This document shows, piece by piece, positions 1 through 64,000 of a stretch of 64,000 nt of DNA. The stretch is from Salibacteraceae bacterium. GTDB lineage: Bacteria; Bacteroidota; Bacteroidia; Flavobacteriales_G; Salibacteraceae. Within the stretch, counting starts at the first letter, position 1, and each line of letters starts with the position of its first letter. Under the pieces are notes generated by a model. That model saw only the letters and a list, made by a program, of their open reading frames with translations, searched no databases and had not been told where the DNA came from. A program made the position numbers and the translations under genes. The stretch covers positions 202,806 through 266,805 of the forward strand of contig JAGYJZ010000002.1 in NCBI GenBank assembly GCA_018401875.1, read 5' to 3'.

Positions 1-192
1 TCCTTTTTCTCCATCAAGAAAAGTAATTGCACTTTCTGTTGACCCTGTGTTTTTATATCCTGGGTCAATTGTAATTAACCCTGACTGACCTCTTAACTTA
101 GATATATCTAAGGCTTTCTCGTTCTCTGTACCTTCTACTACAGGAAGCTTATATACTTCTCCGCCAAAGTGTAATTCTGCAAAATCTGACAT
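1..192 (-). CDS. gltA: Citrate synthase, N-terminal part (cut by window edge)
   Basis: The minus strand from an ATG at 192 encodes 64 residues beginning MSDFAELHFGGEVYKLP and running open to base 1. The stretch ITIDPGYKNTGSTESAITFLDG is the conserved N-terminal part of type I citrate synthases, which condense acetyl-CoA and oxaloacetate at the head of the TCA cycle. The catalytic His and Asp residues lie beyond the window, so integrity cannot be judged. It follows eno in the same orientation after a 92-base gap that holds its own Bacteroidota-type promoter, so it may be transcribed both alone and with eno. It is too short for the ORF track because it is truncated. Confidence 0.9.
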   Translation of the reverse strand, partial: MSDFAELHFGGEVYKLPVVEGTENEKALDISKLRGQSGLITIDPGYKNTGSTESAITFLDGEKG

Positions 193-242
193 CTTCTCTT
201 ATTTTCTTATTAATCTGATTACTCCTTCACATCGAAGGCTCA

Positions 243-273
243 CGAAAGTAATACGCAATACTGTCAATTACAA
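243..273 (-). promoter_or_regulatory. Putative sigma-A promoter of gltA
   Basis: On the minus strand TTG (271-273) is followed after 20 bases by TACTTTCG (243-250), a one-base variant of the Bacteroidota TAnnTTTG -7 element. It sits about 50 bases before the gltA ATG. Spacing fits the known TTG-(17-23)-TAnnTTTG layout; activity is inferred. Confidence 0.5.
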
Positions 274-284
274 GCAAGGTAATG

Positions 285-1574
<1,290 letters not shown>

Positions 1575-2699
1575 TTAAATTTCTATCGTTTGGTGTTTGG
1601 CGCTCTTGATCATTTCTACGAAATCATCAAATAAATAGCGTGAATCGTGCGGGCCAGCAGATGATTCGGGATGGTACTGCACAGAAAAAACGTGCTTATT
1701 CTTCAGTCTTATACCTGCCAATGTATCATCATTTAAGTGCACGTGCGTGATTTCTATGTCTTCGCGTAATTCAGCCACTTTTCTATCAACCACAAATCCA
1801 TGATTTTGAGAGGTTATTTCACATTTTCCTGTAGCGATATTCATGATAGGATGATTGATCCCTCTATGTCCATTGTGCATTTTATAGGTTGTCAATCCTG
1901 AAGCCAATGCGAGTAATTGATGACCTAGGCATATTCCAAACATTGGAATTCCTGTCTCAATCAGCTTTTGAATCAATTTGACAGAGTCATGCATCACCGA
2001 AGGATCACCGGGTCCGTTGCTCAGCATTATTCCATCTGGGCTCCATGCCGTTATTTCTTCCACAGAAGCATTCATCGGAAACACCTTTAACTTACAACCT
2101 CGCTCACTCAAACATCGCAAGATATTTGTCTTTACACCAAAATCAATAACTGAAACTTTGATTTCAGCAGTAGGATCGCCATAATCGAACACTTCTTTGG
2201 TGCACACTTTTGATGAAAGTTCTAGACCTGCCATGCTTGGAACTTTTGAAAGTCTTGTTTTCAGCTCATCAAGATCTAGAATCTCACTAGAAATAATAGC
2301 ATTCATTGCTCCCTTATCCCGGACATGGCGAACCAGTGCCCGTGTATCAACGTCAGAAATCCCGACCAATTTTTGTCGTTCAAAGTAGGTCTGCACCGAT
2401 TCCGTTGCTGCTGCTCGTGAAAACACCTGCGAAAACTTCTTGCAAACTAAACCGGCAATTTTTACAGATTCTGATTCTACCTCTTCATCGTGAATACCAT
2501 AATTTCCGATATGTGACGGAGTCATGAGTAGTATCTGGCCGAAATATGACGGGTCAGTAAAAATTTCTTGGTAGCCGGTCATGCCTGTATTAAATGCTAT
2601 TTCACCTGAGGTAGTGCCGATCATGCCAGCGGCTTTCCCCCAATAATGAGTTCCGTCTTCGAGTAAAATTACTGCTGTTTGTCCTTCCTTATATTTCAT
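1575..2699 (-). CDS. carA: Carbamoyl-phosphate synthase small (glutaminase) subunit
   Basis: Hydrolyses glutamine and passes ammonia to the large subunit CarB for carbamoyl phosphate synthesis (pyrimidines and arginine). 374 residues, normal. The N-terminal CPSase domain carries GTTSGEIAFNTGMTGYQE; the C-terminal class I amidotransferase domain has the nucleophile Cys in FGICLGHQLL near residue 257 and the His/Glu pair in VQYHPESSAGPHDS near residue 344. carB is not in the window. The gene begins about 25 bases beyond the rplQ terminator and no clear promoter is seen in that gap, so expression may depend on read-through from the ribosomal genes or on a promoter inside rplQ. Confidence 0.97.
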   Translation of the reverse strand: MKYKEGQTAVILLEDGTHYWGKAAGMIGTTSGEIAFNTGMTGYQEIFTDPSYFGQILLMTPSHIGNYGIHDEEVESESVKIAGLVCKKFSQVFSRAAATESVQTYFERQKLVGISDVDTRALVRHVRDKGAMNAIISSEILDLDELKTRLSKVPSMAGLELSSKVCTKEVFDYGDPTAEIKVSVIDFGVKTNILRCLSERGCKLKVFPMNASVEEITAWSPDGIMLSNGPGDPSVMHDSVKLIQKLIETGIPMFGICLGHQLLALASGLTTYKMHNGHRGINHPIMNIATGKCEITSQNHGFVVDRKVAELREDIEITHVHLNDDTLAGIRLKNKHVFSVQYHPESSAGPHDSRYLFDDFVEMIKSAKHQTIEI

Positions 2700-2724
2700 A
2701 GGGCAATATTGTCAATTTTTAGGC

Positions 2725-2756
2725 AAAAAAAAGAGGATAGGTTGACCCTATCCTCT
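2725..2756 (-). terminator. Rho-independent terminator after rplQ
   Basis: On the minus strand a 10-bp perfect stem (AGAGGATAGG / CCTATCCTCT, 5-base loop) is followed by eight T. It starts about 30 bases after the rplQ stop and closes the ribosomal protein superoperon before carA. Confidence 0.85.
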
Positions 2757-2785
2757 GCGTATTTTCAACAAGTTTGAAACATCAA

Positions 2786-3400
2786 TTACTTGTCTCCTTC
2801 TTTTTTCTCTTCCGATTCTGATTTTGCATCAGTTTCAGGAGCTTTTGCTTCTTCAGCTTTTGTCTCTTCTAATTCAGTCACTTCTACTTCAGTCACTTCT
2901 TCAGCTTCTGCTACAACAGGTGCAGCCTCGGCTTTTGGTGCTGACTTAGTTTCTGCTTTTTCAGCAGACGCTCCTGTGCCAGTGCCTCTTCTAGATCGTC
3001 TAGTTTTCTTCGCTGCTGACTTCGAATCTGTAGTGTAAATCTCATTGAAATCAACCAATTCAATCAGGCACATTTCAGCAGAGTCACCTGAACGGAAACC
3101 TGTTTTAATGATTCGAGTATAGCCTCCTGGTCGCTCAGCAACTTTCGGTGCTACTTCTCTAAACAGTTCTGTAACAGCCTCCTTGCTTTGAAGTTGACTG
3201 AACACTAATCTCCTGGAATGTGTAGTATCACTTTTTGACTTTGTAATCAAAGGTTCAACATACCCTCGAAGAGCTTTAGCTTTAGCCAATGTTGTGCTTA
3301 TACGCTTGTGCGTAATGAGTGCATTGGCAAGGTTCATCATCAACGCATTTCTATGCGAAGTGGTTCTACCTAATTGATTGATTTTATTACGATTTCTCAT
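2786..3400 (-). CDS. rplQ: 50S ribosomal protein L17 (bL17) with long acidic tail
   Basis: bL17 lies near the peptide exit tunnel. Residues 1-125 are the standard basic domain ([40 protein letters not shown]). The remaining roughly 80 residues form a low-complexity extension, first Lys/Arg-rich ([13 protein letters not shown]) then strongly acidic, ending in a Glu/Lys run. Most bL17 proteins stop at 115-130 residues; C-terminal extensions are known in Bacteroidota, but the function of the acidic part is unknown. Last gene of the alpha operon, 20 bases after rpoA. Confidence 0.96.
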
Positions 3401-3420
3401 TGCTCAAATATCAAGCGTTC

Positions 3421-4413
3421 TTATTCCTTTTCTAACAAATATTTTCCTACGTTCATTCCAAAGTGAAGCCCTTTAATCTGAACCAAATCTTCTAGCTCCG
3501 TTAGGGATTTTTTACCAAAGTTTCTAAACTTAAGTAAGTCATTCTTTTCAAACGTCACAAGATCACCAAGGGTTTCAACATCGGCAGCTTTCAGACAATT
3601 GAGGGCACGAACTGAAAGGTCCATGTCTACCAATTTAGTCTTTAACAACTGACGCATGTGAAGCGTATTCTCATCTAATTCTTCTTCTGCTTTCTTTTCA
3701 ACTTGATCAAGCGTAATACGCTCATCGCTGAACAACATAAAGTGATGGATCAAAATTTTAGCTGCTTCCTTTAATGCTTCCTTAGGGTGAATAGACCCAT
3801 CAGAATCAATATCGAAAATCAACTTCTCGTAGTCAGTCTTTTGTTCGACACGATAATTCTCAATCGTGTAACGCACGTTGCGTATCGGAGTAAATACTGA
3901 ATCCAAGAAGATCGTTCCAAGGGCAGCGTTAGCAGTCTTGTTCTCTTCAGAAGGCACATATCCACGTCCTTTTCCTATGGTTACTTCCATTTCAAAGGTT
4001 ACTGATTCGTCCATGTGACAAATTACGTGATCAGGATTCAACACTTGAAACGAGGTAGTAAATTTACCTATGTCACCAGCCGTGAATTTATCTTGGCCAC
4101 TTACCTTGATGCGCACTTTTTCAGTGTCATCCTCTTTTATTTGTTGCTTAAAGCGAACTTCTTTAAGGTTGAGAACAATTTCGGTGACGTCTTCGATAAC
4201 TCCCTTCAGGGTGCTGAATTCGTGATCAACGCCTTCAATTCGAATTGAAGTGATTGCGAACCCCTCCAAAGAAGACAATAAAATTCTTCTAAGGGCATTC
4301 CCGATGGTAATACCATAACCTGGTTCGAGCGGACGGAATTCAAACTGACCTTTAAAGTCGTCTGCCTGAATCATTATGACCTTATCTGGTCTTTGAAAAT
4401 CTAAAATTGCCAT
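3421..4413 (-). CDS. rpoA: RNA polymerase alpha subunit
   Basis: 330 residues. The N-terminal domain nucleates RNAP assembly ([22 protein letters not shown]; the later [14 protein letters not shown]). The C-terminal domain from about residue 255 has the helix-hairpin-helix region that contacts UP elements and regulators ([30 protein letters not shown]). Length and domain order are normal. It is separated from rpsD by an unusually long 102-base gap that can fold (see 4441-4497), whereas the other gaps in this cluster are mostly 0-30 bases. Confidence 0.98.
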
Positions 4414-4440
4414 ATTATTTTTCTTCAGTTTTAATTGAAT

Positions 4441-4497
4441 CTGAGTGTCTTCGTTTGAGTAGCTTGAAGAAGAGCGCCTTCAAACATTTTTGCTCAG
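4441..4497 (-). promoter_or_regulatory. Structured leader between rpsD and rpoA
   Basis: In the rpsD-rpoA gap the minus-strand RNA can form an outer stem CUGAG/CUCAG (4493-4497 with 4441-4445) enclosing two overlapping alternatives: GUUUGA/UCAAAC (4480-4485 with 4453-4458) and UUGAAG/CUUCAA (4478-4483 with 4464-4469). No T-run follows, so it is not a terminator. It is a candidate translational control or RNA-processing element; S4 autoregulates the alpha operon in other bacteria, but a link here is inference. Confidence 0.4.
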
Positions 4498-4515
4498 ATA
4501 CAATGGATTGGTTAA

Positions 4516-5124
4516 TTATTTAGAGTACAATTCAACGATCAATTGCTCGCGGATATTTTCCGGGATTTGATCTCTTGTTGGAGCTACGATGTAGGTTCCA
4601 GACAATGTGACCTTATCAAAGTCGAGCCAAGGATAATTTTTAACTGAACTACCACTCACAGAATTTGAAATTGCTTCAAGAGATTTTGATTTCTCTCTTA
4701 CTGCAATCACGTCACCTGGTTTCAAGTGGTAAGATGGTATATTTACGATATCACCATTTACAGTGATGTGCCTGTGGGCTACCAACTGACGAGCACCTCT
4801 TCGAGATGGAGCAATGCCCAAACGAAAAACGGTGTTATCTAGTCTTGACTCACACAGCATCAAAAGGTTTTCACCTGTAATGCCTTTTCTTCTTGAAGCC
4901 TCAGCAAAAAGATTCGAAAATTGACGTTCAAGAATTCCGTAAGTATACTTTGCCTTTTGCTTTTCTTGAAGCTGAACTGCATATTCAGACTGCTTCATTC
5001 TTCGCTTGTTAGGCCCGTGCATTCCCGGTCCGTAATTCTTGCGCTCAAGTGCCTTGTCTGGTCCAAAAATAGGATCTCGGAACTTTCTTGCGATTTTAGA
5101 CTTGGGTCCTGTGTATCTTGCCAT
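4516..5124 (-). CDS. rpsD: 30S ribosomal protein S4 (uS4)
   Basis: Primary 16S rRNA binder that nucleates assembly of the 30S body. 202 residues. The N-terminus [18 protein letters not shown] and the S4 RNA-binding domain ([20 protein letters not shown], then [15 protein letters not shown]) are canonical. No N-terminal zinc-type cysteine cluster is present, so this is the C-minus form. It lies 12 bases after rpsK and before the structured leader of rpoA. Confidence 0.98.
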
Positions 5125-5136
5125 TTCTTCTCGTTA

Positions 5137-5520
5137 TTAAACTCTTCTTCTTTTTGATGGTCTGCAACCGTTGTGCGGTAGCGGAGTTACGTCATTGATC
5201 TCGGTCACTTCAATACCCATATTTGCGATACTTCGGATTGCGCTTTCACGACCCGAGCCGGGTCCTTTAACGTAAACTTTTACTTTGCGTAGGCCAGATT
5301 CATGTGCAACTTTGGCACAGTCCTGAGCACACATTTGTGCTGCATAAGGAGTATTCTTCTTGGAACCTCGGAAACCCATCTTTCCTGCAGATGACCAAGA
5401 AATCACATCACCATTAGCATTGGTCAACGAAACAATAATGTTGTTGAATGATGCGTGGATGTGTGCTTCTCCTAACGCGTCTACTTTTACTTTCTTCTTT
5501 TTTGTCTGAGTCTTCGCCAT
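5137..5520 (-). CDS. rpsK: 30S ribosomal protein S11 (uS11)
   Basis: Part of the 30S platform near the mRNA exit. 127 residues with the canonical core ([37 protein letters not shown]) and the basic C-terminus [11 protein letters not shown]. The N-terminus has the Lys-rich run [11 protein letters not shown]. Sits in the usual rpsM-rpsK-rpsD order with short gaps, so translation is probably coupled within the operon. Confidence 0.98.
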
Positions 5521-5543
5521 GGAAAACGTGTTCTAATTAATTA

Positions 5544-5921
5544 TTACTTAGTTGCCTTCTTCTTGTTCGCAACAGTCTTTCTTTTTCCTTTTCGAGTACG
5601 GCTGTTATTCTTGGTGCGCTGACCACGAAGTGGTAAACCCACTCTGTGACGTACACCTCTATAACAACCAATATCCATTAAGCGCTTAATGTTCAGCTGG
5701 ACCTCTGAACGAAGCGCACCTTCTACCTTGATATTTTGATTGATGTATTCTCTCACTAGAGCCAATTCATCATCATTCCATTCACTGACTTTTTTACTCC
5801 AGTCAATGCCTGCTTTTGTCAAAATCTCTTGAGCCTTCGAACGTCCTATACCAAAGATGTAGGTTAGTCCGATTTCGCCTCTTTTGTTTCTTGGTAGATC
5901 TATACCTGCTATACGAGCCAT
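5544..5921 (-). CDS. rpsM: 30S ribosomal protein S13 (uS13)
   Basis: Head protein of the 30S subunit contacting the P-site tRNA and the 50S (bridge B1). 125 residues; [26 protein letters not shown] and the basic tail [20 protein letters not shown] are canonical. Follows rpmJ by about 10 bases; first gene of the alpha segment. Confidence 0.98.
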
Positions 5922-5931
5922 ATCTTAAATT

Positions 5932-6048
5932 TTATCCTTGTCTTTGTTTGTGTTTCGGATTCTTCTTATTGATGACATAAACACGTCCTTTTCTCTTGAC
6001 GATTTTATCATCAGCAGATCTCTTTTTTACGGATGCTCTAATTTTCAT
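5932..6048 (-). CDS. rpmJ: 50S ribosomal protein L36 (bL36)
   Basis: A 38-residue ORF, too short for the ORF track: ATG at 6048, stop TAA at 5932-5934. The protein begins [15 protein letters not shown] and ends [10 protein letters not shown]. It has no cysteines, so this is the zinc-free (C-minus) form of bL36; the usual CxxC..C..H ligands are replaced (KKRSADDK in place of the cysteine pair). Its position between infA and rpsM is the standard one. Confidence 0.95.
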
Positions 6049-6059
6049 GATCCAGCCTA

Positions 6060-6278
6060 TTATTTGTATCTGTATGTAATTCTACCTTTTGACAAATCGT
6101 AAGGTGACATTTCCACCTTTACCTTATCTCCAGGCAATATTTTAATATAATGCATGCGCATCTTTCCAGAAATATGTGCAGTTATAACGTGCCCATTTTC
6201 AAGTTCAACGCGAAACATCGCATTCGATAATGCTTCTGTAATCGTACCGTCTTGTTCTATGGACGCCTGTTTTGCCAT
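6060..6278 (-). CDS. infA: Translation initiation factor IF-1
   Basis: 72 residues, exactly the usual length. IF-1 blocks the A site during 30S initiation and helps IF-2 and IF-3. The S1-like OB fold is seen in [37 protein letters not shown] and the C-terminal [13 protein letters not shown]. It lies 7 bases after map and 11 bases before rpmJ. Confidence 0.98.
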
Positions 6279-6285
6279 GTTTCTG

Positions 6286-7065
6286 TTATGCTTCTATTTT
6301 TAATTTTTCTTCTATAAACTCAAATGTTGAAAGCACTTCTGCCTTTCCTTTTCTTACTACGATGGTATGCTCAAAATGGGCTGAAGGTTTCCGATCAGCT
6401 GTCACAATGGTCCATCCATCTCTTAGTTGGCTTACCTCTTTTTTACCTTGATTGATCATCGGCTCAATTGCTATCACCAACCCTTCAACCAAAACAGGAC
6501 CTCTCCCTCGTTTTCCGAAATTCGGAACCTCAGGCGCCTCGTGCAATTTCTTACCAAGACCATGTCCTACCAACTCTCTTACCACACCATAGCCATTTCG
6601 TTCTGCTTCAAATTGAACTGCATAACCTATATCACCTACGCGATTACCAGCAATGGCTTGTTCTATTCCAAGCATCAAACTTCTTTTTGTGGTTTCAAGT
6701 AGGTCATCCACCTCTTTTGAAACCTCACCTACTTTAAACGTGTAGGCTGAATCACCATAGTATCCATTCATCAAAACTCCACAGTCTACGGATAGGATGT
6801 CTCCATCTACCACTTCCTTTTTATCAGGAATTCCGTGCACAACTGCTTCATTTTTAGAAATGCATAAACTATTTGGGAAGCCATTGTAGTTCAAAAAACC
6901 AGGCACTGCACCGTGGTCATGTATGAACTCATAAGCTCGTTTATCCAATTCTAAAGGAGTCACCCCGGGTCTAACCAAGGAAGCTACTTCTGCTAAAGTT
7001 TTTCCAACAAGTAAAGAACTTTCTCTAATTAACGCTATCTCTTCTTCGCTTTTACCTCTCAACAT
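6286..7065 (-). CDS. map: Methionine aminopeptidase type I
   Basis: Removes the initiator methionine from new proteins. 259 residues, no N-terminal extension. The five metal ligands are visible: two Asp in [19 protein letters not shown], His in [16 protein letters not shown], Glu in AIEPMIN and the final Glu in HFEHTIVV. The secY-map-infA order is typical. The overlapping plus-strand ORFs in the track are shadows. Confidence 0.97.
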
Positions 7066-7076
7066 ATCAATCTATC

Positions 7077-8408
7077 TTAGCCAGCCATTCCAAAAGCGGA
7101 GGAAGAGCGGCCCTTTATTTTTCCTGATTTCATTAAACCATCATAATGTCTCATCAACAGGTGACTTTCAATTTGTTGAAGTGTATCTAGGATCACCCCA
7201 ACCATAATCAAAAGTGACGTACCTCCGAAGAAGTAGGCAAATCCTGTCGACACTCCTGCGATCATCGCAAAAGCCGGCAAAATTGCAACAATTCCTAGGA
7301 ATATGGAACCAGGAAGTGTAATTCTTGAAAGAACGTTGTCTAGGAACTCTGAAGTCTTCTTTCCTGGCTTAACACCTGGAATAAAGCCACCGTTTCTTTT
7401 TAAGTCTTCAGCCATTTGATTTGGATTGACCGTAATCGCTGTGTAGAAATAAGTAAATGCTATTATCAGGATAAAGAATACAAAGTTGTACCAGAATCCA
7501 GTAATATCAGCGAATGCCGATGCGAATCCCGTAGCAGTATCAGAGCTTGTGAAACCCACCAACGTGATTGGCAAGAACATCAAAGCTTGCGCGAAAATGA
7601 TTGGCATTACACCCGCTGCATTCACTTTCAGAGGAATGTACTGACGAACTCCACCGTATTGTTTGTTACCTACTACCTTTTTTGCGAAATTCACGGGTAT
7701 CCTCCGAGTGCCCTGCACCAGCGCAACTGTTGCAATGGTTACTAAAAGAAGGAAAACAAGTTCGATCAACAACATCACAAAACCACCAGCGCTTGCCCTC
7801 TGCTCGATCTCAAAGAAGAAGGAACTCGGAAGTTGAGCGATAATACCGATCATAATGATCATTGAAATACCATTTCCGATGCCTTTATCGGTAATTTTTT
7901 CTCCTAACCACATCACAAATACAGTTCCTGTAATGAGCAATACGATCGTGCTAATCCACCAAAAAGTTGTTGTACCACCCGCAACTGCTTGCGCAGGGAT
8001 TTGAGTAGATATGTAACTCGGAGCTTGAAAAGCAGTGATCGCGATGGTTAAAAACCGCGTATATTGATTAATCTTTCTTCGTCCGCTCTCACCTTCCTTT
8101 TGCATTTTCTGAATGGCTGGAACGGCAATTCCCATAAGCTGCATCACGATGGAAGCAGAAATGTAAGGCATGATACCTAAAGCGAAAACGGAAGCCCTCG
8201 AAAAGGCACCACCTGCAAATATGTTAAGCAGGGCTGCAATTCCTGAAGCCTCACCATTAACCTCACCCAAAACAGCTGGATCAACACCTGGAAGTACCAC
8301 GAAGGCACCCAAGCGATAGATCAATAGAAATCCGAGGGTATTTAAAATTCGTACCCTAAGATCTTCGATCTTCCAAATGTTCTGAAGTGTTTCTATAAAT
8401 CTTTTCAT
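7077..8408 (-). CDS. secY: Protein translocase subunit SecY
   Basis: Channel-forming subunit of the SecYEG translocon in the inner membrane. 443 residues with about ten hydrophobic segments. Conserved regions include the N-terminal LGFLLIYRLGAFVVLPGVDP, the plug/TM2 segment NIFAGGAFSRASVFALGIMPYI, GIGNGISMIIMIGI and the cytoplasmic loop TVNPNQMAEDLKRNGGFIPG. It sits 2 bases after rplO, the standard spc position. Confidence 0.98.
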   Translation of the reverse strand: MKRFIETLQNIWKIEDLRVRILNTLGFLLIYRLGAFVVLPGVDPAVLGEVNGEASGIAALLNIFAGGAFSRASVFALGIMPYISASIVMQLMGIAVPAIQKMQKEGESGRRKINQYTRFLTIAITAFQAPSYISTQIPAQAVAGGTTTFWWISTIVLLITGTVFVMWLGEKITDKGIGNGISMIIMIGIIAQLPSSFFFEIEQRASAGGFVMLLIELVFLLLVTIATVALVQGTRRIPVNFAKKVVGNKQYGGVRQYIPLKVNAAGVMPIIFAQALMFLPITLVGFTSSDTATGFASAFADITGFWYNFVFFILIIAFTYFYTAITVNPNQMAEDLKRNGGFIPGVKPGKKTSEFLDNVLSRITLPGSIFLGIVAILPAFAMIAGVSTGFAYFFGGTSLLIMVGVILDTLQQIESHLLMRHYDGLMKSGKIKGRSSSAFGMAG

Positions 8409-8410
8409 GC

Positions 8411-8863
8411 TTATTCTATGATCTTTGTAGATCCACCTTTTGATTCGATTGCTTCTTTAGCTGTTTTCGAGAATGCGTGCACTTCAACCGAAAGTTTAGA
8501 CTTCAGTTCGCCACGACCCAATACTTTAATAAGATCTTTCTTACCAACGATTGATTTCTCCACTAAAAAAGCAGCATTGATTTCTGTTGTTTTGTACTGA
8601 TCAGCAAGTGCTTGAAGAGTGTCGAGATTAATTCCGTGAAATTCTTTTCTGTTTGGATTCTTGAAGCCAAACTTAGGCACACGTCTTTGAAGTGGCATTT
8701 GACCACCTTCAAAACCAACCTTTTTTGAATAACCGCTTCTAGACTTGGCACCTTTGTGCCCTCGAGACGCTGTTCCTCCACTGCCAGAACCTTCACCTCG
8801 ACCTAGTCGTTTGTTGTTCTTTTTAACAGAACCTTTTGCGGGTTTTAAATTACTTAAGTCCAT
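8411..8863 (-). CDS. rplO: 50S ribosomal protein L15 (uL15)
   Basis: Late 50S assembly protein. 150 residues; N-terminus MDLSNLKPAKGSVKKNNKRLGRG, the Gly/Arg-rich stretch GSGSGGTASRGHKGAKSRSG and the RRVPKFGF region are canonical. The C-terminus is slightly longer than in E. coli. Ten bases after rpmD. Confidence 0.97.
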   Translation of the reverse strand: MDLSNLKPAKGSVKKNNKRLGRGEGSGSGGTASRGHKGAKSRSGYSKKVGFEGGQMPLQRRVPKFGFKNPNRKEFHGINLDTLQALADQYKTTEINAAFLVEKSIVGKKDLIKVLGRGELKSKLSVEVHAFSKTAKEAIESKGGSTKIIE

Positions 8864-8872
8864 AATTGTGGA

Positions 8873-9055
8873 TTATTTAACGTCTTCGACTTTTAATAAA
8901 TGGTTCACTTTATTGATCATTCCGATGATTTGTGGCGTGCCCACAACTTCAACAGTGGAATTCATCTTCTTTAGACCAAGTGCAGCAACAGTTGCCTTTT
9001 GATCTCCTGGTCTTTTGATGGTTGAACGAACCAATGTTAGTTTAAACTTTTCCAT
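8873..9055 (-). CDS. rpmD: 50S ribosomal protein L30 (uL30)
   Basis: 60 residues, normal for bacterial uL30. Motifs [19 protein letters not shown] and [19 protein letters not shown] are conserved. Located between rpsE and rplO as expected. The overlapping ORF 8745-9002 on the plus strand is a shadow. Confidence 0.97.
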
Positions 9056-9061
9056 ATTTTC

Positions 9062-9580
9062 TTATCCGTTGAACACTGTATCAAGGTTAACTCCTCTTTG
9101 ACGAGCAACTGTGTTTGCGTCACGCAATTGCGTTAATGCTTCGATAGTCGCTTTCACCACGTTTGCAGGATTCGATGAACCTTTAGACTTGGCGAGCACA
9201 TCGGTAATTCCGACACTTTCCAACACAGCGCGCATCGCACCACCGGCTATAACTCCAGTACCATGAGAAGCAGGCTTTAGGAATATAAATGCACCACCAA
9301 ATCGCCCCAATTGCTCGTGTGGAACTGTTCCACCTTGAATTGGCACTTTGATGAGGTTTTTCTTAGCATCATCGATGGCTTTCTCAATAGCACTTGTAGC
9401 TTCTTTGGCCTTTCCAAGACCGTGACCTACAACTCCATTTTCATTTCCAACCACAACTACTGCTGAGAATCCAAAAGCACGTCCACCTTTGGTAACTTTA
9501 GTTACTCTTCTTACTTCTACAAGACGGTCTTTCAACTCGATCTCGCTTGACTTTACTCTTTTTATGTTTTCGCTTGCCAT
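9062..9580 (-). CDS. rpsE: 30S ribosomal protein S5 (uS5)
   Basis: Decoding-fidelity protein of the 30S. 172 residues with the N-terminal double-stranded RNA-binding domain ([19 protein letters not shown]) and the conserved loop [20 protein letters not shown]. The spectinomycin-loop segment [12 protein letters not shown] shows no unusual change. Gaps of 6-11 bases to rpmD and rplR. Confidence 0.98.
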
Positions 9581-9591
9581 GTCGGTTGCTC

Positions 9592-9945
9592 TTAGAATTT
9601 TAATCCATTCTCACGTGCTGCCTCGGCTAAAGCCTTTACACGTCCGTGATACAAATAGCCATTACGATCAAATACTACTTCACTTACACCAGCAGCTGTT
9701 GCTGCCTCTGCGATCTTCTTTCCGATCAAAGTTGCTTGTTCGATCTTTGAAATCCCTTTGGTTGACTTATCACCTAAAGATGATGCAGCAGCCAGTGTTT
9801 TTCCATCCAAATCATTAATGACTTGAGCGTAGATCTCTTTGTTACTTCTGAAAACCGACAATCTAGGTGTCTCTGTAGTTCCAGTAATATTTTTACGGAT
9901 ACGCTTCTTAATTCGCGTTCTCCTTTGTAATTTGCTAAGTGCCAT
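9592..9945 (-). CDS. rplR: 50S ribosomal protein L18 (uL18)
   Basis: 5S rRNA-binding protein of the central protuberance. 117 residues. [28 protein letters not shown] and the C-terminal [24 protein letters not shown] are canonical. In operon between rplF and rpsE. Confidence 0.98.
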
Positions 9946-9954
9946 TCTTACTAC

Positions 9955-10509
9955 TTATTTTTTAGCGGCCGACTTACCGGCTTTTCTTCTAATCTGTTCA
10001 CCTACGTAACGAATACCTTTTCCTTTGTACGGCTCAGGCTTTCTCAATGATCTCAACTTAGCGGCAACTTGCCCGATGAGTTGTTTATCGTGTGATTCAA
10101 ACGTCACGATAGGATTTTTACCTCTTTCTTGCTCTGCCTTTACAGAAACTTCCGATGGAATTTCAAACAAAACGTTGTGCGAATACCCTAAAGACAGCTC
10201 TAGTTTTTGACCTTGAACTGCTGCTCGGTAACCTACACCAACCAATTCTTGTTTAATGGTAAAACCATTTGAAACGCCTTCGATCATATTGCTCACCAAC
10301 GAACGGTAAAGTCCGTGTTTTGAGCGTTGATCTTTGTGATCGTTTTCTCGTGCAAAGGTAATGACGTTGTCCTCAATAGATACCGAGATACAATTATCAA
10401 TTTCTTGCTTCAATTCTCCCTTCGTTCCTTTAACATGTATGGTGTTTCCATCCATCTTAACTTCAACTCCTGCGGGAATTGTTATTGGTGCTTTTCCAAT
10501 TCGTGACAT
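9955..10509 (-). CDS. rplF: 50S ribosomal protein L6 (uL6)
   Basis: 184 residues; binds 23S rRNA near the factor-binding site. MSRIGKAPITIPAGVEV at the N-terminus and the signature PEPYKGKGIRYVGEQIRRKAGK at the C-terminus are diagnostic. Twelve bases or fewer separate it from rpsH and rplR. Confidence 0.98.
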   Translation of the reverse strand: MSRIGKAPITIPAGVEVKMDGNTIHVKGTKGELKQEIDNCISVSIEDNVITFARENDHKDQRSKHGLYRSLVSNMIEGVSNGFTIKQELVGVGYRAAVQGQKLELSLGYSHNVLFEIPSEVSVKAEQERGKNPIVTFESHDKQLIGQVAAKLRSLRKPEPYKGKGIRYVGEQIRRKAGKSAAKK

Positions 10510-10520
10510 TATTCAATCTT

Positions 10521-10922
10521 TTAATAGACGTAACACAAAACTTCTCCTCCTACCTTGTCTTGACGTGCTTCTTTATCGCTCATCAACCCTTTCGATGTTG
10601 AAAGTATAGCGATTCCTAAGCCGTTCAATACGCGAGGCAGGCTATCAGACCCGGTGTACTTTCGTAAACCTGGCTTACTGATTCTCTTCAAGCCTTTAAT
10701 GGCCGAAGACTTCGTTACCTTATCATACTTCAATGCAATTTTAATATTGCCTTGGGGACCTTCCTCTTCAAACTTATAATTGAGGATGTATCCTTTTTCA
10801 AAGAGAATCTTTGTCATCTCTTTCTTAATGTTCGATGCAGGAATGTCCACTACACGGTGATTAGCGCTTATTGCGTTTCTCAACCTCGTTAGGTAATCTG
10901 CTATTGGATCAGTAACAACCAT
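10521..10922 (-). CDS. rpsH: 30S ribosomal protein S8 (uS8)
   Basis: Central-domain 16S rRNA binder; in E. coli it is the spc operon repressor. 133 residues with [32 protein letters not shown] and the C-terminal [25 protein letters not shown]. No clear S8-like operator could be identified upstream of rplE by eye. Confidence 0.98.
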
Positions 10923-10952
10923 CTTTTCTTCTTTCTTTAAATCTGTCTTGAA

Positions 10953-11222
10953 TTACCAGCTTGCTTTTGATACTCCAGGAATCAACCCTTGATTCGCCAT
11001 TTCACGGAACAACACTCTTGATATACCAAATTGACGCATATAACCTCTTGGTCGACCAGTCAATTGACATCTATTGTGCAGTCTCACAGCAGAGGAGTTT
11101 TTTGGAAGTTTTTGCAACTCTTCCCACTTTCCTTCTGCTTTTAATTGAGCGCGCTTTTCTGCATATCTATCAACCATTTGTTGACGTTTGCGCTCTCTGG
11201 CTTTCATTGATTCCTTTGCCAT
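10953..11222 (-). CDS. rpsN: 30S ribosomal protein S14 (uS14), zinc-free form
   Basis: 89 residues. [24 protein letters not shown] followed by the conserved [18 protein letters not shown]. Only one Cys remains in the place of the CxxC...CxxC zinc ribbon and the protein is of the intermediate-to-long class, so it does not bind zinc by this motif. Four bases after rplE. Confidence 0.96.
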
Positions 11223-11225
11223 AAC

Positions 11226-11777
11226 TTATTTTTTGAATGGTAATCCAAATGCTTTTAATAATTCAAAACCTTCTTCGTCAGTGTTGGCTGATGTCACAAA
11301 CGTGATATCCATTCCTGTCACTCTAACGATCTTATCAATATCTATTTCTGGGAAGATGATTTGTTCAGTAATTCCCAAGTTGTAATTTCCTCTTTTGTCG
11401 AATCCTTTCGGGTTGATTCCTCTAAAGTCTCTGGTACGCGGTAATGAAACAGAAATAAACCTGTCTAAAAATTCGTACATCATGTCGCCTCTCAAGGTAA
11501 CTTTCGCTCCAATAGGCATTCCTTTTCTCAACTTGAAGTTTGAAATGTCCTTCTTAGCGTAAGTGGCAATTGCTTTCTGACCAGAAATCAAGCCCATTTC
11601 TTGAACCGCACTTTCGATCACTTTCTTATCGGCTGTAGCGTCACCAAGTCCTTGGTTTAAAACTATTTTCTGAAGTCTAGGCACTTGCATTACGCTGCTG
11701 TACTGAAACTTTTCTTTTAGAGCACCAACGATTTCTTCGTTGTACTGCTTCTTTAATCGTGGCGTGTATTCACTCAT
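11226..11777 (-). CDS. rplE: 50S ribosomal protein L5 (uL5)
   Basis: 5S rRNA binder and bridge protein. 183 residues; [35 protein letters not shown] and the [20 protein letters not shown] region are diagnostic. Overlaps rplX by 4 bases (ATGA), indicating translational coupling. Confidence 0.98.
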
Positions 11778-12097
11778 TTGATTACCTCCCCTGATCTTTT
11801 AGAATATCTAACTTTTACTCCTGCTTCATCTACTTTTCTACCTATTCTGCATGGCTTGCCATCTTTAGGATCAGCATGCAACAGGTTTGAAATATGAATA
11901 GGACCTTCTTTTTTTACGATGCCACCATCAGGATTTGCTGCGCTTGGCTTTGAGTGAACTGAAATCATATTCAATCCTTCTACCAACGCGCGCATTTTCT
12001 CACGGTTTACTTCAAGCACTCTGCCACTCTTTCCCTTTTCATTACCGGAAATAACCACTACTTGATCACCTTTTTTTATGTGCAATTTCTTTTGCAT
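11774..12097 (-). CDS. rplX: 50S ribosomal protein L24 (uL24)
   Basis: Assembly initiator for 50S, near the exit tunnel. 107 residues with the KOW motif ([21 protein letters not shown]) and the Bacteroidota-type middle region [20 protein letters not shown]-like sequence; normal length. Stop overlaps the rplE start. Confidence 0.97.
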
Positions 12098-12109
12098 TTC
12101 TTCTCTTTT

Positions 12110-12478
12110 TTAAAGCACCTCAGGGGCCAACGAAACGATTTTCATGAACTGTTTTTCACGCAATTCTCTTGCCACTGGGCCAAAAATTCGTGTTCCTCTC
12201 ATTTCTCCTCCTTGATTCAAAAGAACTACAGCATTCTCATCAAATCGGATATAAGAACCATCATTGCGTCTTACTTCCTTTCTGGTTCGAACAACAACAG
12301 CTCGGCTTACTGCGCCTTTTTTAATATTTCCTGAAGGCATTGCTTCCTTCACGGAAACAACCACGGTATCACCGATACTTGCGTACCTTCTTTTCGTTCC
12401 TCCAAGTACCCGAATACACAAAACCTCTTTGGCTCCGCTATTATCGGCAACTTTCATTCGTGACTCCTGCTGTAACAT
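12110..12478 (-). CDS. rplN: 50S ribosomal protein L14 (uL14)
   Basis: 122 residues, the exact family length. [27 protein letters not shown] and the C-terminal [20 protein letters not shown] are canonical. Nine bases after rpsQ. The 165-residue plus-strand ORF (12264-12761) that covers this gene is an antisense shadow. Confidence 0.98.
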
Positions 12479-12487
12479 CTTTAAATC

Positions 12488-12745
12488 TTATTTAGCTTTT
12501 TCTACAATCTCAACTAATCTCCAGCGCTTTCGCTTGCTGAGCGGACGAATCTCCATGATGCGAACTGAGTCACCAATTCCACATTCGTTCTTGTCATCGT
12601 GTGCCATAAACTTCTTAGACACATTCACGAATTTCCCGTATTTCGGGTGCATCGTTTTACGCGATACTGTAACCACGATAGACTTGTCCATCTTGTTACT
12701 GGTAACCACACCAATTCGCTCTTTTCTTAAATTTCTTTCTGACAT
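12488..12745 (-). CDS. rpsQ: 30S ribosomal protein S17 (uS17)
   Basis: 85 residues, OB fold, early 16S binder. [21 protein letters not shown] and the [21 protein letters not shown] stretch are diagnostic. Six bases separate it from rpmC. Confidence 0.98.
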
Positions 12746-12751
12746 GATATC

Positions 12752-12952
12752 TTATTGTTGAGCTTCTTTAGACCTTTTAGTCAATTCGGTCAGAAGTCTT
12801 GAAACATCTTTTCTTTTCTCTTTCAAAACCATTGGATTTTCCAAAGGTGAAATTGCATGCTGCATTTTCAATTTTGACACGCTTTCTCTTTCATTAAGTA
12901 AAGCATCCTGAACTTCTTCAGTGGTCATTTCTCGTATTACTGATGACTTCAT
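12752..12952 (-). CDS. rpmC: 50S ribosomal protein L29 (uL29)
   Basis: 66 residues forming the usual helical hairpin near the tunnel exit, where signal recognition particle and trigger factor dock. Recognised by REMTTEEVQDALLNERESVSKLKMQ and the LKEKRKDVSRLLTEL end, and by its position between rplP and rpsQ. Confidence 0.95.
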   Translation of the reverse strand: MKSSVIREMTTEEVQDALLNERESVSKLKMQHAISPLENPMVLKEKRKDVSRLLTELTKRSKEAQQ

Positions 12953-12958
12953 GGCCTC

Positions 12959-13384
12959 TTAGTTATTTTCGGTATAATCTCTTCGAACAACAAACTTTGT
13001 TACCAGAGGAAGTTTCTGTGCAGCAAGTCTTAATGCTTCGCGTCCAACTTCTAGTGACACTCCTTCGATTTCAAAAAGAACTCTTCCTGGTTCAATTTTA
13101 GCAGCCCAATGGTCAAGAGCACCTTTACCCTTACCCATACGTACTTCTGCTGGTTTCTTCGTAATTGGCGTATCTGGAAATATTCTAATCCAAACCTGTC
13201 CTTCACGCTTCATGAAACGTGTAACAGCTATACGAGCAGCTTCAATTTGTCTTGAAGTCAAACGACCTGTATCCAATGATTTGATACCAAAAGTTCCAAA
13301 AGCCAATTGGTTTCCGCGTTGTGCGTTGCCCTTAATTCGGCCCTTTTGCTGCTTACGATATTTTGTTTTTCTAGGTGATAACAT
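12959..13384 (-). CDS. rplP: 50S ribosomal protein L16 (uL16)
   Basis: 141 residues; organises the A-site tRNA acceptor region of the 50[33 protein letters not shown]-like region and [19 protein letters not shown] (with the usual Arg-rich loop) are conserved. Fourteen bases after rpsC. Confidence 0.98.
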
Positions 13385-13397
13385 CTCTCAAATCATT

Positions 13398-14150
13398 TTA
13401 TGAATTAGACTTCCTTCTTCCTCCGCCTCTTGGACCCGATGGCTTGCCACTTGGGTTGCCTCCGCCTCCTGTTCCTCCACCTTTATTTGGGGTACCAGAA
13501 CCAACAGTTGTGCTCAAATCTCTTTTACCGTATACTTCACCCTTACAAATCCAAACCTTTATGCCAATCTTACCATAGGTAGTTTGAGCTTCTGCCAGTG
13601 CGTAATCAATCTCAGCTCTAAAGGTGTGAAGCGGTGTTCTACCATCTTTGTATTGTTCGGTTCGTGCCATTTCAGCTCCGTTCAATCTTCCGCTCACCAT
13701 CACCTTAATTCCTTCAGCTCCCATTCTCATGGTTGAAGCGATCGACATCTTAGCAGCTCTTCTAAATGAAATTCTACCTTCGATTTGTCTGGCGATAGAA
13801 TCTGCAACGAGTTTGGCATCAAGCTCAGGACGCTTGATCTCGTAAATATTAATTTGAACTTCCTTTTTCGTAAGTTTCTTTAGTTCCTCTTTCAACTTAT
13901 CAACTTCCTGACCGCCTTTACCAATAATGATACCTGGACGTGCTGTATTGATTGTAACAGAAACAAGCTTTAATGTTCTTGCGATAACAATATGCGAAAC
14001 GCTAGCGTTCTTTAGACGGGCGTAAACATATTCGCGAATTTTGTGATCCTCGACCAACTTGTCAGCGAATTTCTTTCCACCATACCACTGAGAATCCCAT
14101 CCTCTGATGAAGCCCAGTCTGTTGCCGATTGGATTAGTTTTCTGTCCCAT
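13398..14150 (-). CDS. rpsC: 30S ribosomal protein S3 (uS3) with Gly/Pro-rich tail
   Basis: mRNA-entry helicase protein of the 30S head. 250 residues: KH domain ([18 protein letters not shown]-type GxxG loop) and C-terminal domain ([18 protein letters not shown]). The last 30 residues form a disordered Gly/Pro/Ser/Arg tail ([20 protein letters not shown]). E. coli S3 has a different, shorter tail. The start codon overlaps the rplV stop by one base. Confidence 0.97.
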
Positions 14151-14599
14151 TAAGCTACTGTTTCTTTTGTTTCTTTTGAAGTTTCTTTTTTGCTTGGTGC
14201 AGCAGCCTCTGTAGCGGCTCCCAAAACCAAAGTCACATGGTTCGAACGCTTGCGCACTCTGAACGCCCTGCCTTGTGGGGCTGGTTGAATTCTCTTCAAC
14301 ACACGACCTCCATCAACTGAGATTTCTTTTATAAAAAGATCTGCATCTTCCCAACGCTCTCCGGACTTCTGCTCGAAGTTTGAGATGGCTGAACGCAAAA
14401 GCTTTTCTAAATCTCGCGCAGCGTGCTTCTTTGTGAACTGTAATACTGCTGACGCTTTTGTAACATCCATTCCTCTCACCAAATCAGCGACTAGTCGCAT
14501 TTTACGTGGTGACGTAGGACAGTTACGAAGGCTCGCCATATATTGCGTTTTGCGCGCTTCGCGTATGTTAGTGGCCATATTAGACTTTCGACTCCCCAT
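14150..14599 (-). CDS. rplV: 50S ribosomal protein L22 (uL22)
   Basis: Lines the exit tunnel and contacts all 23S domains. 149 residues; [21 protein letters not shown] and the beta-hairpin region [24 protein letters not shown] are intact. The start at 14599 (MGSRKSNMA...) matches the longer N-terminus known in flavobacterial L22; an internal ATG seven codons on is possible. The C-terminus has a Lys/Glu/Thr-rich tail of about 20 residues. Confidence 0.96.
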
Positions 14600-14611
14600 G
14601 ACTTATATCAA

Positions 14612-14887
14612 TTACTTTTTACCTTTTTTGCTACCTGAGTGACCACGGAAGTTCCTTGTAGGAGCAAACTCTCCCAACTTATGACCTACCATGTTCTCTG
14701 TTACAAAAACAGGAATGAATTTATTTCCATTATGCACAGCGATCGTCAACCCAACAAAATCTGGGGTGATCATCGATGCTCTGCTCCAAGTTTTGATCAC
14801 GCTCTTCTTATTAGCAGCTTGTGAATCATCAACTCTTTTTTGGAGCTTGTAGTGAACGAATGGCGGTTTTTTAAGTGATCTACTCAT
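14612..14887 (-). CDS. rpsS: 30S ribosomal protein S19 (uS19)
   Basis: 30S head protein. 91 residues: [41 protein letters not shown] and [19 protein letters not shown] are all canonical. Seven bases after rplB. Confidence 0.98.
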
Positions 14888-14894
14888 GCCTTAA

Positions 14895-15719
14895 TTATTT
14901 CTTTCTTTTCTCTACGATAAACTTATTCGAAGACTTAGTCTTAGACCTTGTCTTATACCCTTTTGAAGGAAGACCTTTTCTTGATCTTGGATGCCCTCCT
15001 GAAGATCGGCCCTCACCACCACCCATTGGGTGATCTACTGGGTTCATTGCAACACCACGCACTCTTGGACGTCTACCTAACCATCTACTCTTACCAGCTT
15101 TTCCGCTTCTTTCCAACGAATGGTCAGAGTTAGAAACTGTGCCAACAGTTGCCATACATGTAAGTAAGACCATTCTTACTTCACCACTTGGCAATTTGAT
15201 AACTGCGTACTTACCTTCCTTTGCTGTCAACTGACCGTAAGTTCCAGCGCTTCTTGCCATCTTACCCCCTTGCCGAGGACTCAACTCAATGTTGTGAACG
15301 ATGGTACCCAAAGGCACTGTTTTTAAGTAAAGTGCATTTCCAATCTCTGGAGCTGCAGTTTCTCCACTAATAACTTGCTGTCCAACTTGAATTCCAGTAG
15401 GAGCAATAATGTATCTCTTTTCACCATCAGCGTATTCCAAAAGAGCAATTCGTGCATTTCGATTTGGATCATACTCTACAGTTTTCACTGTAGCAGCCAC
15501 ATCGTGCTTATCTCTTTTGAAGTCGATTACTCGGTATCTTCTTTTATGACCACCACCGCGATTACGCATGGTCATCTTTCCGGTATTATTTCTACCACCA
15601 GACTTCTTGATCGGAGCCAATAAACTTCTTTCCGGAGTGTCAGTTGTGACTACTTCGAATTTACTAACGACTTTGTGTCGTTGTCCTGGTGTTATTGGAT
15701 TTAACTTTCTTACTGCCAT
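14895..15719 (-). CDS. rplB: 50S ribosomal protein L2 (uL2)
   Basis: 274 residues. Needed for peptidyl transferase assembly. [21 protein letters not shown], the SGRNN-type [19 protein letters not shown] segment and the catalytic-centre loop [20 protein letters not shown] with its conserved His are intact. Confidence 0.98.
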
Positions 15720-15732
15720 TACTCCTCAGTTC

Positions 15733-16023
15733 TTAAATGTTTGCGTAGAAATCAATTACATCTCCGTCAGCAACTGTTACGATTGCCTTCTTGAAGTGAT
15801 TCGTTCTTCCGTCTAAAATTGCAGACTTGGTGAATCTCTTCTTCGACTTACCTGCGTAAATCATCGTATTGATTGATGTAACAGATACGTTGTATTGTCC
15901 TTCAATCGCCTTACGGATTTCGATCTTATTTGCTTTGCGATTCACAATGAAACCGTACTGATTGCGCTTCTCGCTTAAATCAGTCATTTTTTCAGTGATC
16001 AGTGGCTTAATTAATACGCTCAT
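15733..16023 (-). CDS. rplW: 50S ribosomal protein L23 (uL23)
   Basis: Exit-tunnel protein that docks trigger factor and SRP. 96 residues: LIKPLITEKMTDLSEKRNQYGF and the ANKIEIRKAIEGQYNVSVTSINT segment identify it. Three bases before it ends rplD. Confidence 0.97.
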   Translation of the reverse strand: MSVLIKPLITEKMTDLSEKRNQYGFIVNRKANKIEIRKAIEGQYNVSVTSINTMIYAGKSKKRFTKSAILDGRTNHFKKAIVTVADGDVIDFYANI

Positions 16024-16025
16024 GT

Positions 16026-16655
16026 CTATTTACTTAAAACTTCATTGATCTTACCTAAAGCACTCTCACAAAACACCAACACATTGGCGTTCATGATATC
16101 GTATGTATTGAGATTCGCAGCAGTAACCACTTTGGCTTTGCTGATGTTTCTCGCACTCAACACTACATTTGAATTCACTTCTGAAGTGACAAATAGTGCT
16201 TTATTACCGACCAACTCAAGGTTCTTAATTAACGAAAGAAACTCTTTTGTTTTTGGCGACTCCATCGTAAGGTCTTCAAGAACTCTTACGTTCTTGTTTT
16301 GAGCCTTTAGTGAAAGAGCTGACATACGAGCTAATCTCTTTACTTTTTTATTCAATTTGAAACCATAATCTCTCGGTTCTGGTCCAAAAGCGCGACCTCC
16401 ACCAACAAACACTGGACTCTTTATGCTACCAGCTCTGGCGGTACCAGTTCCTTTCTGGCGCTTAATCTTTCTTGTAGAATATGAAACCTCAGCTCTTTGC
16501 TTTGACTTGTGCGTTCCTTGGCGCTGATTTGCCAGGTATAATTTCACATCAAGATAGATCGAATGCTCATTTGGTTCAACACCAAAGACATCTTTATCTA
16601 GCTTCACCTTTTTACCAGTTTCTTTGCCCGCTGTGTTCAGTACTGCTAATTCCAT
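16026..16655 (-). CDS. rplD: 50S ribosomal protein L4 (uL4)
   Basis: 209 residues. The long loop that lines the exit tunnel is visible (KQRAEVSYSTRKIKRQKGTG then ARAGSIKSPVFVGGGRAFGP). L4 is also the S10 operon repressor in E. coli; no equivalent leader is recognised here. Its first base coincides with the last base of the rplC stop, so the two are coupled. Confidence 0.97.
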   Translation of the reverse strand: MELAVLNTAGKETGKKVKLDKDVFGVEPNEHSIYLDVKLYLANQRQGTHKSKQRAEVSYSTRKIKRQKGTGTARAGSIKSPVFVGGGRAFGPEPRDYGFKLNKKVKRLARMSALSLKAQNKNVRVLEDLTMESPKTKEFLSLIKNLELVGNKALFVTSEVNSNVVLSARNISKAKVVTAANLNTYDIMNANVLVFCESALGKINEVLSK

Positions 16656-17272
16656 TATTTCTCAATTATAACGTATGAACCTTTAGTTCCAGGAACAGCT
16701 CCTTTAACCAAAACCACATTCTTGTCTGCTAAAATCTTAACTATTTGTAGGTTGATCATTTTAACACGATCACCACCCATTCTTCCTGCCATGCGCATTC
16801 CTTTGAATACACGTGATGGTGTAGAACAAGCTCCAATAGAACCTGGGGCTCTAAGTCTGTTGTGCTGACCATGCGTAGCATCACCAACTCCTGCAAAACC
16901 GTGTCTCTTAACAACACCCTGGAAACCTTTTCCCTTAGATGTTCCTACAACGTCAACAAACTCACCTTCTTCGAAGATGCTTACGTCAACTGACTCACCA
17001 ATTTTCTGCTCACCAGACCAATCGCGAAACTCCATAACCTTTCTTTTTGGAGAGGTTTCAGCTTTTGCGAAATGGCCCATTTGACCTTTGGTAGAGTGCT
17101 TTTCTGATATATCATCAAATGACAACTGACACGCAGTGTAGCCATCTGTATCTTGCGTCTTAACCTGCGTCACAACGCAAGGTCCTGCTTCGATCACAGT
17201 ACAAGGAATGTTTTTACCGTCTTCGCTAAAAACGCTCGTCATTCCAACTTTTTTTCCAATTATTCCTAACAT
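16655..17272 (-). CDS. rplC: 50S ribosomal protein L3 (uL3)
   Basis: 205 residues; 50S assembly initiator. [28 protein letters not shown] at the N-terminus and the loop [29 protein letters not shown] (including the Gln methylated by PrmB in other bacteria) are conserved. Confidence 0.97.
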
Positions 17273-17293
17273 AACTCTAAGCTTTTCTAGCGA

Positions 17294-17599
17294 TTACACT
17301 TTAATTTCAACATCAACACCACTTGGAAGCTCAAGGCCCATAAGTGCATCGATGGTTTTTGATGAACTACTGTAAATATCCATCAAACGCTTGTAGCTGG
17401 ATAATTGGAACTGCTCACGTGCCTTTTTATTTACGTGAGGAGATCTGAGTACCGTATAAATCTGCTTTTGCGTGGGCAGAGGAATCGGTCCACTTACAAC
17501 AGCTCCGGTAGTCTTCACTGTCTTCACGATCTTCTCAGCTGACTTGTCAACTAAGTTGTGGTCGTAGGACTTTAATTTGATTCTGATTCGTTGCGCCAT
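17294..17599 (-). CDS. rpsJ: 30S ribosomal protein S10 (uS10)
   Basis: 101 residues; head protein and NusG/antitermination partner. [25 protein letters not shown] and the [20 protein letters not shown] signature are diagnostic. It follows fusA directly (13 bases): the tuf gene that lies here in many bacteria is absent. Confidence 0.98.
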
Positions 17600-17612
17600 T
17601 CTTTCTTTACTA

Positions 17613-19721
17613 TTATGCTTTTTGTAAATTTCCTTTTACTTCTGCGATTACTGCATCAGCGATATTCTTAGGACACTCAGCGAAGTGAGAGAATTCCATA
17701 GTCGATGTTGCGCGACCTGATGACATCGTTCTCAATTGAGTTACGTATCCAAACATTTCTGATAAAGGCACTTTCGCTTTGATCACTTTTGCTCCAGCTC
17801 TGTCGCCCATACCTTCAACCATACCTCTTCTGCGGTTTAGGTCTCCTACGATGTCGCCCATATTCTCCTCTGGAGTTAATGCCTCGAGCTTCATAATAGG
17901 CTCAAGAATTACTGGGTTGCACATAGGAAGCGCATTTCGATAAGCCATCTTAGCAGCCAATTCAAACGACAATTGATCCGAGTCAACTGCGTGGAATGAA
18001 CCGTCTAATAGCGTTACTTTCAAGTTATCCATTTGATAACCTGCTAGAACTCCATTTTTCATTGCTTCTCTGAATCCTTTCTCTACAGAAGGGATAAATT
18101 CCTTTGGAACGTTACCACCTTTCACCGCACTCTCAAAGATCAACCCTGGCTTTTCAGCATCCCCTGGCTCAATCTTAATTACGATGTCAGCGAACTTACC
18201 ACGTCCTCCTGATTGCTTCTTAAACACCTCGCGATGCTGAGTAGAACCAGTAATGGATTCTTTATAGTTTACTTGAGGAGCACCTTGGTTAGCCTCAACT
18301 TTAAATTCTCTTCTTAAACGGTCAACAATAATATCGAGGTGAAGCTCACCCATTCCGCTAATCACGGTTTGACCCGTCTCTTCATCGGTCTTCACTTGGA
18401 ATGTTGGATCCTCTTCAGCCAATTTAGCCAAAGCCATACCCAATTTATCAACGTCAGCTTGAGTTTTTGGCTCGATTGCTAATCCGATAACCGGTTCTGG
18501 GAAATCCATAGATTCGAGAACGATTGGGTGCTTTTCATCACAAAGCGTATCTCCCGTTTTAATATCCTTGAAACCAACTAATGCTGCGATGTCACCACAC
18601 GCCAATTCTGGGATTTGGTTTTGCTTGTTCGCGTGCATTTGGAAAATTCGAGAAATTCTTTCTTTGTTGCCTGATCGAGTGTTCAACACATAAGACCCCG
18701 CGTCAAGTTTACCTGAATAAGCGCGTGTAAAGCACAAACGACCAACAAATGGATCTGTTGCGATTTTGAAAGCCAAGGCCGCGAAAGGCTCATCCAATGA
18801 TGGCTTTCTTTTTTCTTCCTTATCAGTTTTTGGATTCACGCCAATGATGGCTTCGGTATCCATTGGCGAAGGAAGAATCTCCATTACCATGTCAAGCATT
18901 GCTTGAACTCCTTTATTTTTGAATGCTGAACCACACATCATCGGAACAACTTTTCCTGAAATGGTTGCTTCGCGCAGTGCATCAAGAATTTCACGCTCGG
19001 TAAGCGATTCTGGATCCTCGAAATATTTCTCCATCAAAGTATCGTTGAACTCCGCAACAGCTTCTAACAACTTCTCTCTGTATTCTTTAGCTTCTTCAAT
19101 AATGTCGGCAGGAATTTCAACTTCGCTAAAAGTCATTCCTTGATCATCTTCATTCCAAACAATACCCTTAAAGTTGATTAAATCAACAACACCTTTAAAA
19201 TTCTCTTCGTTACCAATCGGAATTTGAAGAGGAAGCGCATGGCTGCCTAACATCTCTTTCACCTGACGGCAAACATTCAAAAAGTCTGAACCTTGACGGT
19301 CCATTTTGTTTACAAACCCGATGCGAGGAACGTTATAATTGTTGGCCAATCTCCAATTCGTTTCAGATTGAGGTTCAACACCGTCAACGGCACTAAACAA
19401 AAACACCAAGCCATCTAAAACTCTTAGCGAACGATTTACCTCAACAGTAAAGTCAACGTGACCAGGAGTATCAATGATGTTAACGTGGTATTTATCGCCA
19501 CGGTAGTTCCAATTCAATGTTGTTGCAGCGGAAGTAATCGTAATTCCTCGCTCCTGCTCTTGCTCCATCCAGTCCATTGTAGCAGCACCATCGTGCACCT
19601 CTCCAATTTTGTGGCTCACTCCACCGTAATAAAGGATACGCTCGGTAGTCGTGGTCTTGCCTGCATCGATGTGAGCAGCGATGCCAATGTTTCTCGTGTA
19701 TGTTAAATCTCTTCTTGCCAT
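17613..19721 (-). CDS. fusA: Elongation factor G
   Basis: Translocation GTPase. 702 residues, normal. G1 [15 protein letters not shown] near residues 17-31, switch [15 protein letters not shown]4 [10 protein letters not shown], then domains II-V ([25 protein letters not shown]; the C-terminal [15 protein letters not shown]). It has the bacterial EF-G1 pattern. Encoded between rpsG and rpsJ in the str region, without tuf. Confidence 0.98.
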
Positions 19722-19741
19722 GTCAATTCAGCGTAACCAAA

Positions 19742-20209
19742 TTAAAATCTATAATGTGCAAACGCCTTGTTTGCCTCAGCCATTCTGTGTGTATCTTCTT
19801 TCTTTTTGAAGGCGGCACCTTCTTCTTTTGAAGCTGCTATTGACTCATCCGCCAATTTCTCACCCATACTTTTACCGTTTCTCTTGGTTGAGTATTGGAT
19901 CAGCCACTTCATGCCTTGACTCAATTTTCTTGAGTTTCTAATTTCTTGAGGAATTTGAAACGTTGCTCCTCCAACTCTGCGGCTTCTCACCTCAACTTGT
20001 GGAGTTACATTTTCCAATCCTTTTTTCCACGTTTCCAAAGGATCTTCAATTCCTTTGGCCGCCATTTTATCCATGGCTTCGTAGAAAATATTGTAAGCAG
20101 TACTTTTCTTTCCGTCCTGCATTAGGTTGTTCACAAACTTAGACACCAACTCACTTTTGTAACGTGGGTCTGGAACAATGATTCGATCTTTAGCTCTTCC
20201 TTTTCTCAT
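19742..20209 (-). CDS. rpsG: 30S ribosomal protein S7 (uS7)
   Basis: 155 residues; 16S 3' domain primary binder. [37 protein letters not shown] and the C-terminal [18 protein letters not shown] are canonical. Nine bases after rpsL. Confidence 0.98.
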
Positions 20210-20218
20210 GCTCGAGAA

Positions 20219-20593
20219 TTATTTCTTTGGACGCTTAGCGCCATATTTTGAACGTCTTTGCTTTCTTCCTTCGACACCTGCAGTGTCTAATGCCCCGCGA
20301 ACAACGTGGTAACGAACACCCGGCAGATCTTTAACCCTACCACCTCTCACCAACACTATCGAGTGCTCTTGAAGGTTGTGACCTTCTCCTGGTATGTAGG
20401 CATTCACTTCGTTTTGATTGGTCAACCTTACCCTTGCAACTTTACGCATCGCTGAGTTTGGCTTCTTCGGTGTAGTGGTGTACACTCGCACACATACTCC
20501 TCGTCTTTGCGGACATGAAGTCAACGCAGCCGATTTGCTGGTTTTCTTCATAGTCTGACGACCTTTTCTTACTAATTGTGATATCGTTGGCAT
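20219..20593 (-). CDS. rpsL: 30S ribosomal protein S12 (uS12)
   Basis: 124 residues, decoding-centre protein. Lys43 in [11 protein letters not shown] and Lys88 in [13 protein letters not shown], the two classic streptomycin-resistance positions, are both wild type; Asp89, which RimO methylthiolates elsewhere, is present. First gene of the superoperon, with a Bacteroidota promoter about 60 bases upstream. Confidence 0.98.
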
Positions 20594-20653
20594 TCGCTAT
20601 ATATCTATTTTCTGAGCATTAAAGACAATATTTCCCCACTAAAAAAGGGGGCG

Positions 20654-20683
20654 CAAAGGTACACGATTAAATCTTATTCACAA
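20654..20683 (-). promoter_or_regulatory. Sigma-A promoter of the ribosomal superoperon
   Basis: Minus strand: TTG (20681-20683), 19 bases, then TACCTTTG (20654-20661) followed by CGCCCCC. This is a perfect Bacteroidota -33/-7 pair. Transcription would start near 20646, leaving a leader of about 50 bases before rpsL that contains a small CCCC/GGGG hairpin. Confidence 0.8.
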
Positions 20684-20833
20684 TATGGGTCTGATTATTT
20701 TTTTTCCTCACCCCGCAATTCTTAACATTGAAAACTCAAAATCCGTTTGTTAGCAAGGGATCTGAGTATATTTTTTTTCTCATTGTTGATAAAAATGAAG
20801 CCCTTTTTCAACCATCATGATAAAGTCTAAGGG

Positions 20834-20841
20834 TAACTTTG
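20834..20841 (+). promoter_or_regulatory. Putative -7 element for the pcrA operon
   Basis: TAACTTTG matches TAnnTTTG and lies about 30 bases before the pcrA ATG. No TTG occurs at the proper distance upstream, so only half of the promoter is seen. Divergent from the rpsL promoter in a 277-base intergenic region that shows no other feature apart from T-rich runs. Confidence 0.4.
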
Positions 20842-20870
20842 ATAATTCTTTATCCTTATAAATTGTTTCA

Positions 20871-23141
20871 ATGTCCTATTTAGATCAGCTCAATGACGTC
20901 CAACGACAAGCAGCTACTTACGTTGACGGCCCGGTTATGGTGCTTGCGGGTGCAGGGTCAGGAAAGACGCGGGTTCTTACCTTCAGAATAGCACACCTTA
21001 TTGATAGTGGCGCTGACCCTTATAACATTCTCGCTCTGACCTTTACCAACAAGGCTGCTAGAGAAATGAAAAACCGAATTAGTGAGATAGTTGGTGAAGG
21101 CAATGCCAAGGCGCTATGGATGGGGACATTCCACTCGGTATTTGCCAAAATACTTCGCTACGAAGCTGAAAAAATTGGATACCCCAGCAACTTCACCATT
21201 TATGACAGTGACGACTCTAAAAGCCTGATTCGGACAATCATTAAAGAAATGAACTTGGACGACAAAGTGTATAAACCACAACTTGTACAACGCAGAATTT
21301 CTTCGGCCAAAAACGGTTTAATCAGCGCTACTGAGTATCAAAATGACACCATCATTTACAACGATGACTTGCAAGCGAAAAAGCCATTGCTCGGGAAAAT
21401 ATATGGTACATACGAAAAGCGCTGTTTTAAGGCTAGTGCCATGGATTTTGACGACTTACTTTACAAAACCAACATCTTACTAAAAAACCACACAGACGTT
21501 CTATTGAAGTATCAAACTAAATTTCGATACATACTTGTAGACGAGTTTCAAGACACCAATTTTGCGCAGAGCAACATCTTGAAAATGCTCGCTGCGCGGC
21601 ACGAAAACATCTGTGTAGTGGGCGATGATGCTCAAAGTATCTATGCCTTCAGAGGTGCTAACATCCAAAACATCCTTCAATTTAAAAGTCTTTATCCTGA
21701 CGTTGCAGTATTCAAATTGGAGCAGAATTATCGTTCTACAAAAACAATCGTGGCTGCGGCAAACCAAGTCATCGAGAATAATAAGGAGCAACTAAAAAAA
21801 GATGTTTGGACCTCAAACCAAACAGGTGAGTCGATAAAATTGATAAAATGTTTAAGCGAATCGGAAGAAGGGTCGTTCATAGCGAGTGAAATTCTAGACA
21901 CGAAAGATAATCAAGGCGCTACTGAAGATGATTTCGCAATACTTTACAGGACCAATGCACAGTCACGAGCCATTGAAGAAGCCCTGAGGCGTAAAAACAT
22001 CAAGTACAGGATTTATGGCGGATTGAGCTTCTATCAGCGCAAGGAAATTAAAGACTTGTTAGCATATTTCAAGTTGTGCTCCAATCCAAACGATGAAGAA
22101 GCCTTTAAACGCGTTCTAAATTACCCAGCACGAGGAATAGGAAAGACAACCGAAAGTAAAATTTTGATGGCTGCCTCGGAAGAAGGCAAATCACCCATGG
22201 CGATTATCAATAATTTAAACGAGGCACATCTTCCTATAAATGGCGCAACAAAAAATAAAATTATTGAGTTCGTCCATCTCATACGCAGCTTTCAAAACAT
22301 CTCGATCGAAAAGGACGCCTACGAAACTGCACAACATATTGCCTCTGCCACAGGTATCTTAAAAGAGTTCTACGCTGACCGAACACCCGAAGGAATTAGC
22401 CGATACGAAAACGTGCAAGAACTGCTTTCAGCCATCAAAGAATTCACAGAAATTGAGCTCACTGAAGAAGAAAAAACGGCCGATAATCCAAGATCTTTAA
22501 GCGTGTTTTTGGAAGAGGTTTCACTGCTGACAGATACCGATGTAAAAGACAATAAAGATGATGAAAGTCCGAAGGTCTCAATGATGACTATTCATTCAGC
22601 CAAGGGCTTGGAATTTCCATATGTTTTTATCGCAGGTCTTGAGGAAGACCTGTTCCCTTCTCAAATGAGTGTAAGCTCAAGAAGCGACCTTGAAGAAGAG
22701 CGCAGATTGTTTTATGTTGCCCTGACGCGCGCAGAGAAAAAAGCCATATTGTCGTTTGCCGCAACTCGTTTTAAGTATGGCAACATTCAATACAACGAAC
22801 CGAGCAGGTTCATTTCTGAAATCAATCAAGACCTAATTGATTCGCCATCGATTCAAAAAATTGAGAAAAGAGAATTAATTTCTAAAAAGAATTATGTCCT
22901 GGCAAATCATGCCGTTCGAAAGAAATTAGTCAAACCTTCGGAAAGCTCTGGAAGCCCCGTATCTGAACAAGAAATGAGCCAATTAAGCATTGGAACAAAA
23001 GTGATTCACGAGCGTTTCGGAAAGGGTGAAATAACCGGATTAGAAGGTGAAATTCCGAACAGAAAAGCAACAGTCGAATTTCAAAACATTGGTAAGAAGC
23101 AACTTTTGCTCAAATTTGCCAAGCTACAAATCCTAAAATAG
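20871..23141 (+). CDS. pcrA: UvrD/PcrA/Rep-family DNA helicase
   Basis: Superfamily 1A 3'-5' helicase, likely acting in repair and replication restart. 756 residues. Walker A AGAGSGKTRVL (near 26-36), FTNKAAREMK, motif II VDEFQDTN, motif III GDDAQSIYAFRGA, motif IV EQNYRS, motif V MTIHSAKGLEF, motif VI VALTRAEKK. The C-terminus carries the short GTKVIHERFGKGEITG tudor-like segment typical of PcrA/UvrD that binds RNA polymerase. Starts the plus-strand block and is followed 19 bases later by a DUF4290 gene. UvrD, PcrA and Rep cannot be separated by motif alone. Confidence 0.93.
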   Translation: MSYLDQLNDVQRQAATYVDGPVMVLAGAGSGKTRVLTFRIAHLIDSGADPYNILALTFTNKAAREMKNRISEIVGEGNAKALWMGTFHSVFAKILRYEAEKIGYPSNFTIYDSDDSKSLIRTIIKEMNLDDKVYKPQLVQRRISSAKNGLISATEYQNDTIIYNDDLQAKKPLLGKIYGTYEKRCFKASAMDFDDLLYKTNILLKNHTDVLLKYQTKFRYILVDEFQDTNFAQSNILKMLAARHENICVVGDDAQSIYAFRGANIQNILQFKSLYPDVAVFKLEQNYRSTKTIVAAANQVIENNKEQLKKDVWTSNQTGESIKLIKCLSESEEGSFIASEILDTKDNQGATEDDFAILYRTNAQSRAIEEALRRKNIKYRIYGGLSFYQRKEIKDLLAYFKLCSNPNDEEAFKRVLNYPARGIGKTTESKILMAASEEGKSPMAIINNLNEAHLPINGATKNKIIEFVHLIRSFQNISIEKDAYETAQHIASATGILKEFYADRTPEGISRYENVQELLSAIKEFTEIELTEEEKTADNPRSLSVFLEEVSLLTDTDVKDNKDDESPKVSMMTIHSAKGLEFPYVFIAGLEEDLFPSQMSVSSRSDLEEERRLFYVALTRAEKKAILSFAATRFKYGNIQYNEPSRFISEINQDLIDSPSIQKIEKRELISKKNYVLANHAVRKKLVKPSESSGSPVSEQEMSQLSIGTKVIHERFGKGEITGLEGEIPNRKATVEFQNIGKKQLLLKFAKLQILK

Positions 23142-23160
23142 GACGCGAGAAATACAAGAA

Positions 23161-23778
23161 ATGGAATACAACACACAAAGAAAACCGCTGGCACTGGCCG
23201 AATACGGAAGGTATGTTCAAGAAATGATGGAACATGCGATGACCCTTGAAAACAAGGATGAAAGAAACAAAGCCGCTAAGGCCATAATACAATTAATGAC
23301 TGTCATGAATCCTTCTTACAAAGGAAATGACGAATTAGAGCATAAGCTTTGGGACGACCTTCACGTGATGTCTAACTACAAGTTAGATATTGACTCCCCT
23401 TATCCCAATCCTGAACCTGTAGAAAATGTTGTTGCCGAAAAAATAGAGTACCCGAAAGGTGATTTCAAATTTCGTCACTACGGAAAGTCGATCGAAAACC
23501 TTATTGAGGTTGCAGTTGCTATCGAAAACAAAGAAGAGCAACAGGCGCTCACGCAGCTCATTGCTAACCTAATGAAGCGCAGCTACCTCAACTATAATAG
23601 AGATTCGGTGAACGAAGAAATGATCATTGATCAATTAAAAGAAATGTCTGATGGCAAACTGAAGTTAGATGACAATTTCAGGTTCCAACACACGAACGAC
23701 ATTTTAGGAAGCCAACCACGAAAAACAAGCAAAACAACCAGTAAAGCGCGTTCAAAGCGCAAGTGGAAAAAGCAATAA
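23161..23778 (+). CDS. DUF4290 domain protein
   Basis: 205 residues, function unknown. The sequence MEYNTQRKPLALAEYGRYVQ and the helix-rich region following match the Bacteroidota family DUF4290 as I remember it. Two similar halves are visible: both contain an ENKDE/ENKEE core followed by A..I..LM, suggesting an internal duplication (about residues 13-70 and 101-160). The C-terminus is a Lys/Arg/Ser/Thr tail (SKTTSKARSKRKWKKQ) that could bind nucleic acid. It lies between pcrA and murA with gaps of 19 and 4 bases, so it is in the same operon. No signal peptide, so cytosolic. Confidence 0.75.
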   Translation: MEYNTQRKPLALAEYGRYVQEMMEHAMTLENKDERNKAAKAIIQLMTVMNPSYKGNDELEHKLWDDLHVMSNYKLDIDSPYPNPEPVENVVAEKIEYPKGDFKFRHYGKSIENLIEVAVAIENKEEQQALTQLIANLMKRSYLNYNRDSVNEEMIIDQLKEMSDGKLKLDDNFRFQHTNDILGSQPRKTSKTTSKARSKRKWKKQ

Positions 23779-23782
23779 TACA

Positions 23783-25093
23783 ATGGGGTCATTTCAAATT
23801 GAAGGAGGCGTAAAACTAAAAGGAGAACTCACTCCTCAAGGCGCCAAAAATGAAATTCTACAAATCCTATGCGCTACGCTTCTCACACCTGAAAAGGTGG
23901 AGATTGAGAACATCCCTGACATAGTTGATGTAAATAAGTTAATTGACCTCCTTGGGTCGTTGGGCGTCAAAATTCAGAAAAAAGGAATCGGACATTACAT
24001 TTTCCAAGCAGATGAAATAGACCTCAATTATTTGACTTCAAAAGAATTTCACGCGAAAGGCTCAAGCCTACGTGGGTCAATCATGATCGTTGGACCATTA
24101 TTGGGAAGATTTGGAAAGGGCTGCATCCCGAAGCCAGGAGGTGATAAGATTGGAAGAAGACGATTAGACACCCACTTCATAGGTTTCGAAAAACTTGGTG
24201 CAACGTTTTCTTACGATTCTAAAACACATTTCTACAAAGCAAAAGCGAAAAAGTTAAAAGGAACTTTTATGCTACTTGACGAAGCAAGTGTTACGGGTAC
24301 AGCCAACGTGATTATGGCTGCGGTGCTTGCCGAAGGCAAAACAACTATCTATAATGCCGCCTGCGAACCATACATTCAACAGCTGTGTAAAATGATGAAT
24401 GCCATGGGAGCCAAGGTTTCAGGCATTGGATCGAACCTCTTAACGATTGAAGGTGTTTCCGAATTGAAAGGCTGTAAACATCGCGTTTTGCCAGACATGA
24501 TCGAAGTAGGCAGCTTCATAGGTCTCGCTGCGATGACTCAATCTGAAATTCTGCTAAAGAACGTTGGTTATGAGCACCTGGGTATGATTCCAGATGTATT
24601 TAAAAAGCTCGGAATAAAGATGGAATTGAAAGGAGACGACCTCTTGATTCCAGAGCAAGAAACTTACGAAATCGAGTCCTTTATTGACGGGTCGATTATG
24701 ACCATTGCCGATGCACCATGGCCAGGATTTACTCCTGACCTTTTGAGCATAGTATTGGTGGTGGCCACACAGGCCAAAGGAAGCGTATTGATTCACCAAA
24801 AAATGTTTGAAAGCCGCTTGTTCTTTGTAGATAAGCTGATCGATATGGGCGCGCAAATCATTCTTTGTGACCCACATAGAGCGACAGTTATTGGACATGG
24901 TAGGATGAACAGATTGCGCGGTATTCAAATGACTTCGCCTGACATTAGAGCAGGAGTTTCACTACTCATCGCTGCGCTTTCTGCAGAAGGCACAAGCATC
25001 ATTCGCAATATCGAGCAAATCGATCGAGGGTATCAAAACATTGACAAACGATTAAATGCGATTGGTGCGAATATTGTAAGAAGCGAAGGATAA
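23783..25093 (+). CDS. murA: UDP-N-acetylglucosamine 1-carboxyvinyltransferase with Asp at the Cys115 position
   Basis: First committed step of peptidoglycan synthesis: transfers enolpyruvate from PEP to UDP-GlcNAc. 436 residues with the EPSP-synthase-like double fold. Lys22 and Asn23 of the PQGAKNEIL motif are present. In the catalytic loop the sequence reads RFGKGCIPKPGGDKIGRR, which aligns with E. coli RFGQGQVSLPGGCTIGAR, so Asp121 replaces the Cys that fosfomycin alkylates. Such Cys-to-Asp forms are active and fosfomycin-insensitive in other bacteria. The loop Cys114 is not at the catalytic position. Follows the DUF4290 gene by 4 bases and precedes a thioredoxin-like gene. Confidence 0.95.
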   Translation: MGSFQIEGGVKLKGELTPQGAKNEILQILCATLLTPEKVEIENIPDIVDVNKLIDLLGSLGVKIQKKGIGHYIFQADEIDLNYLTSKEFHAKGSSLRGSIMIVGPLLGRFGKGCIPKPGGDKIGRRRLDTHFIGFEKLGATFSYDSKTHFYKAKAKKLKGTFMLLDEASVTGTANVIMAAVLAEGKTTIYNAACEPYIQQLCKMMNAMGAKVSGIGSNLLTIEGVSELKGCKHRVLPDMIEVGSFIGLAAMTQSEILLKNVGYEHLGMIPDVFKKLGIKMELKGDDLLIPEQETYEIESFIDGSIMTIADAPWPGFTPDLLSIVLVVATQAKGSVLIHQKMFESRLFFVDKLIDMGAQIILCDPHRATVIGHGRMNRLRGIQMTSPDIRAGVSLLIAALSAEGTSIIRNIEQIDRGYQNIDKRLNAIGANIVRSEG

Positions 25094-25103
25094 ATTTTTG
25101 AGT

Positions 25104-25646
25104 ATGCGCATTTTAATTCTCACCCTGCTATCCATTCTCACACTTTCATCAGACCTAAATTCAATTAACCCTCTGCTCGATTCCAAACAGTCACGAGGTG
25201 TAAATATTGGAGACAAAGCACCAGAAATAGCACAGCCCGGTCCTGACGGAAAAATTATCAAGCTGTCTTCGCTACGAGGTCATGTGGTGATGATAGACTT
25301 TTGGGCATCTTGGTGTGGCCCATGCAGACGAGAAAACCCGAACGTAGTTCGCGCATACAAAAAATACAACAAAGCAAAATTCAAAGACGCAAAGGGTTTC
25401 GAAATCTTTAGCGTTTCACTTGACAACAGCTCTGGCGCTTGGACTCAAGCAATTGAGAAAGACGGATTAATCTGGAAATACCATGTAAGTGATCTTAAAA
25501 AATGGCGAAGTGAAGCCGCTCAACAATACGGTGTAGGTTCTATCCCAAGCAGCTTTTTGATCGATGCCAACGGTGTGGTGATTGCTAAAAACCTTCGTGG
25601 AAATCAAATCGACATGCAGCTCGATAAGTTGATCAAGAGCTTATAG
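25104..25646 (+). CDS. TlpA/ResA-like exported thioredoxin-fold protein
   Basis: 180 residues from the ATG at 25104; the track start at 25098 is a TTG two codons earlier and is less likely. N-terminal hydrophobic segment MRILILTLLSILTLSS acts as a signal sequence. The AhpC/TSA-thioredoxin domain has GDKAPEIAQPGPDGKIIKLS, the redox motif FWASWCGPCRRENP and the cis-Pro loop SIPSSFLIDANG. Probably a periplasmic thiol-disulfide oxidoreductase. Five to ten bases after murA, likely in the same operon, but a specific substrate cannot be inferred. Confidence 0.88.
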   Translation: MRILILTLLSILTLSSDLNSINPLLDSKQSRGVNIGDKAPEIAQPGPDGKIIKLSSLRGHVVMIDFWASWCGPCRRENPNVVRAYKKYNKAKFKDAKGFEIFSVSLDNSSGAWTQAIEKDGLIWKYHVSDLKKWRSEAAQQYGVGSIPSSFLIDANGVVIAKNLRGNQIDMQLDKLIKSL

Positions 25647-25703
25647 CTGACAGCGCTTTCAACAAAACCGAAAATTTCTGACATATTGTCTCAAACATCG
25701 CAA

Positions 25704-25719
25704 TGGCAGAACTATTGCT
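25704..25719 (+). promoter_or_regulatory. Putative sigma-54 promoter of grpE-dnaJ operon
   Basis: TGGCAGAACTATTGCT fits the -24/-12 consensus TGGCAC-N5-TTGC: GG and GC dinucleotides are exactly 10 bases apart, and only the last C of TGGCAC is changed. A start near 25730 would leave a leader of about 20 bases before grpE. No TAnnTTTG element is seen in the 103-base gap. A short palindrome GACA-TAT-TGTC lies just upstream (25680-25690). The operon also encodes a sigma-54-type activator. Confidence 0.6.
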
Positions 25720-25749
25720 ATGCCCATGCCGTCTGTAAACTGAATAGAA

Positions 25750-26313
25750 ATGAGTGCAAAAGAAGAAGAAGAACAAATCCGGGATAATCAAGAAGAAATC
25801 TTGAACAACGAGCGTGTTGACGAAGAAAATTCAGAAAAAGAATTTGGAGAAGCAGAACCAATAGATCCGATTGAAAAACTGGAAAATGATATTCTAGAAG
25901 AAAAAAACCAATACTTGCGTCTTTACGCTGAGTTTGAAAACTTTAGAAGACGCACGGCCAAAGAACGCATTGAACTGATTAGCACCGCAAGTGCTGATAT
26001 AATTAAAGATATACTTACCATCTTGGATGATTTTGAACGAGCGATTCAATCAAACGAAAAAGCAGAAGACCTCACGGCAGTGAAAGAAGGGTTTCATATT
26101 CTTCACAATAAGCTCGCGAAAATTTTAGAAGGTAAAGGGCTGAAATCATTTGATTCTTTGGGGCAAAAATTTGATGCTGACAAGCACGAGGCGATCGCCC
26201 AAGTGCCCGTGGAGGAAAAGAATAAAAAAGGAACTGTGATCGATGTTGTGGAGAAAGGCTATGCGCTGAACGAGAAAATTATTCGCCATCCGAAAGTGGT
26301 AGTGGGAAACTAA
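25750..26313 (+). CDS. grpE: Nucleotide exchange factor GrpE
   Basis: Cochaperone that releases ADP from DnaK. 187 residues: acidic disordered N-terminus (about 1-35), a long coiled coil ([21 protein letters not shown]), the four-helix region and the C-terminal beta domain ([39 protein letters not shown]). First gene of a five-gene block, 7 bases before dnaJ. dnaK is not in the window. Confidence 0.97.
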
Positions 26314-26320
26314 AAGATTT

Positions 26321-27436
26321 ATGGCAAAGAGAGATTATTACGAAATTTTAGGGGTTTCTAAAGGTGCATCGAAAGACGAGATCAAGAAATCGTATAGAAA
26401 ACTCGCTATCAAATATCATCCTGACAAAAACCCAGGAGACAGCGCTGCGGAAGAAAACTTCAAAGAAGCCGCAGAGGCATATGAAGTATTGAGCAACGAT
26501 GATAAACGCGCCAAGTACGACCGTTTCGGTCATGCTGGCATGGGTAATCAAGGAGGATTCAGCGGCCAAGGAATGAACATGGAGGACATCTTCGAAAATT
26601 TCGGAGATATATTCGGTGGGGCCTTCGGTTTTGGCGGAGGGCAAAGCCAAGGTGGGCAATCGCGCATGAGACGAGGCTCAAATCTTCGGGTTCGCGTAAA
26701 GCTAACATTAGAAGAAATAGCCAACGGAACCGAGAAAAAAATAAAAGTCAATAAGCTTGTTCACGCTGAAGGAGTAGAATACTCAAACTGCAGTACTTGT
26801 GGCGGTTCTGGTCGTGTGATGCGTGTTACTCAGACGTTCTTAGGTCAAATGCAAACTGCCAGCGCATGTCCAACATGTCAGGGCACAGGAAAGCAAGTCA
26901 AGACATCAAAGCCAGGTGTTATGCCGGACGGACTTGAACGAAAAGAAGTGGTAATTCCCATAGAGATTCCAGCAGGAGTGGAAGAAGGAATGCAACTCAG
27001 CGTGCGAGGTAAAGGAAATGATGGTCCTATGAATGGCCCGGCCGGAGATTTAATTGTTTTAATTGAAGAGGTTCCACACGAAATTCTAACCCGCGATGGG
27101 TCGAACCTTCACTATGATCTCTATTTGAATTTCGCGGATGCTGTTCTTGGTGAAAGCTACGAAGTGCCTACAATCAGTGGCAAAGCAAAAATCAAAATCG
27201 CCCCAGGCACTCATTCAGGTAAAATACTTCGATTGAAAGGCAAAGGCCTTCCGACCGTGAATTCATACGGAAACGGTGACTTACTTGTTCATGTGAATGT
27301 GTGGACTCCTCAAAAACTAAATGATGAGGAGAAGGAAATCCTTCAAAAAATGAAGCAATCTGAAAACTTCGTACCAAGTCCAAGTGGCGATGAAAAAGGA
27401 TTTTTCTCGAAAATGAAAGAGTTTTTTTCGCATTAA
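26321..27436 (+). CDS. dnaJ: Chaperone DnaJ with a reduced zinc domain
   Basis: Hsp40 partner of DnaK. 371 residues. J domain 1-70 with HPD in [10 protein letters not shown]; Gly/Phe-rich linker about 75-115; zinc domain; two C-terminal substrate-binding domains and dimerisation end. Canonical type A DnaJ has four CxxCxGxG motifs. Only two are present here, CSTCGGSG (about 157) and CPTCQGTG (about 181); the intervening spacing and sequence match motifs 2 and 3, so motifs 1 and 4 (zinc centre I) are missing. I recall this as common in Bacteroidota. Operon partner of grpE. Confidence 0.95.
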
Positions 27437-27478
27437 CATCCTTAACGTTAACTTGCCTGCCTAAAAGGTTTAACGCAG

Positions 27479-28420
27479 ATGAGCTATCTACTTGAAGGGA
27501 ACAATATAAACAAGCATTTCGGCAATTTTCAAGTGCTAAAAAATGTAAGTATTGGAATTCCTGAAGGTCAAATATTCGGTCTTCTGGGTCCGAATGGAGC
27601 TGGAAAAACGACACTTATTCGCACACTCACCCAGATTACAGCGCCTGATTCAGGCGAAATTTTATTCAAAGGTCAAGCACTAAAAACTTCCAACACCTCT
27701 GATTTTGGTTACTTACCCGAAGAGCGCGGCCTTTATCGCAAGATGAAGGTTGGCGAACAGGCTTTGTACTTATGTCAAATTAAAGGACTCGATAAAAAAC
27801 AGGCCTATGCCCAATTGAAACCTTGGTTTGAGCGCCTCGAAATGGAATCGTGGTGGGAAAAAAAGGTAGAGGAACTTTCAAAAGGGATGCAGCAAAAATT
27901 GCAGTTCGCAATTACGGTGGCGCACCGACCAAAAATTCTAATTTTAGACGAGCCTTTCAGTGGGTTTGACCCAATCAATACAGAAGCCATCAAGCGTGAA
28001 ATTCTAATGCTGAAGGAAGAAGGAACGACCATTGTTTTTTCAACCCACAACATGGCCAGTGTTGAAGAACTTTGCGAGAATATTACGCTTATAAATAGAG
28101 GAAAGAACATTTTAAGTGGCTCAGTTTCTGACATCAGAAAATCCTTCAGTAAAAGCTTGTTTGAGGTTGAATTCCACGGCAGCAAAGTAGCATTTGCTAA
28201 TGCGCTCGGCTATCAATTTGAAATAGCAGAAATAACAGAGAAACCAGAATTTACTCAAGCTGTTGTTATGGCACACGATGGCGCCAGCTCAAAAGCGCTT
28301 CTTACTTCGCTGATTCAACACGTAGAGATCATTTCGTTTCGAGAAAATCTACCAACCATGAACGACATCTTTATTGACCTGGTTGGACGACCACAAACTT
28401 CAATAAGCGAAGAAGCATGA
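27479..28420 (+). CDS. ABC transporter ATP-binding protein (NatA-like)
   Basis: 313 residues. Walker A GPNGAGKTTLI, Q-loop, signature LSKGMQQKLQ, Walker B ILILDEPFSGFDP and switch His in STHNMASVEE are intact. A C-terminal extension of about 90 residues follows the nucleotide-binding domain (DUF4162-like in position). Overlaps the permease by 4 bases (ATGA). With the next gene it forms an ABC-2-type exporter similar to the NatAB Na+ efflux family; substrate unknown. Lies 42 bases after dnaJ with no terminator between. Confidence 0.9.
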   Translation: MSYLLEGNNINKHFGNFQVLKNVSIGIPEGQIFGLLGPNGAGKTTLIRTLTQITAPDSGEILFKGQALKTSNTSDFGYLPEERGLYRKMKVGEQALYLCQIKGLDKKQAYAQLKPWFERLEMESWWEKKVEELSKGMQQKLQFAITVAHRPKILILDEPFSGFDPINTEAIKREILMLKEEGTTIVFSTHNMASVEELCENITLINRGKNILSGSVSDIRKSFSKSLFEVEFHGSKVAFANALGYQFEIAEITEKPEFTQAVVMAHDGASSKALLTSLIQHVEIISFRENLPTMNDIFIDLVGRPQTSISEEA

Positions 28421-29754
28421 GTGCGAATAAAATTGGCTTAATCATCAAGCGTGAATACCTTACCCGTGTTCGAAAAAAATCATTCATCGTAATGAGTCTT
28501 TTAGGTCCACTGATTATGGCCGGAGTATTGACCTTTGCCCTGTGGACAAGCCTCGAAGAGAGTGAAGACCAGAAGATCTTAGTGGTCGATGATAACTATC
28601 CTTTTTTTGAAGAACTTGAAGGCTCATCAAAATTGAGTTATGATGTAATGGACGTATCGTTAGCTAAAGGCGAGGCGCTGCTGGAAGTTTCAGACTACAC
28701 TGCCCTGCTTTATCTCCCCAAAAACATCCTTCAAAGCAAATCGGGTCAACTTATTTTTAAGAAGCAACCTTCAATTCGGGTGCAACGCAAAATTGAAGAG
28801 ACCATTCAACAATACATAGAAATAAGCAAGCTCCAAGAGTTCAATATTTCAGAAGGCGATTATAAGCGCTTAAAAGCTCCATTCGATTTACTCACCTTTC
28901 AGTTCAAAGGAGTTGGAGCAGATGCCGAAGAGACGAATATGCTTCCTGCCATCGTAGGACTTGTTTTTGGCATTTTGATTTACTTTTTCATCTTCATGTA
29001 TAGTGTGCAAGTGATGCGCGGGGTGATCGAAGAGAAAACAAACCGGATTATCGAGGTTATGATCAGCTCCGTGAAGCCATTTCAACTGATGATGGGCAAA
29101 ATCATTGGCGTTGGGGCTGTTGGTCTCACTCAATTTGCAATTTGGATTTTATTAACCTTAATTCTCGCCACGAGTGGACAACTTCTGATCTTAGGAGATA
29201 AATATGACGCGTCATCTCTTAAGACTCCAATGACCGATGTTGTTCAGCAACAAGTGGAAGAAGAGCAAGCGCTGAATTTCACACAGCTAAGTCAGGAAGA
29301 CAACTTATTCAACAAAATCAGGAGAATCAACTTCCCGATAATGATAGCAGTGTTTCTGTTTTATTTTTTAGGCGGATATCTTCTTTATAGTGCCTTGATG
29401 GCGGCTGTGGGTTCAGCTGTCGACAACGATACAGACACCCAACAATTTATTTTTCCGATAACTTTTCCTCTTCTGCTCGCCTATATTCTGTCATTTAATG
29501 TCTTCGAAAATCCATCGAGTGACATGGCCGTATGGTTGAGCATCATTCCATTGACCTCTCCTGTAATTATGATGATTCGGGTAGCCATTGGAATTGAGGC
29601 TGCAGATATGTGGCAAGTATATCTATCAATGGCATTATTGATCGTATCGTTTATAGGAGCGGTTTGGCTTTCTGGTAAGATCTATCGTGTAGGCATATTG
29701 ATGTACGGCAAGAAGCCCTCCATCCGTGAAATTATAAAGTGGATAAACTATTGA
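28417..29754 (+). CDS. ABC-2-type transporter permease (NatB-like)
   Basis: 445 residues. Topology: one TM near residues 22-44, a large extracytoplasmic region (about 50-170), then five to six TMs from about residue 174 (MLPAIVGLVFGILIYFFIFMYS) to the C-terminus. The cytoplasmic coupling motif GVIEEKTNRIIEVMISSVKPFQLMMGKIIGVG is typical of ABC-2 NatB-like permeases. Translation is coupled to the ATPase gene; the response regulator starts 4 bases after. Possible roles are Na+ or drug export, without decisive evidence. Confidence 0.88.
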   Translation: MSANKIGLIIKREYLTRVRKKSFIVMSLLGPLIMAGVLTFALWTSLEESEDQKILVVDDNYPFFEELEGSSKLSYDVMDVSLAKGEALLEVSDYTALLYLPKNILQSKSGQLIFKKQPSIRVQRKIEETIQQYIEISKLQEFNISEGDYKRLKAPFDLLTFQFKGVGADAEETNMLPAIVGLVFGILIYFFIFMYSVQVMRGVIEEKTNRIIEVMISSVKPFQLMMGKIIGVGAVGLTQFAIWILLTLILATSGQLLILGDKYDASSLKTPMTDVVQQQVEEEQALNFTQLSQEDNLFNKIRRINFPIMIAVFLFYFLGGYLLYSALMAAVGSAVDNDTDTQQFIFPITFPLLLAYILSFNVFENPSSDMAVWLSIIPLTSPVIMMIRVAIGIEAADMWQVYLSMALLIVSFIGAVWLSGKIYRVGILMYGKKPSIREIIKWINY

Positions 29755-29758
29755 TGTT

Positions 29759-30916
29759 ATGGCCAGAGTTCTAATAATTGACGATGAACGTCCGATCCGT
29801 TCAACGCTGCGAGATATCCTTGAATACGAAAAGATCGAAGTTGACGAAGCGGAAGATGGACGCATTGGCATCGACAAATTTCAAAAGAACTCCTACGATA
29901 TTGTCCTGTGCGATATTAAGATGCCTGGCATGGATGGCATCGAGGTATTGGAAAAACTACAAGGAATAAATCCTGATGTTCCGGTAATCATGATTAGCGG
30001 TCATGGCAGCATAGAAACGGCTGTTGATTCGTTAAAAAAAGGAGCTTATGATTACATATCTAAACCTCCAGACTTAAATCGTCTTTTGGTTTCAATCCGA
30101 AATGCCATTGACAGGAAGGCGTTAATCAAGGAAACTAAAGTTTTAAAGAAAAAAGTTGGTGAGAAAGGTTCGTCTCCGATAATAGGTAACTCCGCTGCCA
30201 TCGAAGAAGTGCGCCACATGATAGAAAAAGTGGCACCCACAGAAGCGCGAGTGCTGATTACAGGTCCAAATGGTGTTGGAAAAGAATTAGTAGCAAGTCA
30301 GCTGCACCAGAAAAGTGAGCGCAAAAACGCACCATTTGTAGAAGTAAACTGTGCGGCTATCCCATCGGAGTTAATTGAAAGCGAACTCTTCGGTCACGAA
30401 AAAGGAGCATTTACTTCAGCCATCAAACAACGTATAGGCAAGTTCGAGCAAGCATCAGGTGGTACACTTTTTCTTGATGAGATTGGTGACATGAGTTTGA
30501 GTGCACAAGCGAAAGTGCTTCGGGCTTTACAAGAAAACACCATCACGCGGGTTGGGGGCGATAAAGAGATCAAAGTTACCCCACGAGTGATCGCAGCTAC
30601 CAATAAAAACTTACAGGAAGAAATTAAAAATGGGAATTTTCGCGAAGACCTTTATCATCGGCTTTCGGTCATTATTATTGACGTTCCTTCGCTCAACCAG
30701 CGCAGTGACGATATTCCTATTCTGATCCATCACTTTCTCGAATTAATATCAACAGAAGCTGGTGAGCCTGCGCGTCTTATCGATCAAGAAGCAATAGAGC
30801 ACTTATGCTCCATCAATTGGACAGGAAATATTCGGCAGCTAAGAAATACAGTTGAACGCTTGATGATTATGGCAGATGGAAAAATTGATCTGGACACCAC
30901 GATAAGATTCGCGTAA
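29759..30916 (+). CDS. Sigma-54-type response regulator without DNA-binding domain, GAFTSA variant
   Basis: 385 residues. Receiver domain 1-120 (IDDE, phosphoacceptor Asp52 in LCDIKMPGMDG, Lys102), then an AAA+ sigma-54 interaction domain: Walker A GPNGVGKELVA (169-179), the sigma-contact loop reads GAFTSA (216-221) instead of GAFTGA, Walker B GTLFLDEIGDM, and the C-terminal NWTGNIRQLRN helix. The protein ends about 20 residues after that; the Fis-type helix-turn-helix of NtrC proteins is missing. I recall both features in Bacteroidota homologues. No histidine kinase is adjacent. Last gene of the grpE block. Confidence 0.9.
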   Translation: MARVLIIDDERPIRSTLRDILEYEKIEVDEAEDGRIGIDKFQKNSYDIVLCDIKMPGMDGIEVLEKLQGINPDVPVIMISGHGSIETAVDSLKKGAYDYISKPPDLNRLLVSIRNAIDRKALIKETKVLKKKVGEKGSSPIIGNSAAIEEVRHMIEKVAPTEARVLITGPNGVGKELVASQLHQKSERKNAPFVEVNCAAIPSELIESELFGHEKGAFTSAIKQRIGKFEQASGGTLFLDEIGDMSLSAQAKVLRALQENTITRVGGDKEIKVTPRVIAATNKNLQEEIKNGNFREDLYHRLSVIIIDVPSLNQRSDDIPILIHHFLELISTEAGEPARLIDQEAIEHLCSINWTGNIRQLRNTVERLMIMADGKIDLDTTIRFA

Positions 30917-30996
30917 GCACCAAATAAAAATATTTCAATTCAACCCACTAAAAGCCAAGATAGTTATGTCCTTTTTTTTTGAAATAAATACTTTTT

Positions 30997-31030
30997 TTGT
31001 GGTGTTTTTTTATTCTAGAGTTTATATTCG
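30997..31030 (+). promoter_or_regulatory. Putative sigma-A promoter of the glycine-rich T9SS protein
   Basis: TTG (30997-30999), 23 bases, then TATATTCG (31023-31030), a TAnnTTCG -7 variant. The spacer contains a run of seven T (31005-31011), and two other T-runs (nine and seven) lie just upstream. The spacer is at the upper limit of the usual range. The start would leave a leader of about 18 bases. The 138-base gap contains no terminator for the preceding operon that I can see. Confidence 0.45.
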
Positions 31031-31054
31031 GGAACTAATCTTAAGCTTTTGACT

Positions 31055-33259
31055 ATGAAACACAGATACTCATCGATTTTAATTTTTCTTTCAATCCTTG
31101 TGAGTTCGAGCCTTTCGGCTCAACTTTCTTATGTTTTCACATCTGCAGGCGCCACTGGTTCAGTAGGGCCAACGCAAGGTCAACTGAACACTGAATACGC
31201 AAGCACAAACCTTCAAGGAGCAGTTACCTCCGCGAATGGTATTCAAATCTGGACAGTTCCCTCAAGTGGCTTATACAGCATTGAGGCTTATGGCGCTCAA
31301 GGTGGCGGAGCCAATGGAGGCTTTGGAGCTAAGGTTTCAGGCGAGTTTTTACTGAGCGGTGGAGACATACTTCACATTGTGGTTGGACAACAAGGCCTTA
31401 CCGACCCAGCTTCTGCTACTGGAGTTGGCGGTGGCGGTGGTAGTTTCGTTGTAAAAAGCCCCGCCATAGCAGTTGGTGATATTTTGGTTATTGCTGGTGG
31501 CGGTGGCGGTGCTGCAAGCACTATTCATCCCGATCGTGATGCCTCAGCCACCAATAACGGCAACAATGGTTTAGTTGCTGCGGGTGTTTCTAACCCAGAT
31601 GGTGCTGGGGGCACTGGTGGAAATGGAGGTAACAAATCCGTATCAGGATGCTCTTTAGATAGAGGTGCTGGTGGTGGTGGTTTCTTAACAGATGGAGGCA
31701 GCATCTGTCAATCTGCTGGAGCAGCAAATGGAGGTAGTTCTTTCTTAAATGGCGCTCAAGGTGGCACAGCTAGTGGAGCTGGTTCTATTGGTGGATTTGG
31801 CGGTGGTGGTGCTACTTGGTCAACAGGTTTCCGAGGAAGCGGAGGTGGTGGTGGCTACTCTGGTGGCGGTGCTGGTCAAATAAACGCAGACTCGCCAAAC
31901 CATGCAGGTGGTGGCGGTGGATCATACAATAGCGGATTAAATCAATCAAACACTGGTGGCTTTAATGCTGGAAATGGTCAAGTTGTTATCAGCCCACTTT
32001 CTTCACCTATACCGAATGAAGCAGGAATGGCTGGAATTGACTCCCCAACTCTTCCAACGTGTGCTGGAACATATCCATTACAAGTTACTGTGGCGAACTT
32101 CGGAAACAACCAAATCACATCTCTGGATGTTCAATGGACATTAAATGGAGGTCCGGTAAGCACTCAGGCAGTAACTTCCGTAATTGACACGTCTGGTGGT
32201 GCGGGCTCAAGTACTGCATCTGTCAACCTCGGAAACATAACAATTTCTGATTCTACAGAGATTAAGGTATGGACAAGTCTCCCTAATGGGGTGCTTGATA
32301 CTTCAAATTCAAATGATACTATACTATTGTCGTTTTTCGCTTCTAACCCTATTTTAAATTTGCCTGATGTGGGAATATGCGATGGTAATTTCGCCATCTT
32401 GGATGCTGGGAGCCAATGGGCTTCTTACGCTTGGAATACTGGCGAAACTTCACAACAAATTGTTATCCTAGCACCTGGAACTTACACCATTTCGGTTGTT
32501 GACACATTCAATTGCCCTGCAACTGATCAAATTATTGCTTCGATAGCCAATAGTCCGAGCATTAACCTCGGACAAAACATTATAGGCTGTGACCAACGTG
32601 TTCTTAATGCAGGAAATGCAGGAGGAAGCTATCAATGGAACACAAATGATACAACCCAAAGCATTGTGGTTACTGAAAGTGGTGTTTACTTAGTTACTGT
32701 AACGACAGCGGCAGGATGTGTAGGTTCTGATGGTGTGGCTGTAGAAATTTATGATTCTCCGTCTATCAACCTTGGCGACAACTTCTCTATTTGCACAGAT
32801 CTGAATGAGTCAAGATTACTTGCCGTTTCAGGCTCATTTGTTTCTTATAATTGGAGCACTGGATCAAATCAGAGTTCAATTATCATTGATGGAAATCAAG
32901 GACTTCAAAATGGCCCCAACACAATAACACTAGGGGTTATAGACGAAAATGGTTGTCAGGGAAATGACACCATAGTTGCCACTATCAAAACGTGTATTCC
33001 TGCAGGTATTGACGAAGCAAACCAAGATGAGCAACTACTTCTTTATCCGAACCCAGCTACCGATTTGCTCACCGTGAGTTCATCATCTCCTATTATACAA
33101 CTCGAAATCATGGATATTACTGGGCGAGTAGTCTTGAGTTCAGCTAGTCGATCAACTCTCACAAGATCAATTGACGTAAGTCAATTGAAAGCTGGTTCCT
33201 ACATGGTCAAGGTTAAGACTAATGCTACTTCAACATTCCAAACGGTGATCATAAAATAA
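31055..33259 (+). CDS. Secreted T9SS protein with ALK/LTK-like glycine-rich domain
   Basis: 734 residues from the ATG at 31055; the track start is a TTG two codons earlier. Signal peptide 1-22. Residues about 24-306 form a glycine-rich domain whose opening YVFTSAGATGSVGPTQGQLN, then GIQIWTVPSSGLYSIEAYGA, ILHIVVGQQG and the repeated GGGGG runs follow the order of the glycine-rich region of animal ALK/LTK receptors (Pfam Gly_rich) as I remember it. A CARDB-like beta-sandwich follows (about 321-428), then three or four Ig/PKD-like repeats of about 70 residues (each with an NTGE/NTND core and SGVYLVTV-like strand), and a T9SS type A sorting domain from LLLYPNPATD (about 662) to the end. Predicted outer-surface or secreted adhesin-like protein. 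Confidence 0.85.
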   Translation: MKHRYSSILIFLSILVSSSLSAQLSYVFTSAGATGSVGPTQGQLNTEYASTNLQGAVTSANGIQIWTVPSSGLYSIEAYGAQGGGANGGFGAKVSGEFLLSGGDILHIVVGQQGLTDPASATGVGGGGGSFVVKSPAIAVGDILVIAGGGGGAASTIHPDRDASATNNGNNGLVAAGVSNPDGAGGTGGNGGNKSVSGCSLDRGAGGGGFLTDGGSICQSAGAANGGSSFLNGAQGGTASGAGSIGGFGGGGATWSTGFRGSGGGGGYSGGGAGQINADSPNHAGGGGGSYNSGLNQSNTGGFNAGNGQVVISPLSSPIPNEAGMAGIDSPTLPTCAGTYPLQVTVANFGNNQITSLDVQWTLNGGPVSTQAVTSVIDTSGGAGSSTASVNLGNITISDSTEIKVWTSLPNGVLDTSNSNDTILLSFFASNPILNLPDVGICDGNFAILDAGSQWASYAWNTGETSQQIVILAPGTYTISVVDTFNCPATDQIIASIANSPSINLGQNIIGCDQRVLNAGNAGGSYQWNTNDTTQSIVVTESGVYLVTVTTAAGCVGSDGVAVEIYDSPSINLGDNFSICTDLNESRLLAVSGSFVSYNWSTGSNQSSIIIDGNQGLQNGPNTITLGVIDENGCQGNDTIVATIKTCIPAGIDEANQDEQLLLYPNPATDLLTVSSSSPIIQLEIMDITGRVVLSSASRSTLTRSIDVSQLKAGSYMVKVKTNATSTFQTVIIK

Positions 33260-33264
33260 AATAA

Positions 33265-33297
33265 GCGTGCATTAGATTCAATCAATGCACGCTTTTT
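33265..33297 (+). terminator. Rho-independent terminator
   Basis: Stem GCGTGCATT / AATGCACGC (9 bp, 10-base loop) followed by five T, directly after the glycine-rich T9SS gene. It separates that gene from the next T9SS gene, so the two are likely independent transcription units. Confidence 0.85.
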
Positions 33298-33341
33298 AAA
33301 CCTTTTCAATACTTTAAGCACTTACACAAAAACGAAATAAT

Positions 33342-36300
33342 ATGAATTCAAACTTCTACCAAAAAATACAGCACGCACTTTGTGTGATCATAGCTGGAAT
33401 ATTGGTGCTGAGCCCAACATTTGGATCAGCTCAAAGCAATGATCGAAATTTAGCTCAAGTGAGCAACAACAATCAACATTTACCTTGGTCTAAGGAGCAA
33501 CTAGGAAAAGAATTGGTGGACCTCAGAAGCAGGACTACCAAACAATATGAGACAAACAACGGAACTGTGAAGGCATTCTCTGCTCCGAACTCATTGCACT
33601 ACCAAGATGCATCAGGTAACTGGAAAGACATTGATTTGACCATTTCAAATAACACTTCGAATAAGTTTGCTTCGCATCCTTATTTGAATATTGAAAATGC
33701 ATTTCAAACGTATTATGCCGCTGATCCTTTTTCTGGGTCGGTGATTACAGAAACTTCGGAAGGAGTATTCTACGAATCAATTCAAAGTGTTTATACGGTT
33801 GATGCAAATAATCAAGTCATATACAACTTCGAATCTTCTTCACCTTCTGAAGTTGTTGTTATCGGAAGTTCAATTGTTTACACAGATGTCTTACCCTTTA
33901 CCGACATCAAATACACGCAAAATAGTGATGGTAGAAAATTTGATTTAGTAATTAAAACCGAGGAATTCACAGCATTACTAGGAGCTACTAGCGAAAAAAT
34001 TGTGATTGAAGAAAAAATGACTTTACCCGAAGGTTGGGTGGCATCACAAGGCGATCATGGAATTGACCTTCACTCACAAAATGGAGTTTGGATTACCAAC
34101 ATACCCACTCCATCAGCTTTAGAAACCGTTTCAAGCACTAAAGAATACGCTTCTGAAAATGAGTTGAAAACCGAAGGTGAAATAACCTTCGAGCAAATTG
34201 GCAATGAATTAACGCTTAAAACTTCTTTCTCAACAGAGTGGATCAAAAACGCAGAAAGAGTTTATCCAATATCGCTTGACCCAACTATCAACGTTACTCC
34301 TACTAATACAACCTTTTGGACAGGAAGACAAACATCGACTAATGGTACAAAGCAAACTGGCTTTCTTCGACTTACTAATACAATTTCATCTACTTGGGCC
34401 AAATTCGATTTATCGACAGTCCCCCCAGGCGCTCAAGCAATAAACGCCACATACCACGGATATCATTACACCACAACTGGAACACCAGATAAAGTAACCA
34501 AGATCGTTGGTCTCGGAACTACAGATCCTGTTACGGCAGCAAACGCAACCCTTTTTGGGGACATTAACACGAACGGCCCAACTTTTAACTCTAACTACAT
34601 TTATGGAGGATCAGTTTATCAATGGAGAAGCGGTGCGTTAAACGCCACTGGATTAACTAACATTGCAAACGATATATCGACCCAAGGATGGACGGCTCTG
34701 GGTTTCGCATGGTTGAGTGGAACTGCAACTTTTCAGTATCATTATGGACACAATGCCACAGGTGTCGGAGTTCCATTAATTTGTTACCTTGAACTAGAGT
34801 ACGCATTAGTCACAGCAGAGAATGATGCTGGAGTGGCTTCATTTGACTCACCAGTTTCACCAATTTGTCCTGGCACTGAGACCGCAGTTGTAACTATTCA
34901 AAATTTCGGAATCAACCAAATCAGTCCAGTTACGGTGAACTGGACTGTAAATGGAGCTGTGCAAACACCTGTGGTCTATACGGGCACCCTTGATACAATT
35001 AACGGCACGGGAAATAACACTGCACAAGTTACACTAGGCACCTTCTCAGTGAATGCGCCTGTTCAAATTGAAGCATGGACATCGATGCCGAATAATGTAG
35101 TAGACACTGTAAATAACAATGACTCAGTAATTGTCAATTTGGCACCAGCATTAAGTGGTAACTATATTATTGGGGCATCTGGCTTAGCGGACTATCCAAC
35201 GTTCAATGCAGCCGCAGATGATCTTGAATCATTTGGTATTTGTGGTCCTGTAGTTTTTGATGTAGAGGACGGACTGTACAATGAACAAGTTGAGATACCC
35301 CAAATAGTTGGTGCGTTCGATACGAATACCATTACATTCAGATCTATCAATCAGGATAGTTCATTGGTTGAACTCGAATATCCATCAACAAATGCCGGTG
35401 ACAACTACATTTTGAGACTAAGCAACGCGAATAACATAATATTAGAACATCTCACTTTGCATAATACTGGTGGAATTTATTCTACAGTAGTGGATATAGT
35501 TGGAAATGCGGACAGTAATAGAATTAGCAACTGTCACCTTTACAACAATTACTCAGGCACCAGCACTTTTGGTAGCGTGATATTTACGGGTACAGGAAGT
35601 AATCCAGAGTACAACACTTTCAACAATAACCTCATAGAAGGAGGGAGTTACGGTGCGTATTATTATGGCACGAGCACTACCATCTTAGCACGTGGAGTTG
35701 TATTTGAAAACAACATGTTTTTAAACCAATATTTCTATGGCGCAAGTATTTATTACCTTGACGCTCCAATCTTTAAAAACAATACGGTTACATCTAATTC
35801 AACCTATTCGTTTGGATATGGCTTCTACGCAGGTTATTGTGACAATGAAATGCTCATAGAGGGAAATCATGTTTATACGAGTGAAGGCACCGTCTGGCCC
35901 AGATACGGCATGTATCTTTGGTATAATGATGGCACGGCTGGTACTCCTGGGAAAACCATTAATAATATCATCACATTAGGTACGAGTTCAACGGGTTCGG
36001 GAGAAGCATATTATGGGCTTTATCCATATTACAATGATTTTCAAGAGTTCACGAACAATACCATAACCTTGCGCAATGGTAGCGCTACGTCAAGGTCTGT
36101 ATACACCTATTATTGCGATTTTTATGACTTCAAAAATAATCTTGTAGTCAACTATGGTGCTGGTGTTGCTGTGGATTACAATTATGGAACCCCATATGTA
36201 TTGGATAATAATGCATTTTACGCAGCCACACCCTCCTTGGCTGAATACGATGGTGTCACAAACATCACATCATTGCAAGACTTGCAGGCAGCATCAAATC

Positions 36301-37646
36301 AAGAGGCGAACAGTGTAAGCACAGATCCAGTATTTGTTGATACCGTGGGTGGTATTCACTGCAACGCTATAATAAACAATGCAGGTCAAGTGTTGCCCAA
36401 CGTAATAGATGACTTTTACAACAACCTTCGCACGTCATCTCCTGATATCGGGGCAGTAGAGTATATGCCTGGCGGAGTCATATCACTTGGTTTAGACTCT
36501 ATTCTTTGCCAAGACTCACTTTTGCTTGAAATATTAGAACCATTTACCAGCATCATTTGGAACGTAAGTGGAAATCCAATTGGAAATACTGGCAGTTACT
36601 TGCTTACAACAAATGGCGAAGCAGAAAGCTTTTCCATAAATATTGTAGCCACCACACAACACTGTGGAACTGCGTATGCGAGTGACGACATTATTTTAGT
36701 GCCAAATATTTCACTGGACGAATCAGCGCACTTATGCCCTTCAGAGACCCTTGAATTAGATGCGCAAGGAGGATTCAACAGCACTTATACGTGGTTTCCT
36801 GTAAACTCAACCGCAAGCTCAATCGAGGTTAGTGAAGCTGGGATTTACATTGGTCAAAAAAATGAGTTTGGTTGTATTTCAACAGATACAATCATTGTAA
36901 CTGCTTCACAAGCACCAAGTATTGATAACCAAGAAGTTTGTTCAAGTGATCTTCCTATTCAATTGGATGCAACGGTTAACGGTGGTAATTCATACAACTG
37001 GAGTGCTGGTAGTTCAACAAATACTGCTGTAAATAGCATTTCAGCTGGTGGTTCTTACACTATTTCAATTCAAGACATCTATGGCTGCGATTATGTGCAC
37101 GCTTTTGATCTTGAGGAAATAGACATTCCTTCACCATTAATTACCGCTTCAGTGGTAAGTGGCAATGCATATACTTTCGTAGGCGGAAGTTCCAATAGTG
37201 CAGGAAGTAATGCAACCTATACATGGTCTGTTAGCCCAGGCGGTGCCACGTTCGTAGGACAGGTGTTCACCTATATTTTTCCTTGGAGTAATTCTGGTGA
37301 AGCGTCTTACACGGTTTCATTAAGTGTAGCTAATGATTGCGGTGAAGGATCGACCACTCAAACGGTAACTCCCAGTGCGACTGGCATCAACGACCTTGAT
37401 ATCGCAAATATGGTTAGTGTTTACCCAAATCCTGTAAACGAGATACTCAATGTAGTATTCCCTGCATCACAAGCCGACATAAGCATGAGTCTAATGGATT
37501 TGACTGGACGGGTAGTTCTAAGTCAAAATTTCAACAACTCTTACATTTTAAACCTAAATGTTTCTTCTATCGCATCAGGTTCATATATGCTTCAAATAAG
37601 TTCAAGTGACTTAGGCACATTTACTAAGCAAATTATTGTAAGGTAG
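33342..37646 (+). CDS. Large secreted T9SS mosaic protein with parallel beta-helix
   Basis: 1434 residues. Signal peptide about 1-31 (IIAGILVLSPTFGSAQS). Residues about 60-320 contain a region starting FSAPNSLHYQDASGNWKDID that resembles the N-terminal segment of WapA/RHS-type surface proteins, followed by a DNRLRE-like beta domain (GFLRLTNTISSTWAKFDLS, about 330-490). A CARDB-like domain (about 493-600) is related to the one in the preceding gene. Residues about 605-1044 form a Tyr/Asn-rich right-handed parallel beta-helix (repeated NN-I/F-N-N turns), ending SPDIGAVEYMPGG. Two to three Ig/PKD-like modules follow, then a T9SS sorting domain from SVYPNPVNE (about 1358). Role unknown; possibly a carbohydrate-binding or adhesive surface protein. 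No catalytic motif is recognised. Confidence 0.83.
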   Translation: MNSNFYQKIQHALCVIIAGILVLSPTFGSAQSNDRNLAQVSNNNQHLPWSKEQLGKELVDLRSRTTKQYETNNGTVKAFSAPNSLHYQDASGNWKDIDLTISNNTSNKFASHPYLNIENAFQTYYAADPFSGSVITETSEGVFYESIQSVYTVDANNQVIYNFESSSPSEVVVIGSSIVYTDVLPFTDIKYTQNSDGRKFDLVIKTEEFTALLGATSEKIVIEEKMTLPEGWVASQGDHGIDLHSQNGVWITNIPTPSALETVSSTKEYASENELKTEGEITFEQIGNELTLKTSFSTEWIKNAERVYPISLDPTINVTPTNTTFWTGRQTSTNGTKQTGFLRLTNTISSTWAKFDLSTVPPGAQAINATYHGYHYTTTGTPDKVTKIVGLGTTDPVTAANATLFGDINTNGPTFNSNYIYGGSVYQWRSGALNATGLTNIANDISTQGWTALGFAWLSGTATFQYHYGHNATGVGVPLICYLELEYALVTAENDAGVASFDSPVSPICPGTETAVVTIQNFGINQISPVTVNWTVNGAVQTPVVYTGTLDTINGTGNNTAQVTLGTFSVNAPVQIEAWTSMPNNVVDTVNNNDSVIVNLAPALSGNYIIGASGLADYPTFNAAADDLESFGICGPVVFDVEDGLYNEQVEIPQIVGAFDTNTITFRSINQDSSLVELEYPSTNAGDNYILRLSNANNIILEHLTLHNTGGIYSTVVDIVGNADSNRISNCHLYNNYSGTSTFGSVIFTGTGSNPEYNTFNNNLIEGGSYGAYYYGTSTTILARGVVFENNMFLNQYFYGASIYYLDAPIFKNNTVTSNSTYSFGYGFYAGYCDNEMLIEGNHVYTSEGTVWPRYGMYLWYNDGTAGTPGKTINNIITLGTSSTGSGEAYYGLYPYYNDFQEFTNNTITLRNGSATSRSVYTYYCDFYDFKNNLVVNYGAGVAVDYNYGTPYVLDNNAFYAATPSLAEYDGVTNITSLQDLQAASNQEANSVSTDPVFVDTVGGIHCNAIINNAGQVLPNVIDDFYNNLRTSSPDIGAVEYMPGGVISLGLDSILCQDSLLLEILEPFTSIIWNVSGNPIGNTGSYLLTTNGEAESFSINIVATTQHCGTAYASDDIILVPNISLDESAHLCPSETLELDAQGGFNSTYTWFPVNSTASSIEVSEAGIYIGQKNEFGCISTDTIIVTASQAPSIDNQEVCSSDLPIQLDATVNGGNSYNWSAGSSTNTAVNSISAGGSYTISIQDIYGCDYVHAFDLEEIDIPSPLITASVVSGNAYTFVGGSSNSAGSNATYTWSVSPGGATFVGQVFTYIFPWSNSGEASYTVSLSVANDCGEGSTTQTVTPSATGINDLDIANMVSVYPNPVNEILNVVFPASQADISMSLMDLTGRVVLSQNFNNSYILNLNVSSIASGSYMLQISSSDLGTFTKQIIVR

Positions 37647-37666
37647 TTTTATAATTCTTTCGTTTT

Positions 37667-37703
37667 AAAAGGACTGATTCTCAAAAAGAATCGGTCCTTT
37701 TTT
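37667..37703 (+). terminator. Rho-independent terminator
   Basis: Stem AAAAGGACTGATTCT with AGAATCGGTCCTTT (one mismatch/GU pair), five-base loop, then a T-run. It ends the beta-helix gene. Confidence 0.85.
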
Positions 37704-37816
37704 ATGAATACTCAAGCTATATTTTCGCACTTATTACTAGGATAAACCGCACACACCTAATCGCTCAAAGCATCTATTAACCCGACTAACATCATTTTTA
37801 TTTCGACTAAAGGTAT

Positions 37817-37848
37817 TTTGTACTAATATTTTACTACTTTAGTACAAA
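37817..37848 (+). promoter_or_regulatory. 10-bp perfect inverted repeat before the DUF5684-like gene
   Basis: TTTGTACTAA (37817-37826) and its exact complement TTAGTACAAA (37839-37848) flank a 12-base A/T-rich loop and end 11 bases before the ATG at 37860. It could be an operator for a dimeric regulator or an RNA hairpin at the ribosome-binding region. No T-run follows it, so it is not a terminator. A clear -7 element is not seen in this gap. Confidence 0.4.
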
Positions 37849-37859
37849 TCTTTAACGTT

Positions 37860-38378
37860 ATGGAATCAATTATTAACTCCTTCATAGAGACATTTCCGTT
37901 TCTTGCATCCTTCGGGCCTGGTGTCCTTATTCCTCTTGCGTGTTTTGCCCTCGTTGGTATTTTAGCTCAGTGGTCGTTGTACGACAAATGCGGATTGCCT
38001 GGAATAGATTGCGTCATTCCTGTAAAAAATGTCATTTCATTCTTGAAAATTGTAGGGCGACCAGCTTCCCACAGTTTACTTGTAATAATTCCTCCACCCG
38101 TAATCATTCTCAGTTTGGTTTTCATTAATGACTCAATCATGGCATATGCGATCGCTGGAGTAATTGGTGGGGTTTGGGCTTTGTTTATGATGAAGGTGTA
38201 CATTGAGCTATGCCAAAGCTTCGGGCATTATAAAATGCTCGACTACGCCTTGGTGATACTTTTCAACGGTTTTTATGTGTTGCACTTGGGTCTCTCTTAT
38301 TCAGAAAAATACAAAGGACCTGTTTACAACGTTCAAAAAAAAGAAAAGAGTGATCAGCTAAAAGGTCAACTCGCGTGA
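37860..38378 (+). CDS. Four-TM membrane protein, DUF5684-like
   Basis: 172 residues, function unknown. Four hydrophobic segments: about 19-38 (LIPLACFALVGILAQWSLY), 66-85 (SLLVIIPPPVIILSLVFIN), 90-112 and 126-143. The cytoplasmic-looking stretch CGLPGIDCVIPVKNVISFLKIVGRP matches the DUF5684 pattern (K-x-G..W..iiPvyN...ll.i.grp), which is also seen at the N-terminus of some Bacteroidota signal peptidase I proteins. Its stop codon directly abuts the alaS stop on the other strand. Confidence 0.7.
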   Translation: MESIINSFIETFPFLASFGPGVLIPLACFALVGILAQWSLYDKCGLPGIDCVIPVKNVISFLKIVGRPASHSLLVIIPPPVIILSLVFINDSIMAYAIAGVIGGVWALFMMKVYIELCQSFGHYKMLDYALVILFNGFYVLHLGLSYSEKYKGPVYNVQKKEKSDQLKGQLA

Positions 38379-40994
38379 TTAAGTTAATAGTTTAGCACGG
38401 TCAAGGGCTCTTTGGAGCCCTTCGCTGTTTTTACCCCCAGCCATTGCTAAAAACTTTTGACCTCCGCCACCTCCATCAATCTCAGAGGCTAGCTCGCGCA
38501 CTAATTTTGAGGCATCCATATCTGCTGATTCTGCAAGAGATCTGCTGATTCCCACAATAATGAACGGTTTAGCTTCAAACTCACCGCCTATTATTGCAAC
38601 AAGATTATCAATCTCGAGTGTTAAATTGTATACCGTATCCTTAGCAGATTTGCCATCGATGCCTGAAATTCTTTGAATTAAAACCTCTCGATCGCCACGC
38701 TTTTCAATAGTCATTTTAAGCGATTCTTTTAATCGACCTTTTTCGCGAATCTCAAATTCCTCGACTTGTTTCTGGGCCGATTTGCTTTCGAGCTGAAGTT
38801 TTTGAATGGCCGCTAGTAAATCCTTTGGATAACCGAGCGATTCATTAATGCTATCTAGTACACTTAAAGAATTAGCAATATAATTTGCATGTGCTTGTCC
38901 TGTGAGCGCCTCAATTCTTCTGATGCCACTTGCCACACTGCTTTCTGAGGTTATTTTAAACCCTCCGATCTCAAATGTGGAGGCAACGTGCGTGCCTCCG
39001 CAAAGCTCAATGGAGTCTCCAAACTTCACTACGCGCACTTCATCACCGTACTTCTCACCAAACAATGCCATAGCGCCCATTTCCTTCGCTTCTGAAATGG
39101 GCATTTTACGCCATTCTTGAAGTTCGACCGATTGCCGAATGGCCTTATTCACTGATGCTTCTATTGCGTTTAGTTGGTCATTCGTAATTTTTTCGAAATG
39201 AGAAAAGTCAAACCTCAATTTATCAGGAGAAACCAAAGAACCCTTTTGCTCAACATGATCGCCAAGGACTTGACGAAGAGCGTGATGCATCAAATGCGTT
39301 GCGGAATGATTCCTTTTAATATCAGCACGCCTCAACACATCCACTTGAGCGATTACCACGCCATTAATGGATTTGACTCTTTCAGTTACAATATGAATAA
39401 TTTCGTTATTCTCCTTTTTCGTGTCTGCAACTTGAATTTCTTGACCGTCAATAATTAATTTCCCTGTGTCGCCAACCTGCCCTCCGCTCTCTGCGTAAAA
39501 TGGAGTTTCCAACAGCACGAGTTGTATTACCTCTTTACTTTTAACTGTTGCCGAACGAAATTTTGCAATTTTCGTGGATGCACTGTGCTGATCATACCCG
39601 AGAAAAATGCTATTGCTTCCTTCGTTAACCACTGTCCAATCGCCAAACGATGTTTTTGTTGCATTACGCGACCTTTCCTTTTGCTTTTCTAATGCAACAG
39701 AAAAACCAGGCAAGTCAACTTTCCAATTTTTCTCCTCGGCAATTAGGTTCGTCAAATCAATTGGAAAACCAAACGTATCGTAAAGCTCGAAGGCTACTTC
39801 ACCGGGAATCACATGTTCACCAGTGCCATTAAAAATGACGTTCAGCTTTTCCAACCCCTTGTCTAACGTTGACAAAAATGAAGACTCCTCTTCTTTCACC
39901 ACTTTGTTAAGGAGATCCTTGTTTCGCTGCAATTCAGGAAAATCCACTCCCATTTCGTCTACCAATGTCATCACTACCTTATGAATGAATGGCACACTCA
40001 TGTTCAGCTGACTAAAGCCATAGCGAATGGCTCTTCTGAGAACCCTTCGAATAACATATCCCGCACCTGTATTTGACGGAAGCTGTCCATCAGCAATGCA
40101 GAACCCAACAGCACGCACGTGATCTGCAATCACACGAAAAGCAACGTCAGAAAGCGAATCACTCCCGTGATATTTTACATTGGTGTGCGTTTCGATGCTT
40201 TTGATTAATGCTTGAAAAATGTCAGTGTCATAGTTTGAAGAAACCCCTTGCAAAACGCGCACAAGGCGCTCTAAGCCCATACCCGTATCGATATGCTTAT
40301 TCTTTAACGGCTCTAATTTTCCATTCTCGAGCCGATTGAACTGCATAAACACCAAGTTCCAAATTTCGATGACTTCAGGATGGTCAGCATTTACTAATGC
40401 ACTTCCATCTGTCTCTTTTCGATCTGCATCGGATCTAAGATCTACGTGAATTTCTGAGCACGGACCGCACGGCCCTGTTTCGCCCATTTCCCAAAAATTA
40501 TCTTTTCTATTGAACGCTAAAATCCTATTCTCGGGAACGTATTTCATCCACAACTGTTTCGCTTCATGATCGGCTTCCACCCCAAGTTCTAGATCGCCCT
40601 CAAAGACTGATACATACAACCGGCCTTTATCTAAACCATACACATCAACCAACAATTCCCAAGCATAGTCAATGGCTTCTTTCTTAAAGTAGTCTCCAAA
40701 CGACCAATTTCCAAGCATCTCAAACATAGTGTGATGGTAGTGGTCTCGGCCTACTTCCTCTAAATCATTGTGTTTTCCTGACACACGCAAACATTTTTGT
40801 GTATCGGCAACCCTTGTAAACTGCGTTTCTTCGTTGCCAACAAAAATGCTTTTAAACTGATTCATCCCGGCATTGGTGAACATTAGGGTTGGATCATCTT
40901 TGATCACAATTGGTGCGGAAGTAACGATCTGATGTCCCTTTTCCTTAAAATACTCTTGAAACCTTGTTCGCACTTTACGCGTAGTCCACTCCAT
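38379..40994 (-). CDS. alaS: Alanyl-tRNA synthetase
   Basis: 871 residues. Class II aminoacylation domain at the N-terminus (motif 1 region FKEKGHQIVTSAPI; TNAGMNQFKSIFVG; GRDHYHHTMFEMLGNWSFGDYFKKE), editing domain with zinc-type motifs (NHSATHLMHHALR with HxxxH; ELCGGTHVASTFEIGGFKI) and a C-terminal DHHA1-type C-Ala domain (DGGGGGQKFLAMAGG). All parts are intact. Divergent from the M23 peptidase gene, as in many Bacteroidota. Confidence 0.98.
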   Translation of the reverse strand: MEWTTRKVRTRFQEYFKEKGHQIVTSAPIVIKDDPTLMFTNAGMNQFKSIFVGNEETQFTRVADTQKCLRVSGKHNDLEEVGRDHYHHTMFEMLGNWSFGDYFKKEAIDYAWELLVDVYGLDKGRLYVSVFEGDLELGVEADHEAKQLWMKYVPENRILAFNRKDNFWEMGETGPCGPCSEIHVDLRSDADRKETDGSALVNADHPEVIEIWNLVFMQFNRLENGKLEPLKNKHIDTGMGLERLVRVLQGVSSNYDTDIFQALIKSIETHTNVKYHGSDSLSDVAFRVIADHVRAVGFCIADGQLPSNTGAGYVIRRVLRRAIRYGFSQLNMSVPFIHKVVMTLVDEMGVDFPELQRNKDLLNKVVKEEESSFLSTLDKGLEKLNVIFNGTGEHVIPGEVAFELYDTFGFPIDLTNLIAEEKNWKVDLPGFSVALEKQKERSRNATKTSFGDWTVVNEGSNSIFLGYDQHSASTKIAKFRSATVKSKEVIQLVLLETPFYAESGGQVGDTGKLIIDGQEIQVADTKKENNEIIHIVTERVKSINGVVIAQVDVLRRADIKRNHSATHLMHHALRQVLGDHVEQKGSLVSPDKLRFDFSHFEKITNDQLNAIEASVNKAIRQSVELQEWRKMPISEAKEMGAMALFGEKYGDEVRVVKFGDSIELCGGTHVASTFEIGGFKITSESSVASGIRRIEALTGQAHANYIANSLSVLDSINESLGYPKDLLAAIQKLQLESKSAQKQVEEFEIREKGRLKESLKMTIEKRGDREVLIQRISGIDGKSAKDTVYNLTLEIDNLVAIIGGEFEAKPFIIVGISRSLAESADMDASKLVRELASEIDGGGGGQKFLAMAGGKNSEGLQRALDRAKLLT

Positions 40995-41034
40995 AATCTG
41001 TTAATTTCGCTGAAATTCCGTTTATTAAAGGATG

Positions 41035-41063
41035 CAAAAGTAGCTGTTGTCCTATTTTCGCAA
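41035..41063 (-). promoter_or_regulatory. Sigma-A promoter of alaS
   Basis: Minus strand: TTG (41061-41063), 18 bases, then TACTTTTG (41035-41042), a perfect TAnnTTTG. It lies about 40 bases before the alaS ATG. Confidence 0.7.
41053..41060 (+). promoter_or_regulatory. Possible -7 element for the M23 peptidase gene
   Basis: TATTTTCG (TAnnTTCG variant) lies 18 bases before the TTG start, inside the alaS promoter spacer on the other strand. No TTG is seen at the proper distance upstream. If real, the two divergent promoters overlap and would compete. Confidence 0.3.
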
Positions 41064-41078
41064 TCTAAAAATTAAAAT

Positions 41079-42053
41079 TTGGCTAAAGTCCGTTATCAAT
41101 ACAACGAAAGTTCCCTCAGTTATGAGAAGGTCAAGGTGACCCCTTGGCGAAGGTTTCTGAATATTCTTTGGTTTATAGGGGCTTCGTTTTTCTTTGGCGG
41201 TTTAATTTACATCGGTTTCAATGTGCTTTATGACTCTCCCAAAGAGAAGCAACTGATTGCTGAAAAAGAGGAACTCTTGTTGCAGTATGAGCTATTGAAT
41301 AGCAAATTAGACCAAGCAAGCATAATCTTAGCAGATCTTGAAAATCGTGATGACAACATTTACCGAACAATTTTTGAAGCCGAACCCATTCCTGATAACT
41401 TAAGAAAAGCGGGTATCGGTGGTATCAACAGATACAAAAACTTAGAGAAGTTTAAAGGTGATGCGGACATTGTAATAAGCACGACCAAAAAGCTTGACCG
41501 ATTATCAAAGCAGCTGTACATTCAGTCGAAGTCATTTGATGAAATCTATGAATTGGCGAAGCAGAAAAAGCAACTTCTTGCGGCTATTCCCGCTATTCAG
41601 CCGGTTTCTAATAAAGATTTGACAAGAGTGGCAAGTGGATATGGCATGCGCATTGACCCGCACTACAAAACACCTGCATTTCACGAGGGAATGGATTTTA
41701 CAGCTCCTACAGGAACGCCAATTTATGCTACGGGAGATGGAGTTGTGGCGAGGGCAGATCAGGGCTCCCGCGGGTATGGAAACCATGTGCGTATCGATCA
41801 TGGCTTCGGATATTTAACACTCTACGCGCACATGAGTGAAATTGCAGTGAACCCCGGTCAAAAAGTATCGAGGGGTGAAGTAATAGGGTTTGTAGGAAAC
41901 ACGGGTAAATCTAGCGGACCTCATTTGCATTATGAAGTGCATAAAAACGATCGTCCAATCAATCCGATTAACTTCTACTTTAGCGACTTGAGTCCTGAAG
42001 AGTATGATTTGATGATCCAGTTGTCTTCTCAGGAGAATCAATCGTTTGATTAA
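41079..42053 (+). CDS. M23 family metallopeptidase (peptidoglycan hydrolase)
   Basis: 324 residues. Starts at TTG; no in-frame ATG exists nearby, and the N-terminus MAKVRYQYNESSLSYEKV agrees with the conserved start of this Bacteroidota family. One TM near residues 30-50 (LWFIGASFFFGGLIYIGFNVL), a coiled-coil stalk (about 58-100), then a LytM endopeptidase domain with zinc ligands in FHEGMDFTAP (near 203) and PHLHYEVHK (near 284). Acts in the periplasm on cross-linked peptidoglycan or as an EnvC-like activator. It precedes a MerR gene by 14 bases, in the common alaS/M23/MerR neighbourhood. Confidence 0.92.
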   Translation: MAKVRYQYNESSLSYEKVKVTPWRRFLNILWFIGASFFFGGLIYIGFNVLYDSPKEKQLIAEKEELLLQYELLNSKLDQASIILADLENRDDNIYRTIFEAEPIPDNLRKAGIGGINRYKNLEKFKGDADIVISTTKKLDRLSKQLYIQSKSFDEIYELAKQKKQLLAAIPAIQPVSNKDLTRVASGYGMRIDPHYKTPAFHEGMDFTAPTGTPIYATGDGVVARADQGSRGYGNHVRIDHGFGYLTLYAHMSEIAVNPGQKVSRGEVIGFVGNTGKSSGPHLHYEVHKNDRPINPINFYFSDLSPEEYDLMIQLSSQENQSFD

Positions 42054-42067
42054 ACCACTACTGCCCC

Positions 42068-42403
42068 ATGCCTGTTAAAGAAATAGCCTCATTTAAATTG
42101 TATTATTCCATCGGTGAAGTCGCTGAAATGCTTGACGTTAACGCATCGCTTTTGCGTTTTTGGGAAAAGGAGTTTGACATTATTTCCCCACAGAAAAACG
42201 CAAAAGGCAATCGGATTTACAAGGAACAGGACGTCAAAAATTTAAAACTGATTCACCAACTGGTTAAGCAGCGCGGTTTTACACTTGACGGAGCAAAAAA
42301 GAAAATTAAGGCAGATCATAAAGCCTTATTGGAAAAGTCGGAAATGATTGAGTCGTTGAATCATGTCAAAGACATGCTCTTAGATTTGAAAGACTCTCTT
42401 TAA
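42068..42403 (+). CDS. MerR family transcriptional regulator
   Basis: 111 residues. Winged-helix MerR DNA-binding domain (YYSIGEVAEMLDVNASLLRFWEKEF ... NRIYKEQDVKNLKLIHQLV) followed by a short C-terminal helix for dimerisation; no ligand domain. It is likely cotranscribed with the M23 gene. Targets unknown. Its TAA stop shares bases with the TAA stop of the convergent hldD gene (4-base overlap TTAA). Confidence 0.9.
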   Translation: MPVKEIASFKLYYSIGEVAEMLDVNASLLRFWEKEFDIISPQKNAKGNRIYKEQDVKNLKLIHQLVKQRGFTLDGAKKKIKADHKALLEKSEMIESLNHVKDMLLDLKDSL

Positions 42404-43362
42404 AAATTTCGTTTACTCATCAAATAATTCTGCACGTAGTCATCAATTCCATCTTCGAGGGATGTGAATTTTTTGGTGTAGCCCGCGGCAAGTAATTTGT
42501 CCATTTTGGCCTCCGTGAAATACTGGTATTTGTCGCGAATGTCTTCGGGAGTGTCTACAAAAGAAATATTCTCTTCCTTCCCCAACGATTTAAAAACACT
42601 TCGGGTTAAGTCTAAAAATGTACGCGCGGTGCCTGACCCTAAATTGTACAACCCGCTTTCAGGTAGCTTTTCGAATAAAAACTTCATCACCTCAACTACA
42701 TCCTTCACATAGACAAAGTCTCTGAGTTGTTCACCGTCTTTAAAATTCGCATTGTGCGACCTAAAGAGCCGCATCTCTCCTTTTTCTTGTATCTGATTGA
42801 ATGCGTGAAAAATTACAGATGCCATTCGCGATTTGTGGAATTCGTTCGGACCATAAACATTAAAAAATTTGAGTCCATACCAATGCTTCGGTACCTTATC
42901 CTGAGTCAACGCCCACTTATCGAACTCATTTTTTGAGATTCCGTATGGATTCAGCGGCTTCAACTGCTCCACAACTTTATGAGCATCTGAATATCCGAAC
43001 TCTCCATCACCATAAGTGGCTGCTGAAGACGCGTAGATCAGGGTTGTATTGAACTGCACACAATAGTCCCAAACTTTTTTTGTGTACTCTAGATTCAGCG
43101 CTTCTAAAATCGAATAATCAAATTCAGTAGTATCAGTTCGTGCGCCAATGTGAAATATCACTTCGATGCCGTGCCCTTGATTGAGCCATTCAAAAAAGTC
43201 GCTTCGCTCTATGCGCTTCATTCCATCGAGGACAAGCAAATTAGAAACTTTTTCGATCTGTGAAAAATCATCCACAATCACAATTTCACCGTGGTAGATG
43301 TTCTTCATAAATTTAGCCAAAACACTTCCAATAAAGCCCGCAGCGCCTGTAATTACGATCAT
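42400..43362 (-). CDS. hldD: ADP-L-glycero-D-manno-heptose 6-epimerase
   Basis: Last step in making ADP-heptose for the LPS inner core. 320 residues, extended SDR fold: Rossmann motif ITGAAGFIGSVLAKF, HIGARTDTTE, the catalytic Ser/Tyr/Lys region (YASSAATYGDGEFG; NPYGISKNEFDKW) and LKFFNVYGPNEFHKSRMASV, which is characteristic of HldD. It stands alone with its own putative promoter; other heptose genes are not in the window. Confidence 0.92.
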   Translation of the reverse strand: MIVITGAAGFIGSVLAKFMKNIYHGEIVIVDDFSQIEKVSNLLVLDGMKRIERSDFFEWLNQGHGIEVIFHIGARTDTTEFDYSILEALNLEYTKKVWDYCVQFNTTLIYASSAATYGDGEFGYSDAHKVVEQLKPLNPYGISKNEFDKWALTQDKVPKHWYGLKFFNVYGPNEFHKSRMASVIFHAFNQIQEKGEMRLFRSHNANFKDGEQLRDFVYVKDVVEVMKFLFEKLPESGLYNLGSGTARTFLDLTRSVFKSLGKEENISFVDTPEDIRDKYQYFTEAKMDKLLAAGYTKKFTSLEDGIDDYVQNYLMSKRNF

Positions 43363-43381
43363 TTCAACTTCAATTAAGCGA

Positions 43382-43389
43382 CAAATGTA
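43382..43389 (-). promoter_or_regulatory. Putative -7 element of hldD
   Basis: On the minus strand TACATTTG matches TAnnTTTG, 20 bases before the hldD ATG. A -33 TTG at the right spacing is not seen. Confidence 0.45.
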
Positions 43390-43408
43390 CTCAAACGCCT
43401 TTGCGACC

Positions 43409-43416
43409 TATCTTTG
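43409..43416 (+). promoter_or_regulatory. Putative -7 element of the pterin-fabD operon
   Basis: TATCTTTG followed by CCGCC is a strong match to the -7 box, 17 bases before the start of the PTPS-like gene. No TTG at standard distance. Divergent from the hldD element in a 70-base gap. Confidence 0.5.
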
Positions 43417-43432
43417 CCGCCAATTTTGAACG

Positions 43433-43852
43433 ATGTCAAAACTGATTTACATAACTCGCAGAGAACGGTTCTCGGCAGCGCACAAATTATCGAAGAGTAA
43501 TTGGAGCGATGAAAAAAATTACGAAGTTTTTGGAAAATGTGCCAATCCAAATTGGCACGGTCATAATTATGATTTATACGTTACGGTAAAAGGTGAAGTA
43601 AAGCCAGAAACAGGCTTCGTAATGGACCTAAAGCTATTAAGTGATTTGATAAAATCGCTGGTAATCGAGCATCTCGACCACAAGAATATCAATCTTGACA
43701 CCCCATTCATGGAGGGCATTATGGCATCAACCGAAAATATTTGCATCGCCATTTGGGAACAATTAGAAGGAGTTGTTGCCGAGCATGGTGCTGCATTACA
43801 CTACATCAAACTCCAAGAAACTGAAAACAACTTTGTAGAATATTATGGGTGA
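43433..43852 (+). CDS. 6-pyruvoyl-tetrahydropterin synthase / QueD family protein
   Basis: 139 residues. Acts on dihydroneopterin triphosphate, made by the FolE enzyme of the overlapping next gene. Zinc ligands His17, His42 and His44 (SAAHKL, NWHGHNY) and the catalytic Cys36 (FGKCANP) are present, as are DHKNIN and the C-terminal Glu in [27 protein letters not shown] is closer to animal PTPS (GKCNNPNGHGHNY) than to E. coli QueD as I remember them. It could make tetrahydropterin cofactors or feed queuosine synthesis; sequence alone does not decide. Confidence 0.88.
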
Positions 43853-44465
43853 TACATCAGAAGATGCGTTGGGCTTCGAACGGAAAGACACCTACAATGA
43901 AGGTGACCTTCGTGCTTTGCAACAAAGCTTTGAGGCAATCATAAAACACGTAGGAGAAGATCAGCACAGAGAAGGCTTACTTAAAACGCCTGAACGAGCG
44001 GCCAAAGCCATGCAGTTTATTACGCAAGGTTATGAGCAAGACGCGGCAGCTATTCTGCGTTCAGCGCTTTTCAAAGAAGAGCATCAACAAATGGTGCTGG
44101 TAAAAGACATTGAAATGTATTCACTTTGCGAGCATCACATGCTGCCATTTTTTGGCAAAGCCCACATTGCCTACATTCCAAATGGAACAATTGTCGGATT
44201 GAGTAAACTACCTCGAGTAGTGGATGTTTTTGCGCGAAGACTGCAAGTGCAAGAGCGATTAACGCATCAAATAAGGGATTGCATTCAAGAGGCGCTTCAA
44301 CCTGCTGGCGTAGCTGTGGTAATCGAAGCAAAACACATGTGCATGCAAATGCGCGGAGTGCAAAAACAAAATTCGGTGACTACCACTTCAGCCTTTACAG
44401 GTGAGTTTTTAAAAGACTCTACCCGCAAAGAATTCATCAGTTTAATTTCAGCAAAACTTAGTTAA
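43845..44465 (+). CDS. folE: GTP cyclohydrolase I
   Basis: Converts GTP to 7,8-dihydroneopterin triphosphate, first step to folate and pterins. 206 residues. Zinc ligands Cys95, His98 and Cys166 ([28 protein letters not shown]) are intact. Overlaps the PTPS-like gene by 8 bases, so the enzyme and its downstream user are translationally coupled. fabD starts 2 bases after. Confidence 0.96.
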
Positions 44466-44467
44466 CC

Positions 44468-45343
44468 ATGAAAACAGCATACATTTTTCCAGGACAAGGA
44501 GCCCAATTTTCTGGTATGGGTAAAGAGTTATACGACTCGAACAACGAAGCCAAAAAGCTATTTGAACAAGCAAATGAAATATTAGGATTTGAAATCACCA
44601 AGGTGATGTTTGAAGGCAGTGACGATCAATTGAAGGAAACCAAAGTAACCCAGCCGGCCGTGTTTCTGCATTCGGTTGTTTTGGCAAGTACGATCGACAA
44701 CTTCAACCCCGACATGGTTGCCGGACACAGTTTAGGAGAGCTTTCAGCCTTAGTAGCAAATAAAACCCTCAGCTTTGAAGACGGATTAAACCTCGTGTAC
44801 AAGCGTGCCCTTGCGATGCAAAAAGCCTGCGAAGTGAACCCCTCAACCATGGCTGCGATTCTTGGTTTAGAAGATGCCCTTGTGGAAGAAACGTGCGCAG
44901 CGATTGATGGAATTGTTGTTGCTGCAAACTACAATTGTCCGGGCCAGTTGGTAATCAGCGGAAGCAACAAAGCGGTAGAAGAAGCATGCGAAGCATTGAA
45001 GGAAAAAGGTGCGAAGCGTGCGTTATTATTACCTGTTGGTGGCGCCTTTCATTCGCCTTTAATGGAACCCGCGCGTGCTGAATTACAAGCAGCAATAGAG
45101 AATACACACTTCAACAACCCGATTTGTGCCGTATATCAAAACGTTACTGCGAGCGCAATCATTGACCCAACTGCCATCAAAGAAAATCTAATCGCCCAAC
45201 TTACAGCGCCTGTTCGATGGACGCAAAGCGTAGAACACATGGTGAAGGATGGTGCTACTCATTTTGTTGAGGTGGGGCCAGGAAAAGTGCTCTCAGGCTT
45301 GGTGAAAAAAATTCACAGAGAAGCTGAGGTGTCGCAAGCTTAG
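44468..45343 (+). CDS. fabD: Malonyl-CoA:ACP transacylase
   Basis: Loads malonyl groups onto acyl carrier protein for fatty acid synthesis. 291 residues. Nucleophile Ser88 in AGHSLGELSAL, IFPGQGAQFSGMG at the N-terminus and the catalytic His in GGAFHSPLMEPA are visible. Third gene of the pterin operon, an uncommon pairing. Its TAG stop overlaps the TAA of the convergent gene (TTAG). Confidence 0.96.
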   Translation: MKTAYIFPGQGAQFSGMGKELYDSNNEAKKLFEQANEILGFEITKVMFEGSDDQLKETKVTQPAVFLHSVVLASTIDNFNPDMVAGHSLGELSALVANKTLSFEDGLNLVYKRALAMQKACEVNPSTMAAILGLEDALVEETCAAIDGIVVAANYNCPGQLVISGSNKAVEEACEALKEKGAKRALLLPVGGAFHSPLMEPARAELQAAIENTHFNNPICAVYQNVTASAIIDPTAIKENLIAQLTAPVRWTQSVEHMVKDGATHFVEVGPGKVLSGLVKKIHREAEVSQA

Positions 45344-46092
45344 AGCTTCGCGTTGATCAGCTTACCCGATTGAATCAGCTGATGCAACGACTTGAATTGA
45401 CGCGCGTGATTCATGAGTCCGATGTGCCTTATGTGGTGACAATCTGAACCTAACAAACCGATCAATTCGGCTTCAATAAGTTTCTTAGATATATTTTTTA
45501 CGTCAGGAGAATAATGCCCTGTGACGGAATTGATATTTAACTGCAGCACCACTCCTTTGTCAAAAAGCTGCTGGTATTTATCGAATTGCGCATGCCAAAA
45601 CGCGTAACGTTCAGGGTGAGCCAAAACAGGTTTGTAACCTGCCAACTGCATTTCAAATATGACCTCGTTTAAATTTGGCGGCTCACTTAAAAAAGGAAGT
45701 TCGAAAAGCACGTAATTTTCGCCAAAAGTCAACAGCTCTTTGCTTTTAACTTTCTGCATAAACTCCGCATCTAAGTAATATTCGGCCGCGCAGTCAATTT
45801 CGAGTTCAATTCCTTCTTCTTTCGCTGCTTCGCGCAATTTATCGCGACCAGAAATGATGGTTTCGGAGGTGTTTCTATAGTAGTCGCTCATTACATGGGG
45901 CGTTGTAATCACCTTGCTGTAACCGTACGCCTTCATTTCACGGAGCAATTCAAGTGATTCTTCGATGTTTTGAGCACCGTCATCGATGCCCGGAATAAAG
46001 TGAGAATGCACGTCTACACGGAGCACCGAAAGATCAATTGGATCAACGAGCTTTTCTGACTTTTTAAATAACTGGGCAATCTTTCCGATCAT
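45340..46092 (-). CDS. CpsB/CapC-type PHP-fold tyrosine phosphatase
   Basis: 250 residues from the ATG at 46092; an upstream ATG at 46113 would add seven residues. PHP metal-binding motifs DVHSHFIPGIDDGA, ITTPHVMSDYY, LAHPERYAFW and LGSDCHHIRHIG are all present. This family (CpsB, YwqE, Wzb-like in function) dephosphorylates tyrosine kinases that control capsule or exopolysaccharide export. No capsule genes are adjacent. Divergent from the cyclophilin lipoprotein gene, 42 bases apart. Confidence 0.88.
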   Translation of the reverse strand: MIGKIAQLFKKSEKLVDPIDLSVLRVDVHSHFIPGIDDGAQNIEESLELLREMKAYGYSKVITTPHVMSDYYRNTSETIISGRDKLREAAKEEGIELEIDCAAEYYLDAEFMQKVKSKELLTFGENYVLFELPFLSEPPNLNEVIFEMQLAGYKPVLAHPERYAFWHAQFDKYQQLFDKGVVLQLNINSVTGHYSPDVKNISKKLIEAELIGLLGSDCHHIRHIGLMNHARQFKSLHQLIQSGKLINAKL

Positions 46093-46134
46093 TGCATGCA
46101 AATGTATGCTCATAAATCAACGATTCACGGACGA

Positions 46135-46920
46135 ATGAAAACTGTTCTTTGCTTTTTAACGATCATTCACATCATCGTTTTAACTTCTTGCGGGGTTAAC
46201 CAACCAAACAATGATCAAAAAAAGGCCGTTAAAGCCAATCCAACTTCCAATCAAGAAGTTCAAAAACTTACCAAACCCAAAGTTCGCAGACCAAATCCTG
46301 ATAATGTAACACCGTTTTTCATAGAATATGCCGAGGAGCATTCGTCAAATTTGGTGCGTCTAAAAACACGACTTGGCGACATTGACATTCAGCTCTATGA
46401 TGAGACTCCGATTCACCGTGCCAACTTTCTGTACAATATTCACCAAGACCTTTACTACAAAACAATTTTCTATCGGGTTGTGCCCGACTTTATGATTCAA
46501 GGTGGCAATTCAGACAATGATAAAACATTGGAAAAACGCGAAAAAGAAGGCGCATACTATATTCCTAACGAGTGCAAACCCCATTTAATTCACAAGCGTG
46601 GTGCAGTGGCGATGGCCATGAGTTATGATGACAATCCTGAAAATAAATCAGCTCAGTACAGTTATTATATTGTGATTGGCACGCCTTTGACTGAGGGTGG
46701 ATTGGACGCAGTGGAAGAAGAATACAACATTGAAATTTCAGATCAAAACAGAAGCATCTATTCAACGGTTGGAGGCACACCACATCTCGATGGCGTGCAT
46801 ACCGTGTTTGGTGAAGTGGTAAAGGGAATGGATGTGGTTATTGCCATATCAAAAGAAAACAAAGACTCAGGTGATTGGCCCGTGAATGATGTGGTGATAG
46901 ACTGTGAAACACTTAACTAA
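46135..46920 (+). CDS. Cyclophilin-type peptidyl-prolyl isomerase lipoprotein
   Basis: 261 residues from ATG 46135; the track start at 46096 adds 13 residues ahead of an obvious lipoprotein signal, so it is rejected. Signal with lipobox LTSC (MKTVLCFLTIIHIIVLTSCG). A low-complexity linker precedes the cyclophilin domain (about 75-260): TRLGDIDIQLYDETPIHRANF, FYRVVPDFMIQGGNSDND, HTVFGEVVKGMDVV. Predicted periplasmic or outer-membrane-anchored foldase. The insert around residues 170-235 is longer than in the minimal E. coli PpiA/B. Confidence 0.9.
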   Translation: MKTVLCFLTIIHIIVLTSCGVNQPNNDQKKAVKANPTSNQEVQKLTKPKVRRPNPDNVTPFFIEYAEEHSSNLVRLKTRLGDIDIQLYDETPIHRANFLYNIHQDLYYKTIFYRVVPDFMIQGGNSDNDKTLEKREKEGAYYIPNECKPHLIHKRGAVAMAMSYDDNPENKSAQYSYYIVIGTPLTEGGLDAVEEEYNIEISDQNRSIYSTVGGTPHLDGVHTVFGEVVKGMDVVIAISKENKDSGDWPVNDVVIDCETLN

Positions 46921-46926
46921 GGAGTG

Positions 46927-47067
46927 CTACTTGCATTTAAACTTCCCCGCTGGCGGACGTTTGTGGTAACCTGAAGATGAAGCACAACTGACTGCTAACA
47001 CAGACAAAAGCAAACTAAGCGAAATCACTTTCAATGCTGTCGATCTTCTAGAGGGCGAAAAATTCAT
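46927..47067 (-). CDS. Small lipoprotein (46 residues), not in ORF track
   Basis: Minus-strand ATG at 47067, stop TAG at 46927. The protein has a basic N-terminus (PSRRSTALK), a hydrophobic core ISLSLLLSVLAV and a lipobox AVSC, leaving a mature part of only 19 residues, CASSSGYHKRPPAGKFKCK, which is basic and ends with a second Cys. A TTG twelve codons in could be an alternative start. It lies 30 bases after the LRR gene on the same strand, so it may belong to the ribF-LRR operon. Function unknown; tiny basic lipoproteins of this kind are known in Bacteroidota. Confidence 0.65.
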   Translation of the reverse strand: MNFSPSRRSTALKVISLSLLLSVLAVSCASSSGYHKRPPAGKFKCK

Positions 47068-47097
47068 CCGTTCAAATTTACAGTTTATCACTTTTGA

Positions 47098-47676
47098 TTA
47101 ATCACAATTGCAGCTGATTGACATCTTCACATTTACACTTGGGCCGAAGAGCGCTTTAATTGCATCTTGATGTTCTTCGTTCATTTGAATTCCGCGCAAG
47201 TCTATTTCTTCCAAAAGTTCGAGCTCGGAAATTCCAACAGGCAAGTAATAAATATTGTTGCTCCACAATTCCAAATAGGACAGCATTTTCAAATCACCAA
47301 TGCGCTCTGTTACGTGATAGATTTCATTATTACCAATGAGCAATCTGGTTAAGTTACACAATGCACCGATGGAATTGTGCAGTGAATCGAGCTTATTTCC
47401 GGTCAGATCTAGCACTTCAAGGTTCTTAAAAGCGCTCAGGTCTTGTGGTAGAGATTCTATTTTATTGTTACTCAAATCCAACACCTTTAAGTTCGGGAAT
47501 TGACGCAACTCAGAAGGCCACTCTTTGAGTTTTTCTCTTTTTAAACTGAGTTCTACTACTTGCTCTGGATAAAGAAGCGCTTTCTCTAAATCAGTGAATC
47601 GGCTTTGAGTGTCTTGGCCGAAAAGCTCTACGCAGCAAAAAAGAAGTATTCCATAAATTATGGTATTCTTAAGCAT
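47098..47676 (-). CDS. Secreted leucine-rich repeat protein
   Basis: 192 residues from the ATG at 47676; a more upstream ATG at 47697 overlaps ribF further and places extra residues before the signal. Signal peptide MLKNTIIYGILLFCCVELFG. Five to six LRRs of about 23 residues follow (LKVLDLSNNKIESLPQDLS; LEVLDLTGNKLDSLHNSIG; MLSYLELWSNNIYYLP). The C-terminus ends with a short Cys motif SCNCD. Probably mediates protein-protein contact outside the inner membrane. Overlaps the ribF end by 8 bases. Confidence 0.85.
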   Translation of the reverse strand: MLKNTIIYGILLFCCVELFGQDTQSRFTDLEKALLYPEQVVELSLKREKLKEWPSELRQFPNLKVLDLSNNKIESLPQDLSAFKNLEVLDLTGNKLDSLHNSIGALCNLTRLLIGNNEIYHVTERIGDLKMLSYLELWSNNIYYLPVGISELELLEEIDLRGIQMNEEHQDAIKALFGPSVNVKMSISCNCD

Positions 47677-48592
47677 GGAGTGCTTGTTCTTTATCAAGGT
47701 TCATTTGATTTATGAGTTCATCTGCATTGTTGAAACGTTTTTCAGTGCGGAGATATTTCGTAATGAAGACGCGAATTTGCTCTCCGTAGATATCGGCATC
47801 AAAATCGAAAATGTGAATTTCGATTGTTTGCGGTGAAGCAGCATCAAATGTTGGATTATGTCCAATGTTCATCATTGCTTTGTATCGCGCCCCTTTCAAA
47901 ACCACCTCAACAGCATAAACACCATTTCGAGGAATGAGCTTCGTATCATCCACACTACCGAGGTTTGCCGTAGGATACCCCATCTGCTTTCCGCGTTTTC
48001 TACCATGCACTACCACTCCTTCAAACGAGTAATCATAGCCTAAAAAAGCGCGGGCCATTTCAATATTACCTTCATCTAAAGCGCTGCGAATCTTGGTTGA
48101 GCTCACGTTTACATCGTCCACATCTTTGACGGAAATCTCGGTTACATGAAATTCATAAAGTGGAGACATCTCTCTTAACTGTTCTATACCACCTTTTCTA
48201 TTTCTACCGAAGTGATGGTCATAACCAATCACCATATGCTTCATATTCAAACCATTCACGAGTAAATCACGCACATACTCAACCGCATTCAACCGTGAGA
48301 ACTCTTTTGAAAAAGGATGGATGATCACATCGTCAAGGCCAGCTTTCTCAAACAATTCCAGTTTTTCGTCCATGGTGGTCAAAAGTCTTAGTCCGTGATC
48401 ATCAGGAAAAAGCACTTTTCGAGGATGAGGGAAAAACGTAAGCATGACGCTTCTTCTCCCTTCTTCCTTGGCAATTTTGTTGAGCTGGTCAATGATTTTT
48501 AAGTGCCCCACGTGCACTCCATCAAACGTTCCTGTGGTTAAACACGTTTCACCCAATCCTTCATAAGATTCAATTCCTTTAAATACTCTCAA
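47669..48592 (-). CDS. ribF: Bifunctional riboflavin kinase / FAD synthetase
   Basis: Makes FMN and FAD. 307 residues. N-terminal FAD synthetase domain with GTFDGVHVGHLKII (about 22-35) and the SSTKIRSAL region; C-terminal riboflavin kinase domain with GKQMGYPTANLG (about 206-217) and the GVYAVEVVLKG strand. The start is TTG: no in-frame ATG occurs upstream before a stop, and the N-terminus MRVFKGIE fits the family. Confidence 0.94.
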   Translation of the reverse strand: MRVFKGIESYEGLGETCLTTGTFDGVHVGHLKIIDQLNKIAKEEGRRSVMLTFFPHPRKVLFPDDHGLRLLTTMDEKLELFEKAGLDDVIIHPFSKEFSRLNAVEYVRDLLVNGLNMKHMVIGYDHHFGRNRKGGIEQLREMSPLYEFHVTEISVKDVDDVNVSSTKIRSALDEGNIEMARAFLGYDYSFEGVVVHGRKRGKQMGYPTANLGSVDDTKLIPRNGVYAVEVVLKGARYKAMMNIGHNPTFDAASPQTIEIHIFDFDADIYGEQIRVFITKYLRTEKRFNNADELINQMNLDKEQALHA

Positions 48593-48716
48593 TTTATTAA
48601 CGCGTATGAATTTCTTAACTTATTGATATACTGATGTTTATTTCAGTTCTTAACGATCATCAAATGTATACAATTAAAAAAATGAATATAGGGGTCATGA
48701 TACAATTTGAAATACA

Positions 48717-48724
48717 TAGATTTG
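48717..48724 (+). promoter_or_regulatory. Putative -7 element of atpD-atpC
   Basis: TAGATTTG followed by CACCCG matches the Bacteroidota -7 box, 55 bases before the atpD ATG. No TTG at standard spacing. The 187-base gap between ribF and atpD shows no other feature. Confidence 0.5.
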
Positions 48725-48779
48725 CACCCGTTTTAAGGACGACAAGAAACTTTACGTAACTATCTAAAATTCAGCATAA

Positions 48780-50291
<1,512 letters not shown>

Positions 50292-50293
50292 GA

Positions 50294-50527
50294 ATGACAC
50301 TAGAAATTCTCTCTCCAGAAAAACTCATTTTCAAAGGAAAAGCTGATTCTATTCAGTTGCCTGGAAAAGATGGTTCGTTGGGTATACTTGAAAACCACGC
50401 TCCGATCATCGCCACCCTAAAACAAGGTGTTGTGAAAGTGACAAACGAAGGTGAAGAAACCGAGTTTGAAATAAAAGGTGGAGTGGTTGAAGTAGTCAAA
50501 AACAGAGTGATTGTGCTTTCTGATTAA
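50294..50527 (+). CDS. atpC: ATP synthase F1 subunit epsilon, short form
   Basis: 77 residues, only the N-terminal beta-sandwich (LEILSPEKLIFKGKADSIQLPGKDGSLGIL). The C-terminal two-helix domain that inhibits ATP hydrolysis in E. coli and Bacillus (full length about 135) is missing. The stop is followed by a terminator and there is no remnant of the missing part, so this is a natural short form and not a frameshift. Two bases after atpD. Confidence 0.95.
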   Translation: MTLEILSPEKLIFKGKADSIQLPGKDGSLGILENHAPIIATLKQGVVKVTNEGEETEFEIKGGVVEVVKNRVIVLSD

Positions 50528-50553
50528 TCACATCTGATTATTCTAAAAAAATT

Positions 50554-50579
50554 AAGGCTTCCAATTGGAAGCCTTTTTT
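50554..50579. terminator. Bidirectional Rho-independent terminator
   Basis: Stem AAGGCTTCC / GGAAGCCTT with a four-base loop, T-run on one side (plus) and A-run on the other, so it can work for atpC (plus) and for the convergent deoxynucleoside kinase gene (minus). Confidence 0.85.
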
Positions 50580-50624
50580 CTTGTTCTAAATACCAATCTG
50601 AAAGTTGGTTTTGCAACTAGTTCA

Positions 50625-51260
50625 TCAAAACAGCCCGTGCAATTCAGCGTCAATCTTTTGAATGATCTCACCCAAGTCTTCAGGGCTGTCAATAAAGTTG
50701 TTGTTATCAACATCAATGATCAGCAGCTTTCCTTTGTCATAGGTAGATATCCACGCTTCGTAACGCTCGTTGAGTCGCTTTAGGTAATCGAGCCTGATTG
50801 CTTCTTCGTATTCACGTCCACGGCTTTGAATTTGACTCACCAAACGAGGCACACTTGCCCTTAAGTAAATCAATAAGTCGGGCGCCTGAACAAATTTATC
50901 GAGCAAATTGAACAGTGAAAAATAGGTTTCAAAATCACGTGTTGTCATCAACCCCATTGAGTGAAGGTTGGGCGCGAAAATGTAGGCATCTTCATAAATA
51001 GTGCGGTCTTGAATGACGTTCTTCTTCCCTTCTCTGATCTCCATCACTTGATTGAAGCGATTGTTGACGTAATAAATCTGCATATTGAATGACCACCGTT
51101 GCATCTCAGCGTAGAAATCATTGATGTAGGGGTTGCCATCTACATCTTCGTAGTGCATCTCCCAGTTGTAGTGCTTGCCTAACAGACCTGTTAAGGTTGT
51201 TTTACCAGAACCAATATTACCCGAAACGGCAACGTGCAAATTACTTTTCTTATCCTCCAT
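50625..51260 (-). CDS. Deoxynucleoside kinase (dAdo/dCyd-type motif)
   Basis: Salvage of deoxynucleosides. 211 residues. P-loop GNIGSGKTTLTGLLG, the substrate-binding W-S-F-N-M-Q motif (RWSFNMQIYYV), and the DRT-I-YED motif (VIQDRTIYEDAYIFA) plus the lid region RGREYE. The DRx-IYED sequence is that of B. subtilis dAdo/dCyd kinase as I recall it. A second, different kinase lies at 57866. Last gene of a GH3/propeller/kinase run on the minus strand. Confidence 0.9.
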   Translation of the reverse strand: MEDKKSNLHVAVSGNIGSGKTTLTGLLGKHYNWEMHYEDVDGNPYINDFYAEMQRWSFNMQIYYVNNRFNQVMEIREGKKNVIQDRTIYEDAYIFAPNLHSMGLMTTRDFETYFSLFNLLDKFVQAPDLLIYLRASVPRLVSQIQSRGREYEEAIRLDYLKRLNERYEAWISTYDKGKLLIIDVDNNNFIDSPEDLGEIIQKIDAELHGLF

Positions 51261-51349
51261 ATTTTCTAACGATAACTTCGTTTTCCCTGAAAATCATTGT
51301 CTGACTTTGGGGTTACGAATTAAGATAAACCCTTTGAAAATAAAAAGCC

Positions 51350-52159
51350 TTATTCTTTCGGGGTGTAAATTATTATTCCTTTTGGCGAAACCAGACACAA
51401 CATCGTGCGATTCAAGTCAAAATCTGCAGTGACTGCCGACTCAAGTTGAACGATTTCTTCTGATTGATCAATTAAATTTAGTCCAAACAATTTCCCACCA
51501 CGTTCAAAGAAGATTCTTTGGTCAGTGATGTGCAATTCATTCACGCCTTTTAACGGGATTCGCTTGATGTAATTGCCGTAAACATCAAACACGTAAATTC
51601 CATTCTTCGGGTCGGTAAGGTACACTTTGTTCTCAATTTCGATCATATCTGTTGGGTAAAACTCAACACGGAGAAGTTGAGCGATATTCAACGATTCGCG
51701 CTCTTTTTTGAAGTATTGATCAAAACGGATCAACTTAAAATTGATCGGATCATATAACCAGAACCCGTTGCTATGCGAAGTCGCTGCTAGACTGATTTGC
51801 TCGTAGCCTTGATTAAATAAATTAATTTCTTCACGAAGTTCACCAAGTCGTGAGTCGAGGAAAATAAGTCGCATTTGATCTTCTGAATACAAAATGACTT
51901 TCATCGGATTGGTTACATCCAACTTCACACCATCGCCAATCAACTTGTTGCTATAGCGTGTCAACATTTTTCCTTGAGCATCGTACTTGATAATCTCACC
52001 GTTTCTAACGGCATAGATGCTGTTGAGTTGATCGGTTTTAACCTTCGTTACAGGACCTTCAAGCACCTTGTATTGCGACCATGACGTCTCTTGAGATAAA
52101 AGATTCCCAGCCGAAGCCATCAAAGCCAGCACGAACAAAAAAAATCTAAGAATTCGCAT
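51350..52159 (-). CDS. Exported beta-propeller-like protein of unknown function
   Basis: 269 residues. Signal peptide about 1-22 (FFLFVLALMASAGNLLS). The rest shows repeated beta units of about 40 residues with D-x-x-G-x-x-L/I turns (KYDAQGKMLTRY, FLDSRLGELREEI, VFDVYGNYIKRIPL), consistent with a six-bladed NHL/SMP-30-type propeller. I do not recognise a specific family. Overlaps the end... the start overlaps the GH3 stop by 14 bases, so the two are coupled. Confidence 0.7.
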   Translation of the reverse strand: MRILRFFLFVLALMASAGNLLSQETSWSQYKVLEGPVTKVKTDQLNSIYAVRNGEIIKYDAQGKMLTRYSNKLIGDGVKLDVTNPMKVILYSEDQMRLIFLDSRLGELREEINLFNQGYEQISLAATSHSNGFWLYDPINFKLIRFDQYFKKERESLNIAQLLRVEFYPTDMIEIENKVYLTDPKNGIYVFDVYGNYIKRIPLKGVNELHITDQRIFFERGGKLFGLNLIDQSEEIVQLESAVTADFDLNRTMLCLVSPKGIIIYTPKE

Positions 52160-53663
52160 ACTTCAGAATTTCATCGATGTAATCACGATTATTTGACAAT
52201 CGAGGAACTTTATGCTGCCCACCAAGTTTTCCGTTGCTTTTCATCCATCGATAAAACGTTCCTTGAGGAACCGCTTTGATGATTGGAAGCTTCAATACTT
52301 TGTCATGGTAACGCTTCGCCTCGTAATCACTGTTGACATTCTTCAACGCATTGTCTAACATTTCTGCAAAGTATTCTAAATCTTTGGGTTCTTGCTCAAA
52401 TTCAACCACCCATTCGTGTGCTCCTGCTCCATTTTCATCCATGTATTTAGGTGCAGCTGAGTATTCCTTCACGATTGACCCGGATTTTTGACTTGCTGCG
52501 CTAATGGCTTGCTCGGCATTCTCAACGATCAGCTCCTCACCAAAGGCATTGATGTAATGCTTGGTGCGACCACTTACCTTAATTCTAAAAGGATCGAGCG
52601 TAGTAAACTGTACGGTGTCGCCAATCAAATAGCGCCACAACCCACCGTTGGTCGAAATCACCAACGCGTAATTCTCACCCACTTTCACTTCGTCAAGTTG
52701 CAAGGTTTTTGGGTTATCCTTTTCGATTTCACCGAGCGGCATAAACTCATAAAAAATTCCGTAGTCCAGCATCAAGAGCAGATCGTCACGCGATGTATCG
52801 TCTTGAATGCCAAAAAATCCTTCGGAGGCATTGTAGGTTTCAGAGTAATTCAATTTGTGTTGACCACCTATAATTTGCTTGAATCTATCGCGGTAAGGTG
52901 TGAAATTTACACCTCCGTGTACATACCACTCCAAATTTGGCCAGACGTCTTTGATTGTTTTCTTACCCGTTTTTTCTAACACACGCTCTAATAAAACGAG
53001 CATCCAGCTGGGCACACCAGAAATGTTGGTGATATCTTGAGGAATAGTAATATCTACAATTTGTTCGATCTTCTCTTCCCAAGAAGGATTCAACGCCACT
53101 TCAATATCAGGCGTGCGGTGCAGTTGAGCCCAAAAAGGCAGATTCTTGATGATAATAGCAGAAAGGTCTCCAAAGTAAGCCTCATCATTTAGCGGTACAA
53201 AGTTCGAACTGCCACCCATAACCAATCCTTTGCCTGCCATCAAACGCGATTCAGGAAACTCATTGTAGTAAAGTGAGATCAAGTCTTTTCCTCCTTTATA
53301 ATGGCACTCTTCGAGCGATTCTTCGCTCACTGGAATAAACTTGCTTTTTGAATTTGTGGTTCCACTCGACTTGGCAAACATTCTAATAGGCGTTGGCCAG
53401 AAAATGCCTTGTTCTCCTTTCAAGGTGCGATTTATATCTGCCTCTATAGCTTCATATGTATTGATCGGTACCCGTGTCTTGAATTGATCTACGCTATCAA
53501 TTTCGCTGAATTTATAGCGCCTGCCCCATTCTGTATCTTTTGCAGCAATCAGCAACTTATTCAGCCATTCACTTTGCACATCATGCGGGTACTTCATGAA
53601 TAAATCAATCTGATGGATCCGCTTTTTAATGTACCAACCGAATATGGAATTGATGATGCTCAA
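52146..53663 (-). CDS. GH3 auxin-responsive promoter family protein (acyl-amide synthetase-like)
   Basis: 505 residues. Adenylate-forming GH3 superfamily: ATP-binding loop FAKSSGTTNSKSKFIPV, GGSSNF, YNASEGFFGIQDD and the GLWRYLIGDTVQFT motif are visible. In plants GH3 enzymes conjugate amino acids to hormones; bacterial substrates are unknown. The start is TTG: MSIINSIFGWYIKKRIHQ matches the typical N-terminus in Bacteroidota and there is no in-frame ATG upstream. No partner gene suggests a substrate. Confidence 0.88.
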   Translation of the reverse strand: MSIINSIFGWYIKKRIHQIDLFMKYPHDVQSEWLNKLLIAAKDTEWGRRYKFSEIDSVDQFKTRVPINTYEAIEADINRTLKGEQGIFWPTPIRMFAKSSGTTNSKSKFIPVSEESLEECHYKGGKDLISLYYNEFPESRLMAGKGLVMGGSSNFVPLNDEAYFGDLSAIIIKNLPFWAQLHRTPDIEVALNPSWEEKIEQIVDITIPQDITNISGVPSWMLVLLERVLEKTGKKTIKDVWPNLEWYVHGGVNFTPYRDRFKQIIGGQHKLNYSETYNASEGFFGIQDDTSRDDLLLMLDYGIFYEFMPLGEIEKDNPKTLQLDEVKVGENYALVISTNGGLWRYLIGDTVQFTTLDPFRIKVSGRTKHYINAFGEELIVENAEQAISAASQKSGSIVKEYSAAPKYMDENGAGAHEWVVEFEQEPKDLEYFAEMLDNALKNVNSDYEAKRYHDKVLKLPIIKAVPQGTFYRWMKSNGKLGGQHKVPRLSNNRDYIDEILKYANS

Positions 53664-53693
53664 GTAACCTGTGAATTGAGGGGTAAAGTAACT

Positions 53694-55277
53694 TTAAGAT
53701 TTCGAACGAAAATAGTTTTCTATATCCTTCAACCCTAAAGCATTTAATGTCATTTGCTTTGTGAGGCCTCCTTTTCTCGCTGCCATTACACCAAAACGCA
53801 TGTGATGAAACCCTTCTTTACGATGCGCGTCTGGATTGATCGAAATCATGACGTTTTTTTCCATGCAATAAGGTATCCACTGATAATCAATATCTAAACG
53901 CATTGGATTCGCATTTAACTCAATGGCTACATTGTTTTCGGCACAGGCATCAATTACTTTTTTATGATCAACTGGATAACCTGGTCGAGAAAGCAATAAA
54001 CGGCCTGTTGGATGTCCAAGAATACTCGTGTAAGGATTTTCAATGGCTTTGATCAATCGGGTTGTAGCCGTTTCTTTATCCATCCTCAAAACAGAATGCA
54101 CCGAAGCAACAACGAAATCAAATGTGGCCAAGATTTCACTCGAATAATCTAAGGAACCATCCATCAGAATATCACTTTCGATTCCTTTCAATATTTTAAA
54201 AGGTTGAAGCACCGCATTCAAAGCATCAATTTCTCGGTGTTGCTTCGCGATGCGATCTTCTTTTAACCCATTGGCGTAGAAAGCAGATTTTGAATGGTCG
54301 CAAACACCAAAATATGCATAGCCCAATGCTTTGAGGTAGGTTGACATTTCTTCAAGAGTGTGCATGCCATCGCTGTAAGTCGTGTGATTGTGCAATGATC
54401 CAAGCAACGCATCGTCATCAACAAGATCATCCAGGCTGTTTTTCTTCGACCAATCAATAGCCCAATGGGCATCGCGCATTTCAGGCACTACCATTTTCAC
54501 ACCCATCGAACCATACGCTTTTTCTGCATTTCCTCCGGTGTAGTTTATCGCATCAAGGTGTTGCTCACTGCACGAAAGCTTAAACACTGCTTCATCAAAT
54601 TGTGCTGCATCGACCTTGTGAAAAACCACCTCTGCATTGGTATTCGAAGTATCTGGCAGTTCCGTCACATCGCTGCTCACAACCATTTCGAGTTGATCGA
54701 TGATTAAATCGCGCCTCAACGCAGCACCAGTCTCGGAGACAAGTGCTGATGGATAACGATTCTGAATCCAAGACTTGATGTCTTCGATGAGTGGTTCAAT
54801 GGAGGCGAACAAGAATTTATGCTGATTGTCGAGCATAAACTCGATGGACTGCTTCACCTGAGCTTGTGTTTTTTTACCAAATCCTTTCAGATCGACCAAT
54901 CGATTCTCGTTGCACGCGTAGAGCAGTTCGCCAATAGATTCGATTTCCATTTCCTTCCAAATCAATCGCACCTTGCTCGGGCCGATGCCTTTGATATTGA
55001 GAATTTCGAGGATTCCTTGAGGCGTCTTCTCGAGCCATTGATTGAGGTAAGTCATTTCACCCGTATCGATGAGTTCTCGAATTTTTGGAACCAAGTTTTT
55101 GCCAATACCCGGCACGGACATCAATTGACTATCTGTCAGCGCTTTCAGAGGTTCAGCGTACTTTCCGATTTGGAATGCTGCATTGGTATACGAGCGCGTT
55201 TTAAACTTATCCTCGTTATGCAATTCCATCAATTGCCCCACCAATTTCAACACAGATGCGATTTCCTTATTCTCCAC
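53694..55277 (-). CDS. polX: PolX-like PHP exonuclease with substituted polymerase site
   Basis: 527 residues. N-terminal HhH domains (SVPGIGKNLVPKIREL; IKGIGPSKVRLIW; LKGFGKKTQAQV) as in family X polymerases. The palm motif, normally GS..R..E..GD.D.L, reads TGAALRRDLIIDQLEMVV, so the two catalytic Asp are Gln and Glu, and the palm-thumb section is about 40 residues shorter than usual. The C-terminal PHP domain (from about 290) keeps all metal motifs: LHNHTTYSDGMH, VCDHS, GIESDIL, VASVHS, LGHPTGRLL, ELNANP, NPDAH. Likely a repair exonuclease or AP endonuclease, not a polymerase. GTG start. Confidence 0.88.
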   Translation of the reverse strand: MENKEIASVLKLVGQLMELHNEDKFKTRSYTNAAFQIGKYAEPLKALTDSQLMSVPGIGKNLVPKIRELIDTGEMTYLNQWLEKTPQGILEILNIKGIGPSKVRLIWKEMEIESIGELLYACNENRLVDLKGFGKKTQAQVKQSIEFMLDNQHKFLFASIEPLIEDIKSWIQNRYPSALVSETGAALRRDLIIDQLEMVVSSDVTELPDTSNTNAEVVFHKVDAAQFDEAVFKLSCSEQHLDAINYTGGNAEKAYGSMGVKMVVPEMRDAHWAIDWSKKNSLDDLVDDDALLGSLHNHTTYSDGMHTLEEMSTYLKALGYAYFGVCDHSKSAFYANGLKEDRIAKQHREIDALNAVLQPFKILKGIESDILMDGSLDYSSEILATFDFVVASVHSVLRMDKETATTRLIKAIENPYTSILGHPTGRLLLSRPGYPVDHKKVIDACAENNVAIELNANPMRLDIDYQWIPYCMEKNVMISINPDAHRKEGFHHMRFGVMAARKGGLTKQMTLNALGLKDIENYFRSKS

Positions 55278-55314
55278 GATGCAAACAGTTATTTACGGCT
55301 TTAAAACTCAACTT

Positions 55315-55322
55315 CGAAAATA
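55315..55322 (-). promoter_or_regulatory. Putative -7 element of polX
   Basis: Minus strand TATTTTCG (TAnnTTCG type), about 40 bases before the GTG start. Just upstream lies the inverted repeat 55326-55359. A -33 TTG is not seen. Confidence 0.4.
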
Positions 55323-55325
55323 GCG

Positions 55326-55359
55326 TTCTGATGAAGATGTGATTTGTTGTGCATCAGAA
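55326..55359. promoter_or_regulatory. 8-bp inverted repeat upstream of polX
   Basis: TTCTGATG (55326-55333) and CATCAGAA (55352-55359) are perfect complements separated by 18 bases, covering the region from -15 to -48 of the putative polX promoter. It could be an operator or chance. No T-run follows. Confidence 0.3.
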
Positions 55360-55385
55360 TAGTCAGCTCGATAATTATTTAAACC

Positions 55386-55429
55386 ATAAAAAATGGGCGT
55401 AAAGAATTTGAAACTCTTCACGCCCATTC
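55386..55429 (-). terminator. Rho-independent terminator after sppA
   Basis: Minus strand: stem AATGGGCGTGAAGA / TCTTTACGCCCATT (one mismatch) then TTTTTTA. It begins about 35 bases after the sppA stop and isolates sppA from polX. Confidence 0.8.
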
Positions 55430-55463
55430 TTATTGTCGAGCGCTCTATTTAATAATCGGGCGC

Positions 55464-57278
55464 TTAGTATACCTGAATATCGAATAGCATTCTGGCTTGA
55501 ATGCCTTCCATTTGTTTGATTTCGTCCATTTTCTTCAGCCATTTGGCGTCATCACCAAGCACCCAAGTTGCGACTTGCGCTCGCGCGGAGCCACTGAAAT
55601 CTTTCATGAATTTCTCGAATGGGTCTGATTTTTTGGGAAGCTCGAGAAGATCATAGTCTTGAATTCCTGCCTTATTTGCAGCGTAGTCAATCGCATCTTG
55701 TAGGCCACCAAACTCATCTACTAAACCAACCTTTAGCGCATCTGCTCCTGTCCAAACGCGCCCGCGTCCAACAGAATCAACCGCTGCGTAGGACAATCCT
55801 CTTCCATCGGCTACTTTCTGGACAAACTCAGTATAAATTTGTTCTAGATAACCATTTAACAAGCCCATTTCTTCCTCATCAAAATCGCGTGCGAGCGAAC
55901 CAAAATCAGCGTGTTTGTTAGTTTTTACTCCGTCAAAGGTGATTCCCAGCTTGTCATTAAAGAATCCTTTAAAGTTTGGAATTATTCCAAAAGCACCGAT
56001 GGAACCTGTAATGGTGTTCGGCATAGCGAAAATACGATCAGCATTTGCGCTGATGTAGTAACCACCTGATGCAGCCACATCTCCGAAGGAAACCACGAAA
56101 GGCTTGGCTTCTCCTGCCAAAACGGTTTCGCGCCAAATCACATCACTCGCCAAGGCACTTCCTCCAGGTGAGCTGACCCGCAATACGATGGCCTTCACAT
56201 CTTCGTCTAACCGCGCTTCACGAATAGCCTTTGCCAAAGTTTCAGAGCCAATATTCTCTTCATCACCTTCACCACTATTGATACCACCAACCGCATAAAT
56301 CACAGCTATTTCATCTTTAAGCTCCCAGCTCTTATCTTGGTTCTTTCTTGCCGTTTTTCGCGCACTTTTAGCATACTTGGAAATGCTGATTGACTCGATG
56401 TCATCGTCTTCTTCAAGGCCGAGTTTAGTGCGAAGGTTTGACAATATTTGATCGTAATACACCAAATCGTCAATGAGACCCAAGCTCTTTGCGTCTTCTG
56501 GCTTTCTAATCGCTAGTTCATCGGCTATCCGATTAAACTCCTCAACAGAAATCCCTCGAGACGCACCGATATCAGCGAGCATTTCGCCCCAAATATTATC
56601 TATAATGCGCTGAATCTGCTCTTTGTTGGGCTCACTCATGTTCTCCCGATAAAACGGTTCAACGGCACTTTTATAAATGTTGTCAGGACCTTTGATGATG
56701 GTGGCATCCACTCCGAGTTTCTCCATAGAGCCTTTAAAGAATGCGATTTCAGTTCTTAGGCCTCTAAAATCGAGTGCTCCTTCTTGAAACATGTACACTT
56801 CTTCTGACGCTGAGGCTACATAGTATGCTCCTTGCGTGTACGCCTCTTCATAGGCCATTACAAATTTTTCAGACGAATCGCGAAACTGAACGATATGATC
56901 TCTTACCGTTTGCATGGTAGCTAACCCACCACTGAAATACGCACCTCTGATCAGCACACCTTTGATATTGGTGTCTTTAGCTGCTGCCTTGAGTGAAAAG
57001 ATGAAATCGTCAAGTTCCAATCCATTATTCCCGCTCAACCCATCTATTTGTAAACCCTCAAAAGGATTTTCGGGCGTACGTTCAACAATGCCTTTGGTCA
57101 GGTCGATGACCAAGACACTGTTTGATTTAACTTTTACATCTTGATTGCTTTTGCCAGCCATAATAGCTGAGCCAATGATGCCCGCGATAATTAATCCAGA
57201 CAAGAACACCACTAGCACAAGACCAACTATGGTTCCGAGGGTGGATGCAAAAAGGTATTTTAGAAATTGCTTCATCAT
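55464..57278 (-). CDS. sppA: Signal peptide peptidase SppA, 67 kDa type
   Basis: 604 residues. N-terminal membrane anchor (TIVGLVLVVFLSGLIIAGIIGSAI, about 15-40) and two tandem peptidase S49 domains. The nucleophile Ser is in GDVAASGGYYISANADRI (about 405) and the general-base Lys of the first domain should lie near AYEEAYTQGAYYVASAS (about 143-160), though the exact Lys is not certain by eye. Degrades cleaved signal peptides in the inner membrane. Start: two ATG codons in tandem (MMKQF), either possible. Confidence 0.93.
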   Translation of the reverse strand: MMKQFLKYLFASTLGTIVGLVLVVFLSGLIIAGIIGSAIMAGKSNQDVKVKSNSVLVIDLTKGIVERTPENPFEGLQIDGLSGNNGLELDDFIFSLKAAAKDTNIKGVLIRGAYFSGGLATMQTVRDHIVQFRDSSEKFVMAYEEAYTQGAYYVASASEEVYMFQEGALDFRGLRTEIAFFKGSMEKLGVDATIIKGPDNIYKSAVEPFYRENMSEPNKEQIQRIIDNIWGEMLADIGASRGISVEEFNRIADELAIRKPEDAKSLGLIDDLVYYDQILSNLRTKLGLEEDDDIESISISKYAKSARKTARKNQDKSWELKDEIAVIYAVGGINSGEGDEENIGSETLAKAIREARLDEDVKAIVLRVSSPGGSALASDVIWRETVLAGEAKPFVVSFGDVAASGGYYISANADRIFAMPNTITGSIGAFGIIPNFKGFFNDKLGITFDGVKTNKHADFGSLARDFDEEEMGLLNGYLEQIYTEFVQKVADGRGLSYAAVDSVGRGRVWTGADALKVGLVDEFGGLQDAIDYAANKAGIQDYDLLELPKKSDPFEKFMKDFSGSARAQVATWVLGDDAKWLKKMDEIKQMEGIQARMLFDIQVY

Positions 57279-57299
57279 TTTTGATTTTAATATTCGCAG

Positions 57300-57307
57300 C
57301 GAAATTA
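57300..57307 (-). promoter_or_regulatory. Putative -7 element of sppA
   Basis: Minus strand TAATTTCG, about 22 bases before the sppA ATG. TAnnTTCG variant, no matching -33 TTG. Confidence 0.35.
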
Positions 57308-57371
57308 TCGAGTGCTGGCTTTAAAAAAGAGGATACTTGACAAGTGGTTTAAATTCGATTTTAAAAGGAAA

Positions 57372-57866
57372 ATGTATCATACCGTTTATATCCTATTGGG
57401 TTCAAATATTGGCGACAGTATCTCACACCTCAATTCAGCCCGAGTTCTGATTGAGCAAGAAATAGGTGAAATCACAAAAGCCTCTTCGATCTATAAAACC
57501 GAACCTTGGTTGATGGAGGCCGAACAATGGTTTCACAACCAAGTGCTAGAAGTGAAGTGCCAGGTTTCACCGGAAAAATTACTTCAGACGATCATTGCTC
57601 TTGAAGAAAAGCTCGGCAGAACGCGCTCAGAAAACCAAAGCTCAGGCTACGAGTCGCGGACAATCGACATGGACATCCTTTATTTCGATCAAGCGATCGT
57701 TGAGAGTGAATCGCTCATTGTGCCGCACCCGCGCATTCAGGAGCGAAGATTCGTTTTAGAGCCAATGTGTGAATTGAGTCCACTTTTCATTCATCCAATT
57801 CTTGACAAAACCCAGCGCGCTATGCTCGATATTTGCACTGACCATACAACCATTGAACGCATTTGA
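57372..57866 (+). CDS. folK: 2-amino-4-hydroxy-6-hydroxymethyldihydropteridine pyrophosphokinase
   Basis: Folate biosynthesis: pyrophosphorylates hydroxymethyl-dihydropterin. 164 residues from the ATG at 57372, the normal length; the track start is a GTG 20 codons upstream and is rejected. ILLGSNIGDSISHLNSA at the N-terminus, the KTEPW loop and the signature SRTIDMDILYFDQAIV with the Mg-binding Asp pair, then VPHPRIQERRFVLEP. Overlaps the following kinase gene by one base (TGATG). Confidence 0.95.
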   Translation: MYHTVYILLGSNIGDSISHLNSARVLIEQEIGEITKASSIYKTEPWLMEAEQWFHNQVLEVKCQVSPEKLLQTIIALEEKLGRTRSENQSSGYESRTIDMDILYFDQAIVESESLIVPHPRIQERRFVLEPMCELSPLFIHPILDKTQRAMLDICTDHTTIERI

Positions 57867-58507
57867 TGTCAATACAATACAACAACATCAGCATTGAAGG
57901 CAATATTGGCGCAGGAAAAACAACCATCGCCAAAGCTTTAGCAAAAAAACTCGATGGCCGATTAATACTCGAGTCATTCGAAAACAACCCATTCCTTGAA
58001 TTATTCTACCACGATCAAGCGCGCTATGCTTTTCAAGTGGAGTTATTTTTCTTGGCAGAACGTTACCATCAGCTGTCTAAAAACCTATTAGGCGATATTT
58101 TTCACACGCATACTGTGTCTGACTATGTCTTTGCTAAAAGCGCCATATTCAGTGGAATCAATTTACAGCAATCAGAACACGAGCTTTTCTTAAACCTGTA
58201 TAGGATCATGGAGCGATTTATGCCCAAGCCTGATATTCTCATCTACATGCATGTTGAAGTTAATAAAGTGGTGGAGCAAATTGCTCAAAGGGGTCGATCT
58301 TATGAACAAAACATTCCGCTCGAATACCTCACCAACATTGAAAAGGCGTACATTAATTATTTCAAAGAAGAGCAGCGATTTCCAGTGATTCTTATAGAGG
58401 AAGACCCTAACTCAACACGATCAATTGAGCAAAGCCTTGCTGTGATTGAAGAGATACTAAATAAAGATTGGCCGAGTGGTTTGAGCCACCTTTCACTTAA
58501 AACATAA
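57866..58507 (+). CDS. Deoxynucleoside kinase (dGuo-type motif)
   Basis: 213 residues from the ATG at 57866; the track start is a TTG one codon earlier. P-loop GNIGAGKTTIAKALA, the ESFENNPFLELFYHD segment, RYAFQVELFFL, SDYVFAKSAIF in the position where dAdo/dCyd kinases have DRS-IYED, and lid RGRSYEQ. The ADY/SDY form is that of B. subtilis deoxyguanosine kinase as I recall, so the two kinases of this window are probably complementary in specificity. Its start overlaps folK; folK-dNK is a common pair in Bacteroidota. Confidence 0.9.
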   Translation: MSIQYNNISIEGNIGAGKTTIAKALAKKLDGRLILESFENNPFLELFYHDQARYAFQVELFFLAERYHQLSKNLLGDIFHTHTVSDYVFAKSAIFSGINLQQSEHELFLNLYRIMERFMPKPDILIYMHVEVNKVVEQIAQRGRSYEQNIPLEYLTNIEKAYINYFKEEQRFPVILIEEDPNSTRSIEQSLAVIEEILNKDWPSGLSHLSLKT

Positions 58508-58550
58508 AATGATTGTAATTCTAAGTGGCGTTACACTTATATAAATTACT

Positions 58551-58558
58551 TAATATTG
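58551..58558 (+). promoter_or_regulatory. Weak -7-like element before the OmpA/TPR lipoprotein
   Basis: TAATATTG followed by CACCC differs from TAnnTTTG at one base. It lies 34 bases before the ATG at 58585 and downstream of the GTG chosen in the ORF track, which supports the ATG start. Confidence 0.35.
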
Positions 58559-58584
58559 CACCCTGCAAAACGCATAGATCAGTT

Positions 58585-60333
58585 ATGATTAAACGAAAAC
58601 CAATTAAGATGAGATCAACCTACTCAGGAATTGCGATAATAGGCGCATTAACCCTATTAGCAGTTACAGGCTGTAACCCGCTAAACAAGATGAACAAGAA
58701 ACATGGAATTGTTAAGTACACACTTGACCCTAATCCACTCGAGCTTCATGGCGACTCTGTTGCTATTAATGTTAGCGGTCGTTATCCAGCTAAATTTTTT
58801 CACAAAAAGGCTGTCGCTAATGTTAAGCCAGTAATGGTAGACATGAACGGCAACGTTGTGAAGGAGTTTGAAAACATCAAACTAATTGGAGAAGCTGCAG
58901 AAGGTGAAGGAACTAAAATCATGAAAACCGGAGGAAGCTTCAGTGTTTCAAACAAGGTTCCTTACGAAGCTTCAATGGAGAATGTAAAATTAGAAGTGCG
59001 CGTAACAGCAGGTTTCAAAACAAAAACAAAGGAATTTGACCCAGTAGCATTGGGCAATGGAACAGTGACTACTCCAATGTGGGTTCAAAGTGACGAGATG
59101 CCAATTCTTGGAATAGACAAATTCACAAAAGTTTCTCCTAGAACTATTTCTGCTGAAATCAACTACGACATTCAATCCAGTGTAGTAAAGCCAGGGGAGC
59201 TTAAGCAGGATGACATTAAAGCGGTTGAAGCGTTCATCGAGAAAGGAGTTACTTACGAATACACTTGGAAAAGCGTTGAAATCACTTCGTACGCATCACC
59301 AGACGGTGAGACTTCATTGAACGAAAACTTAGCTGGAGACAGAGCAAATACGGCCGAACGAGCTATGACTTCTTTGTTTTCTAAAAAGAAAATCAAAGCT
59401 ACTGACGAATGGTACAAAAAATCTCCAAAAGGAGAAGACTGGATTGGCTTCAAAGCAAAAATGGAAGCTTCTTCTATTGCCGATAAGGATATGATTCTTC
59501 GCATTTTAAGCATGTACAGTGATGACAGCAAGAGAGAAGAAGAAATCAAGAATTTAGCTGCAACTTACACTGTGATTGCTGAAGAAATACTTCCTCCGTT
59601 GAGAAGATCAATGATCAAAATCAACGCAGAAGAGGAAGCTAAAACAGATGATGAGCTAAAACAATTGGTGAAAGAAAACCCATCTGAATTAACTGCAGAA
59701 GAAATCCTTTACACGGCCACTCTTTACAATGATTTAAATGAAAAATTAGAAGTGTACAAAGCATGTGCTCAGGTTCACCCTAACGACTGGAGAGGCCACA
59801 ACGATGTAGGCTATGTGTTAATGCTGCAAAACAAAGTTTCTGAGGCTAAGGCTCAATTTGAGAAAGCGAATGGCGCTAGCGCAAACGAGAAAGTTGTAAT
59901 GAACAACATGGGGGCAGTTACACGTTTGATGGGCGACCGCAAAGGAGCTGCTGAGTACTACGAGAAAGCAAAAGGAGCTGGTGCAGAAGTGAACTACAAC
60001 ATTGGTATTTTAAACATCATGGATGGAAAATACGAAGATGCTGTAAGCAACATGGGAAGCTACAATACATTTAACTCAGCGTTGGCGAAAACATTGAATG
60101 GCTCTACTGAAGATGCTATCAACACCCTCGAAGCTTCTGAAGCGAAAGCAAACGCTGAAGGTTATTACCTTAAAGCTATCATCGGAGCGAGAACAAGCAA
60201 TCTTGAAATGGTTGTTCAAAACCTGAAAGCAGCCATTGAAAAAGACCAATCATTGCAAGCGAAGGCTAAAAATGATGCAGAGTTTTTAAATTACAGAGAA
60301 GAGCAGGCATTCACTACACTATTGGGAATGTAA
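58585..60333 (+). CDS. Lipoprotein with OmpA-like domain and TPR repeats
   Basis: 582 residues from ATG 58585, or 574 from ATG 58609; the track start (GTG 58525) lies before the probable promoter and is rejected. Lipobox AVTGC in GALTLLAVTGCNPL. Residues about 45-215 are beta-rich with no family recognised; then an OmpA-C-like segment (EITSYASPDGETSLNENLAGDRANTAERAM, about 250-290); the rest is alpha-helical with TPR-like units (YEYTWK... APNDWRGHNDVGYVLMLQNKVSEAKAQFEKA; GAAEYYEKAKGAGAEVNYNIGIL). Codon use looks strongly optimised (many GAA/AAA, GCT), suggesting high expression. Probably an abundant outer-membrane peptidoglycan-linking lipoprotein. Confidence 0.8.
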   Translation: MIKRKPIKMRSTYSGIAIIGALTLLAVTGCNPLNKMNKKHGIVKYTLDPNPLELHGDSVAINVSGRYPAKFFHKKAVANVKPVMVDMNGNVVKEFENIKLIGEAAEGEGTKIMKTGGSFSVSNKVPYEASMENVKLEVRVTAGFKTKTKEFDPVALGNGTVTTPMWVQSDEMPILGIDKFTKVSPRTISAEINYDIQSSVVKPGELKQDDIKAVEAFIEKGVTYEYTWKSVEITSYASPDGETSLNENLAGDRANTAERAMTSLFSKKKIKATDEWYKKSPKGEDWIGFKAKMEASSIADKDMILRILSMYSDDSKREEEIKNLAATYTVIAEEILPPLRRSMIKINAEEEAKTDDELKQLVKENPSELTAEEILYTATLYNDLNEKLEVYKACAQVHPNDWRGHNDVGYVLMLQNKVSEAKAQFEKANGASANEKVVMNNMGAVTRLMGDRKGAAEYYEKAKGAGAEVNYNIGILNIMDGKYEDAVSNMGSYNTFNSALAKTLNGSTEDAINTLEASEAKANAEGYYLKAIIGARTSNLEMVVQNLKAAIEKDQSLQAKAKNDAEFLNYREEQAFTTLLGM

Positions 60334-60352
60334 AACTCAACAAAGGTTTTCT

Positions 60353-60386
60353 AAAAAAGGGGCGTGAAATTCACGCCCCTTTTTTA
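60353..60386 (+). terminator. Rho-independent terminator
   Basis: Stem AAGGGGCGTGA / TCACGCCCCTT (perfect, tiny AAT loop) flanked by A-run and T-run, 20 bases after the OmpA/TPR gene. Strong and symmetrical. Confidence 0.9.
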
Positions 60387-60430
60387 TTTGCCGTTTCCTC
60401 ATTTGGATTTCATTCGCATTTATTAACCAT

Positions 60431-60438
60431 TATATTTG
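60431..60438 (+). promoter_or_regulatory. Putative -7 element of the small Cys-rich lipoprotein
   Basis: TATATTTG is a perfect TAnnTTTG, 22 bases before the ATG at 60461. The nearest TTG upstream is 25 bases away (60403-60405), slightly too far. Confidence 0.5.
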
Positions 60439-60460
60439 TCCACTATACATTATAGTTACC

Positions 60461-60670
60461 ATGAATAAAGTTTACACTCTTGTCCTGTGCGCGATGTCAA
60501 TTTTTGCATTTTCATCGTGTGAAAAATGTTCCACTTGTACTACTACATCAGAAGACCCTGAAACATTCGGCAATGTCATTACAGACGAAATTTGTGGGCG
60601 CGGAAACAACTATGATGACCAAGTGGATCTCTACACCCGCAGCGATTGGGATTGTACTGAGAATAACTAG
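60461..60670 (+). CDS. Small Cys-rich lipoprotein
   Basis: 69 residues. Signal with lipobox FSSC (MNKVYTLVLCAMSIFAFSSC, lipid Cys20). The mature 50 residues contain EKCSTCTTTSEDPE, ICGRGNNYDD and DWDCTENN, giving four more Cys and a very acidic composition (CxxC near the N-terminus). Own promoter and preceded by a strong terminator, so it is monocistronic. Function unknown; a related type of small CxxC lipoprotein is familiar from Bacteroidota. The frame-shifted 71-residue ORF 60480-60695 is a shadow. Confidence 0.75.
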   Translation: MNKVYTLVLCAMSIFAFSSCEKCSTCTTTSEDPETFGNVITDEICGRGNNYDDQVDLYTRSDWDCTENN

Positions 60671-61209
60671 CGATTTTCGGGCAGGTACTGCTTGAAAATT
60701 TCCCAAAGGGCAATACCGGCAGCTACTGTTACATTCAAACTATGCTTGGTTCCTAGCTGGGGTATTTCTATCACTGTGTCCGAACTATCAATAATTTTCT
60801 GGTTAACTCCGCTCACTTCGTTGCCAAGCACTAAACAGAGCTTTTGATCGCCTTTCAACTGCAATGTCTGAGGGTCGATGCTTTTCTCGCATTGCTCTAG
60901 GCTTACTATGAGATAACCTTGAGACTTCAAGAGTTTTACGGCATCCTCAGCGCTATCGTGATATGACCATTCCACACTTTCTGTTGCACCGAGTGCGGTG
61001 CGTTGGATTTCTCGGTGAGGCGGGCAGCCTGTAATGCCGCAAAGCAAAACTTCCTTGACATTAAATGAATCAGCCGTACGAAATATCGAACCCACATTCG
61101 ACAAGCTTCTTATATCATCAAGAATCAACTTGATCGGAAACTTCCGTTGCTTCTTAAACGCATCAATTGAAGGTCTTTTCAATGCTTCATTAACGAGTTT
61201 TCTGTTCAT
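60667..61209 (-). CDS. TrmH/SpoU family RNA 2'-O-methyltransferase
   Basis: 180 residues, SPOUT knot fold. Motif 1 DDIRSLSNVGSIFRTADSFNV (with the conserved Asn and Arg), motif 2 LVLGNEVSGVN and motif 3 EIPQLGTKHSLNVTVAAGIALWE, all for SAM binding and catalysis. No N-terminal RNA-binding extension, so substrate (tRNA or rRNA) is not clear. Its stop shares four bases (CTAG) with the stop of the convergent lipoprotein gene. Confidence 0.9.
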   Translation of the reverse strand: MNRKLVNEALKRPSIDAFKKQRKFPIKLILDDIRSLSNVGSIFRTADSFNVKEVLLCGITGCPPHREIQRTALGATESVEWSYHDSAEDAVKLLKSQGYLIVSLEQCEKSIDPQTLQLKGDQKLCLVLGNEVSGVNQKIIDSSDTVIEIPQLGTKHSLNVTVAAGIALWEIFKQYLPENR

Positions 61210-61281
61210 AACTATTAAAAATAACGATGAGGTATTTAGAAGTACTCCGCAGAGCGATTTTAACTTTACTGTTTCACTAAA

Positions 61282-63891
61282 ATGGCTACCAAAGAAAAAA
61301 AAGATCCAAAGGAAACTCCTTTAATGAAGCAGTACTATGCCATTAAAGCGAAACACCCGAATGCGCTTTTACTTTTTCGTGTGGGCGACTTTTATGAAAC
61401 CTTCAGCGAAGATGCGATTAAGACCTCTAAAATTCTCGGTATTGTTTTAACGCAGCGTAAAAATGGGGCTTCTGCCAGTGTTGAATTGGCCGGTTTTCCT
61501 CACCACAGCTTGGACGTGTACCTTCCAAAACTCGTTCGAGCAGGCTTGCGCGTTGCCATTTGTGATCAACTCGAAGACCCAAAACAAACAAAAACAATTG
61601 TAAAGCGAGGCGTCACAGAAATGGTAACTCCAGGAGTGAGTTTTAATGCACAAATTCTGGAAAGCAATCAAAATAACTTTCTCGCGGCAATTCATTTCTC
61701 AAAAGATATTCTAGGCGCGGCTTTTTTGGATGTTTCAACAGGCGAGTTTTTCGTAGCAGAAGGCCCCAAATATTACATCGAAAAACTTATCGCAGGCTTC
61801 AATCCAAGCGAGATATTATTCGAACGAGGGCAGAAGTCAAACTACGAAGAGTTGTTTGGTAACAAATACCACACCTATCATTTAGAAGATTGGGCGTTTC
61901 AGCACGAATTTGCTTACGAGGCTTTAACCCGACAATTTAAAACACAATCGTTGAAAGGCTTTGGTGTAGAAGACCATTTCCACGCTATTATAGCAGCCGG
62001 GGCAGCATTGCACTATGTGAGCGAAACGCATCACGACCGGATACACCATATTTCACAACTCTCGCGCATTGATGGAAATGACCATGTGTGGCTTGATCGA
62101 TTCACTCAAAAAAATCTTGAATTATTCAGCACCGCCAATCAAGGCGGAAAGTCGTTGCTTGCAGTTCTAGACAAGACCATTACACCAATGGGTTCACGGC
62201 TAATGAAACAATGGTTGGCTTTTCCATTGAATAACATCGAATCCATCAATCAGCGTTTAACGTTTGTTGAGGCGTTTCACCAACATACCGAAATAAGACA
62301 ATCGCTGGCTGAACAGCTCAAAAAAATTGGCGATTTAGAGCGTATGACATCTCGTCTAGCTATTGGAAAATTAGGTCCCAAAGAAGCTATTCAACTCGCC
62401 CGCTCGCTTTCCGAAGCCAAACCTATAGCAAACGTTTTGTCAAATAACAAAACAGTTAAATCACTTGCCATAGGTTTGAGTAACTCAGATGCCGTAGTTG
62501 ACTTAATACGATCTCAACTTCAGCCCGACCCGCCCGCCCTTCTTTCAAAAGGAAATGTCATTGCCGAAGGTGTGAATGATGACTTGGACGAATTGAGAAG
62601 CATTGCCTATTCTGGCAAAGGATACTTGCTAAAGATTCAAGAAAAAGAGTCGGAAAGAACAGGAATTTCATCGCTCAAAATTGGATTCAACAATGTGTTT
62701 GGCTATTACTTAGAGGTGACGAATGTGCACAAAAACAAAGTTCCTCAAGAATGGATGCGTAAGCAAACGCTCACCAATGCCGAACGTTATATTACAGAAG
62801 AACTCAAAGAATACGAAGAGAAGATTCTTGGCGCAGAAGAAAAAATAATGGCGCTTGAAGTAAAGATTTACGAGCAATTGTTGGATCAACTCCAGCCTTC
62901 GATTTCTTCCATCCAATCCACGGCAAAGCGAATTGCTGAAATTGATTGCCTAACCACGTTCGCTCAAAATGCTCTTAATCACGGATATTGCAAACCTTCT
63001 CTTAACCAAACCCACCGCATAGAGATTAAAGCTGGAAGGCATCCCGTTATTGAACAAGAAATGCCTTTGGGCGAGTCCTACATTGCCAATGATGTAATGT
63101 TAGATAACGAAACGCAGCAAATCATCATGCTGACGGGTCCAAACATGGCTGGAAAAAGCGCGTTATTGCGGCAAACCGCACTCATATCATTGATGGCACA
63201 AGTGGGAAGCTTTGTACCCGCCAAAACCGCAGAACTAGGGCTCATCGACAAACTATTTACGCGTGTTGGAGCCAGCGACAATATATCGCAAGGCGAATCT
63301 ACCTTCATGGTTGAAATGAATGAAACGGCAAGTATCTTGAACAACTTGTCAAATCGAAGCTTGATTCTTTTAGATGAAATCGGACGCGGAACGAGCACCT
63401 ACGATGGCATATCAATCGCTTGGTCGATCGCTGAATATTTGCACGAACACCCCGGTAAGCCGCTTACACTTTTCGCAACGCACTACCACGAATTGAACGA
63501 AATGGCCGATAGTTTTAAGCGAATTAAAAACTTCACGATTTCAATCAATGAGACCAAGGATAAGATCGTCTTTTTAAGAAAGCTGATTCCTGGTGGCAGC
63601 GAACACAGTTTTGGAATTCACGTGGCAAAAATGGCCGGCATGCCAAGCTCACTCATCAAACGCGCCCAAATCATTTTGAATGAACTTGAGCAATCAAATA
63701 GAAGCGATCTTTCAAAAGATGCATTGAAAAGTGCAAAAGAAGACATGCAATTGAGCTTTTTTCAGTTGGATGATCCAGTGCTATCTCAAATCAGAGACGA
63801 AATTTCTAACATCGATATCAATTCACTCACCCCTGTGGAAGCGCTGTTCAAGCTGAATGAAATCAAGAAAGTGATTGGAAAAAAGTCATAA
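61282..63891 (+). CDS. mutS: DNA mismatch repair protein MutS
   Basis: Mismatch recognition ATPase. 869 residues. Mismatch-contact motif FRVGDFYETFSEDAI at the N-terminus (Phe-x-Glu present), connector, core and clamp domains, then ATPase: Walker A TGPNMAGKSALLRQTALI, signature FMVEMNETASILNN, Walker B ILLDEIGRGTSTYDG, and the C-terminal HVAKMAGMPSSLIKRA. Complete; no signs of inactivation. A MutL gene is not in the window. Confidence 0.97.
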   Translation: MATKEKKDPKETPLMKQYYAIKAKHPNALLLFRVGDFYETFSEDAIKTSKILGIVLTQRKNGASASVELAGFPHHSLDVYLPKLVRAGLRVAICDQLEDPKQTKTIVKRGVTEMVTPGVSFNAQILESNQNNFLAAIHFSKDILGAAFLDVSTGEFFVAEGPKYYIEKLIAGFNPSEILFERGQKSNYEELFGNKYHTYHLEDWAFQHEFAYEALTRQFKTQSLKGFGVEDHFHAIIAAGAALHYVSETHHDRIHHISQLSRIDGNDHVWLDRFTQKNLELFSTANQGGKSLLAVLDKTITPMGSRLMKQWLAFPLNNIESINQRLTFVEAFHQHTEIRQSLAEQLKKIGDLERMTSRLAIGKLGPKEAIQLARSLSEAKPIANVLSNNKTVKSLAIGLSNSDAVVDLIRSQLQPDPPALLSKGNVIAEGVNDDLDELRSIAYSGKGYLLKIQEKESERTGISSLKIGFNNVFGYYLEVTNVHKNKVPQEWMRKQTLTNAERYITEELKEYEEKILGAEEKIMALEVKIYEQLLDQLQPSISSIQSTAKRIAEIDCLTTFAQNALNHGYCKPSLNQTHRIEIKAGRHPVIEQEMPLGESYIANDVMLDNETQQIIMLTGPNMAGKSALLRQTALISLMAQVGSFVPAKTAELGLIDKLFTRVGASDNISQGESTFMVEMNETASILNNLSNRSLILLDEIGRGTSTYDGISIAWSIAEYLHEHPGKPLTLFATHYHELNEMADSFKRIKNFTISINETKDKIVFLRKLIPGGSEHSFGIHVAKMAGMPSSLIKRAQIILNELEQSNRSDLSKDALKSAKEDMQLSFFQLDDPVLSQIRDEISNIDINSLTPVEALFKLNEIKKVIGKKS

Positions 63892-63935
63892 ACGAGATTT
63901 TTTTAAAAGAGCACGTCCTATAAGCTAGAAACATT

Positions 63936-63943
63936 TATTTTTG
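63936..63943 (+). promoter_or_regulatory. Putative -7 element of tRNA-Gly
   Basis: TATTTTTG followed by CCG matches TAnnTTTG, ten bases before the tRNA 5' end, which is close for a mature end to lie near the transcription start. Confidence 0.45.
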
Positions 63944-63953
63944 CCGTCCTTTT

Positions 63954-64000
<47 letters not shown>

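Follow-up and report, generated by a model that had tools for sequence, protein, structure and literature searches.

An open reading frame of Salibacteraceae bacterium encodes a 734-residue protein whose N-terminal ~295 residues are, as judged from sequence comparison and structural modeling, a true homologue of the ligand-binding region of the animal receptors ALK and LTK. The gene lies in the 64,000-nucleotide stretch of DNA that was analysed (the window). In ALK and LTK this module (TG/GRD) binds cytokine ligands, and ALK is a major cancer gene. In the bacterial protein the glycine-rich domain (GRD) directly follows the signal peptide, and the whole is probably (at roughly 60%) a displayed adhesin or ligand-binding tip, a reading in which we infer both the binding role and retention at the surface. 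The parts of the protein, and the gene downstream of it, are as follows.

31055 to 33259 (start 31049/31055), + strand: complete ORF, 734 aa, with signal peptide, ALK-type GRD, Ig-like stalk, and type IX secretion system (T9SS) type A sorting domain.
31055 to 31120, + strand: predicted signal peptide, aa 1-22, MKHRYSSILIFLSILVSSSLSA, assigned by eye from the sequence.
31124 to 31402, + strand: TNF-like half of the GRD, aa 24-116; ALK match at E 8e-17 with low bias, PF12810 at 25.2 bits.
31403 to 31954, + strand: glycine-rich half of the GRD, aa 117-300; second ALK domain match of 42.9 bits (profile), within the Foldseek span.
31955 to 32005, + strand: closing strand of the TNF-like sandwich, NTGGFNAGNGQVVISPL, aligned to ALK ..VMEGHGEVNIKHY.
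32066 to 32314, + strand: CARDB-like module, aa 338-420; sub-threshold Pfam CARDB match, likeness to the neighbouring T9SS protein.
32342 to 33019, + strand: candidate PKD/Ig-like stalk, aa 430-655; weak Pfam K319L-like_PKD match, likeness to the neighbour's C-terminal region.
33041 to 33256, + strand: T9SS type A sorting domain, aa 663-734; PF18962 at E 3.3e-17, TIGR04183 at 2.5e-17.
33342 to 37646, + strand: downstream T9SS protein, 1434 aa, with CARDB-like, Ig-like, and sorting modules and no GRD.

A phmmer search of the PDB with the protein returned ALK at E 8.3e-17; because the best-matching stretch (aa 20-115) precedes the polyglycine and carries a bias of 0.5, the match cannot be put down to the glycine runs. 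A profile made from 22 GRD relatives, this protein included (alignment A1, also the source of the AlphaFold2 model), had significant matches in the PDB solely to ALK, LTK, and Caenorhabditis elegans SCD-2 (E 1e-34 to 1e-11; reference structures 7nx1, 7lrz, 7n00, and 7lir); beyond these there was one chain at E 7, and the phage proteins Pam3 gp24 and S16 gp38 gave no sequence match in this search. In the reverse direction, the first 98 residues of the ALK fragment, which end before its long polyglycine, found 153 prokaryotic or phage domain matches, the best at 66.8 bits and this protein at 56.2 bits; 200 composition-preserving shuffles reached a maximum of 13.2 bits. The TNF-like half contains an FTSAGATG..GPTQ opening followed by GIQIWTVP, GLYSIEAYGA, and DILHIVVGQQG, and shares with ALK, LTK, and SCD-2 the GPTQ opening and the GIQ-W-VP, YxIxxxGAxGG, and VGQ-G blocks. 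The block order that the first-pass annotation had read as ALK-like (F-T-x-x-G-A-x-G-x-x-GPTQ, GIQIW-VP--G-Y-I--YGA, D-L-I-VGQQG, then GGGGG runs) is indeed collinear with human ALK, and the collinearity runs end to end, through the closing G-G-V-I strand.

The Pfam model of the family, PF12810, gives a result that depends on the length of the stretch submitted: the N-terminal 115 residues pass (25.2 bits against a cut-off of 24.5), but a 322-residue stretch scores 7.1 bits, so the PDB phmmer and profile searches are taken to decide the homology. The loss of score on longer stretches is probably due to composition-bias correction. The PF12810 match begins at aa 70, downstream of the GPTQ block, and a scan of the A1 members (31115-32020 for this protein) detected 3 of the 22 at E ≤ 0.01; many GRDs of this long type are likely to be unannotated, since the Pfam model loses such domains. 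Whole-protein Pfam and NCBIfam scans likewise did not reveal the homology to ALK, which short fragments and profiles did, nor did single-sequence scans of viral, phage, and plasmid collections. All 22 A1 members match PHROG 22713 and 7388 (best E 2e-37 and 6.5e-18), phage-encoded families that lack an annotated function.

AlphaFold2, run on A1, predicts the GRD with a pLDDT of 90.1 and a pTM of 0.91 (mostly 89-98 pLDDT in the TNF-like half). A Foldseek search of the PDB with this model gave 21 matches at E ≤ 0.001, the top 21 of the search, and all are GRDs of ALK, LTK, or SCD-2 (best E 3.8e-15, probability 1.00), with TM scores of 0.63-0.69 to ALK/LTK and 0.53 to SCD-2; the next matches were the Bxb1 tail tip (E 0.011) and the Pam3 fibre (E 0.22), and S16 gp38 (6f45) is not among the Foldseek matches listed. 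The model contains the TNF-like sandwich and the glycine-rich fold. Its alignment to ALK-type GRDs covers nearly the whole domain, which implies a hexagonal polyglycine bundle; the polyglycine runs of aa 117-300, with loops between them, are predicted to form a bundle of polyglycine-II helices. Both an HMM match and a matching fold were found, and the ALK/LTK-like domain named in the first-pass annotation is borne out by phmmer, profile, and AlphaFold2/Foldseek alike. That the likeness reflects convergence or glycine-composition bias in a generic glycine-rich repeat protein might be suggested by the low complexity of the glycine half and by Pfam's rejection of the longer query, but the explanation deserves next to no credence: it is refuted by the shuffle control (56-67 bits for the 98 residues before the long polyglycine, against at most 13), the Foldseek match, and the full-length collinearity, and some prokaryotic or phage members share the Cys pair of ALK.

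The protein is nevertheless a domain homologue of ALK and not an ALK receptor, since on comparison of the sequences it lacks the helical insert and the EGF-like, transmembrane, and kinase parts of ALK, ending in a T9SS domain instead; Pfam and NCBIfam scans found neither a kinase nor an EGF domain in it. The helical insert is a segment of ~30 residues that in ALK follows VGQQGED, ahead of the first polyglycine run, and it is absent from all eight aligned prokaryotic or phage sequences (this protein and seven others). The Cys pair of the ALK GPTQ block (C, 12 residues, C) is replaced in this protein by A and L. Both cysteines occur in 24 of 155 non-redundant prokaryotic or phage relatives; their joint presence gives a Fisher p of 2.6e-8 uncorrected for relatedness, and the coupling loses its significance once relatedness is corrected for (7 independent pairs, median p 0.25). 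Two ALK residues that we take to contact the ligand or to be mutated in tumours, H694 and R753, lack conserved counterparts in this protein, so binding of an ALKAL-type ligand is not expected.

The host contig (267 kb) is part of a 2.6-Mb genome that is 82% complete. The closest named relative (80% identity) is a Flavobacteriales MAG (L034), and the gene is flanked by what we take, from their ORF sequences, to be homologues of murA, dnaJ, and alaS; a eukaryotic contaminant is therefore very unlikely. Beyond the GRD, the T9SS sorting domain proposed in the first-pass annotation was recovered by both the Pfam and the TIGRFAM model, and the proposed fusion to CARDB-like and Ig-like modules stands in part. 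The Ig/PKD-like character of the middle region is weakly suggested by the matches given above; the CARDB match stays below threshold (14.5 bits against 22.7), and the module is 44% identical over 89 aa (E 5e-18) to part of the adjoining T9SS protein. That 1434-residue neighbour may also contain a parallel beta-helix.

The fold had been described in the first-pass annotation as unusual and animal-linked, and the link to metazoans did not hold: phages and a number of prokaryotic phyla carry GRDs as well. Among GTDB genomes 64 loci were detected, the majority in Bacteroidota, with others in Myxococcota, Proteobacteria, Gracilibacteria, Marinimicrobia, and archaeal MAGs, where bins may contain stray contigs, and a scan of IMG/VR gave 78 viral loci. 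The long type with the GPTQ block is represented in Bacteroidota, Myxococcota, Proteobacteria, archaeal MAGs, and the 78 viral contigs. A search of 100 genomes, made up of relatives and the host genome itself, found homologues in 19, with up to 12 per genome; in the same search several genomes of the host's own genus had none. Of 296 good Bacteroidota genomes sampled evenly, 11 had any match, with only one match reaching the GPTQ block. The long GRD type is patchy in Bacteroidota, and with such a distribution the domain is evidently dispensable.

There are two subtypes of GRD, a long, ALK-like type with the GPTQ block and a short type that begins near the Q-VP block, as the PF12810 model does, and the host genome carries both. 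Its short-type representative is a separate protein:

G000:C11:24504-26384 (L001:1381-3261): second GRD protein of this genome, in which SprB repeats come after a short-type GRD; the contig end truncates it.

PF12810, whose Pfam name is ALK_LTK_GRD, recognises this second protein at E 4e-39; its GRD is recorded at 131.7 bits, and a paralogous GRD in the genome at 135 bits. Two transposase-like ORFs, identified by eye, precede it. The genome also holds a paralogue of the long-type GRD (G000:C9:966-1913, L023; 79% identity over 314 aa). An ORF from base 889 of L042, in a MAG labelled Chryseobacterium gleum, is still open after 3842 aa, and four or more long-type GRDs stand in tandem in it, together with other modules; a 2291-aa ORF with three GRDs (L059) resembles it.

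In phages the domain keeps its relation to ALK: one phage GRD (L141) is modeled at pLDDT 88 with a TM of 0.72 to the ALK GRD 7lrz, and a profile in which 22 of the 27 rows are viral matches ALK at E 1.4e-35. Neighbouring genes encode tail fibre, baseplate, or virion structural proteins. The GRD lies at the C-terminal end in 31 of 85 complete phage ORFs, and 30 of the 85 are little more than the domain, near-identical records being in part counted repeatedly. At the ends of phage tail-fibre-type proteins the GRD probably works as a binding tip. The tail fibre gp24 of phage Pam3 has a TNF-like base and a glycine-rich tip of packed extended glycine strands, which is proposed to bind the host receptor, and gp25 is its chaperone (PMC9608196). 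The combination of TNF-like and glycine-rich parts in gp24 (7yfw) is like that of the bacterial GRD, with a weak fold match (the E of 0.22 given above). In one phage locus (L142:2052-6745) three GRD proteins alternate with proteins of ~150-160 aa (PHROG 13558/4998); these are suspected, by analogy to gp25 and gp24 of Pam3, to be fibre-specific chaperones. In public records some phage proteins bear the name "receptor protein-tyrosine kinase" or "ALK tyrosine kinase receptor" (for example BFVD A0A8S5PNX1, A0A8S5QTR7, and A0A385EC16, and OQ999401.1, L177:5548-12300), names that likely stem from the GRD match and not from a kinase.

The Salibacteraceae protein would be exported by Sec and then by the T9SS, and its type A sorting domain would probably keep it attached to the outer surface, where the Ig-like stalk would carry the GRD at its free end. 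The TNF-like sandwich may provide the socket in which a slab of packed polyglycine helices sits, and a ligand, perhaps a glycan or a surface protein, could be bound by the loops at the end of the slab or by a face of the sandwich. The genome has 93 matches to T9SS sorting domains; two SprA families gave no match in this 82%-complete assembly, where control searches were silent too. Among complete cellular ORFs the GRD is N-terminal in 28 of 53, and 21 of these 28 end in a T9SS-like motif. SprB repeats are known from gliding adhesins; T9SS export is common to the SprB-type adhesins (PF13573) and the present protein, and SprB repeats are found on the second GRD protein of the genome but not on this one. 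Within a close group of relatives the GRD is 77-87% identical, with dN/dS of about 0.06-0.08 where dS is not saturated, and the stalk of the present protein is 39-42% identical to those of the others; constraint therefore falls on the GRD, and any ligand that it has probably does not vary. The usual terminal position of the GRD, the phage copies in tail genes, the SprB fusion, and the constraint on the domain together favour an adhesin or binding tip.

The main rival explanation, which we consider unlikely, is that the GRD, inert or self-associating, serves as a slab in a cell coat or matrix or in surface hydration, without a specific ligand. The GRD of the close group is conserved throughout, whereas the tip of the Pam3 fibre is hypervariable, which makes a structural or self-binding role possible; purifying selection is strong over the whole domain, loops included, and tandem GRDs occur in giant proteins. 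That the GRD is terminal in most proteins and is encoded in phage fibre-type genes speaks for recognition instead. T9SS cargo is either anchored or released, and a secreted, released binding module or enzyme accessory would fit the latter route, but with no enzymatic domain found in Pfam and NCBIfam scans of the protein this appears improbable beside a displayed adhesin or ligand-binding tip.

As to origin, in a tree of 137 rows that includes human ALK the ALK branch is long (1.96) and lacks a supported neighbour, and because ALK is left unplaced no direction of transfer is claimed. Acquisition of the bacterial GRD from animals, perhaps to mimic or intercept ALK-family signalling, would agree with the clear homology, and the unsupported place of ALK in the tree gives it some room; it is very improbable, however, given that prokaryotic and phage copies are numerous and diverse and come mostly from environmental MAGs or viral contigs, that none of those aligned has the helical insert, and that the residues with presumed roles in ALK are not conserved here. 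Tentatively, and at less than even odds, the ligand-binding module of ALK may derive from a surface-binding module of prokaryotes or phages, long in type and with the GPTQ block, that was captured by animals and gained the helical insert, bacteria such as this one having retained the adhesin tip.

The link between these proteins and ALK is already implied in the name of PF12810 and in some GenBank records, and the phage proteins named as kinases imply that annotation pipelines have met the match. According to a 2016 study of a fungus, no function could be inferred for PF12810 (PMC4859500). In a literature search of partial coverage, where absence is not proof, no paper discussing prokaryotic ALK-type GRDs was found. 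With full-length domain homologues known from bacteria and phages, the origin of the ALK module becomes directly testable, and structural work gains natural, insert-free versions of the domain. The homologues also suggest a binding-tip function for phage and Bacteroidota proteins whose present records give no function or wrongly call them receptor tyrosine kinases.
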